Shown here: in pieces, positions 1 through 64,000 of the stretch
Numbering within the stretch: position 1 is the stretch's first letter
Layout: each line of letters opens with the position of its first letter
Origin: Erythrobacter sp. WG
GTDB taxonomy: Bacteria > Pseudomonadota > Alphaproteobacteria > Sphingomonadales > Sphingomonadaceae
NCBI RefSeq assembly: GCF_026586795.1
Contig: NZ_JAPFGY010000008.1
Span: forward strand, 1-64,000
DNA length: 64,000 bases
Direction: 5' to 3'
Notes under the pieces: model-generated
What the model was told of the DNA's origin: nothing
Database searches by the model: none
Seen by the model: only the letters and a program-made list of their open reading frames with translations
Translations under genes and position numbers: made by a program

Positions 1-117
1 CGCGGCGCCGGGCATCGCCGCGAGCGCGCGGCGCGCCAGCCGGGCGGCGCGTGCGAGGCCGGTGACGAGCGCTTCGGGATCGGTGGCGGTTGCGGATGGG
101 TCGAAGGCGACGTTCAT
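1..117 (-). CDS. proA: Glutamate-5-semialdehyde dehydrogenase, N-terminal fragment (probable)
   Basis: Only the first 39 residues lie in the window; the gene runs off the left edge. The fragment starts with ATG at 117 and contains LARAARLARRALAAMPGAA, which resembles the N-terminal helix of gamma-glutamyl phosphate reductase (ProA), the second enzyme of proline synthesis from glutamate. The call rests on this short stretch alone and on no catalytic residue, so it is tentative. The gene is divergent from the M23 peptidase gene at 359, with a 241-base gap between them that holds an 8-base inverted repeat (250-257 and 284-291) but no other recognisable element. Confidence 0.5.
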   Translation of the reverse strand, partial: MNVAFDPSATATDPEALVTGLARAARLARRALAAMPGAA

Positions 118-358
118 GCGCGTGTCCTAGCACCGCCCGGAGCACCTGTCAGGCCCGCGCGGCAGCTGCGAATCGGCCGGTCGCGGCCACCCGGCAAGTC
201 CCACCCGATCAAGCGGCGGCCCATGTTGGGCTGCGCACGCAGTTCGTCGCGAATCCTTTTCCGCTCACCTGTGTCAGGAACATAGGATTCGACCGCGCCC
301 GCGCGGCTTGATAGCGGGACCGCCCGTGGGGCAGTCACAACGATAATCGGGGCCGCAT

Positions 359-1531
359 TTGTCAGTGAAACAAACCGCACAGGCGTGGGGGGAACGGCTG
401 CGGCTGTGGTTCCCGGATCGCGAATTCTTCATGCGCGCCGATGGTCAGGTGCGCTTTGTCAGGATTTCCTCCAAGCTCCAGATGCGCATCGCCGCCGGCG
501 TCGTCGCGATGGTTGTCCTGTGGCTCGTCGCGCTCGCTGTCATGGCCTGGAGCCAGTACCGCGCGCAGGCCGACCTTGCCTCCTTTGCTGCGGAAAAGGC
601 GCGGGTCGCCACCGCCAGCGAGCGCCTGAAGGCTTACGGCGGCAACCTCGACAAGGTGGTGGGCGAGCTTCAGGAGCGCCAGGAATTCCTCGAGGAAATG
701 GCGCGGATGCTTCCCGAGGACATGGTCCAGGAAGGCGCGGCGACCGGGACGGTCAGCGATTCCACCGCCGAGGCCGAGGCGACCGTCAAGAAGGTCGGCG
801 CGCTGATCCCGCAGGCGAAGGGCCTCGCCGCGATCGAGGCGCGCCAGCTCGCCTTCGCCGAGCGCCTCACCCGCTTCGCCGATGCCCGCGCGCGCCGCGC
901 CGAGGCGGCGATCCGCAAGCTCAATCTCGATCCCAACCTCCTGAGCCGCAACACGCAGGCCGCGATGGGCGGTCCCTTCGAGGCGATCAAGGGCGCCGAA
1001 GATCCCCGCTTCGAGCGCCTCGGCCTCAGCCTTGCGCGCATGGCGGTGCTCGAACGCGCGATCGACGGCATCCCGCAGGTGGTGCCGGCCAGCGACCAGA
1101 ACATCACCTCGGGCTTCGGCTATCGCCGCGATCCGTTCAACGGGCAGGGCGCGATGCACGCCGGGATCGATTTCAAGGGGGCGGTCGGCTCGCCGATCTT
1201 CGCCGCCGCCGACGGCCGCGTGACCTTTGCCGGACAGAAGTCGGGCTATGGCAACGCGATCGAGATCACCCATGGTAACGGGATGTTGACCCGCTACGCG
1301 CACTTGTCGCGGATCGGTGTCCGGGTCGGCCAGGAGGTCGCCGCCGGAGCGACCATCGGCGGGCTCGGCAGCACCGGGCGCTCGACCGGTCCGCACCTGC
1401 ATTTCGAAGTCCGCATCAATGACCGCGCGGTCAACCCGCGCCCGTTTCTGGAGGCCGCCCCCGATGTTCTCAAGGAAGTCCGCCGAACCGGATCCAACCG
1501 TCCCGTCGCCGCCGCCCGCGCGGCCCGTTAA
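359..1531 (+). CDS. M23 family metallopeptidase (DUF5930 type)
   Basis: Predicted periplasmic peptidoglycan endopeptidase of 390 residues. Residues 1-40 are cytoplasmic and resemble the DUF5930 N-terminus, about 42-64 form one membrane segment, about 70-190 look like coiled coil, and about 255-365 are the LytM/M23 zinc domain. Visible zinc-ligand motifs are HAGID (His267, Asp271) and HLHFE (His346, His348). The first in-frame start is TTG at 359 with GGGG six bases upstream; GTG at 365 is an equally plausible start. The 3' end overlaps the bactofilin gene by 68 bases, so the two are probably co-transcribed. M23 peptidases paired with bactofilins are known to act together in cell-shape control in other Proteobacteria; that role here is inference. 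Confidence 0.88.
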   Translation: MSVKQTAQAWGERLRLWFPDREFFMRADGQVRFVRISSKLQMRIAAGVVAMVVLWLVALAVMAWSQYRAQADLASFAAEKARVATASERLKAYGGNLDKVVGELQERQEFLEEMARMLPEDMVQEGAATGTVSDSTAEAEATVKKVGALIPQAKGLAAIEARQLAFAERLTRFADARARRAEAAIRKLNLDPNLLSRNTQAAMGGPFEAIKGAEDPRFERLGLSLARMAVLERAIDGIPQVVPASDQNITSGFGYRRDPFNGQGAMHAGIDFKGAVGSPIFAAADGRVTFAGQKSGYGNAIEITHGNGMLTRYAHLSRIGVRVGQEVAAGATIGGLGSTGRSTGPHLHFEVRINDRAVNPRPFLEAAPDVLKEVRRTGSNRPVAAARAAR

Positions 1532-1919
1532 CAGGAGCAGCAGCAGCATGGCCAACGGATCGACCTTCTCGGTGATCGGCGCCGACGTGACGATCCGCGG
1601 CGACATCGCCGCCACCGCCGACCTGCATATCGACGGGACCATCGAGGGCGACATCAAGTGCGCTTCGCTGGTGCAGGGCGAGAAGAGCAGCATTTCCGGC
1701 GCTGTCGTTGCGGAAAGCGCGCGGTTGGCGGGCAAGGTGTCGGGCTCGATCACCGCGCGCGAGCTGGTGATCCTCAAGACCGCCCGGATCGAGGGCGACG
1801 TGCATTACGACGCGCTGACCATCGAACAGGGCGCCGAGGTCGACGGCCGTTTCGCCCCCAATGCCCGGCAGGCGGTGAAGGCCGTGCCGAGCGCCCCGCG
1901 CGTCGAGGCGGCAGAGTAA
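1464..1919 (+). CDS. Bactofilin (polymer-forming cytoskeletal protein)
   Basis: A 151-residue bactofilin. The core (about residues 37-135) has the regular short beta-helix repeats of the family: FSVIGADVTIRGDI, HIDGTIEGDI, LVQGEKSSISG, ARIEGDVHYDALTIEQGA. It is flanked by a proline/serine-rich N-tail and a short C-tail. I chose ATG 1464, which gives the usual MFS-type N-terminus and has a GGAG ten bases upstream; a start at ATG 1548 (preceded by AGGAG at 1532) would give only the core. Bactofilins self-assemble into membrane-associated filaments and recruit cell-wall enzymes. The overlapping upstream M23 peptidase is the obvious partner. Confidence 0.9.
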   Translation: MFSRKSAEPDPTVPSPPPARPVNRSSSSMANGSTFSVIGADVTIRGDIAATADLHIDGTIEGDIKCASLVQGEKSSISGAVVAESARLAGKVSGSITARELVILKTARIEGDVHYDALTIEQGAEVDGRFAPNARQAVKAVPSAPRVEAAE

Positions 1920-1929
1920 GCCTGCATCC

Positions 1930-2110
1930 CCCCTCCCGCCTGCGGGAGGGGCCGGGGGTGGGCCCCTTGCTTCTCTAGACCCCCTCCAGCCTCGTCTAAG
2001 TCGGCGCTAGACCCCCTCCAGCCCCCCGTCACCCCGGCGAAAGCTGGCGCTTGGGGCGGGTCAGGGGGGCGCTTTCGGCCCAAAATCCCAGCTTCCGCTG
2101 GGATGACGAT
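1930..2110. repeat. Intergenic palindromic repeats downstream of the bactofilin gene
   Basis: The gap between the convergent bactofilin and acyl-CoA ligase genes is filled with repeats. A GC palindrome of the form CCCTCCCGC-CT-GCGGGAGGG lies at about 1931-1950. A 17-base direct repeat, CTAGACCCCCTCCAGCC, occurs at 1975-1991 and again at 2007-2023. A hairpin TCCCAGC-ttcc-GCTGGGA is at 2086-2103. These resemble the scattered intergenic palindromes common in sphingomonad genomes. The hairpins may also end transcription from both sides, although no clear T-tract is present. Confidence 0.7.
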
Positions 2111-2125
2111 GGCATTGGTCAGGAA

Positions 2126-2141
2126 TGTTTCACGTGAAACA
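2126..2141. promoter_or_regulatory. parS site (outlying copy)
   Basis: Perfect 16-base palindrome TGTTTCACGTGAAACA, the consensus ParB-binding centromere site. It lies ten bases past the end of the acyl-CoA ligase gene, in a convergent intergenic gap about 35 kb from parAB and 45 kb from the predicted oriC. It is identical to the core sites of the 37-40 kb cluster, and the flanking bases extend the palindrome by two on each side. Confidence 0.9.
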
Positions 2142-2150
2142 TTGCGACTG

Positions 2151-3824
2151 TCATAGCACCTCGGCCCGCAGCGTCTTCCTGTCGAGCTTGCCGATCATGG
2201 TCTTGGGCAAGCTTTCGCGCACCACCACCATGTCGACCCGCTCGTGCTTGCCGATGCGGGCGTTGAGCCACGCGGCGAGCTCCTCGCCGGTGGCGCTGGC
2301 GCCTTCGTTGAGAGTGACATAGGCGCGCGGCACCTCGCCGCGGTATGCCTCGGGAACGCCGATCACCAGCGCCTCCTTGACTGCGGGGTGCTCGAGAATC
2401 ACGTCCTCGACGACGCTCGGGAAGACCTTGAAGCCGCCGACGGCGATCATGTCCTTGATGCGGTCGACGATCTCGAGGAAGCCGTCCGCGTCGACCCGCG
2501 CGACGTCGCCGGTGCGCAGGTAGCGCTTGCCCTCGATCGTGACGAAGGTGTCGGCATCGGTCTCCGGACGGTTCCAGTAGCCGCGCATCACCTGGGGGCC
2601 GTGCACCGCCAGCTCACCCGGCTCGCCTGCGGGAGCGAGTTTCGTGTGGTCTTCCTTGTCGAGCAGCACGACCTCGGTCCCGGGGATCAACTGGCCGATC
2701 GTGCCGCGCTTGCGGAACCCGTCATAAGGGTTGGCCGAGACCACCCCGGCGCTCTCGGTGAGGCCATAGCCCTCGCAGATGCGGACACCCGTCACCGCCT
2801 CGAACTTCTCGTGGACGGGTCCGGGCATCGGCGCGCCGCCCGAGATGCAGACCTTGAGGCTCGAAAGATCGGTCTTGGCGAGGTCCGGGTGGTCGAGCAT
2901 CGCCTGGAACATCGTCGGCACGCCGGGAAAGCCGGTGCAGCGGTATTGCTGGATCGTTGCGAGCACCTGCGCGGTCTCGAAGCGCGGCACCATCGCGATC
3001 GACGCGCCGGTGACGCAGGCGTGGTTCAATAATGCGGTGTTGGCAAAGACATGGAAGAAGGGCAGCGCCCCCATGAACACCTCGGCAGTCGGATTGCCGA
3101 AAGGGTTCAATGCGGCAACCTGCTGGGCGTTCACCGAAAGCTGGTCGTGCCCGAGCATCGCCCCCTTGGGCCGCCCGGTGGTGCCGCCGGTGTATTGCAG
3201 CAGGGCGAGGTCGGCAGGTGTGACTTCCACGGAAGGCGGCGTGCCCGCCGGGGTCATCTCCGCCCAGCTCTTCACCGCCGGGCCATGGGCGACCTCGGCA
3301 ATCTGGCTGCGCTTCAACAGCTTGAGCGCCAGTCCCTTGTACCACGGCAGCTGGTCGGCGAGGCTGCCCACCACCAGCGTCTCCAACGCCGATCCCTCGA
3401 GCACCTTGGCGGCCGTCTTGTAGAGCTCCGGCACGTCGAGCGTCACCAGCACGCGGGTGCCGCTGTCGCCGACCTGCCAGCTCAGCTCCTCGACCGAATA
3501 GAGCGGCGAGAAGTTCACCACCACCGCGCCCGCCATCATCGCCCCGTAATAGGCGGCGGCGTAGATCGGCACGTTGGGAAGGAACAGGCCAACGCGGTCG
3601 CCCTTGGCGAGGCCGAGTTTGGCAAGGCCGAGCGCGAAAGCCTGTGCCTGCGCATGAATGTGGCGATAGCTGTAGGTCCGCCCGAGAAAATGCAGGAACG
3701 GCGCATCCGGGTTGCGGCGCAGGGTGCGCTCGAGCATTGCCGGGAGGCTCATCGGCGCGAACGGCGTATCGAGCGGGGTCGGATGGTGATAGGCGGCTGG
3801 GGCGGGCGCGATACTGACAGTCAT
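2151..3824 (-). CDS. Long-chain fatty-acid--CoA ligase (AMP-binding)
   Basis: A 557-residue acyl-CoA synthetase of the ANL superfamily, activating a fatty acid with ATP to acyl-AMP and then acyl-CoA. The phosphate-binding motif YTGGTTGRPKG is at residues 211-221, followed by the A5 motif GYGLTESAGV, the A7 motif RTGDVARVDADGF and the hinge IVDRIKDMI. The start is taken at the M of MTVSIAPAP. The total length is typical of FadD-like ligases. It stands alone on the minus strand, convergent with bactofilin. Chain-length preference cannot be read from the sequence. Confidence 0.88.
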   Translation of the reverse strand: MTVSIAPAPAAYHHPTPLDTPFAPMSLPAMLERTLRRNPDAPFLHFLGRTYSYRHIHAQAQAFALGLAKLGLAKGDRVGLFLPNVPIYAAAYYGAMMAGAVVVNFSPLYSVEELSWQVGDSGTRVLVTLDVPELYKTAAKVLEGSALETLVVGSLADQLPWYKGLALKLLKRSQIAEVAHGPAVKSWAEMTPAGTPPSVEVTPADLALLQYTGGTTGRPKGAMLGHDQLSVNAQQVAALNPFGNPTAEVFMGALPFFHVFANTALLNHACVTGASIAMVPRFETAQVLATIQQYRCTGFPGVPTMFQAMLDHPDLAKTDLSSLKVCISGGAPMPGPVHEKFEAVTGVRICEGYGLTESAGVVSANPYDGFRKRGTIGQLIPGTEVVLLDKEDHTKLAPAGEPGELAVHGPQVMRGYWNRPETDADTFVTIEGKRYLRTGDVARVDADGFLEIVDRIKDMIAVGGFKVFPSVVEDVILEHPAVKEALVIGVPEAYRGEVPRAYVTLNEGASATGEELAAWLNARIGKHERVDMVVVRESLPKTMIGKLDRKTLRAEVL

Positions 3825-4035
3825 GTCAGTAATTCTGGCGCACAATGGCTTGGCGCACAAGCGAAAGTGGCGGAGAGCCGCCTTATTCTAGGCAAGTGGG
3901 ACAGAGCGACTTCGGCCCGCCAACGGACGGGCCGCGAGCGCACGGCGCGAGCCGCAGGTGCACGGAACGAAGCGAAGCGAAGTGGAGGAACAGCGCCGAG
4001 GACGGGGGCGCGGAGGCGCCCCCGCAATCAGAACA

Positions 4036-4770
4036 TCAAATAAACCCGCTCTCGGGGTCGATCTTCTGCTCTTCGGCCTCGGCGGCGCGGCGGCGGGCGA
4101 GCCAGGCTTCGGCCTCGGCTTCCTGCGCGGCCTCGCTCGCGGCCTTGGCCTGCGCGTCACGCTCGGCGCGCAGTTCCTCGATCAGCTTCTCGCGCTCGTT
4201 GCGGTCGCCGCGCACCGGGGCGTCGGCGTCCTCGGTGATCCCGGCGCGCTTGGCGGCCTTGGCGACCATCGCATCGAGCTCGCGCTGCGAGCAGAGCCCG
4301 AGCGTCACCGGGTCCTTGGGCGTGATGTTCTGGATGTTCCAGTGCGAGCGGTCACGGATCGCGCCGATGGTGTTGCGGGTGGTGCCGATCAGCTTGCTGA
4401 TCTGCGCGTCCGACACCTCGGGGTGGTTGCGCAGGATCCAGGCAATGCCGTCGGGCTTGTCCTGACGCTTCGACACGGGGGTATAGCGCGGCCCCTTGGT
4501 GCGCGTCACCTCGACCGGCGCCTTGTGCATCTTGAGCGAATAGGAGGGATCGGCCTGGCCCTTCTCGATCTCGGCCTGGGTGAGCTCGCCCGAATGCACC
4601 GGATCGCGCCCGGTGTACTTGCTGCCCGCGAGATCGTCGGCCATCGCCTGCACCTCGAGGATGTGCAGCCCGCAGAACTCGGCGATCTGCTCGAAGGACA
4701 GCGCGGTGTTGTCCACCAGCCACGTGGCGGTGGCATGGGGCATCAGCGGCTTGGGCTGACTGGTCGCCAT
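4036..4770 (-). CDS. trcR: TrcR-type cell cycle regulator (DUF1013)
   Basis: A 244-residue protein of the alphaproteobacterial DUF1013 family, named cell cycle transcriptional regulator TrcR. The N-terminal part (about 1-165) begins MATSQPKPLMPHATATWLVD and contains the conserved stretches FEQIAEFCGLHILEVQAMAD and IGTTRNTIGAIRDRSHWN, which look like helix-turn-helix-like modules. The C-terminal 60 residues are charged and Ala/Glu-rich, probably coiled coil. ATG 4770 is preceded by GGAGATT. An intrinsic terminator at 4785-4820 separates it from the glycosyltransferase operon, so it has its own promoter. Confidence 0.85.
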   Translation of the reverse strand: MATSQPKPLMPHATATWLVDNTALSFEQIAEFCGLHILEVQAMADDLAGSKYTGRDPVHSGELTQAEIEKGQADPSYSLKMHKAPVEVTRTKGPRYTPVSKRQDKPDGIAWILRNHPEVSDAQISKLIGTTRNTIGAIRDRSHWNIQNITPKDPVTLGLCSQRELDAMVAKAAKRAGITEDADAPVRGDRNEREKLIEELRAERDAQAKAASEAAQEAEAEAWLARRRAAEAEEQKIDPESGFI

Positions 4771-4784
4771 GAGGGGAATCTCCG

Positions 4785-4820
4785 TTGAAAATAGAAGGGC
4801 CGCCCCTTTCGGAGCGGCCT
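4785..4820 (-). terminator. Rho-independent terminator after the glycosyltransferase operon
   Basis: On the minus strand the stem GGCCGCTCC / GGGGCGGCC (one G-T wobble) with tetraloop GAAA is followed by a T-rich run (TTCTATTTT). The plus-strand arms are 4798-4806 and 4811-4819. It lies between the glycosyltransferase stop and the trcR start, and so should end the upstream operon. Confidence 0.8.
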
Positions 4821-4870
4821 CTTGGATTCTCAGATAGGCGAAACCCGGCGAAACGGCAAGCAATGTTGCG

Positions 4871-5992
4871 TCAGAAGGCGAGCGCCGCCCCGAGCGAGAC
4901 GGCCTCTTCCTCCTCCAGCGCGACGAGCCCGGCGAGGAACTGGCGGGTGGCGGATTCCCACGAATAGCTCGCCCCGTAGGTGGCGCAGGCCTTGCGGTCG
5001 CAATAGCGCGCGGCATCGATCGCGCGGGTGAGGTCCTCGGACATGGCGCCGACCCGGTCGGTGAGGATGTCGAGCGGCCCCGCCACCGGGAAGGCGGCGA
5101 CCGGCGTGCCGCAGGCAAGCGCCTCGATCATGACGAGGCCGAAGGTGTCGGTGCGCGAGGGGAAGACGAAGACGTCCGCCCCGGCATAGCAGCCCGCCAG
5201 TTCGACGCCGCTCCGCTTGCCGAGGAACAGCGCGTCGGGGAACCTCGCCTGAAGCGCCGCGCGCGCCGGGCCGTCGCCGACCACCACCTTGGTGCCGGGA
5301 TAGGGCGCCGCGAGGAAGGCCTCGATGTTCTTCTCGACCGCGACCCGCCCGACATAGAGGAGGATCGGCCCGGCGAGCCCGGCATATTCGGGCGGCGGCG
5401 GCGCTTGGGGAGAGAAGCAGGCGAGGTCCACCCCCCGGCTCCAGTGGGTAAGGCGGGTGAGGCCCTGCGCGCGCAGCTGGGCGCGGATCGTCTCGGTGGC
5501 GACCATGATCGTCTCGGCCGGGCGGTGGAACCAGCGGATGTAGGGCCAGAAGACGCTCGCCGGAAGCCCGGTGCGCCGCGCCAGGTAATCGGGGAACTGG
5601 GTGTGATAGGCGGTGGTGAACGGCACCCGGCGGCGCACGCAATAGCGCCGTGCGGCAAAGCCCAGCGGGCCTTCGGTGGCGATGTGCACGGCCTCGGGCT
5701 TGATCCGCGCGAGTTGCCGGCCCACCGCACCCGGAGCGGTGAGCGCGAGGCGGATCTCGGGGTAGGTCGGCGCAGGGATCGAGGGGTAGGTCTCGGGCGA
5801 GATCACGGTGACTTCGTGACCCCAGGAGCGCAGCACCGCGCAGGTGGTAGAGAGCGTGCGCACCACACCGTTGGTCTGCGGGTGCCAGGCATCGGTGACG
5901 ATCGCGATCGATGCCGGGCTGTGCCCGGCGGGAGCGATCGAGGCGGGCGGCGACCCCGCAGCGTCGACTGGGAAGGACGCCCTGCAGCTCAC
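4871..5992 (-). CDS. Glycosyltransferase family 1/GT4
   Basis: A 373-residue GT-B fold glycosyltransferase. The N-terminal donor/acceptor domain holds the motif DAWHPQTNGVVRTL (about 34-47). The C-terminal Rossmann domain has LLYVGRVAVEKN, VVVGDGPAR and the EX7E-type segment DTFGLVMIEAL...GTPVAAFP that binds the nucleotide sugar. The GTG start at 5992 overlaps the stop of the upstream phosphoesterase in a GTGA junction, so the two are translationally coupled. Alphaproteobacterial relatives act on glycolipids or diacylglycerol, but the acceptor cannot be deduced here. Confidence 0.85.
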   Translation of the reverse strand: MSCRASFPVDAAGSPPASIAPAGHSPASIAIVTDAWHPQTNGVVRTLSTTCAVLRSWGHEVTVISPETYPSIPAPTYPEIRLALTAPGAVGRQLARIKPEAVHIATEGPLGFAARRYCVRRRVPFTTAYHTQFPDYLARRTGLPASVFWPYIRWFHRPAETIMVATETIRAQLRAQGLTRLTHWSRGVDLACFSPQAPPPPEYAGLAGPILLYVGRVAVEKNIEAFLAAPYPGTKVVVGDGPARAALQARFPDALFLGKRSGVELAGCYAGADVFVFPSRTDTFGLVMIEALACGTPVAAFPVAGPLDILTDRVGAMSEDLTRAIDAARYCDRKACATYGASYSWESATRQFLAGLVALEEEEAVSLGAALAF

Positions 5993-6897
5993 GCCGCTTC
6001 GCGGGCCCCGTCGTCGCCGCTCTCGGCGAGGGTGTCCTGCGCGGCGGCGCGGCGCTTCATCTCCTCGGGCCAATGGAGGATCTCCATCCGACCGTCATGA
6101 TGCTCGACGAGCGCATTGCAGCCCTCCACCCAGTCACCGTCGTTCCAGTATTCGATGGCGCGGCCATGGTGCTCGAACATCCGGAACTCGGCGGTGTGGA
6201 TATGGCCGCACACCACCCCGTCGACCCCCCGCTCCCCGGCGGCGCGGGCGACGACTTCCTCGTACTTGCCGATGAACTCGACCGCGTTCTTGACCTTGTG
6301 CTTGGCCGCCTTGGACAGCGACCAGTAGGGCAGCCCCAGCCGGCGCCGCACCCCGTTCACCGCCTGGTTCAGGCCCATCATCAGGTGGTAGGCACTGTCG
6401 CCGACGAAGGCGAGCCAGCGGTGCGAGAGCATCACCGCGTCGAACTCGTCGCCGTGCAGCACCATCAGCCGCCGACCGTCGGCGGTGTCGTGGAATGCGG
6501 CGCGGCGGATTTCGATCCCGCCGAAATTGAGGCCGGTGAACTGGCGGAACATCTCGTCATGGTTGCCCGGGATGTAGATCACCCGCGTGCCCCGACGCGC
6601 GCGCTTCATGATCCGCCAGACGATGTCGTTATGGGCGGATGGCCAATAAAACTTCTTCTTCAGCCGCCAGCCATCGATGATGTCGCCGACGAGGTACATC
6701 GTCTCGCTGTCGACATTGTCGAGGAAGTCGATCAGCAGCTCGGCGTTGCAGCCCTTGGTGCCCAGGTGAACGTCGCTGATCCACACCGTGCGGTAGCTGC
6801 GACGGGGGTTGCCTTCGGGCTCGGGCCAGCGCGGGGCGGTGAGCGGAAAGCTTGCGACATTGTCGCCAAGCAGCGTTTCGAGGTCGGCAGCGGTCAT
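5989..6897 (-). CDS. LpxH-like metallophosphoesterase (UDP-2,3-diacylglucosamine diphosphatase family)
   Basis: A 302-residue calcineurin-type phosphoesterase. All metal-binding motifs are present: DVHLG (Asp42, His44), GDIIDGW (Asp72), GNHDE (112-115), HGDEFD (148-153) and a late GHIHTAE. Proteins of this subgroup are annotated UDP-2,3-diacylglucosamine diphosphatase, the lipid A pathway step that releases UMP. In alphaproteobacteria that step is often done by the unrelated LpxI, so the true substrate may be different. Coupling to the downstream glycosyltransferase suggests a joint role in envelope glycolipid synthesis. Confidence 0.8.
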   Translation of the reverse strand: MTAADLETLLGDNVASFPLTAPRWPEPEGNPRRSYRTVWISDVHLGTKGCNAELLIDFLDNVDSETMYLVGDIIDGWRLKKKFYWPSAHNDIVWRIMKRARRGTRVIYIPGNHDEMFRQFTGLNFGGIEIRRAAFHDTADGRRLMVLHGDEFDAVMLSHRWLAFVGDSAYHLMMGLNQAVNGVRRRLGLPYWSLSKAAKHKVKNAVEFIGKYEEVVARAAGERGVDGVVCGHIHTAEFRMFEHHGRAIEYWNDGDWVEGCNALVEHHDGRMEILHWPEEMKRRAAAQDTLAESGDDGAREAA

Positions 6898-6984
6898 CGG
6901 GCAGCCCTTGCATCGTGATTTGCGCTGGGCTTGCGATGACAGCGAATTGTTACACCCGACTCACAGAGCCGTGACGGTTTCAAG

Positions 6985-7614
6985 TCATTGCATTGGCACG
7001 AAACCGGGGAGCGCCTGCATCCGCCCGATCCATGACCGGATATGGGGATAGTCGCTCAGAGCGAAGCCGCCTTCTTCGGCCACGTGCGTGTAGGCGAACA
7101 AGGCGATGTCGGCGAGCGTCGCGGCGTCACCGCAAAAAAAGGCATTGGCGGCAAGATGGCCATCCATCAGCCGCAGCGCCGCGCACCCGGCCATGCGCTT
7201 GGGCATCATCTGCGCGCGCTGTTCGGCCGAAAGCTTCGCCTCGCCCACGAAGGCAAGCCAGAAACGCAGCGTCGCGATGTTGGGCTCGTGATTGTACTGC
7301 TCGAAGAACATCCAGCGCAGCATATCGGCCTGCGCGAAGCGGTCTTCGGGGACAAGCGCCGTGCCATGGGCGAGATACCAGCAGGCGGCGTTGCTCTCGG
7401 GCAAGAAGCGCGCGCCATCGCCGTCACCGATCTGGAGCACGGGAATGCGCCCATTGGCGTTGACCCCGGCCAGAAATTCCGGCGTCCGCGTCTCGCCCTT
7501 CATGATGTCGTAGCCGCGCGTCGCCAGCGGCAGGCCGAGCAGCGCGGCGGTGAGCCTGATCTTGTAGCAGTTGCCGCTGCGGGGATCCTCGTGGAGGATC
7601 AACGTGTCAGCCAC
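6985..7614 (-). CDS. Glutathione S-transferase family protein
   Basis: A 209-residue GST. The N-terminal thioredoxin-like domain has LHEDPRSGNCYKIRL and the glutathione-binding NGRIPVLQI...PESNAACWYL. The C-terminal half is helical with the domain-typical DAATLADIALFAYTHVA. A GTG start at 7614 overlaps the 3' end of the quinone oxidoreductase gene by eight bases, implying an operon. The likely catalytic position is the Ser/Cys pair near residues 14-16; the substrate is unknown. Confidence 0.85.
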   Translation of the reverse strand: MADTLILHEDPRSGNCYKIRLTAALLGLPLATRGYDIMKGETRTPEFLAGVNANGRIPVLQIGDGDGARFLPESNAACWYLAHGTALVPEDRFAQADMLRWMFFEQYNHEPNIATLRFWLAFVGEAKLSAEQRAQMMPKRMAGCAALRLMDGHLAANAFFCGDAATLADIALFAYTHVAEEGGFALSDYPHIRSWIGRMQALPGFVPMQ

Positions 7615-8629
7615 CGGCCACCTCGAGCACGATCTTGCCGATGTGCTCGCCCTGCTCCATCCGCGCGTGGGCGGCGGCGGCCTCGGCGAGGGGGAAGGTC
7701 GCGTCCATGATCGGCGCCAACTCGCCCTCGGTGAACAGCGGCCAGGCGTTCTGCGCGATGTCGTCGGCGAGCGCGGCCTTGAAGGCATCCGAGCGCGGGC
7801 GCAAGGTCGATCCGGTCAGGGTGAGCCGGCGCATCATGATCTGCGCCATGTTGAGTTCGGCGCGCGGGCCGCCCAGCACCGCGATGGTGACGTGCCGCCC
7901 GTCCTCGGCGAGGCATTTGAGGTTCCTCGGCACGTAATCGCCCGAGACCATGTCGAGCACGACATGGACGCCCTTGCCCTCGGTGTGCGCCAGCACCGCC
8001 TCGACGAAATCCTGCTCACGGTAGTTGATCGCGAGATCTGCGCCGATGCGGGTCGCGGCGGCGCATTTGGCGTCATCGCCGCAGGTGACGATCACCTCCA
8101 TGTCGAAGGCCTTGGCGAGGAGGATCGCCGTCGTGCCGATCCCCGAAGTGCCGCCGTGGACCAGCACCGTCTCCCCGTCACGGGCAAGGCCGCGCTCGAA
8201 CAGGTTGTGCCACACGGTGAAGAGCGTCTCCGGGAGCGCCGCAGCCTCGGCCAGCATCATCCCCTCGGGAACGGGCAGGCAGTGCTGCCAATGCGCCGCG
8301 CAATATTCGGCATAGCCGCCCCCCGGGGTCAGCGCGGCGACGACCTGACCGATCATCTCGCGCGGGACTTCGGTGCCGACGGCGACCACCTCGCCCGAAA
8401 CCTCGAGCCCCAGCAGCGGCGATGCGCCGGGTGGCGGCGGATAGAGCCCGGCGCGCTGGAGGCAATCGGGGCGGTTGACCCCGGCATAGGCGACGCGGAT
8501 CAGCACATCGTCGGGGCGCAGGCGCGGCAGGGCCGACGTCTGGAGCCGCAGCACCTCAGGCCCGCCGGGCGCGTCCATCCCGATCGATTGCATGGTGTCC
8601 GGCACTTCAAAGCCGGTGCTTGCGATCAT
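7607..8629 (-). CDS. NAD(P)H-quinone oxidoreductase, PIG3/zeta-crystallin type
   Basis: A 340-residue medium-chain dehydrogenase without zinc ligands. It shows GVNRPDCLQRAGLYPPPPG near the N-terminus, LGLEVSGEV, and the NAD(P)H-binding segment VLVHGGTSGIGTTAILLAKA, which matches the PIG3 subgroup of quinone reductases. The start is taken at ATG 8629 (MIASTGFEVPDTMQ); MQSIGMDAPG twelve residues on is the alternative. It forms a two-gene unit with the overlapping GST gene, a plausible pair for detoxifying quinones or electrophiles. Confidence 0.86.
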   Translation of the reverse strand: MIASTGFEVPDTMQSIGMDAPGGPEVLRLQTSALPRLRPDDVLIRVAYAGVNRPDCLQRAGLYPPPPGASPLLGLEVSGEVVAVGTEVPREMIGQVVAALTPGGGYAEYCAAHWQHCLPVPEGMMLAEAAALPETLFTVWHNLFERGLARDGETVLVHGGTSGIGTTAILLAKAFDMEVIVTCGDDAKCAAATRIGADLAINYREQDFVEAVLAHTEGKGVHVVLDMVSGDYVPRNLKCLAEDGRHVTIAVLGGPRAELNMAQIMMRRLTLTGSTLRPRSDAFKAALADDIAQNAWPLFTEGELAPIMDATFPLAEAAAAHARMEQGEHIGKIVLEVAGG

Positions 8630-8725
8630 CTGTGTTCCCCCGGGGCGCCCCATTAACCACTCTTGCACCGCGATAACCGCCTCGCCGATTGACAGCAAGC
8701 CGCTTGGGGCGGATGCTGCGACGCG

Positions 8726-8926
8726 ATGGAAGAACCCGATCGCCCACGCCCCAGTGGAGACGCGGCGACTCGCCTCGCGGGCGAGGATCTCGGCCCCTAT
8801 TCGCAGGCCGAACTGGATGAACGCATCGCCCTGCTCGAGGCGGAGATCGCCCGCGTCAGGGCGCATCGGGACAAGGCCGCCGCACACCGTGCCGCCGCCG
8901 ACGCTCTGTTCGGAAAGCCGGGATGA
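8726..8926 (+). CDS. DUF1192 family protein
   Basis: A 66-residue protein with the conserved family core LGPYSQAELDERIALLEAEI followed by a charged helix and the end ALFGKPG. It is soluble, mostly a single coiled-coil helix. The family is restricted largely to alphaproteobacteria and has no known function. It is divergent from the quinone reductase gene, 96 bases away. Confidence 0.85.
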   Translation: MEEPDRPRPSGDAATRLAGEDLGPYSQAELDERIALLEAEIARVRAHRDKAAAHRAAADALFGKPG

Positions 8927-9060
8927 GCGCGCGCGCAACAATCCGTCGCATTCCTGATGCGGGGGAGTCGCAATTCGCGCAGCTTGTCCCATATTGCAGG
9001 AAACCGAGTCTCCCCGCCCGCCACACCCGGGCCCACCCTCCCCGCTAGAAGGCCTCTCCC

Positions 9061-11421
9061 ATGCCCAGCTTCGCCCAGAACCTCGAACGCACGCTGCACA
9101 ACGCGCTCGGCAACGCGTCCGAACGGCGGCACGAATATGCCACGCTCGAACACCTGCTGCTCGCGCTGATCGACGACGAGGACGCAGCCCAGGTGATGGC
9201 CGCCTGCGGGGTCGATCTTGCCGAGCTGGGCGAGGTGGTGAAGCAGTATCTCGATCAGGAATACCAGAGCCTCAAGACCGAGGACGGCGCCGATCCGCAG
9301 CCCACCGCCGGCTTCCAGCGGGTGATCCAGCGCGCGATCCTCCACGTCCAGTCGTCGGGCAAGGACACCGTCACCGGCGCGAACGTGCTGGTCGCGCTGT
9401 TTTCGGAGCGCGATTCCTATGCCGTCTACTTTCTCCAGCAGCAGGACATGAGCCGCCTCGATGCGGTGAGCTACATCAGCCACGGCATCGGCAAGGGCGG
9501 GCGACAGATCGAGAGCAAGACCCCGCAGGGGACCGACAAGGCGGAAGAGGCCGCGCAGACCAAGGAAGCGGGCGGCAACAAGAAGGAAACCGCGCTCGAC
9601 CAGTTTACCGTCAACCTCAACGCCAAGGCGGAAAGCGGCAAGATCGACCCGCTGATCGGCCGCGGGCCGGAGGTTGACCGGACGATCCAGATCCTGTGCC
9701 GCCGCTCCAAGAACAATCCCCTCTACGTGGGCGATCCGGGCGTTGGCAAAACCGCGATTGCGGAAGGTCTCGCGCGCAAGATCGTCGAGGGCGATGTGCC
9801 CGAGGTGCTGGCAGAAGCGGTCATCTACTCGCTCGACATGGGTGCGCTGCTGGCCGGCACGCGCTACCGCGGCGACTTCGAGGAGCGGCTGAAGCAGGTC
9901 GTCACCGAGCTCGAGGCGATGCCCAACGCGGTGCTGTTCATCGACGAGATCCACACTGTGATCGGCGCGGGCGCGACCAGCGGCGGGGCGATGGACGCCT
10001 CGAACCTGCTGAAGCCGGCGCTGTCGAGCGGCGCGATCCGCTGCATCGGCTCGACCACCTACAAGGAATTCCGCAACCACTTCGAAAAGGACCGCGCCCT
10101 GCTGCGCCGGTTCCAGAAGATCGACGTCAACGAGCCGACCATCGAGGACACGATCAAGATCCTGAAAGGTCTGCGCACCGCCTTCGAAGATCACCACAAG
10201 GTCAAGTACACCCCCGACGCGATCAAGACCGCGGTCGAGCTCTCGGCGCGCTACATCAATGACCGCAAGCTGCCCGACAAGGCGATCGACGTGATCGACG
10301 AGGTCGGCGCGATGCAGATGTTGGTGCCCCCCAGCCGCCGCAAGAAGACCATCACCGCGCGCGAGATCGAGCAGGTGATCGCGACGATGGCGCGCATCCC
10401 CCCCAAGTCGGTCAGCAAGGACGACAAGAAGGCGCTCGAGAACCTCGAACGCGACCTCAAGCACGTCGTCTTCGGGCAGGACGAGGCGATCACCCGCCTT
10501 GCCACCGCCATGAAGCTGAGCCGTGCGGGCCTGCGCGATCCGGACAAGCCGATTGGCTCCTTCCTGTTCAGCGGCCCCACCGGCGTCGGCAAGACCGAGG
10601 TTGCGCGCCAGCTCGCCACCATCATGGGGATCGAGCTCAAGCGCTTCGACATGTCCGAATACATGGAGCGCCACTCGGTCAGCCGGTTGATCGGCGCGCC
10701 TCCGGGCTATGTCGGCTATGACCAAGGCGGCCTGCTCACCGACGCGGTCGACCAGAACCCGCATTGCGTGCTGCTGCTGGACGAAATCGAGAAGGCTCAC
10801 CCGGACCTCTACAACATCCTGTTGCAGGTGATGGATAATGGCCGCCTGACCGACCACCACGGCAAGACGGTCGATTTCCGCAACGTGGTCCTGATCATGA
10901 CCACCAATGCGGGCGCGGCCGACATGGCGCGGCAGGGCATCGGCTTCGGCGACGTGTCGAAGGCCGACGCGGGCGACGAGGCGGTGAAGAAGATGTTCAC
11001 CCCCGAATTCCGCAACCGCCTCGATGCGATCGTGCCCTTTGCCTATCTCGGCAAGAGCATCGTCGCGCGCGTGGTCGACAAGTTCATCCTCCAGCTCGAA
11101 CTCCAGCTGGCCGAACAGAACGTCCACATCCAGTTCGACAGCGACGCACGTGGCTGGCTCGCCGACAAGGGCTACGACAAGCTCTACGGCGCCCGCCCGA
11201 TGGCCCGCCTGATCCAGGAAAAGATCAAGCAGCCGCTCGCCGAGGAACTGCTGTTCGGCAAGCTGGCCGAGGGCGGCGAGGTCCACGTCAGCATCAAGGA
11301 CGGCAAGCCCGCCTTCGAGATGACCCCGGCCCCGCCCAAGGTGAAGCCCGCCAAGAAGGTGTCGGTGAAGAAGAAACCTGCGGCCGAGAAGGACCCGGCG
11401 CCGGAAGCCGACGAGGGCTGA
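9061..11421 (+). CDS. clpA: ATP-dependent Clp protease ATP-binding subunit ClpA
   Basis: A 786-residue Hsp100 unfoldase that feeds substrates to ClpP. Domain order: Clp N-repeat domain (about 1-140, MPSFAQNLERTLHNAL), linker, AAA-1 with GDPGVGKT near residue 226, AAA-2 with GPTGVGKT near residue 506, then the D2-small domain. The ClpP-contact loop reads QGIGFGDV, just before the conserved TPEFRNRLD. The C-terminus carries an extra Lys/Pro/Ala-rich tail of about 30 residues (VKPAKKVSVKKKPAAEK) not usual in ClpA. The adaptor gene clpS is not adjacent. A strong terminator follows. Confidence 0.95.
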   Translation: MPSFAQNLERTLHNALGNASERRHEYATLEHLLLALIDDEDAAQVMAACGVDLAELGEVVKQYLDQEYQSLKTEDGADPQPTAGFQRVIQRAILHVQSSGKDTVTGANVLVALFSERDSYAVYFLQQQDMSRLDAVSYISHGIGKGGRQIESKTPQGTDKAEEAAQTKEAGGNKKETALDQFTVNLNAKAESGKIDPLIGRGPEVDRTIQILCRRSKNNPLYVGDPGVGKTAIAEGLARKIVEGDVPEVLAEAVIYSLDMGALLAGTRYRGDFEERLKQVVTELEAMPNAVLFIDEIHTVIGAGATSGGAMDASNLLKPALSSGAIRCIGSTTYKEFRNHFEKDRALLRRFQKIDVNEPTIEDTIKILKGLRTAFEDHHKVKYTPDAIKTAVELSARYINDRKLPDKAIDVIDEVGAMQMLVPPSRRKKTITAREIEQVIATMARIPPKSVSKDDKKALENLERDLKHVVFGQDEAITRLATAMKLSRAGLRDPDKPIGSFLFSGPTGVGKTEVARQLATIMGIELKRFDMSEYMERHSVSRLIGAPPGYVGYDQGGLLTDAVDQNPHCVLLLDEIEKAHPDLYNILLQVMDNGRLTDHHGKTVDFRNVVLIMTTNAGAADMARQGIGFGDVSKADAGDEAVKKMFTPEFRNRLDAIVPFAYLGKSIVARVVDKFILQLELQLAEQNVHIQFDSDARGWLADKGYDKLYGARPMARLIQEKIKQPLAEELLFGKLAEGGEVHVSIKDGKPAFEMTPAPPKVKPAKKVSVKKKPAAEKDPAPEADEG

Positions 11422-11441
11422 GGCGGAGCGACACACAAACG

Positions 11442-11480
11442 GGGCGCGGAAGAGGAACCTCTTCCGCGCCCTTCTTGTTT
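11442..11480 (+). terminator. Rho-independent terminator of clpA
   Basis: Perfect GC-rich inverted repeat with arms 11442-11455 (GGGCGCGGAAGAGG) and 11458-11471, a very short loop, followed by TTCTTGTTT. It starts 20 bases after the clpA stop and ends about 10 bases before the start of the exonuclease gene, so it isolates clpA from it. Confidence 0.9.
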
Positions 11481-11489
11481 AAACCAGCA

Positions 11490-12494
11490 ATGAGCCCCCC
11501 CTTTTCCTGGATTCGGCCCGAGCCCTGGGGCATCCACATCGTCCCCGCCGACGCCTGGGTCGATCCCTCGCGGCCCGTTGCCCGCGCGCTCGTCACCCAC
11601 GGGCACGCCGACCATGCACGCGGCGGGCACGGGGCGACCATCGCCACCCCGGCGACCCTCGCGATCATGGAGCTGCGCTACCAGACCCGCGAGGGCGCGC
11701 TGCCGGTGGAATATGGCGAGAGCGTGGAGATCGGCGGCAATGTCACCGCGACCTACCTCCCCGCGGGCCATGTGCTCGGCTCGGCGCAGATCCTGCTCGA
11801 GCACGCGGGCGAGCGGGTGGTCATCACCGGCGACTACAAGCGCGCCCCCGATCCCACCTGCGAACCCTTCCAGGTCACCCCCTGCGACATCTTCATCACC
11901 GAGGCGACCTTCGGCCTTCCGCTGTTCACCCATCCGCCGATCGGCGAGGAGATCGGTAAACTGCTCGAGGCGCGGCGGGAAAACCCGGATTCCTGCATCC
12001 TCGTCGGCGCCTATGCGCTGGGCAAGGCGCAGCGGGTGATCGCGGAACTGCGCGCGGCGGGCCACCACGACACCATCTGGCTGCACGGCGCGATGGAGGC
12101 GATGTGCCGGCTCTACGAGACACACGGCGTCCCGCTCGGCGATCTCCGGCTGGTGAGCGATGCGACCAAGGACCAGATGCGCGGGGGCATCGTCATGGCC
12201 CCGCCCTCGGCGCTCGGCGATCGCTGGAGCCGCCGCCTGCCCGATCCCGTCACGGCGATGGCATCGGGCTGGATGCGGGTCCGCCAGCGCGCCCGCCAGC
12301 GCGGGGTCGAACTGCCCCTGGTCATCTCGGATCATGCCGACTGGGGCGAACTCACCCGCACCATCGCGGAAGTGAACCCGCAGGAGACCTGGATCACCCA
12401 CGGCCGCGAGGAGGCGCTGCTGCGCTGGTGCGAACTCAGCCAGCGCCGCGCCCGCGCGCTGGCGCTGGTCGGCTACGAGGACGAGGATGATTGA
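11490..12494 (+). CDS. Ligase-associated DNA exonuclease
   Basis: A 334-residue metallo-beta-lactamase/beta-CASP nuclease. The metal site HGHADH is at residues 37-42, then GHVLGSAQI, TGDYKR and the beta-CASP His motif ISDHADWGEL near the end. The family is called ligase-associated exonuclease because its gene accompanies a DNA ligase, an Lhr-like helicase and the nuclease PdeM in many bacteria. Here only the ligase gene is nearby (13011), separated by a small antisense gene. The start at ATG 11490 follows the clpA terminator. Confidence 0.88.
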   Translation: MSPPFSWIRPEPWGIHIVPADAWVDPSRPVARALVTHGHADHARGGHGATIATPATLAIMELRYQTREGALPVEYGESVEIGGNVTATYLPAGHVLGSAQILLEHAGERVVITGDYKRAPDPTCEPFQVTPCDIFITEATFGLPLFTHPPIGEEIGKLLEARRENPDSCILVGAYALGKAQRVIAELRAAGHHDTIWLHGAMEAMCRLYETHGVPLGDLRLVSDATKDQMRGGIVMAPPSALGDRWSRRLPDPVTAMASGWMRVRQRARQRGVELPLVISDHADWGELTRTIAEVNPQETWITHGREEALLRWCELSQRRARALALVGYEDEDD

Positions 12495-12520
12495 GGCGGG
12501 GCACCGATATGCGAAAGGGC

Positions 12521-12545
12521 AGGCGCGGCCCGGAAAGCCGCGCCT
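12521..12545. other. Hairpin between convergent genes
   Basis: A nine-base perfect stem, AGGCGCGGC at 12521-12529 and GCCGCGCCT at 12537-12545, with a seven-base loop. It lies in the 103-base gap between the convergent exonuclease gene and the small secreted protein gene. It could slow or end transcription from either side, but no T-tract follows. Confidence 0.5.
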
Positions 12546-12597
12546 CCCCCTCCACTATCCTGCGGATGGGCCCTTTCCCCCGGCAGGGGAGGAAGGC

Positions 12598-12909
12598 TTA
12601 CTTGATCGCGGTCAGATCGGTGTTGATCTTGGTCAGCAGCTCTTCGCTGATCATGCCCTGCGAATAGGGGGCGAGCGCCTTGAGGCTCAGCGCCTTGAAC
12701 ATATCGTACTGCGGGACCTGCACGATGCCGGGCAGGTACTTGTCGAGCACGGCCTTGGCGCGCGCGTCGGCGACCAGCGCCTCGATCGGTGTCTCGATCG
12801 AGAACAGCGACGCGGGCGCGGTCGGCGCGGCGGGCGCGTCCTGCGCGGCGGCGGGGGCGGTGATGGCGGCAACGGCCAGGCCGAGGGCGGCAAGCGGAGC
12901 GAACTTCAT
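12598..12909 (-). CDS. Small secreted protein of unknown function
   Basis: A 103-residue protein starting MKFAPLAALGLAVAAITAPA, a clear Sec signal peptide with probable cleavage after AAA at about residue 22. The mature part of about 80 residues is mildly acidic, with SLFSIETPIEALVADARAKAVLD and LKALAPYSQGMISEELL, and contains no cysteine. I do not recognise a functional domain. GAAATCC-rich sequence precedes the start. It lies antisense between the exonuclease and ligase genes. Confidence 0.75.
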   Translation of the reverse strand: MKFAPLAALGLAVAAITAPAAAQDAPAAPTAPASLFSIETPIEALVADARAKAVLDKYLPGIVQVPQYDMFKALSLKALAPYSQGMISEELLTKINTDLTAIK

Positions 12910-13010
12910 GGAGGGGATTTCCTTTCCTTAGCGCGCGTCCACGGCGCGCCCGCCGCTCTCTCTAACCGATTCGCATGGCCGTGCAATGAACCGTTGCGGG
13001 CGTGCGGCTA

Positions 13011-14609
13011 ATGGAGGAGTTCGCCGCCCTCCTCGACGCGCTGGTCTACACCACGAGCCGCAACCGGAAGCTTGCGCTGATCGCCGCCTACCTGCGCGAG
13101 GCCCCGGACCCGGACCGCGGCTGGGCGCTTGCCGCGCTTACCGACGGGCTCGATTTCCCCGCGGTCAAGAGCAACACGATCCGCACCCTGATGATGGAGC
13201 GGGTGGACCCGGTGCTGTGGGCGCTCAGCCGTGATTTCGTCGGCGACACGGCCGAGACCGCGAGCCTGCTGTGGCCGGAGCCCGACGATGCCGCCCCGCA
13301 ACCGGATCTGTCGCTGACCGAGGTGGTCGAGCGCCTCTCCGCCCTCACCCGCGCCAGCGCCCCGCGCGAGCTGCCGGGGCTGCTCGACCGGATGGACGCG
13401 AACGGGCGCTATGCGCTCATCAAGCTCGCCACCGGAGGGATGCGCGTCGGGGTCTCGGCGCGGCTCGCCAAGACCGCCTTCGCGCTCGCCTTCGAGGTGC
13501 CGGTGGAGGCGGTCGAGGAATACTGGCACGCGCTTGCGCCGCCCTATGCCGAGCTGTTCCAATGGGCGGCGCATGGCGGCGCTGAGCCCGATCTCGCCCA
13601 TGCGCCGCGGTTCCGGCCCTTCATGCTCGCGCACCCGCTCGAGGACGGGGTAGTCGATCTCAAGGATTACGCCGCCGAGTGGAAGTGGGACGGCATCCGC
13701 GTGCAACTGGTCCGGGCGGGCGGCGAGACGCGGGTCTATTCGCGCTCGGGCGACGACATCTCGGCGACCTTTCCTGAACTCCTCGACGTGCTGCCGATGG
13801 ACGCGGTGCTCGACGGGGAACTGCTGGTGCGCGGCTCCGCCCAGGGCGGCGAGGCGGGAGGCGCGGCGAGCTTCAATGCGCTCCAGCAAAGGCTCGGGCG
13901 AAAGACCGTGTCGAAGGCGATGCTCCGGGATTACCCCGCCTTCGTGCGGCTCTACGACGTGCTGCTGCTCGAGGGCCACGACTGGCGCGAGGCCCCGTGG
14001 AAGTCGCGCCGCGCGACTTTGGAACGCCTGATGCCGCGCCTGCCCGCCAGCCACTTCGACCTTTCGAGCCTCGTCGACGCCGAGGACTTCGCCGCCCTCG
14101 CCGCGATCCGAGACACCGCGCGCGACGAGGCGATCGAGGGGCTGATGCTCAAGCACCGCGAGAGCCCCTATGTCGCGGGCCGCAAGGTGGCGCTGTGGTA
14201 CAAGTGGAAGCGCGATCCGCTGCTGATCGATTGCGTGCTGATGTATGCCCAGCGCGGCAGCGGCAAGCGATCGAGCTTCTATTCGGACTACACCTTCGGC
14301 TGCTGGGACGGCGACCCCGATGCCGGCGCCGAGCTGCTCCCCGTCGGCAAGGCCTATTCGGGCTTCACCGACGAGGAGCTGAAGAAGCTCGACCGCTTCG
14401 TGCGGCAGAACACGCTGAACAAGTTCGGCCCGGTGCGCGAGGTGGAGAGGAAGCTGGTGTTCGAGGTCGCCTTCGATAGCGTCCACGCCTCCAAGCGCCA
14501 CAAGTCGGGCCTCGCGATGCGCTTCCCCCGCATCCACCGCATCCGCTGGGACAAGCCCGCGCACGAGGCGGACCGGATCGCGGCGCTCAAGGCATTGATC
14601 AAGGACTGA
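13011..14609 (+). CDS. ATP-dependent DNA ligase (cisplatin damage response type)
   Basis: A 532-residue DNA ligase that seals nicks using ATP. The N-terminal DNA-binding domain covers about 1-200. The adenylation motif EWKWDGIRVQ has its AMP-accepting lysine at residue 225, followed by RSGDDIS, DGELL and the lysine-rich motif KWKRDPLLIDCVL. The C-terminal OB domain ends near HRIRWDKPAHEAD. I prefer ATG 13011 (MEEFAALLDALVY) over GTG 13002. This ligase type is linked to cisplatin and crosslink repair with its exonuclease partner at 11490. Ligase and exonuclease point the same way but are not contiguous. Confidence 0.9.
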   Translation: MEEFAALLDALVYTTSRNRKLALIAAYLREAPDPDRGWALAALTDGLDFPAVKSNTIRTLMMERVDPVLWALSRDFVGDTAETASLLWPEPDDAAPQPDLSLTEVVERLSALTRASAPRELPGLLDRMDANGRYALIKLATGGMRVGVSARLAKTAFALAFEVPVEAVEEYWHALAPPYAELFQWAAHGGAEPDLAHAPRFRPFMLAHPLEDGVVDLKDYAAEWKWDGIRVQLVRAGGETRVYSRSGDDISATFPELLDVLPMDAVLDGELLVRGSAQGGEAGGAASFNALQQRLGRKTVSKAMLRDYPAFVRLYDVLLLEGHDWREAPWKSRRATLERLMPRLPASHFDLSSLVDAEDFAALAAIRDTARDEAIEGLMLKHRESPYVAGRKVALWYKWKRDPLLIDCVLMYAQRGSGKRSSFYSDYTFGCWDGDPDAGAELLPVGKAYSGFTDEELKKLDRFVRQNTLNKFGPVREVERKLVFEVAFDSVHASKRHKSGLAMRFPRIHRIRWDKPAHEADRIAALKALIKD

Positions 14610-14647
14610 TCGCGGCTTAGCAAGGCGGAACACATGGGGAGACCGCG

Positions 14648-15160
14648 ATGTCCTACGCCACCGCCGCGCTTGCCACTTTCGGCAATGTCCTCGGCACGCT
14701 CGATCATCTCGTCACCAAGGCGCAAGCCCACGAAAAGGGCGAGGCGCTGCTGCAATCGCGGCTGGCGCCGGATATGTTCGCGCTCCACACCCAGATCCGC
14801 TTCACGATCGACCAGGTGCTCGTCGCGCTCGACCGGCTTGGCACGCTCGGCCTGACGCTCGATGCCGCCGACATCACGAGCTTCGCCGAAGCCCGCGCCC
14901 GCATCGCCGCCGCCAAGGCACAGCTCGCGGCGACCGATCCGGGCCTGTGGCCGAGCTCGACCGAGGCGGTGTCCTTCGACCTCCCCAACGGCATGGGCTT
15001 CCTGATGCGCGCGCACGAATATTGCCGCGACTGGTCGATCCCCCAGGCCTATTTCCACCTCACCGCGACCTACGCGATCCTGCGCATGGAAGGCGTGCCG
15101 CTCGGCAAGGCGGATTTCGTGGGCCATATGTTCCAATACGCCAGGCAACCGGTCGCCTGA
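14648..15160 (+). CDS. DUF1993 family protein
   Basis: A 170-residue protein of the DUF1993 family, predicted all-helical and DinB-like. Recognisable stretches are MSYATAALATFGNVLGTLDH at the start, FTIDQVLVALDRLG in the middle and YCRDWSIPQAYFHLTATYAILR near the end. No metal triad is obvious and no function is established. It follows the ligase gene with a 38-base gap and is closed by a nine-base GC hairpin (15170-15192). Confidence 0.85.
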   Translation: MSYATAALATFGNVLGTLDHLVTKAQAHEKGEALLQSRLAPDMFALHTQIRFTIDQVLVALDRLGTLGLTLDAADITSFAEARARIAAAKAQLAATDPGLWPSSTEAVSFDLPNGMGFLMRAHEYCRDWSIPQAYFHLTATYAILRMEGVPLGKADFVGHMFQYARQPVA

Positions 15161-15169
15161 CGGAGCCTG

Positions 15170-15192
15170 CCGGCCAGCGACCTGCTGGCCGG
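15170..15192 (+). other. Hairpin downstream of the DUF1993 gene
   Basis: Perfect nine-base stem CCGGCCAGC / GCTGGCCGG with a five-base loop, ten bases after the DUF1993 stop. No T-tract follows, so it is only a possible terminator or RNA-stabilising hairpin. Confidence 0.5.
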
Positions 15193-15239
15193 ACCCGGCG
15201 TCGCGGATCAAAACGGCGCCTGCGCGACTTTAGCTGTCC

Positions 15240-15539
15240 ATGAAGACCAAAGTCCGCGCCAATTGGTCGCACGCCGTGCTGGTGTGCCGGAAGTGTTCGA
15301 AGAAGCTCGCGAAGAAGGATCTGGGCTTCGGCCCCGACGACAAGCGCCTCGCCGTCGCCCTGAAGCGCGAACTGGGCGCGGGCAAGGGCCGAAAGGCGCG
15401 GGTCGGGATCGTCGAGGTGCCGTGCCTCGGCATCTGCCCGAAAGGCGGCGTGGTGGTCATCGACAGCCGCCGGCCGCAGGAATGGCGGATCGTCGCAGCC
15501 GGGGCCGACGTGGCCGACGAGGCGGTGCTGTTGCGCTAA
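15240..15539 (+). CDS. Thioredoxin-like [2Fe-2S] ferredoxin domain protein
   Basis: A 99-residue protein with four cysteines in the pattern of thioredoxin-fold ferredoxins: VCRKCS (Cys16, Cys19) and PCLGICPKGG (Cys62, Cys66). The spacing C-x2-C and C-x3-C suggests a bound [2Fe-2S] cluster. The rest is small and basic. It ends five bases before the convergent gamma carbonic anhydrase gene. The redox partner is unknown. A second member of this fold is encoded at 56167. Confidence 0.7.
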   Translation: MKTKVRANWSHAVLVCRKCSKKLAKKDLGFGPDDKRLAVALKRELGAGKGRKARVGIVEVPCLGICPKGGVVVIDSRRPQEWRIVAAGADVADEAVLLR

Positions 15540-15543
15540 GGGC

Positions 15544-16107
15544 CTAGCCGAGCGCCGCCGCCACAGCCTCGGCATGGTGCTTCGCGTTTTCGGCATAATG
15601 TGCCGTCCCGATCCGCATCCCCATGATCGCCGCCTCATCTAGGTCGCGCATCTTCTTCGCCGGGCGCCCGCCCCACAGTTCGCGCGGCGCGATCACCTTG
15701 CCCTCGGTCAGCATCGCGCCCGCCGCGAGCATCGCATCGCTGCCGATCACCGCCTTGTTCATCACGATCGCGCCGAGGCCGACGAAGCCGCGATCATGGA
15801 TCGTGCAGCCGTGCACCATCGCCATGTGTCCGATCAACACATCATCGCCGATGATCAGCGGCGAGCCATCCGGATCGCCCGGGCGCGGCGGGTCGCAGTG
15901 GAGCACGCTGCCGTCCTGCACGTTGCTGCGCGCGCCGATCACGATGCGCGACACGTCGGCGCGCAGCACGCAGTTGTACCAGACCGACGAGCCCGCCCCG
16001 ATCGTCACGTCGCCGATGATCGTCACGCCGGGCGCGATGAAGGCGCTATCGTCGATCCTGGGGGTCTTGCCGTGGATGGGGACTATATTGACGCCGGGGC
16101 GTTGCAT
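15544..16107 (-). CDS. Gamma carbonic anhydrase family protein
   Basis: A 187-residue left-handed beta-helix protein with hexapeptide repeats from about residue 15 to 150 (PGVTIIGDVTIGAGSSVWYN). The zinc-binding histidine positions of gamma carbonic anhydrases are visible in SVLHCD and IGHMAMVHGC. The family includes active and inactive members, so catalysis is likely but not proven. The start MQRPGVNIVP at 16107 lies 11 bases after the stop of the fused spermidine synthase gene, making this the last gene of the hemB operon. Confidence 0.88.
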   Translation of the reverse strand: MQRPGVNIVPIHGKTPRIDDSAFIAPGVTIIGDVTIGAGSSVWYNCVLRADVSRIVIGARSNVQDGSVLHCDPPRPGDPDGSPLIIGDDVLIGHMAMVHGCTIHDRGFVGLGAIVMNKAVIGSDAMLAAGAMLTEGKVIAPRELWGGRPAKKMRDLDEAAIMGMRIGTAHYAENAKHHAEAVAAALG

Positions 16108-16118
16108 AAGCGGCTCCT

Positions 16119-18362
16119 CTACAGGAAGTTCGACCACATGATCTGCGGCAGGATCGAGGCATAGTCGTCGCGCCACACGCTCGGTGCCGGCTTGGCGAGC
16201 GGGCGCCAGCCGCCGCCCGCCGTCAGCGCGGCAAACTTGGCCGGGTCGCGCGACAGCACCACCCAGTCCGAGGCCGAAAGGTGCCGCGCCTCCGGCCGGT
16301 CGGAACGGATCGCTGCGGCGAGGCCCTCGTCGCGGGCGAGCGCGGCAAGCACCGGCTCCAGCTTGATGAAGCGGTTGGAGATGTGGATCAGCAGCAGCCC
16401 GTCCTCAGACAGGGTGCGGAAATAGATCTGCGCGGCTTCCTCGGTGAGCAGGTGCAGGGGGATCGCGTCCGAGGAGAAGGCGTCGATCACCAGGACATCG
16501 AAGCTGTCGGGGTTCATCGCTTCCAGCTTCAACCGCGCATCGCCGATCACCACCGGCGCCTTTGGCGCGCAGCGTTCGAGGAAGGTGAACTGGCGGGCTT
16601 GCGAATAGGCCAGCACCGCGGGGTCGATCTCGAAGAAGGTCCAGCGCTGGCCCGGCTTGCGGTAGCAGGCGAGCGTGCCCACCCCGAGCCCGACCACCCC
16701 CACCCGCGCCGCGGGGCCGAACAGCCGATCGGCGGCGCCCAATGTCAGCCCGACCCCGGCCTTGGCGCCGTAATAGCTCGTCGCCATGGTCTCCCGCCCC
16801 GGCGCGCGCAGCTGGACGCCGTGGAGCGTGGTGCCGTGCTGGAGCTGGCGCTGCTCGCCCGAGGGGGTGTCGGAGACGGTGTAGATGCCGAAATAGCTGC
16901 GGCTGCGGGCCTGCTTGAGCGTCAGCTGCGCCTGGGTCAGCGCGCCGAGCGCGGCGATCAGCGCGAGGCAGGCCGCGATATAGCTCCAGCGCTTTGCTGC
17001 CAGCAGCGTGGTGGCGACGATCAGGAGGAGGAAGGCGGCAATGTCGAGGGCGCTCCACGTCGGGCTCTCGATCCGCTGGGTGTGGAAGGCGAGGCTGCCG
17101 ACGAAGACCACGAACAGCAGCAGGATCACCGCCATGCGGAAGGCATCGGGGCTGCGGAAGATCCGCCCCAGCTGGCCCGCGAAGGCGCCGAGCGGCAACA
17201 GCGCGGCGGCCGCGAGGATCAGCAGCGGGTGCTCCCACGTCCAGTCGAACACCAGCGGCGCGATCAGCGCGGTGAACAGCCCGCCCAGCACGCCGCCTGC
17301 CGACATGACGAGGTAGAACTGGGTGAGCCGCGCGGGCGCGGGCCGCGCCTCGTAGAGCCGCGCGTGGAGCGCGACCGAGACCACGAACAGCATCGCCAGG
17401 CTCGCCGCCACCGCGATCATGCCCGTCCCGGCCGAGGGGAGCATCGCGAGCGCGCCGCCGGTGGCCAGCACCAGCGGGGCGGCGGCAGTCAGCGCGTTCG
17501 CGAGGGTGCGGTTTTCCGCGAAGGCGATCGAGAAGGAGAGGAGGTAGAGCCCGAGCGGGATCACCCACAAGAGCGGCATCGCGAAGATATCGGTGGTGAG
17601 GTGGGTGGTGGTCGAGAGCATCAGCCCCGAGGGCACCGCAGCGAGCGCCAGCCACAGGGCGATGCGCATGGTCGAGGGCGCCTCGTCGGCAAGGCCGACC
17701 TCGGCGGACGGCCGGGGCGCCGCCGCGCCGCGCCGGGCCATGGCGGCGGCGATGACCAGCAGCACCAGCACGCCGTACCCCGCCGCCCACGCGCCGCTCT
17801 GCGCGCCGATCGGCAGCAGCGGCTCGGCGATCAGGGGATAGGCGAGCAGCCCGGCGAAGCTCCCGAGGTTGGAGGCGGCATAGAGCGGATAGGGATCGCC
17901 CGCGCGGGGGTGCGCGGCGAACCACCCCTGCATCAGCGGGGCTTGTGCCGAGACCACGAAGAACAGCGGCCCGATGGTGAGCAGGAAGAGATACGGCACC
18001 CACCACGCCTCGCTCCCCGCCGCCGGCGCAGCGATATCGGGCAGCGCGATCGGCAGGGTGAAGGCGGCGGCAACCAGCAGCGCGAGGTGGATCAGCGCCT
18101 GCCGCGCCACCGGCAGTCGCGAAAGCAGGTGGGCATAGGCATAGCCGCCCAGCAGCAGCGCCTGATAGACCAGCATCGCGCTGTTCCAGACGTTGGGCGC
18201 GCCGCCGAGCCGCGGCAGGGCCATGCGCGCAACCAGCGGCTGGACAAGGAACAGCAGGAAGCTCCCGGTGAGGATCGTTACCGCAAACAGCCAGCGCTGC
18301 GGCGATCCCGTCTCGGCCGCGGCGGCAGGAGCGCCGATGGCGGCGGCGGGGCTGTCACTCAT
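16119..18362 (-). CDS. Fused MFS transporter / spermidine synthase-like protein
   Basis: A 747-residue fusion. The N-terminal half (about 25-490) contains roughly a dozen or more hydrophobic segments, beginning WLFAVTILTGSFLLFLVQPL. The C-terminal part (about 500-747) is a class I methyltransferase-fold spermidine synthase-like domain with VGVVGLGVGTLACY, FFEIDPAVLAYS and DVLVIDAFSSDAIPLHLL. Such fusions are common in Proteobacteria. Whether they make or move polyamines is not established. The ATG start overlaps the GNAT stop (ATGA). Confidence 0.85.
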   Translation of the reverse strand: MSDSPAAAIGAPAAAAETGSPQRWLFAVTILTGSFLLFLVQPLVARMALPRLGGAPNVWNSAMLVYQALLLGGYAYAHLLSRLPVARQALIHLALLVAAAFTLPIALPDIAAPAAGSEAWWVPYLFLLTIGPLFFVVSAQAPLMQGWFAAHPRAGDPYPLYAASNLGSFAGLLAYPLIAEPLLPIGAQSGAWAAGYGVLVLLVIAAAMARRGAAAPRPSAEVGLADEAPSTMRIALWLALAAVPSGLMLSTTTHLTTDIFAMPLLWVIPLGLYLLSFSIAFAENRTLANALTAAAPLVLATGGALAMLPSAGTGMIAVAASLAMLFVVSVALHARLYEARPAPARLTQFYLVMSAGGVLGGLFTALIAPLVFDWTWEHPLLILAAAALLPLGAFAGQLGRIFRSPDAFRMAVILLLFVVFVGSLAFHTQRIESPTWSALDIAAFLLLIVATTLLAAKRWSYIAACLALIAALGALTQAQLTLKQARSRSYFGIYTVSDTPSGEQRQLQHGTTLHGVQLRAPGRETMATSYYGAKAGVGLTLGAADRLFGPAARVGVVGLGVGTLACYRKPGQRWTFFEIDPAVLAYSQARQFTFLERCAPKAPVVIGDARLKLEAMNPDSFDVLVIDAFSSDAIPLHLLTEEAAQIYFRTLSEDGLLLIHISNRFIKLEPVLAALARDEGLAAAIRSDRPEARHLSASDWVVLSRDPAKFAALTAGGGWRPLAKPAPSVWRDDYASILPQIMWSNFL

Positions 18363-18916
18363 CGCAGGGCCTCCCATCGCGCCCACTCGAGCGCGTATTG
18401 GATCGTCGGGTTCGCCTCGGGTGGCATTGCGGGGTCGGTGAAATCAAGGTCGGGGCGGCGGGTCATGCCCAGCTTCTCCATCAGCCGCCAGCTGCCGACA
18501 TTGGCCTCGAGGGTCAGGGCGACGAGCAAGGGCACGCCATGGACGGCGAAGCCCCAGTCCACCACCGCGCGCATGGCCTCGTGGGCATAGCCCCGGCGCC
18601 AGCGATCCTCGCGCACCACCCAGCCGATCTCGTGATCCTGCGGGTTGGGCGCGAGCGGATGGGCGACGTGGCGCAGCCCGCAATGGCCGACGATCTCGCC
18701 GGAGGACCGCTCGACCATCAGCATGAAGCCGAAGCCTTGCGCGGCAAAGCTCGCGCGCGAGGCGGCGTGCTTGGCGGCGATCACTTCGCGCGGCTGCACC
18801 CCGCCGAGGTGGCGCATCACCGCCGGCGTGTTGAGCAGCGCCATGTGCGGATCGAGGTCGTCCTCGCCGATCTGGCGGAGGATCAGCCGGGCGGTGGTGA
18901 GAACCGTCGCCGTCAC
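18359..18916 (-). CDS. GNAT family N-acetyltransferase (third of three in tandem)
   Basis: A 185-residue acetyltransferase of the RimJ/RimL type. It starts MTATVLTTARLILRQIGEDD, has the acetyl-CoA binding region EIGWVVREDRWRRGYAHEA and ends with GSWRLMEKLGMTRRPDLDF. The start overlaps the stop of the preceding GNAT gene in an ATGA junction, and its own stop overlaps the start of the MFS/spermidine synthase gene in the same way. The acceptor substrate is unknown. Confidence 0.87.
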   Translation of the reverse strand: MTATVLTTARLILRQIGEDDLDPHMALLNTPAVMRHLGGVQPREVIAAKHAASRASFAAQGFGFMLMVERSSGEIVGHCGLRHVAHPLAPNPQDHEIGWVVREDRWRRGYAHEAMRAVVDWGFAVHGVPLLVALTLEANVGSWRLMEKLGMTRRPDLDFTDPAMPPEANPTIQYALEWARWEALR

Positions 18917-19467
18917 GCCGCCCCCTGCCAGCGCGCGCGGGTGATCGCATAGGCGATGATCACCGGGTTCTCCGCGTCGAATTCGCCGCTGGCGAAGTCG
19001 AGGTCCTCGCGCCGCTCCATCCCGAGCCGCAGCATCAGGCCCCAGCTCGCCCGGTTGCGCTCGACCGTCAGGGCGATCACCTCCTCGGCGCCGAAAGGCC
19101 CGAAGGAAAGGTCGAGCGCGGCAGCGGCGGCCTCCTTGGCGTAGCCCTGTCCCCAGGCGTCCTCGCGCAGCCGCCAGCCGACCTCCATCATCCCCTGCGG
19201 CCCGCCCGCCTGGTTCGAGCGCTTCAATCCGCAGAAGCCGAGCAGCGCGCCGTCCTCCCAGTGCTCGACCACCCAGAAGGTGTGGCCGTGCTCGGCCCGG
19301 TAGCTCTCCAGCCGCGCCCGTGCCGCCGCGCGGCCGGCCTCGTCCGCCACGCCGCCGAGCCAGCGCATGACGGCGGGCGTGTTGGTGACGCGCCAGAACT
19401 CCGGCCAGTCTTCCTCGCGCCAGTCGCGCAGGGTGAGGCGCGCGGTGTCGTGACGGAACTCAGGCAT
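18913..19467 (-). CDS. GNAT family N-acetyltransferase (second of three in tandem)
   Basis: A 184-residue RimJ/RimL-type acetyltransferase. It starts MPEFRHDTARLTLRDWREED, contains the acetyl-CoA site EVGWRLREDAWGQGYAKEA and the C-terminal SWGLMLRLGMERREDLDF. Its sequence layout matches both neighbouring GNATs, so the trio probably arose by duplication. The gene overlaps the upstream GNAT by eight bases and the downstream one by four. Confidence 0.87.
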   Translation of the reverse strand: MPEFRHDTARLTLRDWREEDWPEFWRVTNTPAVMRWLGGVADEAGRAAARARLESYRAEHGHTFWVVEHWEDGALLGFCGLKRSNQAGGPQGMMEVGWRLREDAWGQGYAKEAAAAALDLSFGPFGAEEVIALTVERNRASWGLMLRLGMERREDLDFASGEFDAENPVIIAYAITRARWQGAA

Positions 19468-20029
19468 GGGGCGCCGCCAGCGACCAGACGGTGGTCGGGT
19501 TGTCTTGTGCAGGATAGTCTGGATCGACATAGCCGAGCTCGGGCCGGGCCGTGAATCCCAGCCGCCGCATCATGCGTGTCGAGGCCCTGTTGGAGTCGCT
19601 GGTCTGCGCATAGATCAGGGGCAACCCCAGGACCCCGAAGGCGAAGCCGAGGGCCTCCTCGGCCGCCTCGGTCGCATAGCCCTGGCCCCAATGCGCTGCG
19701 GCAAAGGTCCAGCCGATCTCGCGCTGGCCGTGCAGCACCGCCGGGGCCGCGGGCGAGCGGATGTGGAACAGGCCGACGCGCCCGACCCGCGTGCCTGCCT
19801 GTTGGGGGCCGTCACGCAGCCAGACAGTCCACCGCCTGTGCCCGTCCGGCGCGGCGAAGGCGGCGATATCCTCGGCAAGGCTAGCCGCCACGGCCTCGGG
19901 CGAGCGCACTCCGGCAAGATGGCGCATCACCGCATCGGTGTTCATCGCTTCGAGCAGCCACGGCAGATCGGCCTCGTCGGGCGGGCGCAGGATCAGGCGC
20001 TCGGTGACGAGCGTGGCGTCAGCCCCCAT
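19460..20029 (-). CDS. GNAT family N-acetyltransferase (first of three in tandem)
   Basis: A 189-residue acetyltransferase starting MGADATLVTERLILRPPDEA, with GQREIGWTFAAAHWGQGYAT at the acetyl-CoA site and a C-terminal STRMMRRLGFTARPELGYVD. I chose ATG 20029, one base beyond the hemB stop; a start at 20056 inside hemB is possible. It is the most divergent of the three GNATs. Position directly behind hemB makes it part of that transcript. Confidence 0.85.
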   Translation of the reverse strand: MGADATLVTERLILRPPDEADLPWLLEAMNTDAVMRHLAGVRSPEAVAASLAEDIAAFAAPDGHRRWTVWLRDGPQQAGTRVGRVGLFHIRSPAAPAVLHGQREIGWTFAAAHWGQGYATEAAEEALGFAFGVLGLPLIYAQTSDSNRASTRMMRRLGFTARPELGYVDPDYPAQDNPTTVWSLAAPHA

Positions 20030-20030
20030 C

Positions 20031-21026
20031 TCAGCCAGCAAGGAGGCGCGCGGCATGGGGGGCGTGGTAGGTCAGCACCCCCGAACAGCCCGCGCGCTTG
20101 AAGGCGATGAGCTTCTCCATCAACAGCGCGTCGCGGTCGCCGATGCCGGCCGCCTGCGCGGCTTCGATCATCGCGTATTCGCCGGAGACCTGGTAGGCGA
20201 ACACCGGCACGTCGAAACGCTGACGCACGCGGTAGATGATGTCGAGATAGGCAAGGCCGGGCTTGACCATCACGCTGTCCGCACCCTCGGCAATGTCGAG
20301 CGCCACCTCGCGCATCGCCTCGTCGGCGTTGGCGGGGTCCATCTGGTAGGCTTTCTTGTCGCCCTTGAGCAGCCCGCCGCTGCCCACCGCGTCGCGGAAC
20401 GGGCCGTAGAAGGCGCTCGCATACTTGGCGGCGTAGCTCATGATCTGGACGTTCGGGTGCCCGTTCATCTCCAGCGCCATGCGGATGGCCTTGATCCGGC
20501 CGTCCATCATGTCGGAAGGGGCGATGATGTCCGCCCCGGCATTGGCCTGGTTGACCGCCTGGTCGACCAGCACCGCGACGGTCTCGTCGTTGACGACATA
20601 GCCGGTGTCGTCCACCAGCCCGTCCTGCCCGTGGCTGGTGTAGGGATCGAGCGCCACGTCGGTGAGCACGCCCAGGTCGTTGCCCACCGCGTCCTTGATC
20701 GCCTTGATCGCGCGGCACATCAGGTTGTCGGGATTGTGCGCCTCGGCCCCGTCGTCGCTGCGCAGGTCGTGCGGGGTGTTGGGGAACAGCGCGACCACCG
20801 GGATGCCGAGCGCCACCGCCTCCTTCGCCCGCTTGGCGATCCCGTCGACCGACCAGCGCGAGACCCCGGGGAGCGTCGCGATCGGCTCCTCCACGCCCTC
20901 GCCCGCGGTGACGAACAACGGCCAGATGAGGTCTGCGGGGGTGACGATGTTCTCGCGGTGGAGCGCGCGGCTCCAGCCGTGGGCACGGGTGCGGCGCAAG
21001 CGGGTGTTGGGATAGCTTCCGGTCAT
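20031..21026 (-). CDS. hemB: Delta-aminolevulinic acid dehydratase (porphobilinogen synthase)
   Basis: A 331-residue enzyme joining two 5-aminolevulinate molecules to porphobilinogen in haem synthesis. The two active-site lysines are seen in SYAAKYASAF (Lys201) and VMVKPGLAYLD (Lys255, Schiff base). At the position of the zinc-cysteine cluster the sequence reads DVALDPYTSHGQDG (Asp127, Asp135), the Asp-rich form of magnesium-type enzymes, common in alphaproteobacteria. It heads a six-gene minus-strand operon. hemE and hemJ are 26 kb away, next to the predicted origin. Confidence 0.95.
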   Translation of the reverse strand: MTGSYPNTRLRRTRAHGWSRALHRENIVTPADLIWPLFVTAGEGVEEPIATLPGVSRWSVDGIAKRAKEAVALGIPVVALFPNTPHDLRSDDGAEAHNPDNLMCRAIKAIKDAVGNDLGVLTDVALDPYTSHGQDGLVDDTGYVVNDETVAVLVDQAVNQANAGADIIAPSDMMDGRIKAIRMALEMNGHPNVQIMSYAAKYASAFYGPFRDAVGSGGLLKGDKKAYQMDPANADEAMREVALDIAEGADSVMVKPGLAYLDIIYRVRQRFDVPVFAYQVSGEYAMIEAAQAAGIGDRDALLMEKLIAFKRAGCSGVLTYHAPHAARLLAG

Positions 21027-21072
21027 GGCCGGGAGGTTTAGGCGCAAGACGCGGCCGACGACAAGCGTGCGG

Positions 21073-22857
21073 TTACAGCTTCGGCGATCCGCTCCACTTG
21101 GCGCTGAGCTCGACCTTCTCGATCTCGCGCACCGGCTCCTTCACCTCGCCCGGCTGGGGCGCGAGGTCCTTCAAGGCGGCGCCGACCTCGATCTGCTTCA
21201 GCTTGATGAGCTGGCGCTGGAAGTCGATCAGCTCGGTGCCCGCCAGCAGCGCGCGGGTGACGAACTGGATGCTCGCCGGGTTCACCATCGCGCCATTGCG
21301 GTACATCTCGTAGTGGAGGTGCGGCCCGGTCGACAGGCCGGTCGAGCCGACATAGCCGATCACCTGCCCGCGCCTCACGCTCATGCCCGGGGCCACCGCC
21401 ATGCGGCTCATGTGGCAATAGCGGGTCGAGAGGCCCCCGCCGTGCTCCAGCCGCACCGCGATGCCGCAACCGCCGGCGCGGCCCGCGCTCGAGACGCGGC
21501 CATCGGTCGGCGCGACGATCGGCGTGCCGTAGCTCGCCTTGAAGTCGATCCCGGCGTGCATCCGCATATAGCCGAGGATCGGGTGGCGGCGCATCCCGAA
21601 GCCCGAGGACACGGCGCCCGGCACCGGGGCAAGCAGCCCGCGGCGCTGTTCGCCCACGCCCGAGGCCTCGTAGAAGCGCCCTTCGCTGCCCCAGCGCATC
21701 AGCTGCGTCCGGGGCCGCCCGGCGCGGTCGACGCCGGCATAGAGAAGCTGTCCCGCCTGCCGCTCGCCGGTGGCAGCGCGGCGGTAGGCGATGATGATGT
21801 CGAACTCGTCCGAGGGCCGGACCTCGCGCTCCATGTCGATCTGCGCATCGATCGCCTTGAGGTAGTCCTGCACCGCGCTCGCCGGAACGCCCGCTGCGCG
21901 CATCGAACGGTAGAGGCTCGATCCGACCGGGCCGCGCACGCGCAGCGGGGTCTCGTCGACACGGATCACGTTGCGCTTCAGCGCGAGCGGGCCTGAAGGC
22001 ACCACCGGCGTGCCATCAGGCAGGGTCTCGCCCACCCCCGGCCGGGTCAGTTCCAGCGCAAGGTCGAACCGCGCGCGGAAGGCGAGGCTGTCGAGCGGGC
22101 GCGGGCTCCCCGGCGCGGGGCGGCGGCCCAGCACCAGGTCCATCTGCGTGCCCGGCTGGATGTCGCCCACCGCCACCGCCTGCCCGACCAGCGCGGCGGC
22201 ACGGTCGATATCACCCGCCGCCACGCCCGCACGGCGCAGCATCGAGGCGAAGCTGTCGCCCGGCGAAAGGGTCACCGCGAGCTGGATCTGCGGCCGCTCG
22301 GGCGCGCTCTTCAGCGGGATCACCGCGCCGGTCGGGCCCATGCGCCGACCCGAATCCGCGCCGAGCGCAAGCGGCAGGATCATCTGGCTGCGCAGCTCGT
22401 CCTGCACCGCATCGCCCGAGGGCATGGCGGGCCGCGCCTCGAGCGGGGTGAGATCGGGCCAGAAGGCCAGCGCCAGCGCGCCCAGCGAGACCATCGTGCC
22501 GAGCCCGCGCAGCCAGCGGCGGCTGCCAATCTGCTCGGCAAGATCGGGGGCGAGATCGAGCTTCGCGAACCATGCCGAGGCGCGGTCACGCCATGCATCG
22601 TAGCGTGCACCGAACCCGGCGACGCTGTCCTCGAGCTTGCGGCGGGCTTCTTCGCTGCGGCTCGGCGGGGCAAGCTTGCGGGCGTTCTGGAGATAGGGCG
22701 CAAGACCCCGCGCGAAGGCCGGATCGACCGGTTCGGGCGGCGCGGCGCGGTAGGGCGGGATCGGCACGGGCACCAGCGCAGTCACGCCAGCGGGGCGCGC
22801 GACGGGTTCCTCGTCGCCCTCCGGCTCCCGGTTGACATTGTGCGCTTGATCCAACAT
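21073..22857 (-). CDS. M23 family peptidoglycan endopeptidase with N-terminal membrane anchor
   Basis: A 594-residue protein. A long cytoplasmic N-part (about 1-120) is followed by one membrane segment (LGTMVSLGALALAFWPD, about 130), a LysM/OapA-like region (VTLSPGDSFASMLRRAGV) and a C-terminal M23 domain. The zinc-ligand motifs are HAGIDFK (His434, Asp438) and HLHYE (His513, His515). It is a predicted periplasmic cell-wall hydrolase of the MepM type. The gene diverges from the Suv3-like helicase gene, with a 208-base shared promoter gap. Confidence 0.9.
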   Translation of the reverse strand: MLDQAHNVNREPEGDEEPVARPAGVTALVPVPIPPYRAAPPEPVDPAFARGLAPYLQNARKLAPPSRSEEARRKLEDSVAGFGARYDAWRDRASAWFAKLDLAPDLAEQIGSRRWLRGLGTMVSLGALALAFWPDLTPLEARPAMPSGDAVQDELRSQMILPLALGADSGRRMGPTGAVIPLKSAPERPQIQLAVTLSPGDSFASMLRRAGVAAGDIDRAAALVGQAVAVGDIQPGTQMDLVLGRRPAPGSPRPLDSLAFRARFDLALELTRPGVGETLPDGTPVVPSGPLALKRNVIRVDETPLRVRGPVGSSLYRSMRAAGVPASAVQDYLKAIDAQIDMEREVRPSDEFDIIIAYRRAATGERQAGQLLYAGVDRAGRPRTQLMRWGSEGRFYEASGVGEQRRGLLAPVPGAVSSGFGMRRHPILGYMRMHAGIDFKASYGTPIVAPTDGRVSSAGRAGGCGIAVRLEHGGGLSTRYCHMSRMAVAPGMSVRRGQVIGYVGSTGLSTGPHLHYEMYRNGAMVNPASIQFVTRALLAGTELIDFQRQLIKLKQIEVGAALKDLAPQPGEVKEPVREIEKVELSAKWSGSPKL

Positions 22858-23065
22858 CGCTGCCCTGAAGCGGTGCCGTCGGTGGCATTCCGGCCGCTTG
22901 ATCCCGGTTGTCCCATGGCCGATCCTTGTGCCGGAACAAAGTAAATTGCGCCTTAACCAGCGACCAGCCGCGCCCCGCATGCGACGAGGCGACACGGGTG
23001 GTGATGGTCGATCGTGCGCCATGTGCTTGCCCCCCTGCGCCAAGCCTGACAGAACTCTCCGCGTC

Positions 23066-25783
23066 GTGAACTCTCCCCCACCTTTCCGCCCCGCCGATGA
23101 CGCGCGCGTGCGCGCCGTGCTCGGGCCGACCAACACCGGCAAGACGCACCTCGCGATCGAGCGGATGTGCGGCCATTCCAGCGGCATGATGGGCTTCCCG
23201 CTGCGCCTGCTGGCGCGCGAGGTCTATGACCGGGTGCGCGCCATCAAGGGCGACAGGCAGGTTGCCCTCATCACCGGCGAGGAGCGGATCGAGCCGCCGG
23301 ACGCGCGCTATTTCCTGTGCACCGCCGAGGCCATGCCGAGGACAACGGGCGAGGTCGCCTTCGTCGGCCTCGACGAGGCGCAATTGGGCGCGGACCCGGA
23401 ACGCGGGCACATCTTCGCCGATCGCCTGCTCCATGCCCGGGGTCGGGAGGAGACGATGATCCTCGGCAGCGCGACCCTCGAACCGATGGTCAAGGCGCTG
23501 ATCCCCAAGGCCGAGATCACCAGCCGCCCGCGCTTTTCCACGCTCTCCCACGCCGGGATCTGCAAGCTCTCCCGCCTGCCGCGCCGCTCGGCGGTGGTCG
23601 CCTTCAGCGTGGAGCAGGTCTACGCCATGGCCGAGGCCCTGCGGCGGTTCCGGGGCGGCGCGGCGGTCGTCATGGGCGCGCTCTCGCCCGAAACCCGCAA
23701 CAAGCAGGTCGCGATGTTCCAGGCGGGCGAGGTCGATTACATCGTCGCCACCGACGCGATCGGCATGGGGCTGAACCTCGATCTCGATCATGTCGCCTTC
23801 GCCAGCCTCTCCAAGTTCGACGGACGCAGGAAACGGCGCCTGACCCCCTCCGAAATGGCACAGATCGCCGGGCGCGCCGGGCGGCACCAGCGCGACGGAA
23901 CCTTCGGCACTTTGTCGGGCATGGCGAAGGGGGACGGCGAACCCCTCCAGTTTACCGACGAGGAGGTCTACGCGATCGAGGAACACAAGTTCGCGCCCCT
24001 CACCCACCTGTTCTGGCGCGACGCCGATCCGCGCTACGATTCGCTCGGCGCATTGATCGCCGATCTCGAAGCGCGACCCCGCAAGCAGGTGCTCAAGGCG
24101 GCGCCCGAGGCGATCGACCTCGCCGTGCTGAAGCGCCTCGCCGCCGATCCCATCGCTGACACGGTAAAGGGCGCAGGCAGCGTGCGCCGGTTCTGGGAGG
24201 CCTGCTCGCTTCCCGATTTCCGCTCGCTGGGGGTGGAACAGCACGCGCGCTTCGTCGCCCGGCTGTGGGACGACTTGCAGGGGGGATACATCGGCGCGGA
24301 TTTCGTCGCCGCGCGGATCGCCGAGCTTGACCGGATGCAGGGCGACATCGACACGCTGCAGGGGCGGATCGCGGCGATTCGCAGCTGGGCCTACATCTGC
24401 CAGCGGCCCGATTGGGTGCTGGCCCGTGACGAAATGGCCGCGCGGGCACGCGCGGTCGAGGCGAAGCTCTCGGATGCGCTGCACGCGCGGCTGACCGAGC
24501 GTTTCGTGAACCGAAGGACGACTCTCTTGATGAAATCGCTGGGGCAGGACGCGGGCGCGCTGCCCGTCACGCTCGAACCCGACGGGCACCTCACGGTCGA
24601 GGGCGAGTCGATCGGACGGCTCGAGGGCTTCCGCTTCCATGTCGATCCCTCGGCCGGCGTCGCCGACCGGCGGATGCTGCTCGCCGCAGGAGAAAAGGCG
24701 CTGCCCGCGCTGCTTGCGGAACGCGCCGAATGGCTGCTGGCGCAGGGTCTTGCCGAGCTGGCGATCAGCGGCGGCGCGATCCGCTGGCAGGGCCGCGCGC
24801 TCGCCGAGATCACCTTCCCCGGCCAGCCCGGTGCCGGGCACTTCGGCACGCCGCGCCTCGCCCTGACCCGCGACCTTGCGCTTCTGCCCGATGCGGCGAA
24901 GACGAAGCTGGAAGCGGGCCTTGCCGCATGGCTCGAGAAGGAACTGGAGCCCTTGGAGCCGCTGAGGAAACTCGCCGAGGCGGCGCGCGATCCGGCGGCG
25001 GGCTCGCAGGCGCGCGCGCTGGTCATCACCCTGATCGAGGCGCGCGGCGTGATTTCCCGCGAGGAGGCCGGGTTGGAGAATCTCCCCAAGGAGATGCGGC
25101 CCTACTTGCGCAAGCTTGGGGTGACCTTCGGCGCGCTCGACATCTTCGATGCGCCGCTGCTGAAGCCGGCCCCGCGCCGGCTGCTCCACGCCTTGGGCCT
25201 CGATCCGCGCCCGGTGCAGGAGGCGATGCTGCCGGTGCTCGCCGAGGGAAGCTGGGCGAAGGGGCGCCTGCCCGCCGGCTACCGCTATGCGGGTTCGCAG
25301 GCGATCCGGGTCGACCTTGCCGAGAAGATCTTTCGCGCCGCCTTCGAGGCGCGGGCGAAGGTGGCCGAGGCGCATCCCAAGGAGCGGGGCCGCCCGTTCC
25401 GCGTCGACCTCGCGCTGGCGGTTTCGGTGGGTCTGGAGGCGGACAACGCCCGCCGCCTGCTCGGCAGCGCCGGGTTCCGCTGCGAACGCGCCCGCCCGCT
25501 TGCCGAAGGCGCCTTCGGTCCGGCGGCGCCCGACCGCTGGTTCTGGCGGCCCCGCAAGCCCGGGGACAGGGAAGAGCGCCGACCGCCCGCGCGCCATGAC
25601 AACAAGGGCAAGCCGCGCGGCCAGCGTCCGGCAGGGGGCGGCCAGACCCCGTCCAGACCCCCGGTAGAGGGCGTCAAGCGTGGCCCAAGGCCCGCCCAGA
25701 CCCCCGCCAGACCCCCCCTAGACACCGGCCCGGCGCGCGCCGGCGGCGCCTTCGACAAGCTGGCGGACCTGTTCAAGCGATGA
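23066..25783 (+). CDS. Suv3-like helicase-related protein
   Basis: A 905-residue SF2 RNA/DNA helicase similar to mitochondrial Suv3. Walker A is GPTNTGKT (residues 20-27), Walker B VGLDEAQL, motif III LGSATL, motif V TDAIGMGLNLDLD and motif VI QIAGRAGRH. Beyond about residue 420 it has a long C-terminal extension ending in a low-complexity, Pro/Arg/Gly-rich tail. The tail DNA carries two copies of a 28-base dispersed repeat. The start is uncertain: GTG 23066 fits the family, and ATG 23021 is an alternative. It overlaps the S4 gene by ATGA and leads the cluster helicase-S4-fdxA-carD, conserved in alphaproteobacteria. Confidence 0.85.
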   Translation: MNSPPPFRPADDARVRAVLGPTNTGKTHLAIERMCGHSSGMMGFPLRLLAREVYDRVRAIKGDRQVALITGEERIEPPDARYFLCTAEAMPRTTGEVAFVGLDEAQLGADPERGHIFADRLLHARGREETMILGSATLEPMVKALIPKAEITSRPRFSTLSHAGICKLSRLPRRSAVVAFSVEQVYAMAEALRRFRGGAAVVMGALSPETRNKQVAMFQAGEVDYIVATDAIGMGLNLDLDHVAFASLSKFDGRRKRRLTPSEMAQIAGRAGRHQRDGTFGTLSGMAKGDGEPLQFTDEEVYAIEEHKFAPLTHLFWRDADPRYDSLGALIADLEARPRKQVLKAAPEAIDLAVLKRLAADPIADTVKGAGSVRRFWEACSLPDFRSLGVEQHARFVARLWDDLQGGYIGADFVAARIAELDRMQGDIDTLQGRIAAIRSWAYICQRPDWVLARDEMAARARAVEAKLSDALHARLTERFVNRRTTLLMKSLGQDAGALPVTLEPDGHLTVEGESIGRLEGFRFHVDPSAGVADRRMLLAAGEKALPALLAERAEWLLAQGLAELAISGGAIRWQGRALAEITFPGQPGAGHFGTPRLALTRDLALLPDAAKTKLEAGLAAWLEKELEPLEPLRKLAEAARDPAAGSQARALVITLIEARGVISREEAGLENLPKEMRPYLRKLGVTFGALDIFDAPLLKPAPRRLLHALGLDPRPVQEAMLPVLAEGSWAKGRLPAGYRYAGSQAIRVDLAEKIFRAAFEARAKVAEAHPKERGRPFRVDLALAVSVGLEADNARRLLGSAGFRCERARPLAEGAFGPAAPDRWFWRPRKPGDREERRPPARHDNKGKPRGQRPAGGGQTPSRPPVEGVKRGPRPAQTPARPPLDTGPARAGGAFDKLADLFKR
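25642..25723 (+). repeat. Two copies of a dispersed 28-base repeat inside the helicase gene
   Basis: Copies lie at 25642-25669 and 25696-25723. Each consists of two CCAGACCCC units followed by TAGAG or TAGAC. The second copy differs from the minus-strand copy inside aroE (49123-49150) at only three of 28 positions. Related CTAGACCCCCTCCAGCC units are at 1975-2023. The copies encode the low-complexity tail segments QTPSRPPVE and QTPARPPLD. Confidence 0.75.
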
Positions 25784-26139
25784 GCGCAAGCGGGACGGCG
25801 AGCCTGCGGATCGACCGGCTGCTGGTCTATCTGCGCTTTGCCCGCACCCGCTCCGCCGCCGATGCGCTGATCGCCGCCCGCGCGGTCAGGCGCAACCGCC
25901 AGCACGTTGCGCGCGGGGCGGAAGGGGTGCGGATCGGCGACGTCCTGACCCTTGCCGTCGGGGGCCGCGTCCGGGTGATCGAGCTCCTCGCGCTGCCCAC
26001 CCGGCGCGGCGGCCCGGCCGAGGCGCTGGCGCATTATCGCGAGGTTGACGGGGCGGCTCTTGACCCTCAGGGACAAAACGCCATAGGCGCATCCCCTGTG
26101 CCGGGCGCGGGGCCCGGCGATCCTTCAGACACCTGGTGA
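25780..26139 (+). CDS. S4-domain RNA-binding protein (Hsp15-like)
   Basis: A 119-residue protein with an S4 RNA-binding domain at about residues 8-65 ([20 protein letters not shown], then [10 protein letters not shown] and [18 protein letters not shown]). This resembles Hsp15, which binds stalled 50S subunits. The C-terminal 50 residues are unstructured. The start overlaps the helicase stop in an ATGA junction, and it ends ten bases before fdxA, so all three genes are probably one transcript. Confidence 0.85.
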
Positions 26140-26149
26140 AAGAGCCGCA

Positions 26150-26488
26150 ATGACTTACGTCGTCACCGAAGACTGCATCAAGTGCAAGTACACCGACTGC
26201 GTGGAAGTGTGCCCGGTCGACTGTTTCTACGAAGGCGAGAACATGCTGGTGATCAACCCCAGCGAATGCATCGATTGCGGCGTGTGCGAGCCGGAATGCC
26301 CGGCCGAGGCGATTCTCCCCGATACCGAGGACGGCCTCGAGAAGTGGCTGGAACTCAACACCAAATATTCCGCGATGTGGCCGAACATCACCAGCCAGAA
26401 GGCGCCGCCCGAGGATGCCGACGCGCATAAGGGCGAAAAGGGCAAGTTCGAGAAGTACTTCAGCGCCGAGCCGGGCGAAGGGGACTGA
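26150..26488 (+). CDS. fdxA: Seven-iron ferredoxin FdxA
   Basis: A 112-residue ferredoxin of the [3Fe-4S][4Fe-4S] type. The first cysteine set is [18 protein letters not shown] and the second [12 protein letters not shown], after which a C-terminal helix-rich extension ends [11 protein letters not shown]. It is a soluble low-potential electron carrier. It sits as the third gene of the helicase-S4-fdxA unit, followed by a hairpin at 26502-26525 that may end the transcript before carD. Confidence 0.95.
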
Positions 26489-26501
26489 GTTTTCTGCTTA
26501 T

Positions 26502-26537
26502 CTGCGGAGTTTTGCAACTCCGCAGGTTGCCTGCAAC
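26502..26537 (+). terminator. Hairpin pair after fdxA (possible terminator)
   Basis: A perfect ten-base stem, CTGCGGAGTT / AACTCCGCAG with a four-base TTGC loop (26502-26525), is followed at once by a smaller hairpin GTTGC-CT-GCAAC (26526-26537). They lie 14 bases after the fdxA stop. There is no T-tract, so termination would be weak or Rho-assisted; RNA stabilisation is an alternative. Confidence 0.5.
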
Positions 26538-26569
26538 GAGCGACTCGCAATTTCGTCGCGGGCGTGTTA

Positions 26570-26575
26570 TATAAT
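26570..26575 (+). promoter_or_regulatory. Candidate -10 element of the carD promoter
   Basis: TATAAT stands out in this GC-rich gap, 180 bases upstream of the carD start. The -35 region is poor (GCAATT at 17 bases), so the call rests on the -10 box alone. If correct, carD has a long, GC-rich leader of about 175 bases. Confidence 0.35.
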
Positions 26576-26756
26576 GTCCCGACCGCGCCGGGCCGAGCCC
26601 CGCGCGCAGGCGTGAAAACCAGGAAGGCCCGACACCAGCAACCCCCCGACCGGACGTTCCGCACCCGGCGCTCGCCCCGTGAGGGGCCAGGGTCGCGCCG
26701 CCGGGTTCGTCGCCCCTCTCCCCGTTGCCTGGATCGGCCGATTGAAAGGACCTTGC

Positions 26757-27293
26757 ATGGCAAGCACCGCTAACGCGTTCACCGTCGGCGATTATGTTGT
26801 CTACCCCAAGCACGGCGTTGGCCGGGTGGTCGAGCTCCAGCGCGAGGAAATCGCCGGGATGCAGCTTGAACTCTATGTCCTGCGGTTCGAAAAGGAGCGC
26901 ATGACCCTGCGCGTCCCCGTCAACAAGGTCGAAGCGATCGGGATGCGCAAGCTGTCTTCCGACAAGACGCTGAAGCAGGCCATGGAAACGCTGAAGGGCA
27001 AGCCCAAGGTCAAGCGCACCATGTGGTCGCGCCGCGCGCAGGAATACGAAGCCAAGATCAACTCGGGCGACCTCGTGTCGATCGCCGAGGTGACCCGCGA
27101 CCTGTTCCGCCCCGAGGACCAGCCCGAGCAGTCCTATTCGGAACGCCAGATCTTCGAAGCGGCGTCCTCGCGCCTCGCCCGCGAACTGGCGGCGATGGAG
27201 GAAACCGACGAGCCCACCGCGCTCGGCAAGATCCTCGACGTGCTGCGCGAGCACGCGCCGCAGTATTACGAGAACGCCGCCGAGGAAGGCTGA
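26757..27293 (+). CDS. CarD family transcriptional regulator
   Basis: A 178-residue CarD/CdnL protein. The N-terminal RNA-polymerase interacting domain (about 8-65) reads AFTVGDYVVYPKHGVGRVVE and YVLRFEKERMTLRVPVNK. The helical C-terminal domain (about 70-165) has KGKPKVKRTMWSRRAQEYE. The family binds the RNAP beta subunit and stabilises open complexes at promoters such as those for rRNA. ATG 26757 is preceded by AAGGA. A strong terminator follows at 27321. Confidence 0.95.
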   Translation: MASTANAFTVGDYVVYPKHGVGRVVELQREEIAGMQLELYVLRFEKERMTLRVPVNKVEAIGMRKLSSDKTLKQAMETLKGKPKVKRTMWSRRAQEYEAKINSGDLVSIAEVTRDLFRPEDQPEQSYSERQIFEAASSRLARELAAMEETDEPTALGKILDVLREHAPQYYENAAEEG

Positions 27294-27320
27294 GCCCTCC
27301 ACCAGCGTTGGATTACCGAA

Positions 27321-27348
27321 GGGCCGCTCCAACCGGGGCGGCCCTTTT
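27321..27348 (+). terminator. Rho-independent terminator of carD
   Basis: Stem GGGCCGC (27321-27327) and GCGGCCC (27338-27344) with a ten-base loop, followed by TTTT. It starts 28 bases after the carD stop. Confidence 0.88.
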
Positions 27349-27361
27349 CGTTTGCGCGGGC

Positions 27362-27389
27362 TTGCGAGGTGTATTACACAGACAATACG
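27362..27389 (+). promoter_or_regulatory. Promoter and candidate operator of the GIN-domain lipoprotein gene
   Basis: TTGCGA (27362-27367), a 16-base spacer and AATACG (27384-27389) form a reasonable promoter 19 bases upstream of ATG 27408. The stretch 27369-27389 has the form TGTATT-N8-AATAC and matches the element in the pcm promoter (61452-61472) at 17 of 21 positions. It also contains the palindrome GTGTATTACAC. A shared regulator is a reasonable inference. Confidence 0.5.
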
Positions 27390-27407
27390 CCAAGGGAGAA
27401 CCACCGC

Positions 27408-28202
27408 ATGATCATCGCCCCCCAACGCCGCCTCGCCCCGCTCGCGCTGCTGGCGCTCGCCGCCACCCTCGCGGGATGCGATGGCGCGGATATCGAGATC
27501 AACGGCCAGAAGGGCGTGCCGCTCAGCGAGGTCGAGATCGCCGGTCCGCCGCCTTCGGAGATCATCCTGGGCTCGGGCGACACCGTGGTCGTCACCGAGG
27601 GCAACACTTTCGCCCTCAAGGTCGAAGGCGAGGACACCGATTCGCTGCGCTTCGTGCGCGATAGCGAGGTGATCGCCGTCACCCGCACAGACGGCTGGTC
27701 GGGCCGGAGCGACGCGGTGATCCGCATCACCATGCCCGCCCCCAAGGAGATCGTGATCGGCGGATCGGGCACGGTGAAGACCCCCGCCCTCGCCAGCACC
27801 GCATCGGTGAATATCGGCGGCAGCGGCACGGTCGAATTCGGACGCGTCGCCGCGGAGAAACTCGATATCAACATCGGCGGGAACGGCACGGTACAGGGCG
27901 CCGGCACGGCCAAGGCCCTTGAGGTGCTGATCGGCGGGAGCGGCAAGGTGATGATGCCGCAGCTCAAGGCCGACAAGGCCGAGGTCTCGATCGGCGGCAG
28001 CGGCGATGTCGCCTTCGCCTCGGACGGCACGGTCGAAGCCAATATCGGCGGCGCGGGCGATGTGCGGGTGACCGGCAACGCCAAGTGCACGGTCAACGCC
28101 TTCGGCTCGGGCACGCTCACCTGCGCGCCGGGCGGCGGTGCGACAAGCGGGGCGAGCGCGGCGATCCCGGCACCCGCCCCTGAGGGCAACTCCGCGCAAT
28201 AG
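27408..28202 (+). CDS. GIN-domain lipoprotein (DUF2807)
   Basis: A 264-residue predicted lipoprotein. The signal peptide ends in the lipobox LAGC with Cys24 as the lipidated residue. The mature protein has the head-GIN/DUF2807 fold with six regularly spaced IGGxG turns at about residues 117, 136, 156, 175, 195 and 213. This 19-20 residue period suggests a beta-helix. The tail is Pro/Ala-rich. These proteins are thought to be surface or periplasmic and have no established function. The gene stands behind its own promoter at 27362. Confidence 0.85.
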   Translation: MIIAPQRRLAPLALLALAATLAGCDGADIEINGQKGVPLSEVEIAGPPPSEIILGSGDTVVVTEGNTFALKVEGEDTDSLRFVRDSEVIAVTRTDGWSGRSDAVIRITMPAPKEIVIGGSGTVKTPALASTASVNIGGSGTVEFGRVAAEKLDINIGGNGTVQGAGTAKALEVLIGGSGKVMMPQLKADKAEVSIGGSGDVAFASDGTVEANIGGAGDVRVTGNAKCTVNAFGSGTLTCAPGGGATSGASAAIPAPAPEGNSAQ

Positions 28203-28243
28203 CATTTGCCTTCCGGCAAGTCCGGGGCGACAAGGGCGGCGTC

Positions 28244-28567
28244 ATGCGCACCCTCCCAATCCTCGCCCTCGGGCTTGCTTCGCTTGCCCTCCAGGGCTGT
28301 CTCGCCAAGGCCGCCGTCGGTGCCGTAACGCTGCCGGTCAAGGCCGCCAGCCGCGGGATCGACCTTGCCACCACCAGCCAATCCGAAGCCGACGAGAAGC
28401 GCGGCCGCGAAATCCGCAAGCGCGAGGAACGCCTCGGCCAGCTCGGGCGCGACTATGACCGGGCGATGCGGCGCTGCCAGCAGGGCGATGCGCGGGCCTG
28501 CGACAGCGCCCGCGTGATCCGCGCCGAGATGGACGCGCTGATGCCGGGCGTCCCGGTCGAGCGCTAG
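28244..28567 (+). CDS. Small lipoprotein of unknown function
   Basis: A 107-residue predicted lipoprotein starting MRTLPILALGLASLALQGC, with a lipobox ending at Cys19. The rest is a charged, probably helical segment (SEADEKRGREIRKREERLGQ) followed by RRCQQGDARACDSARV with a possible disulfide. I recognise no domain. It follows the GIN-domain gene by 41 bases and may share its transcript. Its 3' end overlaps the convergent Sua5 gene by four bases. Confidence 0.72.
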   Translation: MRTLPILALGLASLALQGCLAKAAVGAVTLPVKAASRGIDLATTSQSEADEKRGREIRKREERLGQLGRDYDRAMRRCQQGDARACDSARVIRAEMDALMPGVPVER

Positions 28568-29523
28568 GCGGCGGCGCGGCGCAGCCGGTCGTTGATCGCC
28601 CGGCCGACGCCGTGTTCGGGCACCGGCGCGACCGCGATGCGCGGCTGAGGCGCACGCGCGGCTTCGTGAAGGCAGGCGTAGAGGCGGGATGCGGCTTCAC
28701 TCAGAACCCCGCCTGCCGATAACGTGCAATCGCCTTCGACCGGCCCGAACCCGATCAGGAACTCGCCCGGCTCGGCGTCCAGCGCATCGAGCCGCACTGG
28801 CTTGCCGGGGGCGTAGTGGCTGGCGAGCTGGCCGGGGGCTTCGATCCTCGATCCTGCAGCCTCCGCTTGCCGCGGGTATGGCGTGTCCCGGTAATGCCGG
28901 TGCAAGGCATCCAGATCGACCGGCCCCGGCCTCAGCTCTCGCCAGGTCCCGTCGCGTCCTATGGCCAGAATGGTCGATTCCACACCCGCCTCGGTCGGGC
29001 CGGCATCGAGCACCATGTCGATCCGGCCGTCGAGCGAGGCGAGCACGTGCTCGGCGGTGGTCGGGCTGATGAAGCCGCTGCGGTTGGCCGAGGGCGCGGC
29101 CAGCGGAAAGTCGATCCGCTCCAGCAGCGCGCGCATGACCGGATGCGCAGGCGCGCGCAGGGCGACGGTCGGCAGGCCGGCCGTCACCGCTTCGGCAAGA
29201 TCGGCATGATCCTTCCTCGGCAGGACGAAGGTCAGGGGCCCCGGCCAGACCAGTTCCGCAAGGAGTTCGGCATCGGGGAGCCAATCGACATACCGCTCGG
29301 CCTGCTCCACCCCGCGCACATGGACGATCAGCGGGTTGAAGTCGGGCCTGCCCTTTGCGGCATAAATCCGCGCCACCGCCTCGGCGCTGTCGGCGCGCGC
29401 CGCAAGGCCGTAGACCGTCTCGGTCGGCACTGCCACGAGCCCGCCCGATTCGAGGATTCGCGCCGCTGCGGCGATCCCTGCGACGTCCGCCAGCCGCACT
29501 TCCGTAACGTTCTTGCCGCTCAT
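28564..29523 (-). CDS. L-threonylcarbamoyladenylate synthase (Sua5/TsaC type)
   Basis: A 319-residue enzyme making threonylcarbamoyl-AMP from threonine, bicarbonate and ATP, the first step of t6A37 synthesis in tRNA. The YrdC domain (about 12-195) shows GLVAVPTETVYGLAARA and KGRPDFNPLIVHV. The C-terminal Sua5 domain follows (APGQLASHYAPGKPVRLDAL), so this is the long, two-domain form. It is a single minus-strand gene between convergent and divergent neighbours. Confidence 0.9.
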   Translation of the reverse strand: MSGKNVTEVRLADVAGIAAAARILESGGLVAVPTETVYGLAARADSAEAVARIYAAKGRPDFNPLIVHVRGVEQAERYVDWLPDAELLAELVWPGPLTFVLPRKDHADLAEAVTAGLPTVALRAPAHPVMRALLERIDFPLAAPSANRSGFISPTTAEHVLASLDGRIDMVLDAGPTEAGVESTILAIGRDGTWRELRPGPVDLDALHRHYRDTPYPRQAEAAGSRIEAPGQLASHYAPGKPVRLDALDAEPGEFLIGFGPVEGDCTLSAGGVLSEAASRLYACLHEAARAPQPRIAVAPVPEHGVGRAINDRLRRAAA

Positions 29524-29597
29524 GGTCCGGCGCTATATTCGTTTGCCCGCCCTGCCAAGTGCGCCGGGCCTTCCCCTGATCCGAGGACCCTTTCCCA

Positions 29598-31340
29598 GTG
29601 ACCCCCTTCACCCCGCCGACCGCCGACCAGCTGCTCGCCATCCGCGTCAACGCCGGGATCGACGAGCTCGCCGCAACCGAGCGCTTCGCCCATGCCGAGC
29701 CCGATCTGGTCGAGGCGATCGTCGAGGGCGTGGGCCAATTCGCCGCCGGGGAATTCGCGCCCCTGAACCGCGTCGGCGACCTTGAAGGCGCGAGGCTGGA
29801 GAACGGGGTGGTGCGCCTGCCCGACGGCTTCGCCGCCGCCTACAAGGCCTATGTCGAGCAGGGCTGGAACGCCATCGCCTCCCCGGCGGCACACGGCGGT
29901 CAGGGCCTGCCCTTCACCCTCGCCTGCAACGTGCTCGAAAACCTGGGCGCCGCGAACATGGCCTTCACCCTCCTGCCGATGCTGAGCGTCGGTGCGATCG
30001 AGGCGCTGGAGCACCACGGTTCCCCCGCCCAGCAGGCGATGTATCTGCCCAAACTGGTGAGCGGTGAATGGTCGGGGACCATGAACCTCACCGAACCCGC
30101 CGCCGGGAGCGATGTCGGTGCGCTGCGTTCGACGGCGGAACCCATCGAGACAGGCGAACACGCAGGCAAATACAAGATCACCGGCCAGAAGATCTACATC
30201 ACCTGGGGCGAGCACGACCTTGCCGAGAACATCATCCACCTCGTGCTGGCGCGCCTCCCCGGCGCACCCGAGGGTTCGCGCGGGATCAGCCTGTTCGTGG
30301 TGCCCAAGTATCACGTGACCGCCGACGGCAGCCTCGGGCCGAAGAACGACCTCAGGTGCGTCAGCCTCGAGCACAAGCTCGGCATCAACGCCTCGCCCAC
30401 CTGCGTGATGAGCTACGGCGACAACGGCGAATGCATCGGCGAGCTGGTCGGCCAGCCCAACAAGGGCCTCGCCGCGATGTTCACAATGATGAACAACGCA
30501 CGCATCAATGTCGGCAACCAGGGCGCGCAGATCGCCGAGCGGGCGACCCAGCAGGCGCTCGCCTATGCGCGCGATCGGGTGCAGTCGGCGCGTGCGGGCT
30601 CGCCCGACAAGACCCCCGTCGCGATCATCGAGCACCCCGACGTGCGCCGCATGATCCTGCGCATGAAGGCGCTGACCGAAGGCGTGCGCGCGCTGCTCTA
30701 CTACTGCGCCGGGCAGGTCGACCGCGGCAACCTCGGCGACGAGGCGGCACGAGCGCGGGGCGAGATCGTGGTGCCCCTGATCAAGGCGTGGGGCACGGAT
30801 GTGGGCGTGGAAGTCTCGGGCCTCGGCATCCAGATCCACGGCGGCATGGGCTTCGTCGAGGAAACCGGCGCCGCCCAGCACTGGCGGGATTCGCGCATCG
30901 CCCCGATCTACGAAGGCACCAACGGCATCCAGGCCGCCGACCTCGTGACCCGCAAGCTCGGGCTCGAGAGCGGCGAGGCGATGGTCGCGCTGTTCGACAC
31001 CATCGCCCGCGAGACTGCCGACGAATTCGCCCTTTCGGCCCTCGCGCGGGACTGCGGCAATGTCGCGCGGTGGATGCGTGACGATGCCAGCCTCGACGAT
31101 CGTCTGGCCGGCAGCGTGCCCTTCTGCACGATGGCGGCGGTGTGCGTGGCCGGGTGGCAGCTGACGAAGCAGGCGGCGGCGGTCAAGGCCGGCGCGGCGC
31201 CCGAACTCGCTGCGACCAAGCCGGTGACGGTGCGCTTCTTCCTCGACCGGATCGTACCCGAGGCCGCGGGCCTCAAGGCTGGCGCCGTCGCGGGCGCAGA
31301 CCTGCTTTACGCGCTCCCCGCAGAAGCGCTGGTCGGCTGA
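29598..31340 (+). CDS. Acyl-CoA dehydrogenase (DmdC-like, long form)
   Basis: A 580-residue FAD-dependent acyl-CoA dehydrogenase with the extended C-terminal domain typical of DmdC/AidB-like enzymes. Visible motifs are MNLTEPAAGSDVGALRSTAE, the flavin-adjacent KITGQKIYITWGEHD, GIQIHGGMGFVEETGAAQHW and the catalytic-loop region IAPIYEGTNGIQAADLV. The substrate could be a fatty acyl-CoA or 3-methylmercaptopropionyl-CoA; the sequence does not decide it. The DUF815 ATPase gene starts one base after its stop. Confidence 0.9.
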   Translation: MTPFTPPTADQLLAIRVNAGIDELAATERFAHAEPDLVEAIVEGVGQFAAGEFAPLNRVGDLEGARLENGVVRLPDGFAAAYKAYVEQGWNAIASPAAHGGQGLPFTLACNVLENLGAANMAFTLLPMLSVGAIEALEHHGSPAQQAMYLPKLVSGEWSGTMNLTEPAAGSDVGALRSTAEPIETGEHAGKYKITGQKIYITWGEHDLAENIIHLVLARLPGAPEGSRGISLFVVPKYHVTADGSLGPKNDLRCVSLEHKLGINASPTCVMSYGDNGECIGELVGQPNKGLAAMFTMMNNARINVGNQGAQIAERATQQALAYARDRVQSARAGSPDKTPVAIIEHPDVRRMILRMKALTEGVRALLYYCAGQVDRGNLGDEAARARGEIVVPLIKAWGTDVGVEVSGLGIQIHGGMGFVEETGAAQHWRDSRIAPIYEGTNGIQAADLVTRKLGLESGEAMVALFDTIARETADEFALSALARDCGNVARWMRDDASLDDRLAGSVPFCTMAAVCVAGWQLTKQAAAVKAGAAPELAATKPVTVRFFLDRIVPEAAGLKAGAVAGADLLYALPAEALVG

Positions 31341-31341
31341 C

Positions 31342-32154
31342 GTGAACGGGGAGGCGCTGGAGCGGATCGCAGCCGCGCTCGAGCGGCTCGCGCCCCCGCC
31401 CGCAGCCCCGACCGACTGGCTCGCCGCCCCCGCCTATGTCTGGGAAGGCGAGCGCGCGCGGCCGGTGCCGGTGCTCGACGCGCTGCCCTTGCGCGCGCTC
31501 CACGGGATCGACGCGCAGGCCCGCGCGGTGCGCGACAATTGCGGTCGGCTCGCACAGGGCACGGCGGCGCACGATATGCTGCTGTGGGGCGCGCGCGGCA
31601 TGGGCAAGTCGGCGCTGGTGCGCGCCGCGGTGGCCGATGTGCAGGCGGCGGGCGGCGCGCTGGCGCTGGTGCAGCTCGCCCCCGGCACGCTCCCGACCTT
31701 TCCAGCGCTGGTCGCCGCGCTGGCGGAGCAAAGCCGTGCCTTCCTCCTCTTCATCGACGACCTCGGTTTCGGCGCCGACGGGCGCGCGGAGATGCTGGCC
31801 TTGCGCAGCCTCCTCGACGGCGGGGTGAGCCCCCGCCCCGCGCACATCCGCCTCGCGGTGACCGCCAATCGGCGCGCCATCGTCACGCGCGAGGACACGT
31901 CGGCGGCGCTTCACGAACGCGACGAGCGCGACGATGCGCTGGCGCTCGCCGACCGCTTCGGCCTGACGCTCGGTTTCCATCCGGCGGATCAGGACATCTA
32001 CCTCGCGATCCTCGACGGCTACCTCGCCCCGCTGGGCATCGCCTTCGATGCCGAGGAGGCGCTGGCCTTCGCCATCCAGCGCGGCAACCGTTCCGGCCGC
32101 ACCGCGCTGCAATTCGCGACCGAAATCGCCGGGCGCGCGGGCCTCGCGCTCTAG
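31342..32154 (+). CDS. DUF815 family P-loop ATPase
   Basis: A 270-residue AAA-type ATPase. Walker A GARGMGKS is at residues 83-90, Walker B FLLFIDDL near 135, and sensor region RLAVTANRRAIV follows. The family is widespread with unknown cellular role. The GTG start at 31342 lies directly after the acyl-CoA dehydrogenase stop (TGACGTG), so translation is probably coupled. The 3' end overlaps the convergent sugar dehydrogenase gene by four bases. Confidence 0.85.
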   Translation: MNGEALERIAAALERLAPPPAAPTDWLAAPAYVWEGERARPVPVLDALPLRALHGIDAQARAVRDNCGRLAQGTAAHDMLLWGARGMGKSALVRAAVADVQAAGGALALVQLAPGTLPTFPALVAALAEQSRAFLLFIDDLGFGADGRAEMLALRSLLDGGVSPRPAHIRLAVTANRRAIVTREDTSAALHERDERDDALALADRFGLTLGFHPADQDIYLAILDGYLAPLGIAFDAEEALAFAIQRGNRSGRTALQFATEIAGRAGLAL

Positions 32155-33629
32155 TTGACGCTCTGCCCCGCCTGTCGGCGCAGGTAATCGGCCTCGAACT
32201 CGGCGCGGGGGTCCTTCAGCGCGCGGGGCGGAAGCCGCTCGCCTTCGAGCCGCGCGATGGCCGGCGCGGGCGCGGCGGAGGGTGAACGCACCCGCCAGAC
32301 GATCCCAGCGGTATCGTCGGTCACCAGCAGCGCACCGTCCTGCGCCCAGCCCACCCAGGTGGGACGGCCGCGGGTGGTCCCGTCCTCCTTGAGGAAGCCG
32401 GTCAGCACCGGCTTGGGCTTGCCGACCGGATTGCCGCGCGCGTCGAAATCGACGAACACCACGTCATAGCCCGAGGGCGGCTTGCGGTTCCACGAGCCGT
32501 GGCGGGCGATGAAGGCCCCGCCGCTGAAGCCCGCACCCATCCGGTCGCCCTCCTTCGAGAACACCATGCCCAGCGCCGCGACGTGCGGGCCGAGCGCATA
32601 TTCAGGCTTGCGCACGTACTCCATCAGGAACTGCGGCATCGGTGCCTTCACCCGGCGATCAATATTGGTGCGGTAATAGACCCACGGCCAGCCATACTGC
32701 GCGCCGACGGGCACGTTGGTGAGGTAATCCGGGACGAGGTCGCTGCCGAGCATATCGCGCTCGTTCACGGTGGTCCAAAGCTCGCCCGACCAGGGGTTGA
32801 AATCGAGCCCGTTGGGATTGCGCAGCCCCACCCCGAACTGGCGCGGGCGGCCGGCGGCGAGATCATATTCCCAGATCATCGCCCGACCTTCCTCGGCCTC
32901 CATCCCGTTGTCGCCGACATTGCTGACCGAGCCGACCGCGACGTAGAGCTTGGTCCCGTCGGGCGAGAGCACGATGTTGCGCATCCAGTGTCCGCCGCCG
33001 CCCGGCAGGTCCATCAGCTTGCGAGGGCCGCCGCCGACCCGGTCGCTGCCGAGCTGGTAGGGAAAGGCGAGCAGGGCATTGTGATTGGCGACGTAGAGCG
33101 TGCCGTCCTTCCACGCGAGGCCCGAGGGCGAGGACAGGCCGTCGCTGGCGATCACCTTGCGCGTTTCCGCTGTCCCGTTGCCATCGGCATCGCGCAGCAG
33201 CACGATCTGGTTGGGCGAGGGGCCGGTCGCGCCCGCCTTCGAGAGCAGCCGGTCGGCCACCCAGGCGGTGATCCTGGCCATGATCCCGCCGCCTGCGTTG
33301 TCGTCCTTGGGCGCGCGGGTGAGGCTCACCAGCACGTCGCCGTTGGGCAGGGTGACGAGCGTGCGCGGATGGTCCAGCCCCTCGGCGAAGCGCGTGACCT
33401 CGAGACCCTCTGCCGCGACCGGCGCCTCGCCCGCCTGCCAGCCGACCGGCTCGGCGATCTGCACCGTCGGGAAGCGTTCCGTCTTGGCCTTCTGCAACAC
33501 CGGATCGGTCCCGGCGACCTCCTCGACCGAAAGTTCGGCGGTGTTGCCGCGCGAGAGATAGAAGAATGCGCCCCCGGCGATCACGAGGAACACGACGAGA
33601 GCGATTGCGATCTTGCGGAAAATGGCCAT
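32151..33629 (-). CDS. PQQ-dependent sugar dehydrogenase, sorbosone dehydrogenase type
   Basis: A 492-residue protein with one N-terminal membrane segment or uncleaved signal (KIAIALVVFLVIAGGAFFYL) and a six-bladed beta-propeller of the GDH/sorbosone dehydrogenase family. Characteristic stretches are FAEGLDHPRTLVTLPNGDVL, GRPRQFGVGLRNPNGLDFNP and FIARHGSWNRKPPSGYDV. It is predicted periplasmic, oxidising an aldose or sorbosone with PQQ. No PQQ synthesis gene is in the window. Confidence 0.82.
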   Translation of the reverse strand: MAIFRKIAIALVVFLVIAGGAFFYLSRGNTAELSVEEVAGTDPVLQKAKTERFPTVQIAEPVGWQAGEAPVAAEGLEVTRFAEGLDHPRTLVTLPNGDVLVSLTRAPKDDNAGGGIMARITAWVADRLLSKAGATGPSPNQIVLLRDADGNGTAETRKVIASDGLSSPSGLAWKDGTLYVANHNALLAFPYQLGSDRVGGGPRKLMDLPGGGGHWMRNIVLSPDGTKLYVAVGSVSNVGDNGMEAEEGRAMIWEYDLAAGRPRQFGVGLRNPNGLDFNPWSGELWTTVNERDMLGSDLVPDYLTNVPVGAQYGWPWVYYRTNIDRRVKAPMPQFLMEYVRKPEYALGPHVAALGMVFSKEGDRMGAGFSGGAFIARHGSWNRKPPSGYDVVFVDFDARGNPVGKPKPVLTGFLKEDGTTRGRPTWVGWAQDGALLVTDDTAGIVWRVRSPSAAPAPAIARLEGERLPPRALKDPRAEFEADYLRRQAGQSVN

Positions 33630-33695
33630 GTGGGACGAGATAAGCCCGGCCCGTCCCGGCGGCAACCGGGTAGCGATGAAAGGCGACAGCCCCCG

Positions 33696-34196
33696 ATGTA
33701 CGATTTCATGCCCGCCGCCCAATCCGCCGCGGCGGACCTCTACCGCGACCTCCTCGCCGCCGCCGATGCCCTGACCGCAGGCGAGCCCGATGCCGTCGCC
33801 AACATGGCCAATGTCGCGGCGTTGCTGTGGGAGTTCCTGCCGGACCTCAACTGGGCGGGCTTCTACCGGGTCGGACCCGCCAAGGCCGGCGGCGCTGAGG
33901 AACTGGTGCTCGGGCCCTTCGTGGGTCGCCCGGCGTGCATCCGCATCCCCTTCGGCACCGGCGTGTGCGGGACCGCGGCGCAAAGTCGCGCCACGCAACT
34001 TGTCGCCGACGTCCACGCCTTCCCCGGCCACATCGCCTGCGATGCGGCAAGCGCCAGCGAACTCGTCGTCCCGGTGCTGCGCGACGGCGCGGTGATTGCG
34101 GTGATCGACCTCGACAGCCCCACCCCCGCGCGCTTCACCGCCGAGGACGCGGCCGGCATCGAGGCGCTCGCCACCATGCTCGCCGCGCGTATCTGA
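33696..34196 (+). CDS. msrC: Free methionine-(R)-sulfoxide reductase (GAF domain)
   Basis: A 166-residue single GAF-domain protein. The three cysteines of the fRMsr family are present: RPACIRI (Cys81), GVCGTA (Cys91) and HIACDA (Cys115), which supports reduction of free methionine-R-sulfoxide. ATG 33696 (MYDFMPAAQSAAADLYRD) starts in the divergent gap with the sugar dehydrogenase. There is no obvious operon partner. Confidence 0.88.
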   Translation: MYDFMPAAQSAAADLYRDLLAAADALTAGEPDAVANMANVAALLWEFLPDLNWAGFYRVGPAKAGGAEELVLGPFVGRPACIRIPFGTGVCGTAAQSRATQLVADVHAFPGHIACDAASASELVVPVLRDGAVIAVIDLDSPTPARFTAEDAAGIEALATMLAARI

Positions 34197-34232
34197 CCCC
34201 AAACGGGACAATCCTGCGCGCGCCGCTTGGGC

Positions 34233-34282
34233 GCCGGGTGGAGTCGATGGTAAGCTTTCGCTAACCATCGACTCCACCCGGC
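34233..34282. repeat. Long 50-base inverted repeat
   Basis: Arms of 19 bases match perfectly: GCCGGGTGGAGTCGATGGT at 34233-34251 and its complement at 34264-34282. An inner A-A mismatch and a three-base AGC/GCT pair leave a small TTTC loop. It lies 36 bases after the msrC stop and 23 bases before the next start. No T-tract follows, so it is not a standard terminator. It might be a regulatory cruciform, a leader hairpin or a mobile-repeat remnant. Confidence 0.85.
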
Positions 34283-34304
34283 TGATCTGAGGGGAATCAC
34301 GCTC

Positions 34305-35216
34305 ATGCCCACCCGTTTGCCGACCCTGCCGCTGGCCGCGCTCGCCCTCGCCGTTCCGGCGTTCGCCCAGGCGCAGAGCTATCCCTTGGCACCGCCGCTC
34401 CCGCCGATGAGCGATGCCGAGGTGCGCGCCCTGCCGCAGGATATGCGCAGCGCGCCCATCGCGGCCTTTGAGGATGAAACGCGCACGGTGGTCGACGGGG
34501 TGGAGACCATCACCCGCACCCGCCGCATCGATTCGCCCCGCCCGGCCCCGGCCCCGCAAGGTTATGCCCAGGGATATCCGCAGGGTTACACGCAGGGCTA
34601 TGCCCAACCCGCCGCAGTCGGCGGCTACTACGGCGGTGCCCCCGCGGTGTTCGAGCGCCAGCAGTGGATCGACGAATGCCGCAGCCGCACCCGCGGCCGC
34701 AGCCGCAACGATACCGGGCTCATCATCGGCGGGCTGCTCGGCGCGATCGGCGGGGGCTTTGCCGGCAACGCCATCGCGGGCGCAGGCGACAAGGTGCTCG
34801 GCACGGTCCTCGGCGTCGGGGGCGGCGGGCTGATCGGGGGCCTGATCGGCAGCCTGTTCGACGGCGGCCGCAAGAGGAGCCTCTATGACTGCGAGGCCGC
34901 GCTCGACAGCTACCTGTCTGCCTACGGCACGCCCGCCCCGCGCATCGCGAGCCGCGAGATCGCCTATCCGGGCGGCTACTACGCCGCGCCGGCCTTCGGC
35001 TACGGCTACCCGCAGGGCTATTCCTACGGCTACAGCTACGCCCCGCCGCCGCAGATGGTGCTGGTGCCGGTCCGCACCGAGGTGCAGCAGCAGGTGGTGG
35101 TGCGCGAAAACGAGCGCTACGAGAGCTACACCGTCCCCGGCGCCGAGCGCACGATCCCGGCGCCCTCGCCGAAGATGATCAAGCTCCCCTCGGGCAAGAT
35201 GATCAAGAACCGCTAG
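34305..35216 (+). CDS. Secreted glycine-zipper protein with QGY repeats
   Basis: A 303-residue protein with a Sec signal peptide (cleavage after AFAQAQ, about residue 24). Residues about 85-100 are a short QGY repeat (PQGYAQGYPQGYTQGYAQ). About 140-190 is a glycine zipper, LIIGGLLGAIGGGFAGNAIAG and VLGVGGGGLIGGLIGSLF, as in outer-membrane 17-kDa-antigen-like proteins. A Tyr/Gly-rich stretch and VVVRENERYESYTVPG follow. Probable envelope protein of unknown function. A 50-base inverted repeat precedes it and a bidirectional terminator follows. Confidence 0.8.
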   Translation: MPTRLPTLPLAALALAVPAFAQAQSYPLAPPLPPMSDAEVRALPQDMRSAPIAAFEDETRTVVDGVETITRTRRIDSPRPAPAPQGYAQGYPQGYTQGYAQPAAVGGYYGGAPAVFERQQWIDECRSRTRGRSRNDTGLIIGGLLGAIGGGFAGNAIAGAGDKVLGTVLGVGGGGLIGGLIGSLFDGGRKRSLYDCEAALDSYLSAYGTPAPRIASREIAYPGGYYAAPAFGYGYPQGYSYGYSYAPPPQMVLVPVRTEVQQQVVVRENERYESYTVPGAERTIPAPSPKMIKLPSGKMIKNR

Positions 35217-35255
35217 GTTTTTCCGAAACTTGGCCTCACCCGGTGGGGCCAAAGA

Positions 35256-35296
35256 GAAGCCCCGCACGGTCAGGCGACAGTGCGGGGCTTCTTTAT
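35256..35296. terminator. Bidirectional terminator between the glycine-zipper gene and parB
   Basis: Perfect 12-base stem, GAAGCCCCGCAC at 35256-35267 and GTGCGGGGCTTC at 35280-35291, with TTTAT after it on the plus strand and TCTTT after it on the minus strand. It lies between the two convergent genes and should serve both. Confidence 0.88.
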
Positions 35297-35327
35297 GCCG
35301 GCGTTCGGCAGGTGCGCGGCGGCGGCG

Positions 35328-36290
35328 TCAGATCTCGCCGCCGGTGAGGCGCTGGCACACCAGGTCGAGCTGGTCGAGCGTGGTGTAGCGGATCGTGATC
35401 GTCCCCTTGCGCGGATCGACCTCGGGCTTGATCCGCACCGACAGGCCGAGAAACTCCTCGAGATGCTGCTGCACGGCGAGGATATCGGCGTGCTCGGCCG
35501 GCAGGTAGGGCGCGTCCTTGGGCCCCTCGGCGGGCTTGCCCGGCTTGCGGGTCAGGGTCTCGATATCGCGCACCGAGAGCCCTTCGGCGACCGCGACCTC
35601 CGCCAGTTCCAGCGCATCGTCCCGCCCGATCAGCGCGCGCGCGTGGCCGACCGTCAATCCGCCCTGCTCGATCAGGTCCAGCACCCGCTCGGGCAGCGAC
35701 ATCAGCCGCATCACGTTGGCGACATGGCTGCGCGACTTCTCGACCATCTTGGCGATATCGACCTGGATCATCCCCTCCTCCTCGGAGAGACGGTGATAGG
35801 CGCGCGCTTCCTCGACCGGCGAAAGGTCCTCGCGCTGGAGGTTCTCGATCAGCGCCAGCGCCGTCACCTCGCGATCGGAGAGGTTGCGGACCAGTGCCGG
35901 GATCTCGTGCAGCCGCGCCTTCTGCGCCGCCCGCCAGCGCCGCTCCCCGGCGACGAGCTGGAAGCCGCTGCCCTCCGGATGCGGGCGGACGATAATCGGC
36001 TGGATCACGCCGCGCGTGGCGATCGACGCGGCCAGTTCGGCGAGCGCGGTCTCGTCGAAATATTTGCGCGGGTTGCCGGGCAGCGGCTTGATCGTCGCGA
36101 TGGCGAGCATCCGGAGCGGCGAGCTGCCGTCCGCCGGCGCCTCGCCCGGCTCGTCGCGGCGTACCAGCGGTTCCTCCCGCCGGGTTTCTCCGAGCAGCGC
36201 GCCGAGCCCCTTGCCGAGCCGCCGCGGCTTGTCCGCCGCACCGCGCGAAATGGAAGCATTTTCAGTGACTTCAGTGCTATTCTCGGTCAT
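35328..36290 (-). CDS. parB: Chromosome partitioning protein ParB
   Basis: A 320-residue ParB/Spo0J CTPase-type clamp that loads at parS. The N-terminal region holds PRRLGKGLGALLGE (ParA-stimulating arm). The CTP-binding ParB/Srx domain contains NPRKYFDETALAELAASIAT and VAGERRWRAAQKA. The KorB/HTH domain reads ALIENLQREDLSPVEEARAYH and IAKMVEKSRSHVANVMRLM, and the C-terminal dimerisation domain ends the protein. The ATG overlaps the parA stop (ATGA). The nine parS sites in this window are its expected targets. Confidence 0.97.
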   Translation of the reverse strand: MTENSTEVTENASISRGAADKPRRLGKGLGALLGETRREEPLVRRDEPGEAPADGSSPLRMLAIATIKPLPGNPRKYFDETALAELAASIATRGVIQPIIVRPHPEGSGFQLVAGERRWRAAQKARLHEIPALVRNLSDREVTALALIENLQREDLSPVEEARAYHRLSEEEGMIQVDIAKMVEKSRSHVANVMRLMSLPERVLDLIEQGGLTVGHARALIGRDDALELAEVAVAEGLSVRDIETLTRKPGKPAEGPKDAPYLPAEHADILAVQQHLEEFLGLSVRIKPEVDPRKGTITIRYTTLDQLDLVCQRLTGGEI

Positions 36291-37063
36291 GCCGCCTGTC
36301 TTTCTGCGGGAAATCGCCCGATCAGCTCGCGCGCGAGGGCCATATAGGCGCGGCTGCCGGTGCAGTGCTGGTCGTAGATCAGCGCCGGGAGCCCGTGGCT
36401 CGGCGCCTCGGACAGGCGCACGTTGCGCGGGATCACGGTTTCGAACACCAGCTTGCCGAGGCAGTCGCGCACATCGTCCGACACCTGGTCGGTCAGGCGG
36501 TTGCGCCGGTCGTACATGGTCAGCGCCACGCCGATGATGCCGAGATCCGGGTTGAAGCGCTGCTGCACCTGATCGACCGTCTGGAGCAGCTGGCTGAGGC
36601 CCTCCAGCGCGAAGAACTCGCATTGCAGCGGCACCAGCAGGGTATCGGCGGCGCACAGGGCGTTCAAGGTCAGCAGGCCCAGCGAGGGCGGGCAGTCGAT
36701 GAAGCAGATGTCGTGCCCGGTGTAGCCGGTCAGCGCCTTGTCGAGGCGGTGCGTGCGCCCTTCGACCGCCACCAGCTCGACCTCGGCCCCCGACAGGTCC
36801 ACCGTCGCGGGGACGATATCGAGCTTCGGGATGGACGAACGCATGATCGCGCTCTCCAGCGTGATCTCGTCGACGAGCAGGTCATAGCTCGATACCTCGC
36901 GGCTCGCGGCGTGCACCCCCAGCCCAGTGGAGGCGTTGCCCTGCGGATCGAGGTCGATAAGCAGGGTTCGCCACCCCGTCGCGGCCATCGCCGTGGCGAT
37001 GTTGATCGCGGTGGTGGTCTTGCCCACCCCGCCCTTCTGGTTGGCTATCGCGATGGTCAGCAT
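36287..37063 (-). CDS. parA: Chromosome partitioning ATPase ParA
   Basis: A 258-residue ParA/Soj ATPase. The deviant Walker A KGGVGKTT is at residues 10-17 with the signature lysine, and Walker A' DLDPQGNAS and Walker B CFIDCPPSLGLLTLN follow. It drives segregation of ParB-parS complexes by ATP-dependent DNA binding. It is followed immediately by parB and preceded by rsmG, the usual order rsmG-parA-parB near alphaproteobacterial origins. Confidence 0.97.
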   Translation of the reverse strand: MLTIAIANQKGGVGKTTTAINIATAMAATGWRTLLIDLDPQGNASTGLGVHAASREVSSYDLLVDEITLESAIMRSSIPKLDIVPATVDLSGAEVELVAVEGRTHRLDKALTGYTGHDICFIDCPPSLGLLTLNALCAADTLLVPLQCEFFALEGLSQLLQTVDQVQQRFNPDLGIIGVALTMYDRRNRLTDQVSDDVRDCLGKLVFETVIPRNVRLSEAPSHGLPALIYDQHCTGSRAYMALARELIGRFPAERQAA

Positions 37064-37121
37064 GGTCTTGCCCGTCCTTCCCTGCGCCCACCTGCCGGTT
37101 TGCGCGTGCTTCGCGTGTCCG

Positions 37122-37748
37122 TTACGCCTTCACGATGATCCCCGCGTCGGAATCGGTCAAGGAATGTTTCACGTGAAACATTGCCCGAATCGAAGGCTTC
37201 AAGCTCTCCAACTCCTGCGCCGCCGAGCGCCCCTTGGGCAACACGTAGACCGTGCCCCTTGTGGAGAAGGGTGCGGATAGCTCGAGAAGCTTGGGGAGCG
37301 GCGCGAAGGCGCGTGCCGAAATGGCCCGCGCCGGGAAGGCGGCAACCCGCTCCAGACGCTGCCCCTCGACCCGGCACTTCGGCAAGCCGAGCGCCTCTAT
37401 GGCGCGGTTCAGGAAGTCAACCCTACGGGCGCGGGACTCGACCAGCACCACCGGCATTCTCGGGCAAAGCGCGGCGATGACGAGGCCGGGAAAGCCTGGG
37501 CCGCTGCCGAGATCGAGCCACGGGCCTCCGGCGTTAGGACCCAATGTTTCACGTGAAACATTTTCGAGAAGCTGCGCGGAGTCCGCAATGTGGCGCTGCC
37601 AGAGGTGCGGCTCGGTGGCCTTGGCGATGAGGTTCTGGCGCTGGTTCTCGTCCAGCACCAGCGCGGCGAAGGTGTCGAGCCTCGCCATCCCCTCGGCATC
37701 GGTCAGCCCGGCGACATAGGCGCGGGCCTCCTCCTCGGTCCGGATCAC
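37122..37748 (-). CDS. rsmG: 16S rRNA (guanine527-N7)-methyltransferase RsmG
   Basis: A 208-residue SAM-dependent methyltransferase (GidB) modifying G527 of 16S rRNA. The SAM motif is [16 protein letters not shown], followed by [16 protein letters not shown] and [20 protein letters not shown] start at 37748 overlaps the mnmG stop (GTGA). Two perfect parS sites lie inside the reading frame: 37545-37560, read as the peptide NVSRETL, and 37165-37180 near the C-terminus, read as MFHVKH. The gene thus codes for both protein and centromere. Confidence 0.94.
37165..37180. promoter_or_regulatory. parS site within the 3' end of rsmG
   Basis: Perfect TGTTTCACGTGAAACA, encoding MFHVKH near the RsmG C-terminus. 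It is about 100 bases upstream of the parA start and the closest site to parAB. Confidence 0.95.
37545..37560. promoter_or_regulatory. parS site inside rsmG
   Basis: Perfect TGTTTCACGTGAAACA, 380 bases from the previous site, read in the RsmG frame as NVSRETL, upstream of the SAM-binding motif. Confidence 0.95.
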
Positions 37749-39610
37749 GCCGCCTGCTGCCCGTCGGAAATCCGGCGCCGGGCGTGGACGAGGAGCGCGG
37801 AGAGCGCTGCCGGCGTGACCCCCGGCACCCGCCCCGCTGCGGCCAAGGTGCCCGGTGCCGCCTTGGTCAGACGCTCGACCATCTCGTTCGAGAGGCCCGG
37901 CACCACGCCATAGGGGAAGTCCGCGGCCAGCGGCAGCGCCTCGCTGGCGCGCAGATCGCGGAGCTCGGCATCCTGCCGGGCAAGATAGGGCGCATAGGCG
38001 GCGTCTTCCGCCAGCTCGTCCGCCAAGGCCGGATCGCTGGCGGCCAACTCGCCGAGCCACGGCGCGAGTGCATCGGGCGTGACTCCGTCGAAGCGGAGCC
38101 ACTCGGCCAGCGTCTTTACCCCGTGATCGTGGCGCACCGGGAGGCCGAGATCGGCAAGCTCCCGCGCGTGGATCCGCTCCGAATGTTTCACGTGAAACAT
38201 TTCCCGCAAAGCCTCGCGCCGCTCCCACCAGGCGCGCCGCTCATCGCCAATGCACCCTGCGGCGATGCCCAGACCCGTCAGTCGGGTCGCGGCATTGTTG
38301 GCCCGCAGGCGCAGACGGTATTCCGCACGCGCGGTGAGCATCCGGTAAGGCTCGGTCACGCCCTGCAAGGTCAGGTCGTCGACCATCACCGCGATGTAGC
38401 TGTTCGCGCGGTCGAGCACGGGCGCCGCCTTGCCCAGCGCCGCCGCCGCAGCTTCAAGCCCCGCGACCAGCCCCTGCGCCGCTGCCTCCTCGTAGCCGGT
38501 GGTGCCGTTGATCTGCCCGGCACAATAGAGCCCGGGGATCGCTCGCAGCTGCAAGTCCGGCGTGAGGGCGCGCGGGTCGATGTGGTCATATTCCACCGCA
38601 TAGCCCGGCTGCACGATCCGCACCGCCTCGCAGCCCGGCATGGTCCGCACCACCGTCTCCTGCACGTCCACCGGGAGCGAAGTGCTGATCCCGTTGGGAT
38701 AGACGATATGCGTGTCGAGACCCTCGGGCTCGAGGAAGACCTGATGCCCCTCCCGGTCGCCAAAGCGGTGGATCTTGTCCTCGATCGACGGGCAGTAGCG
38801 CGGCCCTGCCGCCGCGATCGCGCCGGAGAACAGGGGCGAGCGGTGGAGGTTGGCACGGATCGCGTCGTGCCCGGCGTGGGTGGTGCGGGTGATGGCACAG
38901 AACACCTGCGGGTTCAGGCGGCGCGCCGTCAGCGGCGACATGGTCCAGCCCTCGTCGTCGGAGGGCTGTTCCTCGAGCGCGGCCCAATCGATGGTCCGCC
39001 CGTCGAGCCGCGGCGGGGTGCCGGTCTTGAGCCGCGCCATGGGCAGGTCCGCGCCGCGCAGCTGTGCTGCGAGGCGCTTGGCGGCGTTCTCGCCGATGCG
39101 CCCGCCTTCGAATCGCTCTTCACCGCGGTAGAGAATGCCGCCGAGAAAGGTCCCGGTGCACAGCACCACCCGCCCCGCACCTAGGATCGTGCCGTCCGCC
39201 AATGCGAGCCCGGCGACCCGTCCGCCCTCCAGCACCAGCGCGGCGGCTTCGCCCTGCACCAGCGTGAGGTTCTGCTGCGAGCGGACCGTCTGCTGCACGG
39301 CCGCCTTGAACCGGACCCGATCGGCCTGAACGCGCGGGCCCCACACGGCGCTCCCCTTCGAGCGGTTGAGCATCCGGTAATGGATCGCCCCGGCATCTGC
39401 CGCGCGTCCGATCACCCCGTCCAGCGCATCAACCTCGCGCACGAGGTGGCCCTTGCCAAGACCGCCGATCGCCGGGTTGCAGCTCATCGCGCCGATGGCG
39501 GCGAGGTCGAAACTGACGAGCGCGGTGCGCGCGCCCATCCGCGCGGCGCCGCAAGCCGCTTCCACCCCGGCGTGCCCGCCGCCGACAACGATGACATCGA
39601 AATTCGCCAT
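37745..39610 (-). CDS. mnmG: tRNA uridine-5-carboxymethylaminomethyl synthesis enzyme MnmG
   Basis: A 621-residue FAD enzyme (GidA) that with MnmE modifies wobble uridine U34 of several tRNAs. FAD-binding motif [19 protein letters not shown] is at the N-terminus, with [32 protein letters not shown] and [15 protein letters not shown] later. The parS site at 38184-38199 is embedded in the C-terminal part and read as MFHVKH. Three further parS sites lie in the 178-base gap between mnmG and mnmE. Confidence 0.96.
38184..38199. promoter_or_regulatory. parS site inside mnmG
   Basis: Perfect TGTTTCACGTGAAACA, translated in the MnmG frame as EMFHVKHSE. Confidence 0.95.
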
Positions 39611-39678
39611 GACGGCCGCCAGATAGGGGCCAGAACCGCAATCGTCAAAGCTGTTTGGGTCTGGTTCTCGGGCTAGAA

Positions 39679-39694
39679 TGTTTCACGTGAAACA
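39679..39694. promoter_or_regulatory. parS site, first of the intergenic triplet
   Basis: Perfect TGTTTCACGTGAAACA in the mnmG-mnmE gap. The next copy starts 38 bases later. Confidence 0.95.
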
Positions 39695-39716
39695 TTGGGG
39701 TCGGACTGGGAGCCAA

Positions 39717-39732
39717 TGTTTCACGTGAAACA
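39717..39732. promoter_or_regulatory. parS site, second of the intergenic triplet
   Basis: Perfect TGTTTCACGTGAAACA, 38 bases after the first and 37 before the third copy. Confidence 0.95.
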
Positions 39733-39753
39733 TTGAGGCCAGATCCAGAGCCA

Positions 39754-39769
39754 TGTTTCACGTGAAACA
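39754..39769. promoter_or_regulatory. parS site, third of the intergenic triplet
   Basis: Perfect TGTTTCACGTGAAACA, ending 19 bases before the end of mnmE. Confidence 0.95.
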
Positions 39770-39788
39770 TTGGCCGCAACGACGCGCT

Positions 39789-41075
39789 TCACTTCCCGAT
39801 GCAGAACCGCCCGAACAGCGCGTCGAGCATATCCTCTGTCGTCGCCCTGCCGACCAGTCGATCAAGCGCCAACCTTGCGCGGCGCAGTTCCTCGGCGACC
39901 AGCAGGGGATCGGAAAGGCGCTCCGCCGCCGCCAGCGCCTCGGCCACTTCCGCAAGGCGCGCGTGCTGGCGCGCGTTCAGTGCCGCCTCTCCGGGCTTCG
40001 GCAACCCCTGACGCGCGGCCGCAACCAGTGCTTGCTTGAGCATCGGCACACCAGCCCTGGTGATCGCCGATACCACGAAGCGTGCGCTGCTCTTCGGGTG
40101 GATTGCAGCACGATCGGCCTGTGCCGCGATCTCCCACGCACTCTCCGGTCCCTCCCCTTCGGGGCCAAGCCAGAGGATCACATCCGCCCGCGCCAGGGCC
40201 CCGCGGGCCCGGCCGATGCCGATCGCCTCGATCGGATCGGCGGCCTCCTCATCCCTCAGGCCAGCGGTATCGACGAAGGTGAACGGCACTCCGCCAATCG
40301 CAACGGAGCGCTCGATCACGTCGCGGGTCGTGCCGGCAATCGGCGAGGTGATCGCCGCCTCGCTGTCGACCAGAGCGTTGAAGAGGGTCGACTTGCCGGC
40401 ATTCGGCGGGCCCGCAAGAACCACGCGAAAGCCCTCGCCCAGCCGCTCGGAACGAGGGCGGGCAAGCCATTCGCTCAACTCTTCCTTGAGGGCAGCAATG
40501 TTCCACGTGAAACATTCGGGCAGATCGGCAGCGTCCTCCTCGTCGGAGAAATCGAGCACCCCCTCGACCTCCGCGGAGAGCGCCAGCACCCGCTCCCGCC
40601 AGGCCTCCACCTGCCGCGACAGGGCGCCGCCGGCATTGACGAGGGCCGCGGCCCTTTGCCATTCGGTCTCGGCGGCGAGCAGATCGCCCAGACCCTCGGC
40701 CTCGGCAAGATCGATGCGGCCATTGGCAAAGGCGCGGCGGGTGAATTCCCCGGGCTCGGCGCGGCGCAAACCGGGCAGCGCCGCCAGCGCAGCCTCGACG
40801 GCCGCGATGACTGCCCTGCCCCCATGGCAGTGGAACTCGGTGAGGTCCTCACCCGTCGCCGTGTTCGGGCCGGGAAACCACAGCACCAGCGCCTCGTCGA
40901 GCGGGGCTCCGCTCGCGTCGCTCAGCCGCGCCAGTGATGCGCGGCGCGGTGCGGGCACCCGCCCGGCAAGCGCCAGCAACGCCGAATAGGCGGCCGGGCC
41001 CGACACGCGGATTACCCCCACGCCGGCCGGCGGCGCGCCGCTCGACAGCGCGAAGATGGTCGGCGTCTGCGGCAT
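39789..41075 (-). CDS. mnmE: tRNA modification GTPase MnmE
   Basis: A 428-residue GTPase (TrmE) that works with MnmG. The N-terminal formyl-THF-binding domain (TIFALSSGAPPAGVGVIRVSG, FPGPNTATGEDLTEFHCHGG) is followed by the helical domain and an inserted G domain with AGPPNAGKST, IAGTTRD and DTAGLRD. The invariant C-terminal CIGK is present. A one-mismatch parS (40499-40514) lies in the helical domain and is read as ECFTWN. Confidence 0.96.
   Translation of the reverse strand: MPQTPTIFALSSGAPPAGVGVIRVSGPAAYSALLALAGRVPAPRRASLARLSDASGAPLDEALVLWFPGPNTATGEDLTEFHCHGGRAVIAAVEAALAALPGLRRAEPGEFTRRAFANGRIDLAEAEGLGDLLAAETEWQRAAALVNAGGALSRQVEAWRERVLALSAEVEGVLDFSDEEDAADLPECFTWNIAALKEELSEWLARPRSERLGEGFRVVLAGPPNAGKSTLFNALVDSEAAITSPIAGTTRDVIERSVAIGGVPFTFVDTAGLRDEEAADPIEAIGIGRARGALARADVILWLGPEGEGPESAWEIAAQADRAAIHPKSSARFVVSAITRAGVPMLKQALVAAARQGLPKPGEAALNARQHARLAEVAEALAAAERLSDPLLVAEELRRARLALDRLVGRATTEDMLDALFGRFCIGK
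40499..40514. promoter_or_regulatory. parS-like site inside mnmE (one mismatch)
   Basis: TGTTCCACGTGAAACA differs from the consensus by one base in the left arm. It is encoded within MnmE (ECFTWN on the minus strand). The same variant recurs at 41952. Confidence 0.8.
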
Positions 41076-41081
41076 TCGTGC

Positions 41082-41333
41082 CTATTCGGAGGGCTTGCTT
41101 CCGGACGCCGCCTTCATCCCGCCTTCCACGAAGCTCTGGAACAGCTTGAGCCCAACCTGCCCCATCGGGGCGAGCGCGGTTGCATATTGCTGAAGCTGGG
41201 TCGGGTCCGAGACCCCGCGCATCGCCTTGGCGATGTTCTCGACATAGACGCTGTTGGCGGCGCTCACGTCGGGCAGGCCCATGAAGCTGCGCGCCTCCTC
41301 GGGGGTGCACTCGATCTCGATGTTGATCTTCAT
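41082..41333 (-). CDS. DUF6489 family protein
   Basis: An 83-residue protein starting MKINIEIECTPEEARSFMGL and containing PDVSAANSVYVENIAKAM and QVGLKLFQSFVEGGMK, as in the alphaproteobacterial DUF6489 family. It is soluble, without cysteine pairs or a signal peptide apart from one N-terminal Cys. The function is unknown. It lies six bases upstream of mnmE on the same strand and is probably co-transcribed with it. Confidence 0.8.
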   Translation of the reverse strand: MKINIEIECTPEEARSFMGLPDVSAANSVYVENIAKAMRGVSDPTQLQQYATALAPMGQVGLKLFQSFVEGGMKAASGSKPSE

Positions 41334-41436
41334 GGTGGCGGTCTCCTCTCGCTTGCCTCTCCATTTGCGCTTGGCAGGCGGGCAAGGCAAGCGATAGGCT
41401 CCCGGGCAGGATCGAACACTGCAAAGAGAGATCGCC

Positions 41437-42135
41437 ATGAGCCTCAACGAAACCATCCCCACCCTCGCCGGCGATGCCAGCTTCGGCGCCTATGTCGCTC
41501 GCCCGGAGGGCACACCGCGCGCGGCGATCATCGTCATTCAGGAGATCTTCGGGGTGAACCCGGGCATCCGCCGCAAGTGTGACAAGCTGGCCGCCGAGGG
41601 CTATCTCGCGGTCGCTCCGGACCTGTTCTGGCGGCTCGAGCCGGGCATCGTGCTCGATCCCGACGTGGAGAGCGAGTTCCAGCGCGCGCTCGGCCTGTTC
41701 GGCGAGTTCGACCAGGACGCCGGAATTCGCGACATCGAGGCGACCATCCACCACATCCGCCGCACCCTCGGCGTCGCCAAGGTCGGCTGCGTCGGCTACT
41801 GCCTCGGCGGGCGCCTCGCCTACATGACCGCAGCGCGCACCGATATCGATGCCTCGGTGGGCTATTACGGCGTCGGGATCGACGGGCTGCTGCACGAGAA
41901 GCACGCGATCGCTCATCCGCTGATGCTGCACATCCCGACCGCGGACGGCTTTGTTCCACGTGAAACACAAGCAGCGATGCACGAGGGTCTGGACGATCAC
42001 CCCAAGGTGACGCTCCACGATTACGAGGGCCTCGACCACGGCTTTGCCACCGAGATGGGCGAGCGCCGCCGGGAGGAGGCCGCCAACCTCGCCGACAGCC
42101 GCACCGCGGCCTTCTTCGCCGAGCACCTCGAGTGA
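41437..42135 (+). CDS. Dienelactone hydrolase family protein
   Basis: A 232-residue alpha/beta hydrolase. The nucleophile Cys is in GYCLGG, the Asp in HIPTADGF and the His in LDHGFA, the triad of dienelactone hydrolases. The N-terminal IIVIQEIFGVNPGIRRKCDK is typical. A parS-like site (41952-41967) is encoded as FVPRETQ directly after the acidic triad residue. The physiological substrate is unknown. The downstream gene starts within its stop codon (GTGA). Confidence 0.88.
   Translation: MSLNETIPTLAGDASFGAYVARPEGTPRAAIIVIQEIFGVNPGIRRKCDKLAAEGYLAVAPDLFWRLEPGIVLDPDVESEFQRALGLFGEFDQDAGIRDIEATIHHIRRTLGVAKVGCVGYCLGGRLAYMTAARTDIDASVGYYGVGIDGLLHEKHAIAHPLMLHIPTADGFVPRETQAAMHEGLDDHPKVTLHDYEGLDHGFATEMGERRREEAANLADSRTAAFFAEHLE
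41952..41967. promoter_or_regulatory. parS-like site inside the dienelactone hydrolase gene (one mismatch)
   Basis: TGTTCCACGTGAAACA, the same one-mismatch variant as at 40499, read here on the plus strand as FVPRET. It is the parS copy nearest the predicted oriC, about 5.1 kb away. Confidence 0.8.
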
Positions 42136-42752
42136 GGAGCGCCGCGCTCGCCCTCGCCGTCTTGGCTGCGCCGCTGACCGCGCAGGGACCGCAGCCGCCG
42201 CAGCCGGTGCTCGCCAGCGGGGAGAGCCTCGAGGTGATTGTGCGCGCTGACTTCAATGCGGATGGCCGCGCTGACCTCGCTTATGTCGCTGCCGGGGAGG
42301 AGCGCCGCGAGCTGCGCGTGGTGACCACCTATCGCAACCAGTTCGAGGTTGGCGAGAACATTCCGCAGGTGCTGGCGCTCGATGCCTACCACCTCGCGCC
42401 GGCCGAGCTGACGGCCAAGGGCAACGTGCTGGTGCTGCGCGATCTGACCGGCGGTACTACGGCGGTCGCCTCCACCCACCGCTTCCGATGGGACGCGAAG
42501 ATGAGCGCCATGCGGCTGATCGGGCTCGACGCGACGCTCTACAGCCGGACCTTCGCGCACGACGGGCGCGAGGCGAGCTGGAACCTGCTGACCGGCGCTC
42601 TCGTCACCCGCACGCTGAAGCTGAACAAGGGCAGCGGCGATCAGGCCTATGACACAGTTGCCGAGCGCACATCGAAGAAGCCGAGCCCGCCGCTGCCGCT
42701 GGAAGCTTCGCCCGGTGGCGACGCGCTGCTCGGCTGGCCCGGCGGGAAATGA
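42132..42752 (+). CDS. Secreted FG-GAP-like protein of unknown function
   Basis: A 206-residue protein with an N-terminal signal-like segment (RSAALALAVLAAPLTAQG) and one FG-GAP/calcium-loop-like motif, ADFNADGRADLAYVAAG. The rest (VVTTYRNQFEVGENIPQVLA, HRFRWDAKMSAMRLIGLDAT) looks beta-rich, and FRWDAKMSAMRLIG is typical of periplasmic VCBS-like proteins. The GTG start overlaps the dienelactone hydrolase stop. No enzymatic motif is visible. Confidence 0.75.
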   Translation: MRSAALALAVLAAPLTAQGPQPPQPVLASGESLEVIVRADFNADGRADLAYVAAGEERRELRVVTTYRNQFEVGENIPQVLALDAYHLAPAELTAKGNVLVLRDLTGGTTAVASTHRFRWDAKMSAMRLIGLDATLYSRTFAHDGREASWNLLTGALVTRTLKLNKGSGDQAYDTVAERTSKKPSPPLPLEASPGGDALLGWPGGK

Positions 42753-42763
42753 GGGAGGAGCCG

Positions 42764-43165
42764 ATGAACACGGCGCAAGCAGGCCTCGCCCGCTGGCACA
42801 GCTACATGGACAGCGCCGGTGACCCGGAGGCGCTCTCGGCGCTGCTGGCAGAGGACGCGGTGTTCCACTCGCCCGTGGTGCATACCCCGCAGGTCGGCAA
42901 GCGCGTGGTGATGGCCTATCTGCTCGCCGCCGCGAAGGTGCTCGGAAACGACAGCTTCCGCTATGTCCGCGAGCTGGTCGATGGCGACGAGATGATGCTG
43001 GAGTTCGTCACCGAACTGGACGGCATCGCGGTCAACGGGGTCGACATCATTCGCTGGAACAAAGATGGAACAATTGCCGATTTCAAAGTGATGGTGCGCC
43101 CGCTCAAGGCCGTCAACAAGGTGTGGGAGGTGATGGCGGCGCAGCTTCAGGCGATGAAGGGCTAG
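42764..43165 (+). CDS. NTF2-like (SnoaL-type) family protein
   Basis: A 133-residue single-domain protein of the nuclear transport factor 2 superfamily, with DSAGDPEALSALLAEDAVFH and VVHTPQVGKRVVMAYLLAAA followed by DGDEMMLEFVTELDGIAVNG and DIIRWNKDGTIADFKVMVRP. ATG 42764 follows GGGAGGAG. The family includes isomerases, dehydratases and ligand binders; no function can be assigned. It is third in the row dienelactone hydrolase-FG-GAP-NTF2 and overlaps the convergent kinase gene by four bases. Confidence 0.82.
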   Translation: MNTAQAGLARWHSYMDSAGDPEALSALLAEDAVFHSPVVHTPQVGKRVVMAYLLAAAKVLGNDSFRYVRELVDGDEMMLEFVTELDGIAVNGVDIIRWNKDGTIADFKVMVRPLKAVNKVWEVMAAQLQAMKG

Positions 43166-43689
43166 AGCCGGGCGCGCAGGAACCGCAGGCGTTCTTCCAC
43201 CGGCACCAAGGGCAGATCCTCGACCGTGTAGCCATAGCGCTTCCAGGCGGCGGTAACGGCCCTGTCGCTCTCCACCGCCTCGTCCCAGGTCTGGATGCGC
43301 TCCGGGTCCGTCCGGTAGATCTCCTGCCAGGCGGGTGCACGCAGCACGGGTCCATTGTAGCGGACTGTGCGGCAGACCCGATCAATCTCGGGCGGAATGG
43401 CCAGTCCCAGCACGTCGAGAAAGCCCGCGACATCGGGAAAGCCGCGATCGAAGACGACGGGTCCGGCCCGGTCGCGCACCGCCTCGTATTCGGCCCGGTG
43501 GGCGGCAATCATCGCCGCGGCGAAACCGAGCGGATCATCCGCGCGCAAGGCCATTCCGCCGGGCGCCCGCAGCAAGGTCCGCGCGACCTCCGGCGATGTC
43601 GCCAGGCCGGACCTTTCCGCTGCAGCAAGAAGCGTCGTCTTGCCCGCCCCTGGCGCTCCGGTGAGGACCAGATGGCGCGGGCCGGGCAT
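43162..43689 (-). CDS. AAA_28-type ATP/GTP-binding protein
   Basis: A 175-residue P-loop protein. Walker A GAPGAGKTT is at residues 11-19, then ATSPEVARTLLRAPGGMALR and VVFDRGFPDVAGFLDVLGL, which resemble kinase-like ATPases of the AAA_28 group (NadR/nucleoside kinase fold). A late Tyr-containing segment (AWKRYGYTVEDLPLVPVEER) is typical. The substrate is unknown. It ends directly at the NTF2-like gene and lies two bases downstream of the BLUF gene. Confidence 0.8.
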   Translation of the reverse strand: MPGPRHLVLTGAPGAGKTTLLAAAERSGLATSPEVARTLLRAPGGMALRADDPLGFAAAMIAAHRAEYEAVRDRAGPVVFDRGFPDVAGFLDVLGLAIPPEIDRVCRTVRYNGPVLRAPAWQEIYRTDPERIQTWDEAVESDRAVTAAWKRYGYTVEDLPLVPVEERLRFLRARL

Positions 43690-43691
43690 GG

Positions 43692-44084
43692 TCAGTTCAG
43701 CAGCGCGAAGTTCACGATCATCTTGCGCACTTCGGGGTCCAGTCCCCCGGGCAGGTCGCGTTCGAGCATCTCGCGGCGGGTGCCGGTGCTTTCGGTGATC
43801 ATCACCCGCTTCATCGCCCAGTCCGGGCAGGTGCGCGCGGAAACGCTGCGGCGATCCAGCACCGATACGCCGGTGTGGCGTGGATCGGCGGTGATCCGCT
43901 CCATCAGCGCGGCGACCACCTCAGGCTCCCCCTCCAGCAATTGGAGGAAGTTGCGGCCGTTGAACAACAGCAGGCCGGTGATCCCCAGCGCAGGGTTGTT
44001 GCGTGCGCTCGCTGCAAGGATCGCGTCCACCTCGTCGCGCGGCAGGCTCGGCGCGGTGCTGATGTAGAGATACTGGGTAAGCAC
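43692..44084 (-). CDS. BLUF-domain blue-light sensor
   Basis: A 130-residue stand-alone BLUF photoreceptor. The FAD-interacting residues are seen: Tyr7 in YLYIS, Asn30 in ARNNPALGITG and Gln48 in FLQLLEG, followed by DPRHTGVSVLDRR and the conserved Trp in CPDWAMKR. It has no attached effector domain; the last 35 residues are a short helical tail. GTG is the apparent start. It is adjacent to the small P-loop kinase (two-base gap), a possible signalling partner. Confidence 0.88.
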   Translation of the reverse strand: MLTQYLYISTAPSLPRDEVDAILAASARNNPALGITGLLLFNGRNFLQLLEGEPEVVAALMERITADPRHTGVSVLDRRSVSARTCPDWAMKRVMITESTGTRREMLERDLPGGLDPEVRKMIVNFALLN

Positions 44085-44109
44085 GTCGTCCCGTCCCGAT
44101 CAGCCCTTG

Positions 44110-44135
44110 GCGCCGGCCGATCCCGCAGCCGGCGC
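44110..44135. other. Hairpin downstream of rho
   Basis: Eight-base stem GCGCCGGC (44110-44117) and GCCGGCGC (44128-44135), in the 61-base gap between the rho stop and the BLUF start. There is no T-tract. Confidence 0.45.
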
Positions 44136-44145
44136 AAGCGGCAAG

Positions 44146-45411
44146 CTATTGATTCATCGTTGCGAAGAAATCTTCGTTGGTCTTGGAGTCCTTCATCTTG
44201 TCGAGCAGGAACTCCATGGCGTCTACGGTGCCCATCTGCATCAGGATGCGGCGCAGCACCCACATCTTGGAGAGGTTGTCCTTCTGGACGAGCAGTTCTT
44301 CCTTGCGGGTGCCGGACTTGCCGACGTCCAGCGCCGGGAAGATGCGCTTGTCGGAGACCTTGCGGTCGAGCACGATTTCCGAGTTGCCGGTGCCCTTGAA
44401 CTCTTCGAAGATCACCTCGTCCATGCGGCTGCCGGTGTCGATCAGCGCGGTGGCGATGATCGAGAGCGAGCCGCCTTCCTCGATGTTGCGCGCCGCACCG
44501 AAGAAGCGTTTGGGCCGCTGGAGGGCATTCGCGTCCACACCGCCGGTCAGCACCTTGCCCGAGGACGGCACGACGGTGTTGTAGGCGCGGCCGAGGCGGG
44601 TGATCGAATCGAGCAGGATGACGACGTCATGCTTGTGCTCGACGAGGCGCTTCGCTTTCTCGATCACCATTTCGGCGACCTGGACGTGGCGGTTGGCGGG
44701 CTCGTCGAAGGTCGAGGAGATCACCTCGCCCTTCACGCTGCGCTGCATATCGGTGACTTCCTCGGGGCGTTCATCGACCAGCAGGACGATCAGGAACACT
44801 TCCGGGTGGTTGTCGGTGATCGCCTTGGCGATGTTCTGGAGCAGCACGGTCTTGCCGGTGCGCGGCGGGGCGACGATCAGCGCGCGCTGGCCCTTGCCCT
44901 GCGGGGCGATGATGTCGATCACCCGTGCGCTCTTGTCCTTCACCGTCGGATCGAGCGTGTCGAGCGTGAGCTTCTGGTCGGGGTAGAGCGGCGTCAGGTT
45001 GTCGAAATTGGTGCGCAGGCGCACCGCGTCGGGGTCGTCGAAATTGACCTTGGCGAGGCTGGTCAACGCGAAATAGCGCTCCCCATCGCGCGGCGCGCGG
45101 ATCTCGCCTTCGACGGTGTCGCCGGTGCGCAGGCCCCAGCGGCGGACCTGGTTGGGCGAGACGTAGATATCGTCCGGGCCGGCCAGATAATTGGCTTCGG
45201 GAGAGCGCAGGAAGCCGAAGCCGTCCTGGAGCACTTCGATGGTGCCGATGCCCATGATCGGCTCCTCGTATTCCTCGTCCTCGGCGAGTTCGCGCAGGAT
45301 CGAAAACAGCAAGTCCTGCCGGCGCATGGTCGAGGCGCCCTCGACGCCCAGCTCTTCCGCCATCGCGACCAGTTCGGCCGGGGTCTTTCGCTTGAGGTCC
45401 TTGAGATGCAT
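44146..45411 (-). CDS. rho: Transcription termination factor Rho
   Basis: A 421-residue RNA-dependent ATPase helicase. The N-terminal Rho-N and cold-shock RNA-binding domains ([20 protein letters not shown], then [15 protein letters not shown] segment) precede the ATPase domain. This has Walker [13 protein letters not shown], Walker [13 protein letters not shown] and the R-loop region [20 protein letters not shown]. The gene lies between the mnmE cluster and hemJ, as in Caulobacter. A 199-base gap upstream shows no clear attenuator. Confidence 0.97.
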
Positions 45412-45610
45412 AGATTTTTTCCGAAAGTCAGGAGTGGCCGGATGGTCAGTACCGTTCGGGAAAACGGCGCCCCGAATTGTGCGGGGCTGGGCTTGGAGAA
45501 AGCAGACCTTGGCGCGTGTGCATGACGCAGCCGTTACCGGATAGGTGGCCCGGAGATAGGAGCGGCGCGCGGCGAGGTCAATCGCGGATTCGCCGCAGCT
45601 GGCCCGGTTG

Positions 45611-46054
45611 TCAGAAGGGTTTCAGGTAGACGAGGAACACGATCAGCACGAGCAGCAGACCCGGCACCTCGCCGATCATGCGCAGCTGCTTCTCGGTCAG
45701 CGGGCGCTCCCCGCGGCTCATCTTCTTGGTCTGGCTGACCATGTAGCCGTGGAAGCCGGTCATCGCGAGCACCAGCGCGAGCTTGGCGTGGAGCCAGCCA
45801 TAGGCGAACCACCCGCCGGATATCGCCATGGTGAGGCCGAGGACCCACACCACGGTCATCGCCGGGGAAAGGATGATCTTGCGCAGCTTGCCCATGCGAT
45901 CGGCCCACATCGCCTCGCCCGGCGAGCCGGGGGCGTGGTCGAGCATATAGATGGCCTGACGCGGCAGCATGAACAGCCCCGCCATCCAGAACACCATGAA
46001 GATCACGTGCCCCGCCTTGAGGTAGAGGTAGATCGAAAGCAGCAGGTCGTTCAT
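45611..46054 (-). CDS. hemJ: Protoporphyrinogen oxidase HemJ (CopD family)
   Basis: A 147-residue membrane protein with four hydrophobic segments. It starts [20 protein letters not shown], has the conserved His and Arg in [39 protein letters not shown] and [14 protein letters not shown], then [19 protein letters not shown]. HemJ oxidises protoporphyrinogen IX in bacteria that lack HemG and HemY. It lies five bases behind hemE. Confidence 0.92.
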
Positions 46055-46059
46055 CGGTG

Positions 46060-47076
46060 TCAGCCCCTGAGCGCGGCAAGCAGTTCCTCGACGTGGGCGA
46101 TCGGCGTGTGCTGGCCGATCCCGTGGCCGAGGTTGAAGACGTGCGGACGGTCCGCGAAGGCGCGGATGATGGTGCGCACCCGCTCGGGAAGCGCCGGGCC
46201 GCCCGCCTCGACGAGCAGCGGATCGAGATTGCCCTGCACCGGCATCCCTTCCGGCAGGCTGGCGTGGGCCCAGGCCGGGTCGAGCGTCTCGTCGAGGCCG
46301 ACCGCATCGACGCCCGTCTCGCGGGCATAGGCAGGAAGCTTCGCGCCCGCGCCCTTGGGGAAGCCGATCACCGGCGTGTCGGGGTGGCTCTCCTTGAGCT
46401 TCGCCGTGATCGCCGCGTTCGGCGCGATCACCCACTTCTCGAACTGGTCGGGAGCGAGGCTGCCCGCCCAAGAATCGAACAGCTGCACCGCTTCCGCGCC
46501 CGCGTCGATCTGGCCGCGCAGGTAGGTGACCGAGACCTCGACGATGGCGTCGACGATCGCCTGCATCCGGCCCGCATCGCGGTAGGCGAGCAGGCGTGCG
46601 GCGTGGTGATCCTTCGAGCCTTCGCCTGCGATCATGTAGGTCGCGACCGTCCACGGGCTCCCAGCAAAGCCGAGCATGGTCACTTGCCCGCCGATCATCG
46701 CGCGGGTGCGGCGCACGGTCTCGTAGACCGGCTCGAAGCGCTCGAAGGCGGGGGTGAAGCTGTCGAGCTCCACGTCCAGCAGCGTCGGCGATAGATGCGG
46801 CCCCTCGCCCGCCTGGAAGGTCAGTCCTTGCCCCATGGCGTGCGGCACGATCAGGATATCGGAGAACAGGATCGCCCCGTCGAAACCGAAGCGGCGGATC
46901 GGCTGAACGGTGATCTCGGCCGCCGCCTCGCTGTCGTAGACAAGCTCGAGGAAGCCGCCCTTCTCGGCACGCAAGGCCCTGTATTCCGGCAGATAGCGGC
47001 CCGCCTGGCGCATAAGCCACACGGGGGCGCGGTCCTGGCGGACACCTTTAAGCGTATCGAGAAGCGGACCGGGCAT
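46060..47076 (-). CDS. hemE: Uroporphyrinogen decarboxylase
   Basis: A 338-residue soluble enzyme converting uroporphyrinogen III to coproporphyrinogen III. Signature WLMRQAGRYLPEYRALR is near residues 20-36 and LGFAGSPWTVATYMIAG in the middle. The gene begins immediately next to the predicted oriC and reads away from it, as in Caulobacter and Rickettsia, where the hemE promoter overlaps the origin. Confidence 0.96.
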   Translation of the reverse strand: MPGPLLDTLKGVRQDRAPVWLMRQAGRYLPEYRALRAEKGGFLELVYDSEAAAEITVQPIRRFGFDGAILFSDILIVPHAMGQGLTFQAGEGPHLSPTLLDVELDSFTPAFERFEPVYETVRRTRAMIGGQVTMLGFAGSPWTVATYMIAGEGSKDHHAARLLAYRDAGRMQAIVDAIVEVSVTYLRGQIDAGAEAVQLFDSWAGSLAPDQFEKWVIAPNAAITAKLKESHPDTPVIGFPKGAGAKLPAYARETGVDAVGLDETLDPAWAHASLPEGMPVQGNLDPLLVEAGGPALPERVRTIIRAFADRPHVFNLGHGIGQHTPIAHVEELLAALRG

Positions 47077-47402
47077 GGCGTTCCTTAGAGCAAATCAATT
47101 CAATTTATAAAAGGATGGATGGAGTCTGTTGGCCCTGTGGAAAGCGGGAATTACCGGCGCGTCCGCGATTGTCCCCGATTGGCCACCGTCCCTCAGCCCC
47201 CTGTCGAATCCGTGCGGCTCCGACGTCAAGCGGGCTTTATCCCCACTCTTCCCAGCCTGTCGATAAAACTTGTCCCGTGTGGGCAAATGACCCGGTGAAA
47301 AGGCGTGGGGTCGGGGGCAAATTCGCTCACCAGCTTGTCCGGCAACCCCTCCCGTGGTTTATGCCTGCATCTGTCCACAGGGGTCCGGACGATCCACGAG
47401 CC
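47077..47402. other. oriC: Predicted chromosomal replication origin (oriC)
   Basis: A 326-base gap without open frames between divergent hemE and the PEP synthetase regulator gene. The flanking order hemE-origin-RP001-maf-aroE-coaE-dnaQ is the conserved layout of the Caulobacter and Rickettsia origins. An AT-rich stretch, about 78 percent AT over 47085-47116, is a possible unwinding element beside hemE. DnaA-box-like nonamers are weak: TTATCCCCA (47237, one mismatch to TTATCCACA), CTGTCCACA (47371), CTTTCCACA (minus, 47136-47144) and TTGCCCACA (minus, 47278-47286), each with two mismatches. Two GANTC methylation sites are at 47122 and 47206. The call rests mainly on synteny. Confidence 0.72.
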
Positions 47403-48248
47403 ATGCAGCGACTCAATCTCCACCTTGTATCGGATTCGACCGGCGAGACGCTGGAGATGATCGCCAAGGCGGCGCTGGCGCAGTTCGACGATCCTTCGGT
47501 GAACCGCCACTTCTGGCCGATGGTGCGCTCGCTGCAGCACCTCGACCGGATCGTCCCCGATCTCGCCGCGCATCCGGGGCTGGTGCTTTACACGCTGGTC
47601 AACCCCGATACGCGCAAGCGGCTTGAGGAGCATTGCCGCCATCTCGGCCTGCCGGCGGTGCCGGTGCTCGACCAGGTGACCGCGGCGCTTGAGGCGCAGC
47701 TTGGCGAGGAGGCGCACGGGCGCCCCGGCCGCCAGCACATGATGGACGAGACCTATTTCAAGCGGGTCGACGCGATCCAGTACACCATCGCCCATGACGA
47801 TGGTCTTGCGCATGAGGAATGGGAGCAGGCCGATGTGGTGCTGGCGGGCGTGTCACGCTCGTCCAAGACGCCGACCTCGATCTATCTCGCCAATCGCGGC
47901 TACAAGGTCGCGAACATCCCGCTGGTGGTCGAGAGTCCCCCGCCGCCTGCGCTGTTCGGGCTGCGGCATCCGCTCGTGGTGGGGCTGACCACCAGCCCCG
48001 AGCGGTTGATCCAGATCCGCCGCAACCGTCTGCTTTCCTTGAACGAAGTGACCGAGACCGCCTATGTCGACAACGACCGGGTCAAGGCCGAGCTGCAATT
48101 CGCGCGGCGGATGTTCGCCGATCACGGCTGGCCGGTGATCGACGTCACCCGCCGCTCGATCGAGGAGACCGCGGCGGCGATCATCCGGCTGGTGCAGGAA
48201 CGCGACCGCAAGCCGGCCAGCGAAGGCGGGGTGGGCAAGCCGATATGA
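47403..48248 (+). CDS. PEP synthetase / pyruvate,phosphate dikinase regulatory protein (DUF299)
   Basis: A 281-residue bifunctional kinase/pyrophosphorylase that switches PEP synthetase or pyruvate,phosphate dikinase by threonine phosphorylation. The P-loop-like motif GVSRSSKTPTSIYLANRGYK lies near residues 155-175. The N-terminal LHLVSDSTGETLEMIAKAAL is family-typical. This is the RP001 homologue that flanks alphaproteobacterial origins. The ATGA junction with maf begins a five-gene plus-strand operon. Confidence 0.93.
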   Translation: MQRLNLHLVSDSTGETLEMIAKAALAQFDDPSVNRHFWPMVRSLQHLDRIVPDLAAHPGLVLYTLVNPDTRKRLEEHCRHLGLPAVPVLDQVTAALEAQLGEEAHGRPGRQHMMDETYFKRVDAIQYTIAHDDGLAHEEWEQADVVLAGVSRSSKTPTSIYLANRGYKVANIPLVVESPPPPALFGLRHPLVVGLTTSPERLIQIRRNRLLSLNEVTETAYVDNDRVKAELQFARRMFADHGWPVIDVTRRSIEETAAAIIRLVQERDRKPASEGGVGKPI

Positions 48249-48832
48249 CCCTGATTCTGGCCAGCAAATCCGCCTCGCGTCGGGCGATGCTCGATGCCGC
48301 CGGGGTCGCCTACAGGAGCATCCCCGCCGATATCGACGAGCGGGCGGTCGAGGCAGGGCTGGAGGGCGCAGCGCCGGGCGAAGTCGCAGAGGCACTGGCG
48401 GTCGCCAAGGCCGATGCGGTGGCACAGGGACACCCGCAAGCGCTTGTTCTCGGCTCGGATTCGCTGGTGGTGTGCGCGGGTCGGCGCTTCGACAAGCCGC
48501 GCTCGCGCGAAGAAGCGGGGGAGCATCTGCGATTCTTCTCCGGGCAGGTGATGGAACTCCATTCGGCCGCGGCGCTGGTCAGGGGCGGGGGGTGCGAGTG
48601 GAGCCATGCCAGCCTCGCCCGCCTTCACGTGCGCGATCTTTCCGAGGAATTCATCGAGCATTATCTGGACCTTGAGTGGCCCGCCATCGGGCACACCGTA
48701 GGCGCCTTCCGGATCGAGGGGCCAGGGGTGCAGCTGTTCGACCACATCGAGGGCGACCAGTTCACCGTCCTCGGGATGCCGCTCCTCCCTCTGCTCGGCG
48801 CCCTGCGCGAAGCCGGGGTGCTGATCGCATGA
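48245..48832 (+). CDS. maf: Maf family nucleotide pyrophosphatase
   Basis: A 195-residue nucleoside triphosphate pyrophosphatase of the Maf/YceF family. The N-terminal motif reads ILASKSASRRAMLDAAG, where typical members have SxSPRR, so a Pro is replaced by Ala. VLGSDSLVV contains the catalytic Asp. Such enzymes hydrolyse non-canonical NTPs and influence septation when overproduced. It overlaps both neighbours by ATGA. Confidence 0.9.
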   Translation: MTLILASKSASRRAMLDAAGVAYRSIPADIDERAVEAGLEGAAPGEVAEALAVAKADAVAQGHPQALVLGSDSLVVCAGRRFDKPRSREEAGEHLRFFSGQVMELHSAAALVRGGGCEWSHASLARLHVRDLSEEFIEHYLDLEWPAIGHTVGAFRIEGPGVQLFDHIEGDQFTVLGMPLLPLLGALREAGVLIA

Positions 48833-49710
48833 CCCGCCGCCTTCGAGAGGGCTCAGGACAGGCTTATGCCGAGGTGATCGGCGATCCCATCGCACAATCC
48901 AAGTCCCCGAAAATTCACGGTTTCTGGCTCGAGAAACTCGGGATCGATGCTGACTACCGCGCGTGCCACGTGACCCCCGGTTCCCTCCCCGACCATATCG
49001 CCGCGCGCCGCGCCGACCCGCTGTGGCGGGGTTGCAACGTCACCATGCCGCACAAGCAGGCGGTGATGCCGCTGATCGATGCCATCGCGGCGCCAGCGGA
49101 CCAGATCGGCGCGGTGAACACGGTCTACCCGGGGTCTGGCGGGGGTCTGGAGGGCACCAACACCGATGCTGAAGGCTTCCTGGAGCCGCTTGGGCGGGAC
49201 CTGGCGCGGGCACACTATTTCCGCATGGCCCGCATCCTCGGCACAGGCGGCGCAGCCCGCGCGATCATCAGCGCGCTGGCGAAGGAGGGCTTCACGCTGG
49301 TTGTCGCCGGGCGAGACCCGGGCAAGGCCCGCGCGCTCCTCGAAGAACTGGCCCCTGCAGGCGAGCACCACGCCATCGACATGGCCCACTTCGCCGATCC
49401 CACCGACTTTCCCTTCGACGACCGCGAGGGCTGCCTCGATCTGGTCGTCAACGCCTCGAGCCTCGGCATGACGGGCCAGCCGCCGCTCGCCTTCGACTGG
49501 AGCCACGCCCCGCCCGGCGCCATCGCCTACGATATCGTCACCGCGCCGGTGGACACGCCCTTCCTTCAGAGCGCGCGCGCGAGGGGCCACCGGACCATCG
49601 ACGGGCTGGCCATGCTGATCGGGCAGGCGGCCATCGCCTTTGCGCACTTCTTCGGCCAGCCGCCCCCGCGCGAACATGATGCCGAACTGCGGAAAATCCT
49701 CACCTCATGA
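48829..49710 (+). CDS. aroE: Shikimate dehydrogenase
   Basis: A 293-residue NADPH enzyme reducing 3-dehydroshikimate to shikimate. Motifs seen are GDPIAQSKSPKIHGFWL, NVTMPHKQ with the catalytic lysine, GTGGAARAI for NADP and VNASSLGMTG. The region GAVNTVYPGSGGGLEGTNTD contains a 28-base dispersed repeat on the minus strand (49123-49150) exactly in the loop before NTDAEGF. It shares ATGA overlaps with maf and coaE. Confidence 0.95.
   Translation: MTRRLREGSGQAYAEVIGDPIAQSKSPKIHGFWLEKLGIDADYRACHVTPGSLPDHIAARRADPLWRGCNVTMPHKQAVMPLIDAIAAPADQIGAVNTVYPGSGGGLEGTNTDAEGFLEPLGRDLARAHYFRMARILGTGGAARAIISALAKEGFTLVVAGRDPGKARALLEELAPAGEHHAIDMAHFADPTDFPFDDREGCLDLVVNASSLGMTGQPPLAFDWSHAPPGAIAYDIVTAPVDTPFLQSARARGHRTIDGLAMLIGQAAIAFAHFFGQPPPREHDAELRKILTS
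49123..49150 (-). repeat. Copy of the dispersed 28-base repeat inside aroE
   Basis: Read on the minus strand this begins CCAGACCCCCGCCAGACCCC and ends TAGAC. Its first 20 bases equal those of 25696-25715 in the helicase gene, and 25 of 28 positions match overall. In the AroE frame it encodes a glycine-rich loop (PGSGGGLEG region). Confidence 0.75.
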
Positions 49711-50291
49711 CCAGCCCCAGGATCATCGGCCTTACCGGCTCCATCGGCATGGGCAAGTCGACCGTCGCGGCGATGTTTGCCGAGGCCGGCATCCCGGTGT
49801 TCGACGCCGATGCCGAGGTGCGTGCGATGCAGGGGCCGGGGGGTGAGCTCCTCCCCGCCATCGAGGCCGCCTTCCCCGGATCGACCGGGCCGCAGGGTGT
49901 GGACCGCGACCGGCTCGGCCAGCAGGTCTTTGCCGACAAGGAAGCGCTTCACCGGCTCGAGGCGATCGTCCACCCGGCGGTCGGGGCGAGGCGCGCCGCC
50001 TTTCTCGCGGCCAACCAGGACAAGCGCGCCGTCGTCTTCGACATCCCGCTGCTGTTCGAGCGCGGCGGGCACGAATCGGTCGATCTTATCGTCGTCGTCT
50101 CCGCGCCCGAGGCCGTCCAGCGCGCCCGCGTCCTCGCCCGCCCCGGCATGACGCCCGAGAAGTTCGCCCACATCGTCGGGCTGCAACTCCACGACTCCCA
50201 CAAGCGCGAGCGCGCGCATCACGTCATCGACACCGGCACCTCGCTCGAGGAGACCCGCGCCCAGGTCGCAGGCCTCATCGCCTCGCTCTGA
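49707..50291 (+). CDS. coaE: Dephospho-CoA kinase
   Basis: A 194-residue P-loop kinase that phosphorylates dephospho-CoA in the last step of CoA synthesis. Walker A GSIGMGKST lies at about residues 10-18, with FDADAEV, VVFDIPLLFE and VSAPEAVQRARVLAR following. The ATG overlaps the aroE stop. Conserved position between aroE and dnaQ beside the origin. Confidence 0.94.
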   Translation: MTSPRIIGLTGSIGMGKSTVAAMFAEAGIPVFDADAEVRAMQGPGGELLPAIEAAFPGSTGPQGVDRDRLGQQVFADKEALHRLEAIVHPAVGARRAAFLAANQDKRAVVFDIPLLFERGGHESVDLIVVVSAPEAVQRARVLARPGMTPEKFAHIVGLQLHDSHKRERAHHVIDTGTSLEETRAQVAGLIASL

Positions 50292-50354
50292 ACCGTTCAA
50301 TTTGATGCAAGCCGCCCCTTGCAAGTCCCCGGACTTGGGCAGATAGTGCATCAA

Positions 50355-51059
50355 ATGCGTGAGGTCATTTTCGACACCGAAACCACCGGGCTCGATCCCA
50401 AGACGGGGGACCGCATGGTGGAAATCGGCTGTGTCGAAATGATCGGCCGGGTCGAGACCGGCCGCACCTTCCACGCCTATTTCAACCCCGATCGCGATAT
50501 GCCGGTGGAGGCCGAACGGGTCCACGGCTTGTCCGCCGCCTTCCTCGCCACCAAGCCGCGCTTTGCTGAAAGTGCCGACGAACTGCTCGAATTTCTCGGC
50601 GATGCCCCGCTCGTCGCGCACAATGCGGGCTTCGACTTCGGCTTCCTCAATGCCGAGCTGGAACTGGCCGGGCGCGCGCCCGTCAGCCTCGATCGCATGG
50701 TCGACACCGTCGCCATCGCCCGCCGCAAGCATCCGGGCGCCAAGCTCAGCCTCGATGCGCTGTGCACCCGCTACGGCATCGACCGCTCGCACCGCGTGAA
50801 GCACGGCGCGCTGCTCGATGCCGAGCTGCTCGCGCAGGTCTATGTCGAACTCACCGGCGGGCGGCAGATCGGGCTCGGCCTGATCGACGGGCCGGCCGAA
50901 GCCGTTCCCGTTCTCGACGCCGCACCTGCGGCCCCCTGGTATCGCCCCGCCCCCGACCGGCCGCGGCGCGAGCCCCGTCCCCATGCCGCCAGCCCGGAGG
51001 AGCTGGAGCGTCACCGCGCGTTCATCGCCGGAATCAAGGACGCGATCTGGGCCGCTTGA
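50355..51059 (+). CDS. dnaQ: DNA polymerase III epsilon subunit (proofreading exonuclease)
   Basis: A 234-residue 3'-5' exonuclease of the replicative polymerase. Exo I is VIFDTETTGLDP, Exo II AHNAGFDFGFLNAEL, and the Exo IIIepsilon box RVKHGALLDAELLAQVY. The C-terminal tail is Pro-rich (WYRPAPDRPRREPRP). ATG 50355 fits the family start. It ends the block conserved next to the origin; secB, which follows in Caulobacter, is not here. Confidence 0.95.
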   Translation: MREVIFDTETTGLDPKTGDRMVEIGCVEMIGRVETGRTFHAYFNPDRDMPVEAERVHGLSAAFLATKPRFAESADELLEFLGDAPLVAHNAGFDFGFLNAELELAGRAPVSLDRMVDTVAIARRKHPGAKLSLDALCTRYGIDRSHRVKHGALLDAELLAQVYVELTGGRQIGLGLIDGPAEAVPVLDAAPAAPWYRPAPDRPRREPRPHAASPEELERHRAFIAGIKDAIWAA

Positions 51060-51122
51060 AGCCCGGACGCCCGACACCACCTCAACCCTGGGATCCTCAT
51101 CACTGACGGGAGGACTGCATTC

Positions 51123-51689
51123 ATGGACATTCGGATTTCCGGCCACCAGATGGACACCGGCGCCGCGCTGCAAACCCATGCGAGCGAGCGCCTGGGCGCG
51201 ATCGTCGACAAGTATTTCGACCGTGCGCTGTCCAGCCACGTGACCTTCGGCAAGGCGCCGGCGGGCTCCTTCACCTGCGATATCGTCACGCACGTGATGC
51301 AGGGGCTGATCCTGAAGGCGCAGGGCACCGCGCACGATGTCCATGTCGCCTTCGACGATGCGGTCGGCAAGATCGAGAAGCAGCTGCGCCGCTACAAGCG
51401 CCGCCTCACCTCGCGCCACGAACAGGCGAGCTACGCGCGCGGCGAGGAAGAGGCCGCCTACACGATCTTCGCGGTCGAGGAGGACGAGGAGGAGGAAGTC
51501 GTCGCCGAGGCGCCGCTGGTGATCGCCGAGACCCGCGTCGACATCCCGACGGCGAGCGTGGCGGACGCGGTGATGCTGATGGACCTCAGGAATACCAGCG
51601 CGCTGTTCTTCAAAAACGCTGGCACGGGGCGGCATAATATGGTTTATCGGCGTGCCGACGGTTCGATCGGATGGGTCGAGCCAAGATAG
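51123..51689 (+). CDS. hpf: Ribosome hibernation-promoting factor, long form
   Basis: A 188-residue long HPF. The N-terminal S30AE domain (about 1-100) begins MDIRISGHQMDTGAALQTHA and has KIEKQLRRYKRRLTSRHE. An acidic linker EEDEEEEVV follows. The C-terminal dimerisation domain reads MDLRNTSALFFKNAGTGRHN and VYRRADGSIGWVEPR. It promotes 100S ribosome dimers in stationary phase. hpf upstream of ptsN matches the usual rpoN-hpf-ptsN arrangement, but rpoN is absent here. Confidence 0.94.
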   Translation: MDIRISGHQMDTGAALQTHASERLGAIVDKYFDRALSSHVTFGKAPAGSFTCDIVTHVMQGLILKAQGTAHDVHVAFDDAVGKIEKQLRRYKRRLTSRHEQASYARGEEEAAYTIFAVEEDEEEEVVAEAPLVIAETRVDIPTASVADAVMLMDLRNTSALFFKNAGTGRHNMVYRRADGSIGWVEPR

Positions 51690-51843
51690 GGTCTGGTGAC
51701 AGTTTTGCGTTAAGGGCAAAGCGCCACTATCGACAAGCCCAGGCGGCGGCAGCAGGGGGGGCTCCGCCCCGGACGGCAGGCTCTTGCAGCATGACCGGAC
51801 CGGATTGTGCCACTGGGCCGCAGGCTACGGGATTCGTGACAAG

Positions 51844-52305
51844 ATGGACGTCAACCTCGCTCTTTCTCCGCAGGCCATCGCCTTTGCGCGGCTGGACACC
51901 AAGCCCAAGGTGCTGGCCCGCACCGCGCAGCTGCTGAGTTCGGCCTATGGCGTGGGCGAGGCCGAGGTGCTCGAGAACCTTGAAGCGCGCGAGGCGCTGG
52001 GGAGCACCGGGTTCGGGCGCGGGGTCGCGATCCCGCATTGCCGCAGCAAGGATATCCGCCGCCCCAGCCTCGCGCTGATCCGGCTGGAGGCACCGATCGA
52101 CTTCGCCGCGGCGGATTCGCGCCCCGTCACGCTGGTGTGCGGGCTGGTCTCGCCCGAAAATGCCGGCGCCACGCACCTCCACGCGCTCGCGGCGATCTCG
52201 CGGCTGACGCGGGACGAGACGATGCTCCAGATGCTCGCCGATTCGCCGGATACCGAGGCGGCCTATGCGCTGCTGACCAACCAGTTCCTGCGCACCGCGG
52301 CCTGA
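51844..52305 (+). CDS. ptsN: PTS IIA-like nitrogen regulatory protein PtsN
   Basis: A 153-residue EIIA-Ntr. The phosphorylatable histidine is in GVAIPHCRSK (about residue 64), with KPKVLARTAQLLSSAYGV and LVCGLVSPENAGATHLHALA around the conserved fold. It is the regulatory end of the nitrogen PTS, modulating potassium and nitrogen metabolism in other bacteria. The start ATG 51844 is 154 bases after hpf, a gap with no clear terminator. Confidence 0.9.
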   Translation: MDVNLALSPQAIAFARLDTKPKVLARTAQLLSSAYGVGEAEVLENLEAREALGSTGFGRGVAIPHCRSKDIRRPSLALIRLEAPIDFAAADSRPVTLVCGLVSPENAGATHLHALAAISRLTRDETMLQMLADSPDTEAAYALLTNQFLRTAA

Positions 52306-52322
52306 TCGCCCCACCACCCGCC

Positions 52323-52811
52323 ATGGCTGCCAGCGTCGATCTCCCTTCGCCGAGCGGGGCCGAGCAGCATTACCGGGCGCTCGAGCGGCTCTATGCCTCG
52401 GCGCCGGTCAACGCCAAGTTCGCCTCGAGGCTGCACATCCCGGGCGAGGGCCGCTCGAAGCTGACCTTCACGGTGACCCCCGAGGATTATCATGCGGCAG
52501 GCGCTGCGCACGGGACGATCTATTTCAAGATGCTCGACGATGCGGCCTTCTATGCCGCGAACACGCTGGCGACCGACCGCTTCCTCCTCACCACCAGCTT
52601 CAACCTCCACTTCACCAAGCCGGTCCGCGCCGGCACGGTGACGGCCGAGGGCCGCTGGGTGAGCGGGCGCCGCCGCGTGTTCGTCGCCGAGGCGCGACTG
52701 GTGGACGCCGAGGGCGAGGAGATCGGGCGCGGCACGGGCACCTTCATGCGCAGCCGCATCGCGCTCTCGAGCCTGCCGGGCTATGCGGCCGCCGGGCCTT
52801 CCGGGCTGTGA
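52323..52811 (+). CDS. PaaI-type thioesterase (hotdog fold)
   Basis: A 162-residue hotdog-fold thioesterase. The core HGTIYFKMLDDAAFYAANTL and LTTSFNLHFTKPVRAGTVTA matches the 4HBT/PaaI group. No catalytic carboxylate other than the Asp of DDAAF is certain. It lies 17 bases behind ptsN and overlaps the DUF1491 gene by four bases. Confidence 0.85.
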   Translation: MAASVDLPSPSGAEQHYRALERLYASAPVNAKFASRLHIPGEGRSKLTFTVTPEDYHAAGAAHGTIYFKMLDDAAFYAANTLATDRFLLTTSFNLHFTKPVRAGTVTAEGRWVSGRRRVFVAEARLVDAEGEEIGRGTGTFMRSRIALSSLPGYAAAGPSGL

Positions 52812-53149
52812 GCGGACGGCTCCCCGCCCACCTCGAGGCGAGCGCGATCATTCGCCGCGCCGAGGCACAGGGGGGATTCGCGACGGTGCTCGCCAAGGGC
52901 GAGCGCGACGCGGGGACGATCCTGCTGGTGACTTCGTGTCACGGCAGGGACGCTGTGCTGCACGAAAGGATGCCGCAGCTCGACGGTTCGCGCAGCTTTG
53001 TTGCGACGAGACGAGAAGATGCTGAAAAGCCTTGGGAATTCGGTGAATATCTGGACCGCAGGCGCCAGCAGGACCCCGATAGCTGGCTAATCGAGGTTAA
53101 TATCGCGGATCCGCAACGCTTCGTCGCGGGCTGCGACGAATCGAGTTGA
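52808..53149 (+). CDS. DUF1491 family protein
   Basis: A 113-residue protein with the family core RLPAHLEASAIIRRAEAQGGFATVLAKGE (written here in parts: RLPAHLEASAIIRR, GGFATVLAKG, DAGTILLVTS) and the end DPDSWLIEVNIADPQRFV. The GTG start overlaps the thioesterase stop. Alphaproteobacterial, function unknown. Last gene of the plus-strand run before a 188-base gap with a palindrome. Confidence 0.82.
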   Translation: MSGRLPAHLEASAIIRRAEAQGGFATVLAKGERDAGTILLVTSCHGRDAVLHERMPQLDGSRSFVATRREDAEKPWEFGEYLDRRRQQDPDSWLIEVNIADPQRFVAGCDESS

Positions 53150-53264
53150 CGTAAACGGCAAGCGCAGCCAGAGCGCCGCCACTCCCAAGCGCAGGCTGGC
53201 AGGGCGGCAATTCGGCCGCAGCGCCAGCACGCAGACGGGGAGCGGCCGGCAGGCTTCTTCGAAC

Positions 53265-53284
53265 CCGATAAACCGATTTATCGG
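53265..53284. promoter_or_regulatory. Palindrome upstream of the cell wall hydrolase gene (possible operator)
   Basis: Perfect arms CCGATAAA (53265-53272) and TTTATCGG (53277-53284) with a four-base spacer, 53 bases before the start of the SleB-type hydrolase. The AT content is high for this genome. A repressor or activator site is a reasonable inference; no regulator is known. Confidence 0.5.
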
Positions 53285-53337
53285 ACAAAGGTTCCCGCCT
53301 GCGCCCGTGCGCGCTCACCGCCCGATTTGCAGAGTTC

Positions 53338-53985
53338 ATGAGTCGCAAGACCGCGTTTTCCGCGATCGCCGCCCTGGCGTTCGCCACCACGATGTTCCCG
53401 GCCGGCAACCATGCCGTCGCCCTGGCCGAAGCCGCCAGCGAACATCTCGCCTCCCCCGCTCCGGCCGCTGCGCCCGAATTGGTGCCTGCCGCCGTCGAGA
53501 CGGTGTCCGAGCCGGTCGTCCAACCGCTCGCCCCGGCGGCCCCCGAGGCCCCCGCCCTCACCGAAGCCGGATCGCTCGCCGAGATGGTGCGCATGATCGA
53601 CACCGCCGCGCCGATGAGCGCGGAGCTGCGCTGCCTTGCCGGCGCGGTCTATTTCGAGGCCCGCGGCGAGCCGCTTGCCGGGCAGCTGGCGGTCGCGCAG
53701 GTGATCGTCAACCGCACCGAGGACGGGCGCTTCCCGCGCTCCTATTGCGGTGTCGTCGCCCAGCCCGGGCAATTCTCCTTCATGCGCGGCCGCAAGATGC
53801 CGAAGGTCCGCGAAGGCTCCCCCGCCTGGAACCGCGCCGTCGCCATCGCGACGATTGCCGACAAGGGTCTGTGGGAATCCGAGGCGGAGGACGCGGTGTT
53901 CTTCCACGCCCGCTATGTCCGACCCGGCTGGAGCGCGGGCAAGACCCGCCTCGCGCAGATCGACACGCACATTTTCTATCGGTGA
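53338..53985 (+). CDS. SleB-type cell wall hydrolase
   Basis: A 215-residue predicted periplasmic hydrolase of the Hydrolase_2/SleB family. A signal-like N-terminus (AFSAIAALAFATTMFPAGNH) and an Ala/Pro/Glu-rich linker precede the catalytic domain from about residue 95. That domain has LRCLAGAVYFEARGEPLAGQ with the key Glu, VIVNRTEDGRFPRSYCGVVA and FSFMRGRKMP. It acts on the peptidoglycan glycan strand. Confidence 0.88.
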   Translation: MSRKTAFSAIAALAFATTMFPAGNHAVALAEAASEHLASPAPAAAPELVPAAVETVSEPVVQPLAPAAPEAPALTEAGSLAEMVRMIDTAAPMSAELRCLAGAVYFEARGEPLAGQLAVAQVIVNRTEDGRFPRSYCGVVAQPGQFSFMRGRKMPKVREGSPAWNRAVAIATIADKGLWESEAEDAVFFHARYVRPGWSAGKTRLAQIDTHIFYR

Positions 53986-54075
53986 TCCTCGCCGCGTTTC
54001 GCCCTTCGGGCGAGCGGCTGCGGGCGCCCCTTCGGGCTTGCGGCCCTGCGGGCCGATCACCGCCTCATGGCTGCA

Positions 54076-54870
54076 TCAGGTGCTGAGACGCACCCAGACA
54101 GGCGTGTGGTCGCTCGCCTTCTCGCGCCCGCGATAGGCCTTGTCGACGCCGCAGGCCGCGAGCCGGTCGGCGCATTCGGGCGAGAGCAGGATGTGGTCGA
54201 TCCGAAAGCCGTGATCACGCTGCCACGCCCCCGCCTGATAGTCCCAATAGGTCCACACCCCCCCGCGCGGATTATGGGTGCGGATTGCGTCCACCCAGCC
54301 ATCGGCGAGCAGGCGCGCATAGGCGGCGCGGCTTTCGGGCTGCATCAAAGCGTCGGCGGCCATCGCTTTCACCGACCAGACATCGTCGTCGTGCGGGATG
54401 ACGTTGAAGTCGCCGAGCACCACCGCCGGCACCTCCTCGGCCCAGATCTCGGCCATCCGCTCGCGCAGCCGCGCCATCCAGGCGAGCTTGTAGGTGAACT
54501 TCGGCCCCGGATGCGGGTTGCCGTTGGGGAGGTAGAGGCAAGCGATCCTCACCCCTGACACGTCCGCCTCGAGATAACGCGCCTGCTCCTCGTCGCCCTC
54601 ATTCGGGCCGGGAATGCCGAGCCCGCGGCGCACCTCGGTGCAGGTGTAGCCCGCGCGCGTATCGACAAGGATCGCAACGCCGTTGAAGGCCTTCTGCCCG
54701 TGGGTGAGGACGGCATAGCCCAGCGCCTCGATCTCGGCGGCCGGAAAGCCCTCGTCCTGCGACTTGATCTCCTGCAGGCACGCGACCGCCGGACGGGTCT
54801 CCTCCAGCCATTCGAGAAGGCGCGGCAGGCGGGCCTTGATGCCGTTGATGTTGTAGGTGGCGATCTTCAT
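54076..54870 (-). CDS. xth: Exodeoxyribonuclease III
   Basis: A 264-residue AP endonuclease/3'-5' exonuclease. Motifs seen are MKIATYNINGIKARLPRLLE, ACLQEIKSQDE with the metal Glu, LGDFNVIPHDDDVW and the C-terminal catalytic SDHTPVWV. It removes 3' blocks and incises abasic sites in base excision repair. Single minus-strand gene convergent with the cell wall hydrolase. Confidence 0.94.
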   Translation of the reverse strand: MKIATYNINGIKARLPRLLEWLEETRPAVACLQEIKSQDEGFPAAEIEALGYAVLTHGQKAFNGVAILVDTRAGYTCTEVRRGLGIPGPNEGDEEQARYLEADVSGVRIACLYLPNGNPHPGPKFTYKLAWMARLRERMAEIWAEEVPAVVLGDFNVIPHDDDVWSVKAMAADALMQPESRAAYARLLADGWVDAIRTHNPRGGVWTYWDYQAGAWQRDHGFRIDHILLSPECADRLAACGVDKAYRGREKASDHTPVWVRLST

Positions 54871-54908
54871 GCGCGCCCTGATGCCCGAAAGGCCCGCGCG
54901 GGTCTAAC

Positions 54909-55241
54909 TCAAATCCCGAAGCTCGCCCCGCAGCCGCAGCCGGCGGCCGCCTGCGGATTCTCGACCTTGAAGGCTGCGCCGCCCAGCGACTCGACGAAAT
55001 CCACCGTGCTGCCGGCGATCAGATCGAGGCTCATGGGATCGACCACCAGTTTGACCCCGTCGGTTTCGGAAACGGAATCATCGGGTTCGGCACATTCGGC
55101 GAGGTCGAACTTGTACTGGAAACCCGAGCATCCCCCGCCCTCGACCGCGAGACGCAGGATCGCCGGTCGCGACTGCTTCTGCGCGATCAAGGCAACGCGC
55201 TTGGCGGCAGACGGGGTGAGGATCAGGGGCTCGGCGCTCAT
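54909..55241 (-). CDS. Iron-sulfur cluster insertion protein (ErpA/HesB-IscA family)
   Basis: A 110-residue A-type carrier. The three cluster-binding cysteines are in GGGCSGFQYKF and the C-terminal CGCGASFGI. FVESLGGAAFKVENPQA precedes them. It transfers Fe-S clusters to apo-proteins, as ErpA does. It is 38 bases upstream of exonuclease III on the same strand. The ErpA/IscA distinction cannot be made from sequence alone. Confidence 0.88.
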   Translation of the reverse strand: MSAEPLILTPSAAKRVALIAQKQSRPAILRLAVEGGGCSGFQYKFDLAECAEPDDSVSETDGVKLVVDPMSLDLIAGSTVDFVESLGGAAFKVENPQAAAGCGCGASFGI

Positions 55242-55281
55242 GGCGCCAAGGTAATGCGCGCCGGGCCGATCCTCAAGTCTG

Positions 55282-55713
55282 TCACGCAACCGTGATATAT
55301 TGCCGCAGCGCCTCGGCCTCGTGGGTGACCTCGTCCATCTTGTGCTTCACGAGATCGCCGATCGAGATGAAGGCGACCAGCTCGCCGTTCTCGACCACCG
55401 GGAAGTGGCGGAAGCGGCGGCGGGTCATCATGCCGAGCGCCTCGTCCACCGTGGTGGCGGGCTCGACGGTGACGGCGGGCGAGGTCATGATCGTCTCCAC
55501 CGGCTGGTCGAGGCAGGTGCTGCCCTTCTCGGCGAGGCAGTAGATCACGTCACGCTCGGAGACGATGCCGACCACCCGGCCCTCGCGCAGCACCGGCAGC
55601 GCGCCGATCCGGCGGGTGGCGAGGGTCTGCACGACCTCGTGGACCGGGGTGGTGCAATCGCAGGCGACGATCTCGGACGGGCCGCGCCGTTCGATGATGC
55701 GGGCAACAGTCAT
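55282..55713 (-). CDS. CBS-domain protein (tandem pair)
   Basis: A 143-residue protein made of two CBS domains (about 8-60 and 75-130): VHEVVQTLATRRIGALPVL with VGIVSERDVI, and VDEALGMMTRRRFRHFPVV with LVAFISIGDLVKHKM. Such pairs bind adenine nucleotides and act as sensor modules. There is no attached effector domain. It is a free-standing small regulator of unknown target. Confidence 0.88.
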   Translation of the reverse strand: MTVARIIERRGPSEIVACDCTTPVHEVVQTLATRRIGALPVLREGRVVGIVSERDVIYCLAEKGSTCLDQPVETIMTSPAVTVEPATTVDEALGMMTRRRFRHFPVVENGELVAFISIGDLVKHKMDEVTHEAEALRQYITVA

Positions 55714-55858
55714 GGCAATCTCCTCTTCCCCCACGGAAAATGCCACGATTCGCAGGCAAAGGCGAATCCGCCTGCCGAAGGGTGCCTTGCGCCGCACGCC
55801 GTGCCCCTTGCAGCTTTCGCGCGTTGCCAAGCGCCGCGGCGCGGGCCATGTCGGAAGG

Positions 55859-56170
55859 ATGACCCGCAAGAGCCCCCTCGACGATCCCGCCAACGCCGCC
55901 CACGCCTGGGCGCGCTACCGGCGGATCATGAAGCTGCTGCTGGCGGCGACGGTGCTGGTGGTGGCCATCGCGGTGGGCGTGCTGTTCGCCTTCAATGGCG
56001 CGATCTCGGTGCATTTCTACATTGCGGTGGCGCTGGGGATCAGCCTGACGATGCTGCTTGGCGGCGGGCTGATGGGGCTGATGTTCCTGTCGAACGGCAC
56101 GGGGCACGACGAATCGGTCGACAACCAGATGCCCGGCCGTGACGAGCTGTGGAGCCCGCGCGAGGATTAA
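55859..56170 (+). CDS. Small two-helix membrane protein of unknown function
   Basis: A 103-residue protein with two hydrophobic segments, LLLAATVLVVAIAVGVLFAF and AVALGISLTMLLGGGLMGLM, flanked by charged ends (MTRKSPLDDPANAAHAWARY and NGTGHDESVDNQMPGRDELW). It has no signal peptide or recognisable domain. ATG 55859 is preceded by GGAAGG. Its stop overlaps the convergent ferredoxin gene by four bases. Confidence 0.75.
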   Translation: MTRKSPLDDPANAAHAWARYRRIMKLLLAATVLVVAIAVGVLFAFNGAISVHFYIAVALGISLTMLLGGGLMGLMFLSNGTGHDESVDNQMPGRDELWSPRED

Positions 56171-56588
56171 TCCTCGCCGGCGAGCTTCGCCGTCAGCCGA
56201 AAGTCCTCCACCGGGACGCCGCCGATGAGGTGCTCCTGGATGATCCGTTCAAGCACCGCAGGGCTGCACGAGTGGTACCACACCCCGTCCGGCCAAACGA
56301 CCGCGATGGGCCCTGCGGCGCAAATCTGGAAGCAGTCGGCCTTGGTGCGCTGCACCCCGCCGCCCGGTCCGCGCCGGCTGTCCGGCCCGCGCCGGGGCCC
56401 GACGAGCCCGAGCTCCTTGAGCCGCGACTTGAGAAACCCCCACGCCTCCTCGCCCGCCTCGCGCGAGCAGCATTTCTGCTTCTCGGACACGGCGCACAGC
56501 AGGATGTGCCGCCCGACCGCGGTGCCCTCGCGCGGATCGCCATAGTGCTTGGCGAGCGAATGCCGCGCGGCGACGAGCGTCTGGTCGC

Positions 56589-56592
<4 letters not shown>
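56167..56592 (-). CDS. (2Fe-2S) ferredoxin domain protein
   Basis: A 141-residue thioredoxin-fold ferredoxin. Cysteines occur in LLCAVSEKQKCC and DCFQICAAGP, the layout of [2Fe-2S] ferredoxins of this fold. The region between is basic and glycine-rich (GPRRGPDSRRGPGGG). The GTG start overlaps the S9 peptidase stop (GTGA). Electron partner unknown. Confidence 0.8.
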
Positions 56593-58763
<2,171 letters not shown>

Positions 58764-58815
58764 GGCCGCCGGACTAGCCCGCTTGGCGCGCGGGCGCCAG
58801 CCCCGCGGCGGCGGG

Positions 58816-59316
58816 TCAGCGACGCTTGCCGACGATCCGTGCGATTTCCGCCTGCACGAGGCTTTCGACCATCGCCGGCAGGTGCGCCTCCAGCCATTCG
58901 GCCAGCATCGGGCGCAGCAATTCGCGGGTCAGCCCTTCGAGCGAGGTCTCCCCCGAACGCACGATCTGCGGGCGCGCCGGCGGCTCGGCCAGCATCGCGA
59001 GCGCGGCGAGATTCTCCTGCATCGCATCGCGCACCGTTTCGGCGATCAAGGGCGTTTCTTCCGCCAGCGGCTCGCGAAGCGGCAGCGCGCTGGGCTCCGG
59101 CTGGCATTCCATGTCGGCAAGGTCGAGCACCTCGTCGGCATCGCGCACCGCGTGGGTGCGGGCCAGCGGGGCGGGCGCTTCGGTATCGTCCTCCTCGTCC
59201 GCGACCAGCATCCGCCGCCGCCGCGCTTCGAGCGCGCCGGCGCGGTTGTCGCGCGCGATCACCTTCTTGATCGATTCGAGGATCTCCTCGACCGAAGCCT
59301 CGTTCTCTTGCGCCAT
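58816..59316 (-). CDS. popZ: PopZ-like polar organising protein (DUF2497)
   Basis: A 166-residue protein with the hallmarks of PopZ. A short N-terminal helix QENEASVEEILESIKKVI is followed by an acidic, proline-containing linker and a C-terminal helical oligomerisation region (EGLTRELLRPMLAEWLEAHL then VESLVQAEIARIVG). In Caulobacter PopZ anchors ParB-parS at the pole. Here it lies 21.5 kb past parAB and downstream of tolC. Confidence 0.85.
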   Translation of the reverse strand: MAQENEASVEEILESIKKVIARDNRAGALEARRRRMLVADEEDDTEAPAPLARTHAVRDADEVLDLADMECQPEPSALPLREPLAEETPLIAETVRDAMQENLAALAMLAEPPARPQIVRSGETSLEGLTRELLRPMLAEWLEAHLPAMVESLVQAEIARIVGKRR

Positions 59317-59373
59317 GCCTTCATGCCCCCGTTTCGTCACGCCCGGAAGGCCGTCCCGAATCGGGACCGGCCC

Positions 59374-60843
59374 TCACTCGCCGGGCAGCAATTGCGGCCC
59401 GATTGTTGCCGTGGCGGGGGGAATGTCAACGGTCCTGGTCGATTTCGGGGCAGGTTCGGGATCGCGGTCCCAGTCCCACATCTTGCTGCTCACCCGGTCG
59501 GCGTTGACCTTGGGATCGTAGAGCGGCCCGCCGGTCTCGAGGTTGAGATCGCGCGCCTCGGCCTTGCCCATCAGCGCCAGCAGGTTGAAGCCGGCGACAT
59601 AGGCGTTGCGCCGCGCGGTCACCAGCTGGGCGCGGGTCTGCACCAGCTCCTGCTCGGCGTTGAGCACGTCGAGGATCTGGCGGTTGCCGATCGAATTCTC
59701 CGCGCGCACGCCTTCAAGGCTCAGTTCGGCCGCTTCCACCGCGGCCTGCGCGCTCCTGATGACCGCGTTGGCCGCCTGCCAGTTGGCATAGGTGGAGCGG
59801 GTTTCGGCGATGACCTGGCGCTCGGCGGCGATCACGTCCTCGAGCGCGGCGCTTTCGCGCGCGCCGGCCTGGCGCTGCTGGGCGGCGGGCAGCCCGCCCT
59901 GGAAAATCGGGATGGTGATCCGCACGCCGGCATTGGCGGTGGTTTCCGCCTGCACGAAGTTCGCCGCGATCGGGCCGCCGAGCGTGCCGAAGAAGTCCGA
60001 ATACTGGCCGTTGGCGAAGAAGCCGACCGTGGGCAACCGGCCTGCGCCCGCCACCTTGGTGTCGAAGCCCGCGGCCTCGGCGCGCTGCTTGGCGGCATCG
60101 AGGTTGGGGTTGTTTGCGAGCGCGGTGACGATCGCCTCGCCCACGGTGTCAGGCAGGCCCGGCAGCGGCGGCGGCGCCTCGAGCTCGCCCGGCTCGCGGC
60201 CGACGAGGCGGACGTAGGCCTCGCGCGCGGCGATGAGGTTCGCCTCGGCCGAGCGCAGGTCGCCCTCGGCAACGGCGAGGCGCGAGCGCGATTGCGCCAC
60301 GTCCGTGATGGTGAGGTCGCCGATCTGGAAGCGGTCGCTGGTCGCCTCGAGGTTGGTGCGCAGCACCGCCACCTGGTTGTTCGCCAGCGCCACCAGCGCC
60401 TCGGTGCGCAGCACGTCCATATAGGCGGCGACGACCTGCGCGAAGACCGTGCTTTCCGTGTTGCGCAGGTCCGCCTGCCCGGCCTCGACGCGTTCCTTGG
60501 CGGCGGCGATCCCGTTCCTCACCGCACCGCCCGAATAGACCGGCACCAGCACCTGCGCGCCGACGTTGAGGTTGCGCTCGGGCGCGGTGAAGGCGTTGGC
60601 CGACTGGCGCAGGAACTCGGTCTCGGTCGCGGTGACGTTGACCGAAGGCAGGCCCTGGGCGCGCTGGATCGGCACGCTCTCGTCGACCGCGCGCTGGTTG
60701 GCGCGGGCGCCGTTCAGCGTCGGGTTGCCGTTATAGGCATTGACCAGCGCTTCGCGCAGGTCGTCGGCCCGCGCGGGCGCGGCGGCAAGCGCGAGCAGGC
60801 TCGCGGCGGCCATCAGGCCCGGCAGGGCGGCGGCACGGGTCAC
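59374..60843 (-). CDS. tolC: TolC family outer membrane protein
   Basis: A 489-residue outer-membrane efflux/secretion channel. The signal peptide ends near ARADDL (about residue 26). Two OEP repeats are visible; the first contains GNPTLNGARANQRAVDESV and the second ANNPNLDAAKQRAEAAGFDT. The tail is short and Pro/Thr-rich. The GTG start overlaps the pcm stop (GTGA). No inner-membrane pump gene is adjacent. Confidence 0.93.
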   Translation of the reverse strand: MTRAAALPGLMAAASLLALAAAPARADDLREALVNAYNGNPTLNGARANQRAVDESVPIQRAQGLPSVNVTATETEFLRQSANAFTAPERNLNVGAQVLVPVYSGGAVRNGIAAAKERVEAGQADLRNTESTVFAQVVAAYMDVLRTEALVALANNQVAVLRTNLEATSDRFQIGDLTITDVAQSRSRLAVAEGDLRSAEANLIAAREAYVRLVGREPGELEAPPPLPGLPDTVGEAIVTALANNPNLDAAKQRAEAAGFDTKVAGAGRLPTVGFFANGQYSDFFGTLGGPIAANFVQAETTANAGVRITIPIFQGGLPAAQQRQAGARESAALEDVIAAERQVIAETRSTYANWQAANAVIRSAQAAVEAAELSLEGVRAENSIGNRQILDVLNAEQELVQTRAQLVTARRNAYVAGFNLLALMGKAEARDLNLETGGPLYDPKVNADRVSSKMWDWDRDPEPAPKSTRTVDIPPATATIGPQLLPGE

Positions 60844-61433
60844 GCGAAGGTCCAGCCCTTCGGCGCGTCGAAGGCGTGGATTACCGGAATGCCGAGGTCC
60901 TCTACGGCCGCGAGCGTGACCTGCCCGGCGATCTTCCGCCCGCTGGCGAGCCGCGTGACCTGCCTCAGCACCAGGCCGGTGACGATCCGCCCATCGGCGG
61001 CGAGCGCGCCTGCAAGGCTTTCGGGCAGCTGCTCGATCGCGCCGTCGACGAGGATCAGACTGTAGCTGCCGGTGGCGGTCAGCGCCTCGCTCGCGGAGAT
61101 TTCGGCCAGCTCGGCGACCAGCGGGCGGACGAGCGCGGCGAGGTAGCCGGTGCCGCCGCCCACCACCAGCACGCGGTCTTCGGGGCCGGGCGCGGCCTCG
61201 GACAGCAGCTTGCCGTAGAACAGCGGCGAGGCGAGGTGCCCCGCCGTCCCGAGCATCACCGCACGGTCGATATAGGCCTGCGCGCCCTTTTCCGCCGGCA
61301 GGAAATCCTCGCGCGGGACAGCGAGCATCCGCGCCAGCACATATTCCTCGTTCACGCCGCTGGTGCGCAGCTGGCTGTCGATCATCGCGCGGCGGGCGGT
61401 GGTGGTGTCGGTGAGGGTCGTCATCGTGGTCAT
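60840..61433 (-). CDS. pcm: Protein-L-isoaspartate O-methyltransferase
   Basis: A 197-residue SAM-dependent enzyme that repairs isoaspartyl residues. It has EYVLARMLAVPREDFLPAEK, IDRAVMLG, and SAM motif VLVVGGGTGYLAALV. ATG 61433 gives MTTMTTL, and ATG 61424 is an alternative. It is slightly shorter than typical Pcm. It is translationally coupled to tolC, an arrangement seen in many alphaproteobacteria. Promoter and palindromic element at 61451-61480. Confidence 0.88.
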   Translation of the reverse strand: MTTMTTLTDTTTARRAMIDSQLRTSGVNEEYVLARMLAVPREDFLPAEKGAQAYIDRAVMLGTAGHLASPLFYGKLLSEAAPGPEDRVLVVGGGTGYLAALVRPLVAELAEISASEALTATGSYSLILVDGAIEQLPESLAGALAADGRIVTGLVLRQVTRLASGRKIAGQVTLAAVEDLGIPVIHAFDAPKGWTFA

Positions 61434-61450
61434 CGTTCTCTTCGGTGCAA

Positions 61451-61480
61451 CTGTATTGGCTGGGTAATACAGCTCGTCAA
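61451..61480 (-). promoter_or_regulatory. Promoter and candidate operator of the pcm-tolC operon
   Basis: On the minus strand TTGACG (61475-61480), a 17-base spacer and AATACA (61452-61457) form a good promoter about 19 bases from ATG 61433. Palindromic arms CTGTATT and AATACAG with eight bases between cover 61451-61472 and so overlie the -10 box. The same TGTATT-N8-AATAC form is at 27369-27389. Confidence 0.55.
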
Positions 61481-61640
61481 CCCTCTCCTTAGACCCGCCC
61501 GTGCCGCCTTCCAAGCGGTTTGCCCCATGACCGGCGGCGATGTGGTCGGCGAGTTTACGCCTTTGACGGCCCACGCCGCGTTGCTTAGGGGAGCGCCGGG
61601 CCCGATGGGGCGCAATTCGACTTAGCGAGGGATCGGTTCG

Positions 61641-63056
61641 ATGAGTGACATGACGACGAGCAGCGGCGAGACGCGGATCGAGACCGATTCGCTGGGCGAG
61701 GTGGCGGTGCCCGCGCACGTCCACTGGGGCGCGCAGACCCAGCGTTCGATCGTCAACTTCCCGATCGGCGGCGAGCGGATGCCGCCCGCGCTGGTACGAG
61801 CGCTCGGTGTCCAGAAGCTTTCGGCGGCAAGGGCGAACATGAAGCTCGGCGTGCTCGATGCGGGGATCGGCGAGGCGATCGTCCAGGCCGCGCGAGAGGT
61901 GATCGACGGGACCCTCGCCGACCAGTTCCCGCTGGTGGTGTGGCAGACCGGGAGCGGCACCCAGTCGAACATGAACGCCAACGAGGTGATCGCGAGCCGC
62001 GCGAACGAGATCCTCACCGGCAAGAAGGGCGGCAAGTCGCCCGTCCATCCCAACGACCACTGCAACATGGGCCAGTCGTCGAACGACACCTTCCCGACCG
62101 CGATGCACATCGCCGCGGCGAGCGAGGCGCTCGATCACCTCCTCCCTGCCCTCAAGAAGCTCCACGGTGCGCTCGACGCCAAGGCGAAGGAATTCGCCGA
62201 CATCGTCAAGATCGGCCGCACCCACTTGCAGGACGCGACGCCAATGACGCTCGGGCAGGAGTTCTCGGGCTACGCGCAGCAGGTCGCCTACGGGATCGCC
62301 CGGGTCGAAGCGGCGCTGCCCCGCGTGCTCGAACTGGCGCAGGGCGGCACGGCGGTCGGTACCGGGATCAACGCCAAGGTCGGCTTCGACACCGCCTTTG
62401 CCGCCGAGGTCGCGACCGAGACCGGCCACCCCTTCGTCACCGCGCCCAACAAGTTCGAAGCGCTCGCCGCGCATGACGCAATGGTGGAGATTTCGGGCGC
62501 GCTCAACGTCCTCGCGGTCAGCCTGATGAAGATCGCCAACGATATCCGCCTGCTCGGCTCCGGCCCCCGCAGCGGCCTCGGCGAACTCAGCCTCCCCGCC
62601 AACGAGCCGGGCTCCTCGATCATGCCGGGCAAGGTCAACCCGACCCAGTGCGAGGCGATGACGATGGTCTGCGCGCAGGTGATGGGCAACAATGTCGCGG
62701 TGACGGTCGCGGGTTCGCACGGGCACCTCGAACTCAACGTGTTCAAGCCGGTGATCATCTACAACGTGCTCCAGTCGATGAAACTGATCGGCGATGCCGC
62801 CCATGCCTTCACCGACAATTGCGTGGTCGGGATCGAGGCGAACACCACCCGCATCACCCAGCTTCTGAACGAAAGCCTGATGCTGGTGACGGCGCTCAAT
62901 CCGCACATCGGCTACGACAACGCCGCCAAGATCGCCAAGAAAGCGCACGCGGAAGGCACCACGCTCAAGGCGGCGGCGCTGGAGCTGGGCCTCCTCACCG
63001 AAGAGCAGTTTGCCCAGTGGGTGGTGCCCTCGGACATGATCCGCCCGCGGGATTGA
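61641..63056 (+). CDS. fumC: Class II fumarate hydratase
   Basis: A 471-residue iron-free fumarase interconverting fumarate and malate in the TCA cycle. Signature [15 protein letters not shown] is in the C-terminal third; [31 protein letters not shown] and [16 protein letters not shown] are the other conserved regions. It stands alone, with its own promoter region shared divergently with pcm and a structured hairpin after the stop. Confidence 0.96.
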
Positions 63057-63069
63057 GGCAGGGGCACGA

Positions 63070-63110
63070 CCTTGGTCGGGGCTGAACAACCGTTCATCTT
63101 TCGACCAAGG
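63070..63110. other. Nested hairpin downstream of fumC
   Basis: Outer stem CCTTGGTCG (63070-63078) and CGACCAAGG (63102-63110) encloses an inner inverted repeat TGAAC-aacc-GTTCA (63083-63096). It lies 13 bases after the fumC stop and 75 bases before the histidine kinase start. There is no T-tract. It may be a terminator, a leader element of the kinase gene, or a protein-binding site at the inner palindrome. Confidence 0.6.
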
Positions 63111-63184
63111 CCCCATCCTGCCCGACGATGCGCGCCCGCGCCTGTGGCGCTCGGGCGGCGGGAGGTCTATCGCTGGCGGCCGCA

Positions 63185-64000
63185 ATGACCACGATTCCGA
63201 TCAGCGAAGCCGCGCACCGCGAGCCCGCCCCCACCGTATCGTTCCGGACCGTGCTGTTCTCCATGGTCGTCCTGTGGGCGACCTACTTCGCCCTCACCAC
63301 CGTGCGCAGCCTGGTGATGGATCTCGGGATGCAGTTCGAGCTCGGCTGGCGGCGGCTGCTGGTGACCGCCGTCGGCGTGCTGCTGACGCTGGTACTGTGG
63401 CTGCTGCTGCGGCTGTTCGACAACCGCCCGCTGTGGCTCAAGATCTTCGCGGCCATCGCGCTTGCCCTGCCGGTCGCGCTCGCCATCGGCCAGGTCAACT
63501 ATGTCGTCTTCAAGGACATGGAGTTCGCCCAGCGCCAGGCCTATGCCGAGCGCTACAATCTCAACCTGCGGCGGGACGAGAGCGGCAACTTCTTCATCGA
63601 CGTGCCGGTCAAGCGCAGCGCCGCGCCCGGCCAACCGGTCACCGCCCTGCCGTCCGCACAGGTGGATTCGCAGAGCGTTCTGATCGAGCAGGCGGAGACC
63701 TATGCCGACTTCTGGCGCAAGCTGCTCGACGTGGCGCTGGGGCGCTACTTCCTGCTGCTCGCCTGGGCGTCGACCTATTTCGCGCTGCTCGCCGGGGTTC
63801 AGGCCCGCGCGTCGCAGCGGCGCGAGGAGCAGTTCCGCTCCGCCGCCAAGGCCGCCGAGCTCAGGTCCCTGCGCTATCAGGTGAACCCGCATTTCCTGTT
63901 CAACACACTGAATTCGCTCTCCGCGCTGGTGATGACGGGCAAGGCCGACCGCGCCGAGCGGATGATCCAGACGATCAGCCGCTTCTACCGCCATAGCCTC
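63185..64000 (+). CDS. LytS/YehU-type sensor histidine kinase, N-terminal part
   Basis: The first 272 residues of a gene that runs off the right edge. Four hydrophobic segments (about 22-44, 58-76, 85-105 and 184-206) form a membrane sensor. The His_kinase domain begins LRSLRYQVNPHFLFNTLNSL with the phospho-acceptor His236. This His is followed by NTLNS as in LytS-family kinases, which normally pair with a LytTR response regulator encoded next to them. The ligand is unknown. ATG 63185 has no strong Shine-Dalgarno sequence. Confidence 0.86.
   Translation, partial: MTTIPISEAAHREPAPTVSFRTVLFSMVVLWATYFALTTVRSLVMDLGMQFELGWRRLLVTAVGVLLTLVLWLLLRLFDNRPLWLKIFAAIALALPVALAIGQVNYVVFKDMEFAQRQAYAERYNLNLRRDESGNFFIDVPVKRSAAPGQPVTALPSAQVDSQSVLIEQAETYADFWRKLLDVALGRYFLLLAWASTYFALLAGVQARASQRREEQFRSAAKAAELRSLRYQVNPHFLFNTLNSLSALVMTGKADRAERMIQTISRFYRHSL

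Follow-up and report, generated by a model that had tools for sequence, protein, structure and literature searches.

A parAB-linked centromere and chromosome-wide single parS sites in Erythrobacter sp. WG and its relatives

The genome of Erythrobacter sp. WG contains 69 parS sites, only eight of which form a cluster beside parAB; the other 61 are dispersed singly, are near-exact in sequence and mostly lie outside genes. In two relatives such sites keep apart from one another; in one of them many occupy positions matching those here, and they have changed sequence together with the centromere, and many carry accessory motifs in an 11 bp register. We consider it probable that the ParB of this clade has two classes of chromosomal target, a normal centromere and a chromosome-wide set of single sites with the roles proposed below.

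The parAB cluster within the genome-wide set

The 64,000-nucleotide stretch analyzed here (the window) contains nine parS sites (Table 1), and the nine 16-mer coordinates listed in an earlier note on this DNA are all exact (seven perfect and two with one mismatch). Allowing up to three mismatches gives no further matches in the window, and shuffles predict 0.05 matches by chance. Pfam agrees with the gene identities previously given around the cluster (parA, parB, mnmE, rsmG as GidB and mnmG as GIDA) and also supports the dienelactone hydrolase gene and hemE (URO-D) in the window. The components of a ParABS system are present, with a ParB containing N-terminal, HTH and C-terminal domains, an adjoining ParA, and parS 16-mers near parAB. 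The eight-site group, spanning about 4.8 kb, is an ordinary centromere; three of its sites lie 37–38 bp apart in the mnmG-mnmE gap, and relatives carry sites at similar positions beside parAB (placed by eye).

Table 1. Features of the window. parS coordinates are from a scan of the window; a point in the strand column means that no strand is assigned.
Feature	Coordinates	Strand	Context or basis
Dispersed-class parS, perfect, one of the genome's 61 dispersed sites	2126..2141	.	Convergent gap, bactofilin gene / AMP-binding enzyme gene
Two imperfect pairs of 11-bp G-rich units	1975..2025	-	One flank of the 2126 site
parB, 320 aa	35328..36290	-	Pfam ParB_N, HTH_ParB, ParB_C
parA	36287..37063	-	Pfam
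Centromeric parS, perfect	37165..37180	.	rsmG frame, near 3' end
Centromeric parS, perfect	37545..37560	.	Within rsmG
Centromeric parS, perfect	38184..38199	.	Within mnmG
Centromeric parS, perfect, triplet member 1	39679..39694	.	mnmG-mnmE gap
Centromeric parS, perfect	39717..39732	.	mnmG-mnmE gap
Centromeric parS, perfect	39754..39769	.	mnmG-mnmE gap
Centromeric parS, one mismatch (TGTTCCACGTGAAACA)	40499..40514	+	Within mnmE
Centromeric parS, one mismatch (TGTTCCACGTGAAACA)	41952..41967	+	Within dienelactone hydrolase gene
Gap adjoining hemE, candidate replication origin	47077..47402	.	Analogy with Caulobacter

The hemE-adjoining gap is likely, by analogy with Caulobacter, to be the replication origin. 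Its distance from the cluster agrees with the 5–10 kb predicted previously, and it contains two one-mismatch DnaA-box-like words (at 47237 and 47258); the assignment of the gap as origin is not proven, because the window as a whole also carries six such words (2.1 expected; 4 of 100 shuffles reach six).

A search of the genome gives 60 perfect sites and nine that share one and the same mismatch, with no two-mismatch sites in the genome and no matches genome-wide to a reversed-pattern control. All 69 have the palindrome centre ACGT and are of the TGTTYCACGTGRAACA parS type, not NBS. Restriction of parS to the ori domain, which is usual in ParABS systems and not strictly defining, is not found here: 61 of the 69 lie away from the cluster, and the distribution over two related chromosomes is flat. 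The predicted identity of the 16-mer as parS stands, and so does the cluster as a segregation locus insofar as it is an eight-site centromere. What falls is the view in the earlier note that the 16-mer is concentrated at parAB and fixes a single locus. The note itself named commonness of the 16-mer across the genome as a refutation, and the 69 sites amount to that; the site at 2126, formerly counted with the locus, belongs to the dispersed set. Our literature searches, including Sphingomonadales, Erythrobacter and Porphyrobacter, found no report of such a dispersed set among the titles listed.

Clade distribution, spacing and conserved positions

The dispersed sites mark one clade within the genus. 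All 45 genomes with a ParB at least 76% identical (a line set after the data were seen) have 10–89 sites, and all 64 with a more distant ParB have 1–9. A ParB tree built from 49 chosen genomes groups the 42 that have at least ten sites into one clade (support 100/98). Counts in the clade range over the full 10–89, and many members lack the array dimer described below. Erythrobacter oryzae COR-2, a cultured member, has a 79%-identical ParB. Three site-rich genomes (G003, G011 and G106, with 57–89) have one ParB match each. In the ParB alignment the recognition helix reads AN[IL]QRL in low-count rows and mostly ANMMRL in high-count rows, with exceptions in G022 (ANMHRL), G000 (ANVMRL), and G086 and G076 (both ANMQRL); as an explanation of palindrome type the helix change fits only loosely. 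Elsewhere in a sample of the class, high counts occur in G678 and G836 (18 each) and G669 (13), and G472, G759 and G785 have nine each.

The WG assembly is a draft (one of 29 within-contig gaps is shorter than 10 kb, a pair 37 bp apart), and chromosomal distribution was read from two single-contig relatives, G022 and G003. Both show a flat distribution from parAB to the antipode, at about one site per 54 kb. Gaps below 10 kb number none in G022 and one in G003 where about nine are expected, a deficit reached in 0 of 20000 simulations for G022 and with P 5e-5 for G003 (length taken as 3.1 Mb for a contig of 3,090,363). Evenness beyond this 10 kb rule is weak (spacing CV 0.76 in G022, P 0.02; 0.85 in G003, P 0.15), and weakening of sites near the antipode is not claimed (P 0.002 in G003, P 0.5 in G022). 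A KOPS-like orientation is not seen among 19 distinct G003 composite sites, whose strands divide 5:5 and 4:5 on the two arms (by eye).

Positions are conserved, in that 39 of the 61 dispersed sites match a G022 locus via a flanking gene, a matching that uses one shared gene and could include paralogues; removal of two weak matches and one locus lacking the palindrome leaves 36 sites and 34 G022 loci. In G022, TGTTCCACGTGGAACA accounts for 52 of 62 sites, including seven of the eight at 418–423 kb by parAB. Centromere and dispersed sites have switched together, which suggests a single trans-acting reader, ParB being the likeliest. The joint switch amounts to a natural experiment in which one protein would have co-evolved with some 60 sites.

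Accessory motifs in an 11 bp register

At many dispersed sites, GGGGGTCTRGN units form an array on one side, in 11 bp register with the palindrome. On the array side, GGGTCT points away from parS 142 times here and 126 times in G022; it points towards parS three times on either side here, and G022 likewise gives three. Of neighbouring copies, 63 of 91 pairs here and 71 of 83 in G022 have a spacing of exactly 11 bp, and the phase is 0–2 mod 11 for 128 of 142 copies here and 0–1 for 112 of 126 in G022. Array dimers number 45 in the genome, against four for a control pattern, and 35 of them lie within 200 bp of parS, a zone making up 0.8% of the genome. Of 114 genomes of the genus, 25 contain a composite parS-array pattern, and every one of these has at least ten sites (control 0); a single array dimer is present in G026, outside the high-count set. 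Among the array sites of this genome that fall between genes, our own unvalidated gene caller counts 21 in convergent, 23 in tandem and 3 in divergent settings. The C-rich strand of the array was considered as a Rho-utilisation site, and this is not favoured because the gene context is mixed.

Association of palindrome and array is incomplete in both directions. Within 140 bp, no GGGTCT accompanies 10 of this genome's 61 dispersed sites or 7 of the 50 in G022, and at the 2126 site the first unit is 111 bp away, a distant and poor example. Arrays without a palindrome occur at 25642–25725 and 49121–49150 of the window and once in contig C58; they make up four of the seven short array chains found across 216,850 contiguous bases of WG DNA, and 2 of 12 and 1 of 8 array loci fetched from G022 and G025 respectively. 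Arrays are not confined to parS neighbourhoods. Six of the eight fetched G025 loci have a palindrome with one or two mismatches. The other accessory motif is an outer GTTC half-site, also in 11 bp register; read as GAAC, it lies exactly at offset 6 in nine flanks among the 12 sites fetched from G035 and in six flanks among the eight from G066. Elsewhere the outer half-site is found in only five flanks here and four in G022, and at offset 6 in none of 115 centromeric sites.

The parC centromere of plasmid R1 has 11 bp iterons read by ParR; like the array here it consists of tandem 11 bp repeats, but it has no parS-type palindrome. The phased array is a cis-element.

Two proposed classes of ParB target and the alternatives

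We propose that the first class of target is the normal centromere near the presumed origin, and that the second comprises some tens of single parS sites at least about 10 kb apart and held in position through evolution. ParB-CTP clamps would load at each second-class site to form a small local island, and the accessory motif would bind one additional ParB subunit or a partner, on one side and along the same helix face. Such a one-sided accessory could give the islands properties that the centromere lacks; they might, for example, be fixed in position, or load condensin, rather than be pulled by ParA, and the islands would organise or anchor the whole chromosome. A stronger version, in which the lineage has evolved a many-centred chromosome, some 60 ParB islands (many on a parS with the phased one-sided array missing from the centromere) tile it and organise or segregate the whole, and ParB, centromere and dispersed sites switch sequence together between species, is offered tentatively and is the less probable form.

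It is rather unlikely that the array is instead the main functional part, as the site of an unnamed DNA-binding or wrapping protein or as a G-quadruplex, with parS an accessory that brings ParB. Its rigid repeat and fixed polarity, the arrays that lack a palindrome and the mismatched G025 palindromes are in keeping with this, as is a G4-like motif on the array side of 30 of 61 sites here and 25 of 50 in G022 (one and none on the other side; 8 of 914 background tiles). However, the 20 fetched G035 and G066 sites retain the palindrome with hardly any array, and in both this genome and G022 the palindrome is kept more exactly than the array. A hairpin or terminator (REP-like) repeat family that contains the parS word by chance and is not read by ParB has an apparent precedent outside the family in G697, with 79 copies of TGTTYCACGTGRAACA; 400 kb of that genome hold 43 TGTTTC-N4-GAAACA palindromes with mixed centres (ACGT 22, TCGT 10, ACGA 8, GCGC 3), and a T-run adjoins 32 of the 43. 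The paucity of divergent array sites here also suits this reading, but the constant centre, a T-run at only one of 69 sites, the absence of two-mismatch sites and the change of sites with the centromere, even at two matched sites inside genes (L035 and L056), make it very improbable.

Multiplication in the clade of a MITE-like mobile element carrying parS would account for a parS-array layout common to many loci, for blastn matches of 22–90 bp between flanks of different sites (which soften any statement that the flanks share nothing but the motif), and for duplication of the L037/L044 locus (96% over 294 bp). The short matches, however, resemble array sequence (by eye, some unchecked), no longer shared flank was seen except at L037/L044 and in overlapping windows, and the matching of loci in G022, the mutual avoidance of sites and the lack of two-mismatch copies largely refute this reading already; its likelihood is minimal. 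Nucleoid occlusion of the Noc type, in which a ParB-family protein marks the chromosome and blocks division over DNA, is unlikely too. About 60 dispersed 16 bp palindromes with a presumed ParB-family reader do resemble the scattered NBS of Bacillus as presented in the passages cited (PMC8429893, PMC7383237), where NBS are least concentrated at mid-cell, the place of division (PMC8429893), and specificity resides in R and G of ParB versus Q and R of Noc (PMC7383237). Here the target is parS with a phased array, one sequence serves both centromere and dispersed sites, and neither G022 nor G003 shows fewer sites opposite parAB; the ParB rows retain KSRSH as well as the G that precedes HxR/HAK, placed by eye as the ParB-type R and G, and lack the Noc Q and R.

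The two-class reading also differs from the ParB systems with which it shares most. In the portions of the Caulobacter crescentus study cited (PMC5815017), parAB is likewise accompanied by a parS cluster, about 8 kb from ori, of at least five members (seven putative); the genome studied here has 61 more sites genome-wide, many with accessory motifs. Streptomyces coelicolor and Listeria innocua have 22 parS, many as here, but near the origin (cited in PMC5815017). Pseudomonas aeruginosa resembles this clade in having ParB targets off the main cluster (parS5-10 and half-parS), and its parS2/parS3 are the G022 palindrome; as described in the sections cited, six of its sites are more than one nucleotide off a perfect palindrome, others are 7 bp half sites, and eight of ten sites are in the ori domain, whereas the 61 here are genome-wide and perfect or with one mismatch (PMC4368675, PMC7022226).

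In the usual account, as given in the cited parts of PMC5815017, parS lies near the origin since segregation starts there and extra sites elsewhere are harmful; in Caulobacter an added mid-arm parS lowers fitness and parS is almost exclusively near ori, so that a set of tens of functional sites scattered elsewhere calls for an explanation. This clade comprises 45 or more sequenced genomes having 10–89 sites, dispersed wherever positions were examined; it runs against that account and is a natural test of ParB action away from the centromere.

Copies of the parS word in the genome and the window

A search of the Erythrobacter sp. WG genome allowing up to two mismatches identified 69 copies of the 16-mer, and the control for this search gave 0 matches. 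All 69 sites were fetched (69/69); 60 are perfect and 9 are TGTTCCACGTGAAACA in either orientation, and none of the 69 carries two mismatches. Eight are centromeric, beside parAB, and 61 are dispersed, although two of the latter (L037 and L044) are one locus that is either duplicated or doubly assembled (96% over 294 bp). The earlier note had expected the 16-mer to be concentrated at the parAB cluster, an expectation that a word common throughout the genome would contradict; with 69 sites genome-wide and 61 of them dispersed, that concentration therefore does not hold. Despite this spread, the 16-mer is best read as parS.

Within the window, the nine positions previously reported for the 16-mer are all exact, and no further matches with up to three mismatches are present (shuffles give 0.05). 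There is Pfam support for parB, parA, rsmG, mnmG, mnmE, dienelactone hydrolase and hemE, and the nearest named relatives of the window ParB are in Erythrobacter and Porphyrobacter (79-81% identity). The cluster had been placed 5-10 kb from the origin; the distance stands when measured to a gap beside hemE, which contains two DnaA-box-like words that are no proof of an origin, and by analogy to Caulobacter this gap is likely to be the replication origin.

Coordinates of parS sites and array-type units
Feature	Sequence	Position	Strand	Remark
Eight centromeric parS sites	window	37165-41967		around parAB, rsmG, mnmG and mnmE
Ninth copy of the 16-mer	window	2126		
Centromeric parS with lone array unit	window	41952		
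Array-type 11-bp G-rich units	window	25642-25725	-	no palindrome near
Array-type 11-bp G-rich units	window	49121-49150	+	no palindrome near; inside a frame resembling shikimate dehydrogenase (name by eye)
Two perfect dispersed parS (locus L018)	own contig C57, beyond the window	9349, 9386		share one array
Sites by parAB	relative G022	418-423 kb		

Site numbers and their spread along chromosomes

Sites with at most one mismatch were counted in 114 genomes of the genus. Where ParB is at least 76% identical (45 genomes) the count is 10-89 (median 28), where it is more distant (64 genomes) 1-9 (median 3), and the five lacking a full ParB match have 0, 1, 22, 30 and 36. A ParB tree of 49 chosen genomes places the 42 that have 10 or more sites in a single clade (support 100/98). 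Outside the genus, exact TGTTYCACGTGRAACA occurs 0-7 times in 354 genomes (of 396 sampled in the order), and a class sample of 385 genomes contains, beyond the order, a few with higher counts (G697, 79; G678 and G836, 18 each; G669, 13), with three more having 9. G678, G836 and G669 belong to other families, and their sites may be parS or hairpin repeats. G697 comes from another alphaproteobacterial family and is rich in TGTTTC-NNNN-GAAACA hairpins with T-runs (stretches L306-L325); 79 of its sites fit the parS pattern, and the palindromes in the 400 kb looked at constitute a family whose centres vary and which has T-runs, a trap when parS is counted by word search.

The single-contig genomes G022 and G003 have 54 and 55 dispersed sites respectively, spread flat from parAB to the antipode in both, with 0 and 1 gaps below 10 kb where about 9 are expected. 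In the WG draft just one of 29 within-contig gaps is below 10 kb, separating a pair 37 bp apart (L018), and the next is 11,950 bp. This is the sole tight pair among the 61 dispersed sites.

Motifs that accompany dispersed sites

Many dispersed sites have a one-sided run of 11-bp units, GGGGGTCTRGN. At least one GGGTCT lies within 140 bp at 51/61 WG sites and at least two at 42/61; the corresponding numbers in G022 are 43/50 and 40/50. Copies on the array side pointing away from parS number 142 in WG and 126 in G022, and those pointing towards it, on either side, three in each. Neighbouring copies are spaced by exactly 11 bp in 63/91 (WG) and 71/83 (G022) pairs, and the phase relative to parS is fixed modulo 11 (0-2 in 128/142 and 0-1 in 112/126). 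Of the 114 genomes in the genus, 25 contain the composite of parS and array, and each of these 25 has 10 or more sites; the array dimer is found in 29, one of which (G026) has just one dimer and 8 sites. Reversed-dimer controls are mostly 0 (4 in WG versus 45 real dimers, 35 of which have parS within 200 bp).

Arrays are not exclusive to parS, as 4/7 short chains in 216,850 contiguous WG bases lack it; the two palindrome-free runs in the window could be relics, chance, or independent use of the array. In 7/7 changed array-side sites (L059, L061-L065 and the centromeric window site with a lone unit) a T-to-C change falls in the palindrome half away from the array, and the array-proximal half appears to be under the stronger constraint. 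Our simple codon-usage gene caller placed 52 array-side sites, including that centromeric one through its lone unit, in 21 convergent, 23 tandem and 3 divergent positions, with 5 inside genes.

Array dimers are absent from the comparison genomes G035 and G066, for which 20 of the listed dispersed sites were fetched. At these sites GTTC is found instead, outside the inner half-site at a distance of exactly 11 bp (as its mirror, GAAC at offset 6), on 9 flanks of 12 G035 sites and 6 flanks of 8 G066 sites; it is present on 5 flanks in WG and on 4 flanks of 46 strict-pattern G022 sites, and at 0/115 centromeric sites (8, 8, 78 and 21). Dispersed rather than centromeric sites are thus marked by both motifs, and both are in an 11-bp register. 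One dispersed G066 site (L303) lies within a far longer palindrome of about 36 bp, judged by eye.

Joint sequence change and ParB as the probable reader

G022 contains 25 array dimers and no perfect TGTTTCACGTGAAACA; TGTTCCACGTGGAACA or a one-mismatch form adjoins 10/12 fetched arrays. This palindrome is that of Pseudomonas aeruginosa parS2/parS3 (PMC4368675). By our count of the listing, 52 of 62 G022 sites are perfect, among them seven of the eight by parAB. Flanking genes match 39/61 dispersed WG sites to a fetched G022 locus (36/52 G022 loci); removing two weak matches and one palindrome-less locus leaves 36 sites and 34 loci, of which 30 (our count) have the perfect G022 form. The sites therefore kept their place, and dozens changed letters together with the centromere. 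The simplest cause of the joint change is one trans-acting reader, for which ParB is the obvious candidate; only one ParB match is seen in each of the clade members that have 57, 63 and 89 sites. The ParB recognition helix is AN[IL]QRL in low-count genomes, whereas most high-count ones have ANMMRL; that of G022, with sites of CC/GG type, is ANMHRL.

In published accounts, parS is described as almost exclusively near ori, with extra mid-arm sites harmful in Caulobacter (PMC5815017), and the ori domain as holding the vast majority (PMC7022226). For P. aeruginosa they also describe hundreds of bound half-parS (PMC7022226) and six parS that are imperfect and lie away from oriC, the ori domain holding 8/10 sites (PMC4368675); for Noc they describe scattered NBS sites (PMC8429893). 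A literature search on Sphingomonadales, Erythrobacter and Porphyrobacter found no paper on such a dispersed set. We infer that ParB occupies the dispersed sites, that the array has a reader, and that these sites have a role. The best explanation, judged from sequence, is that ParB would have in them a second class of target, spread over the whole chromosome.
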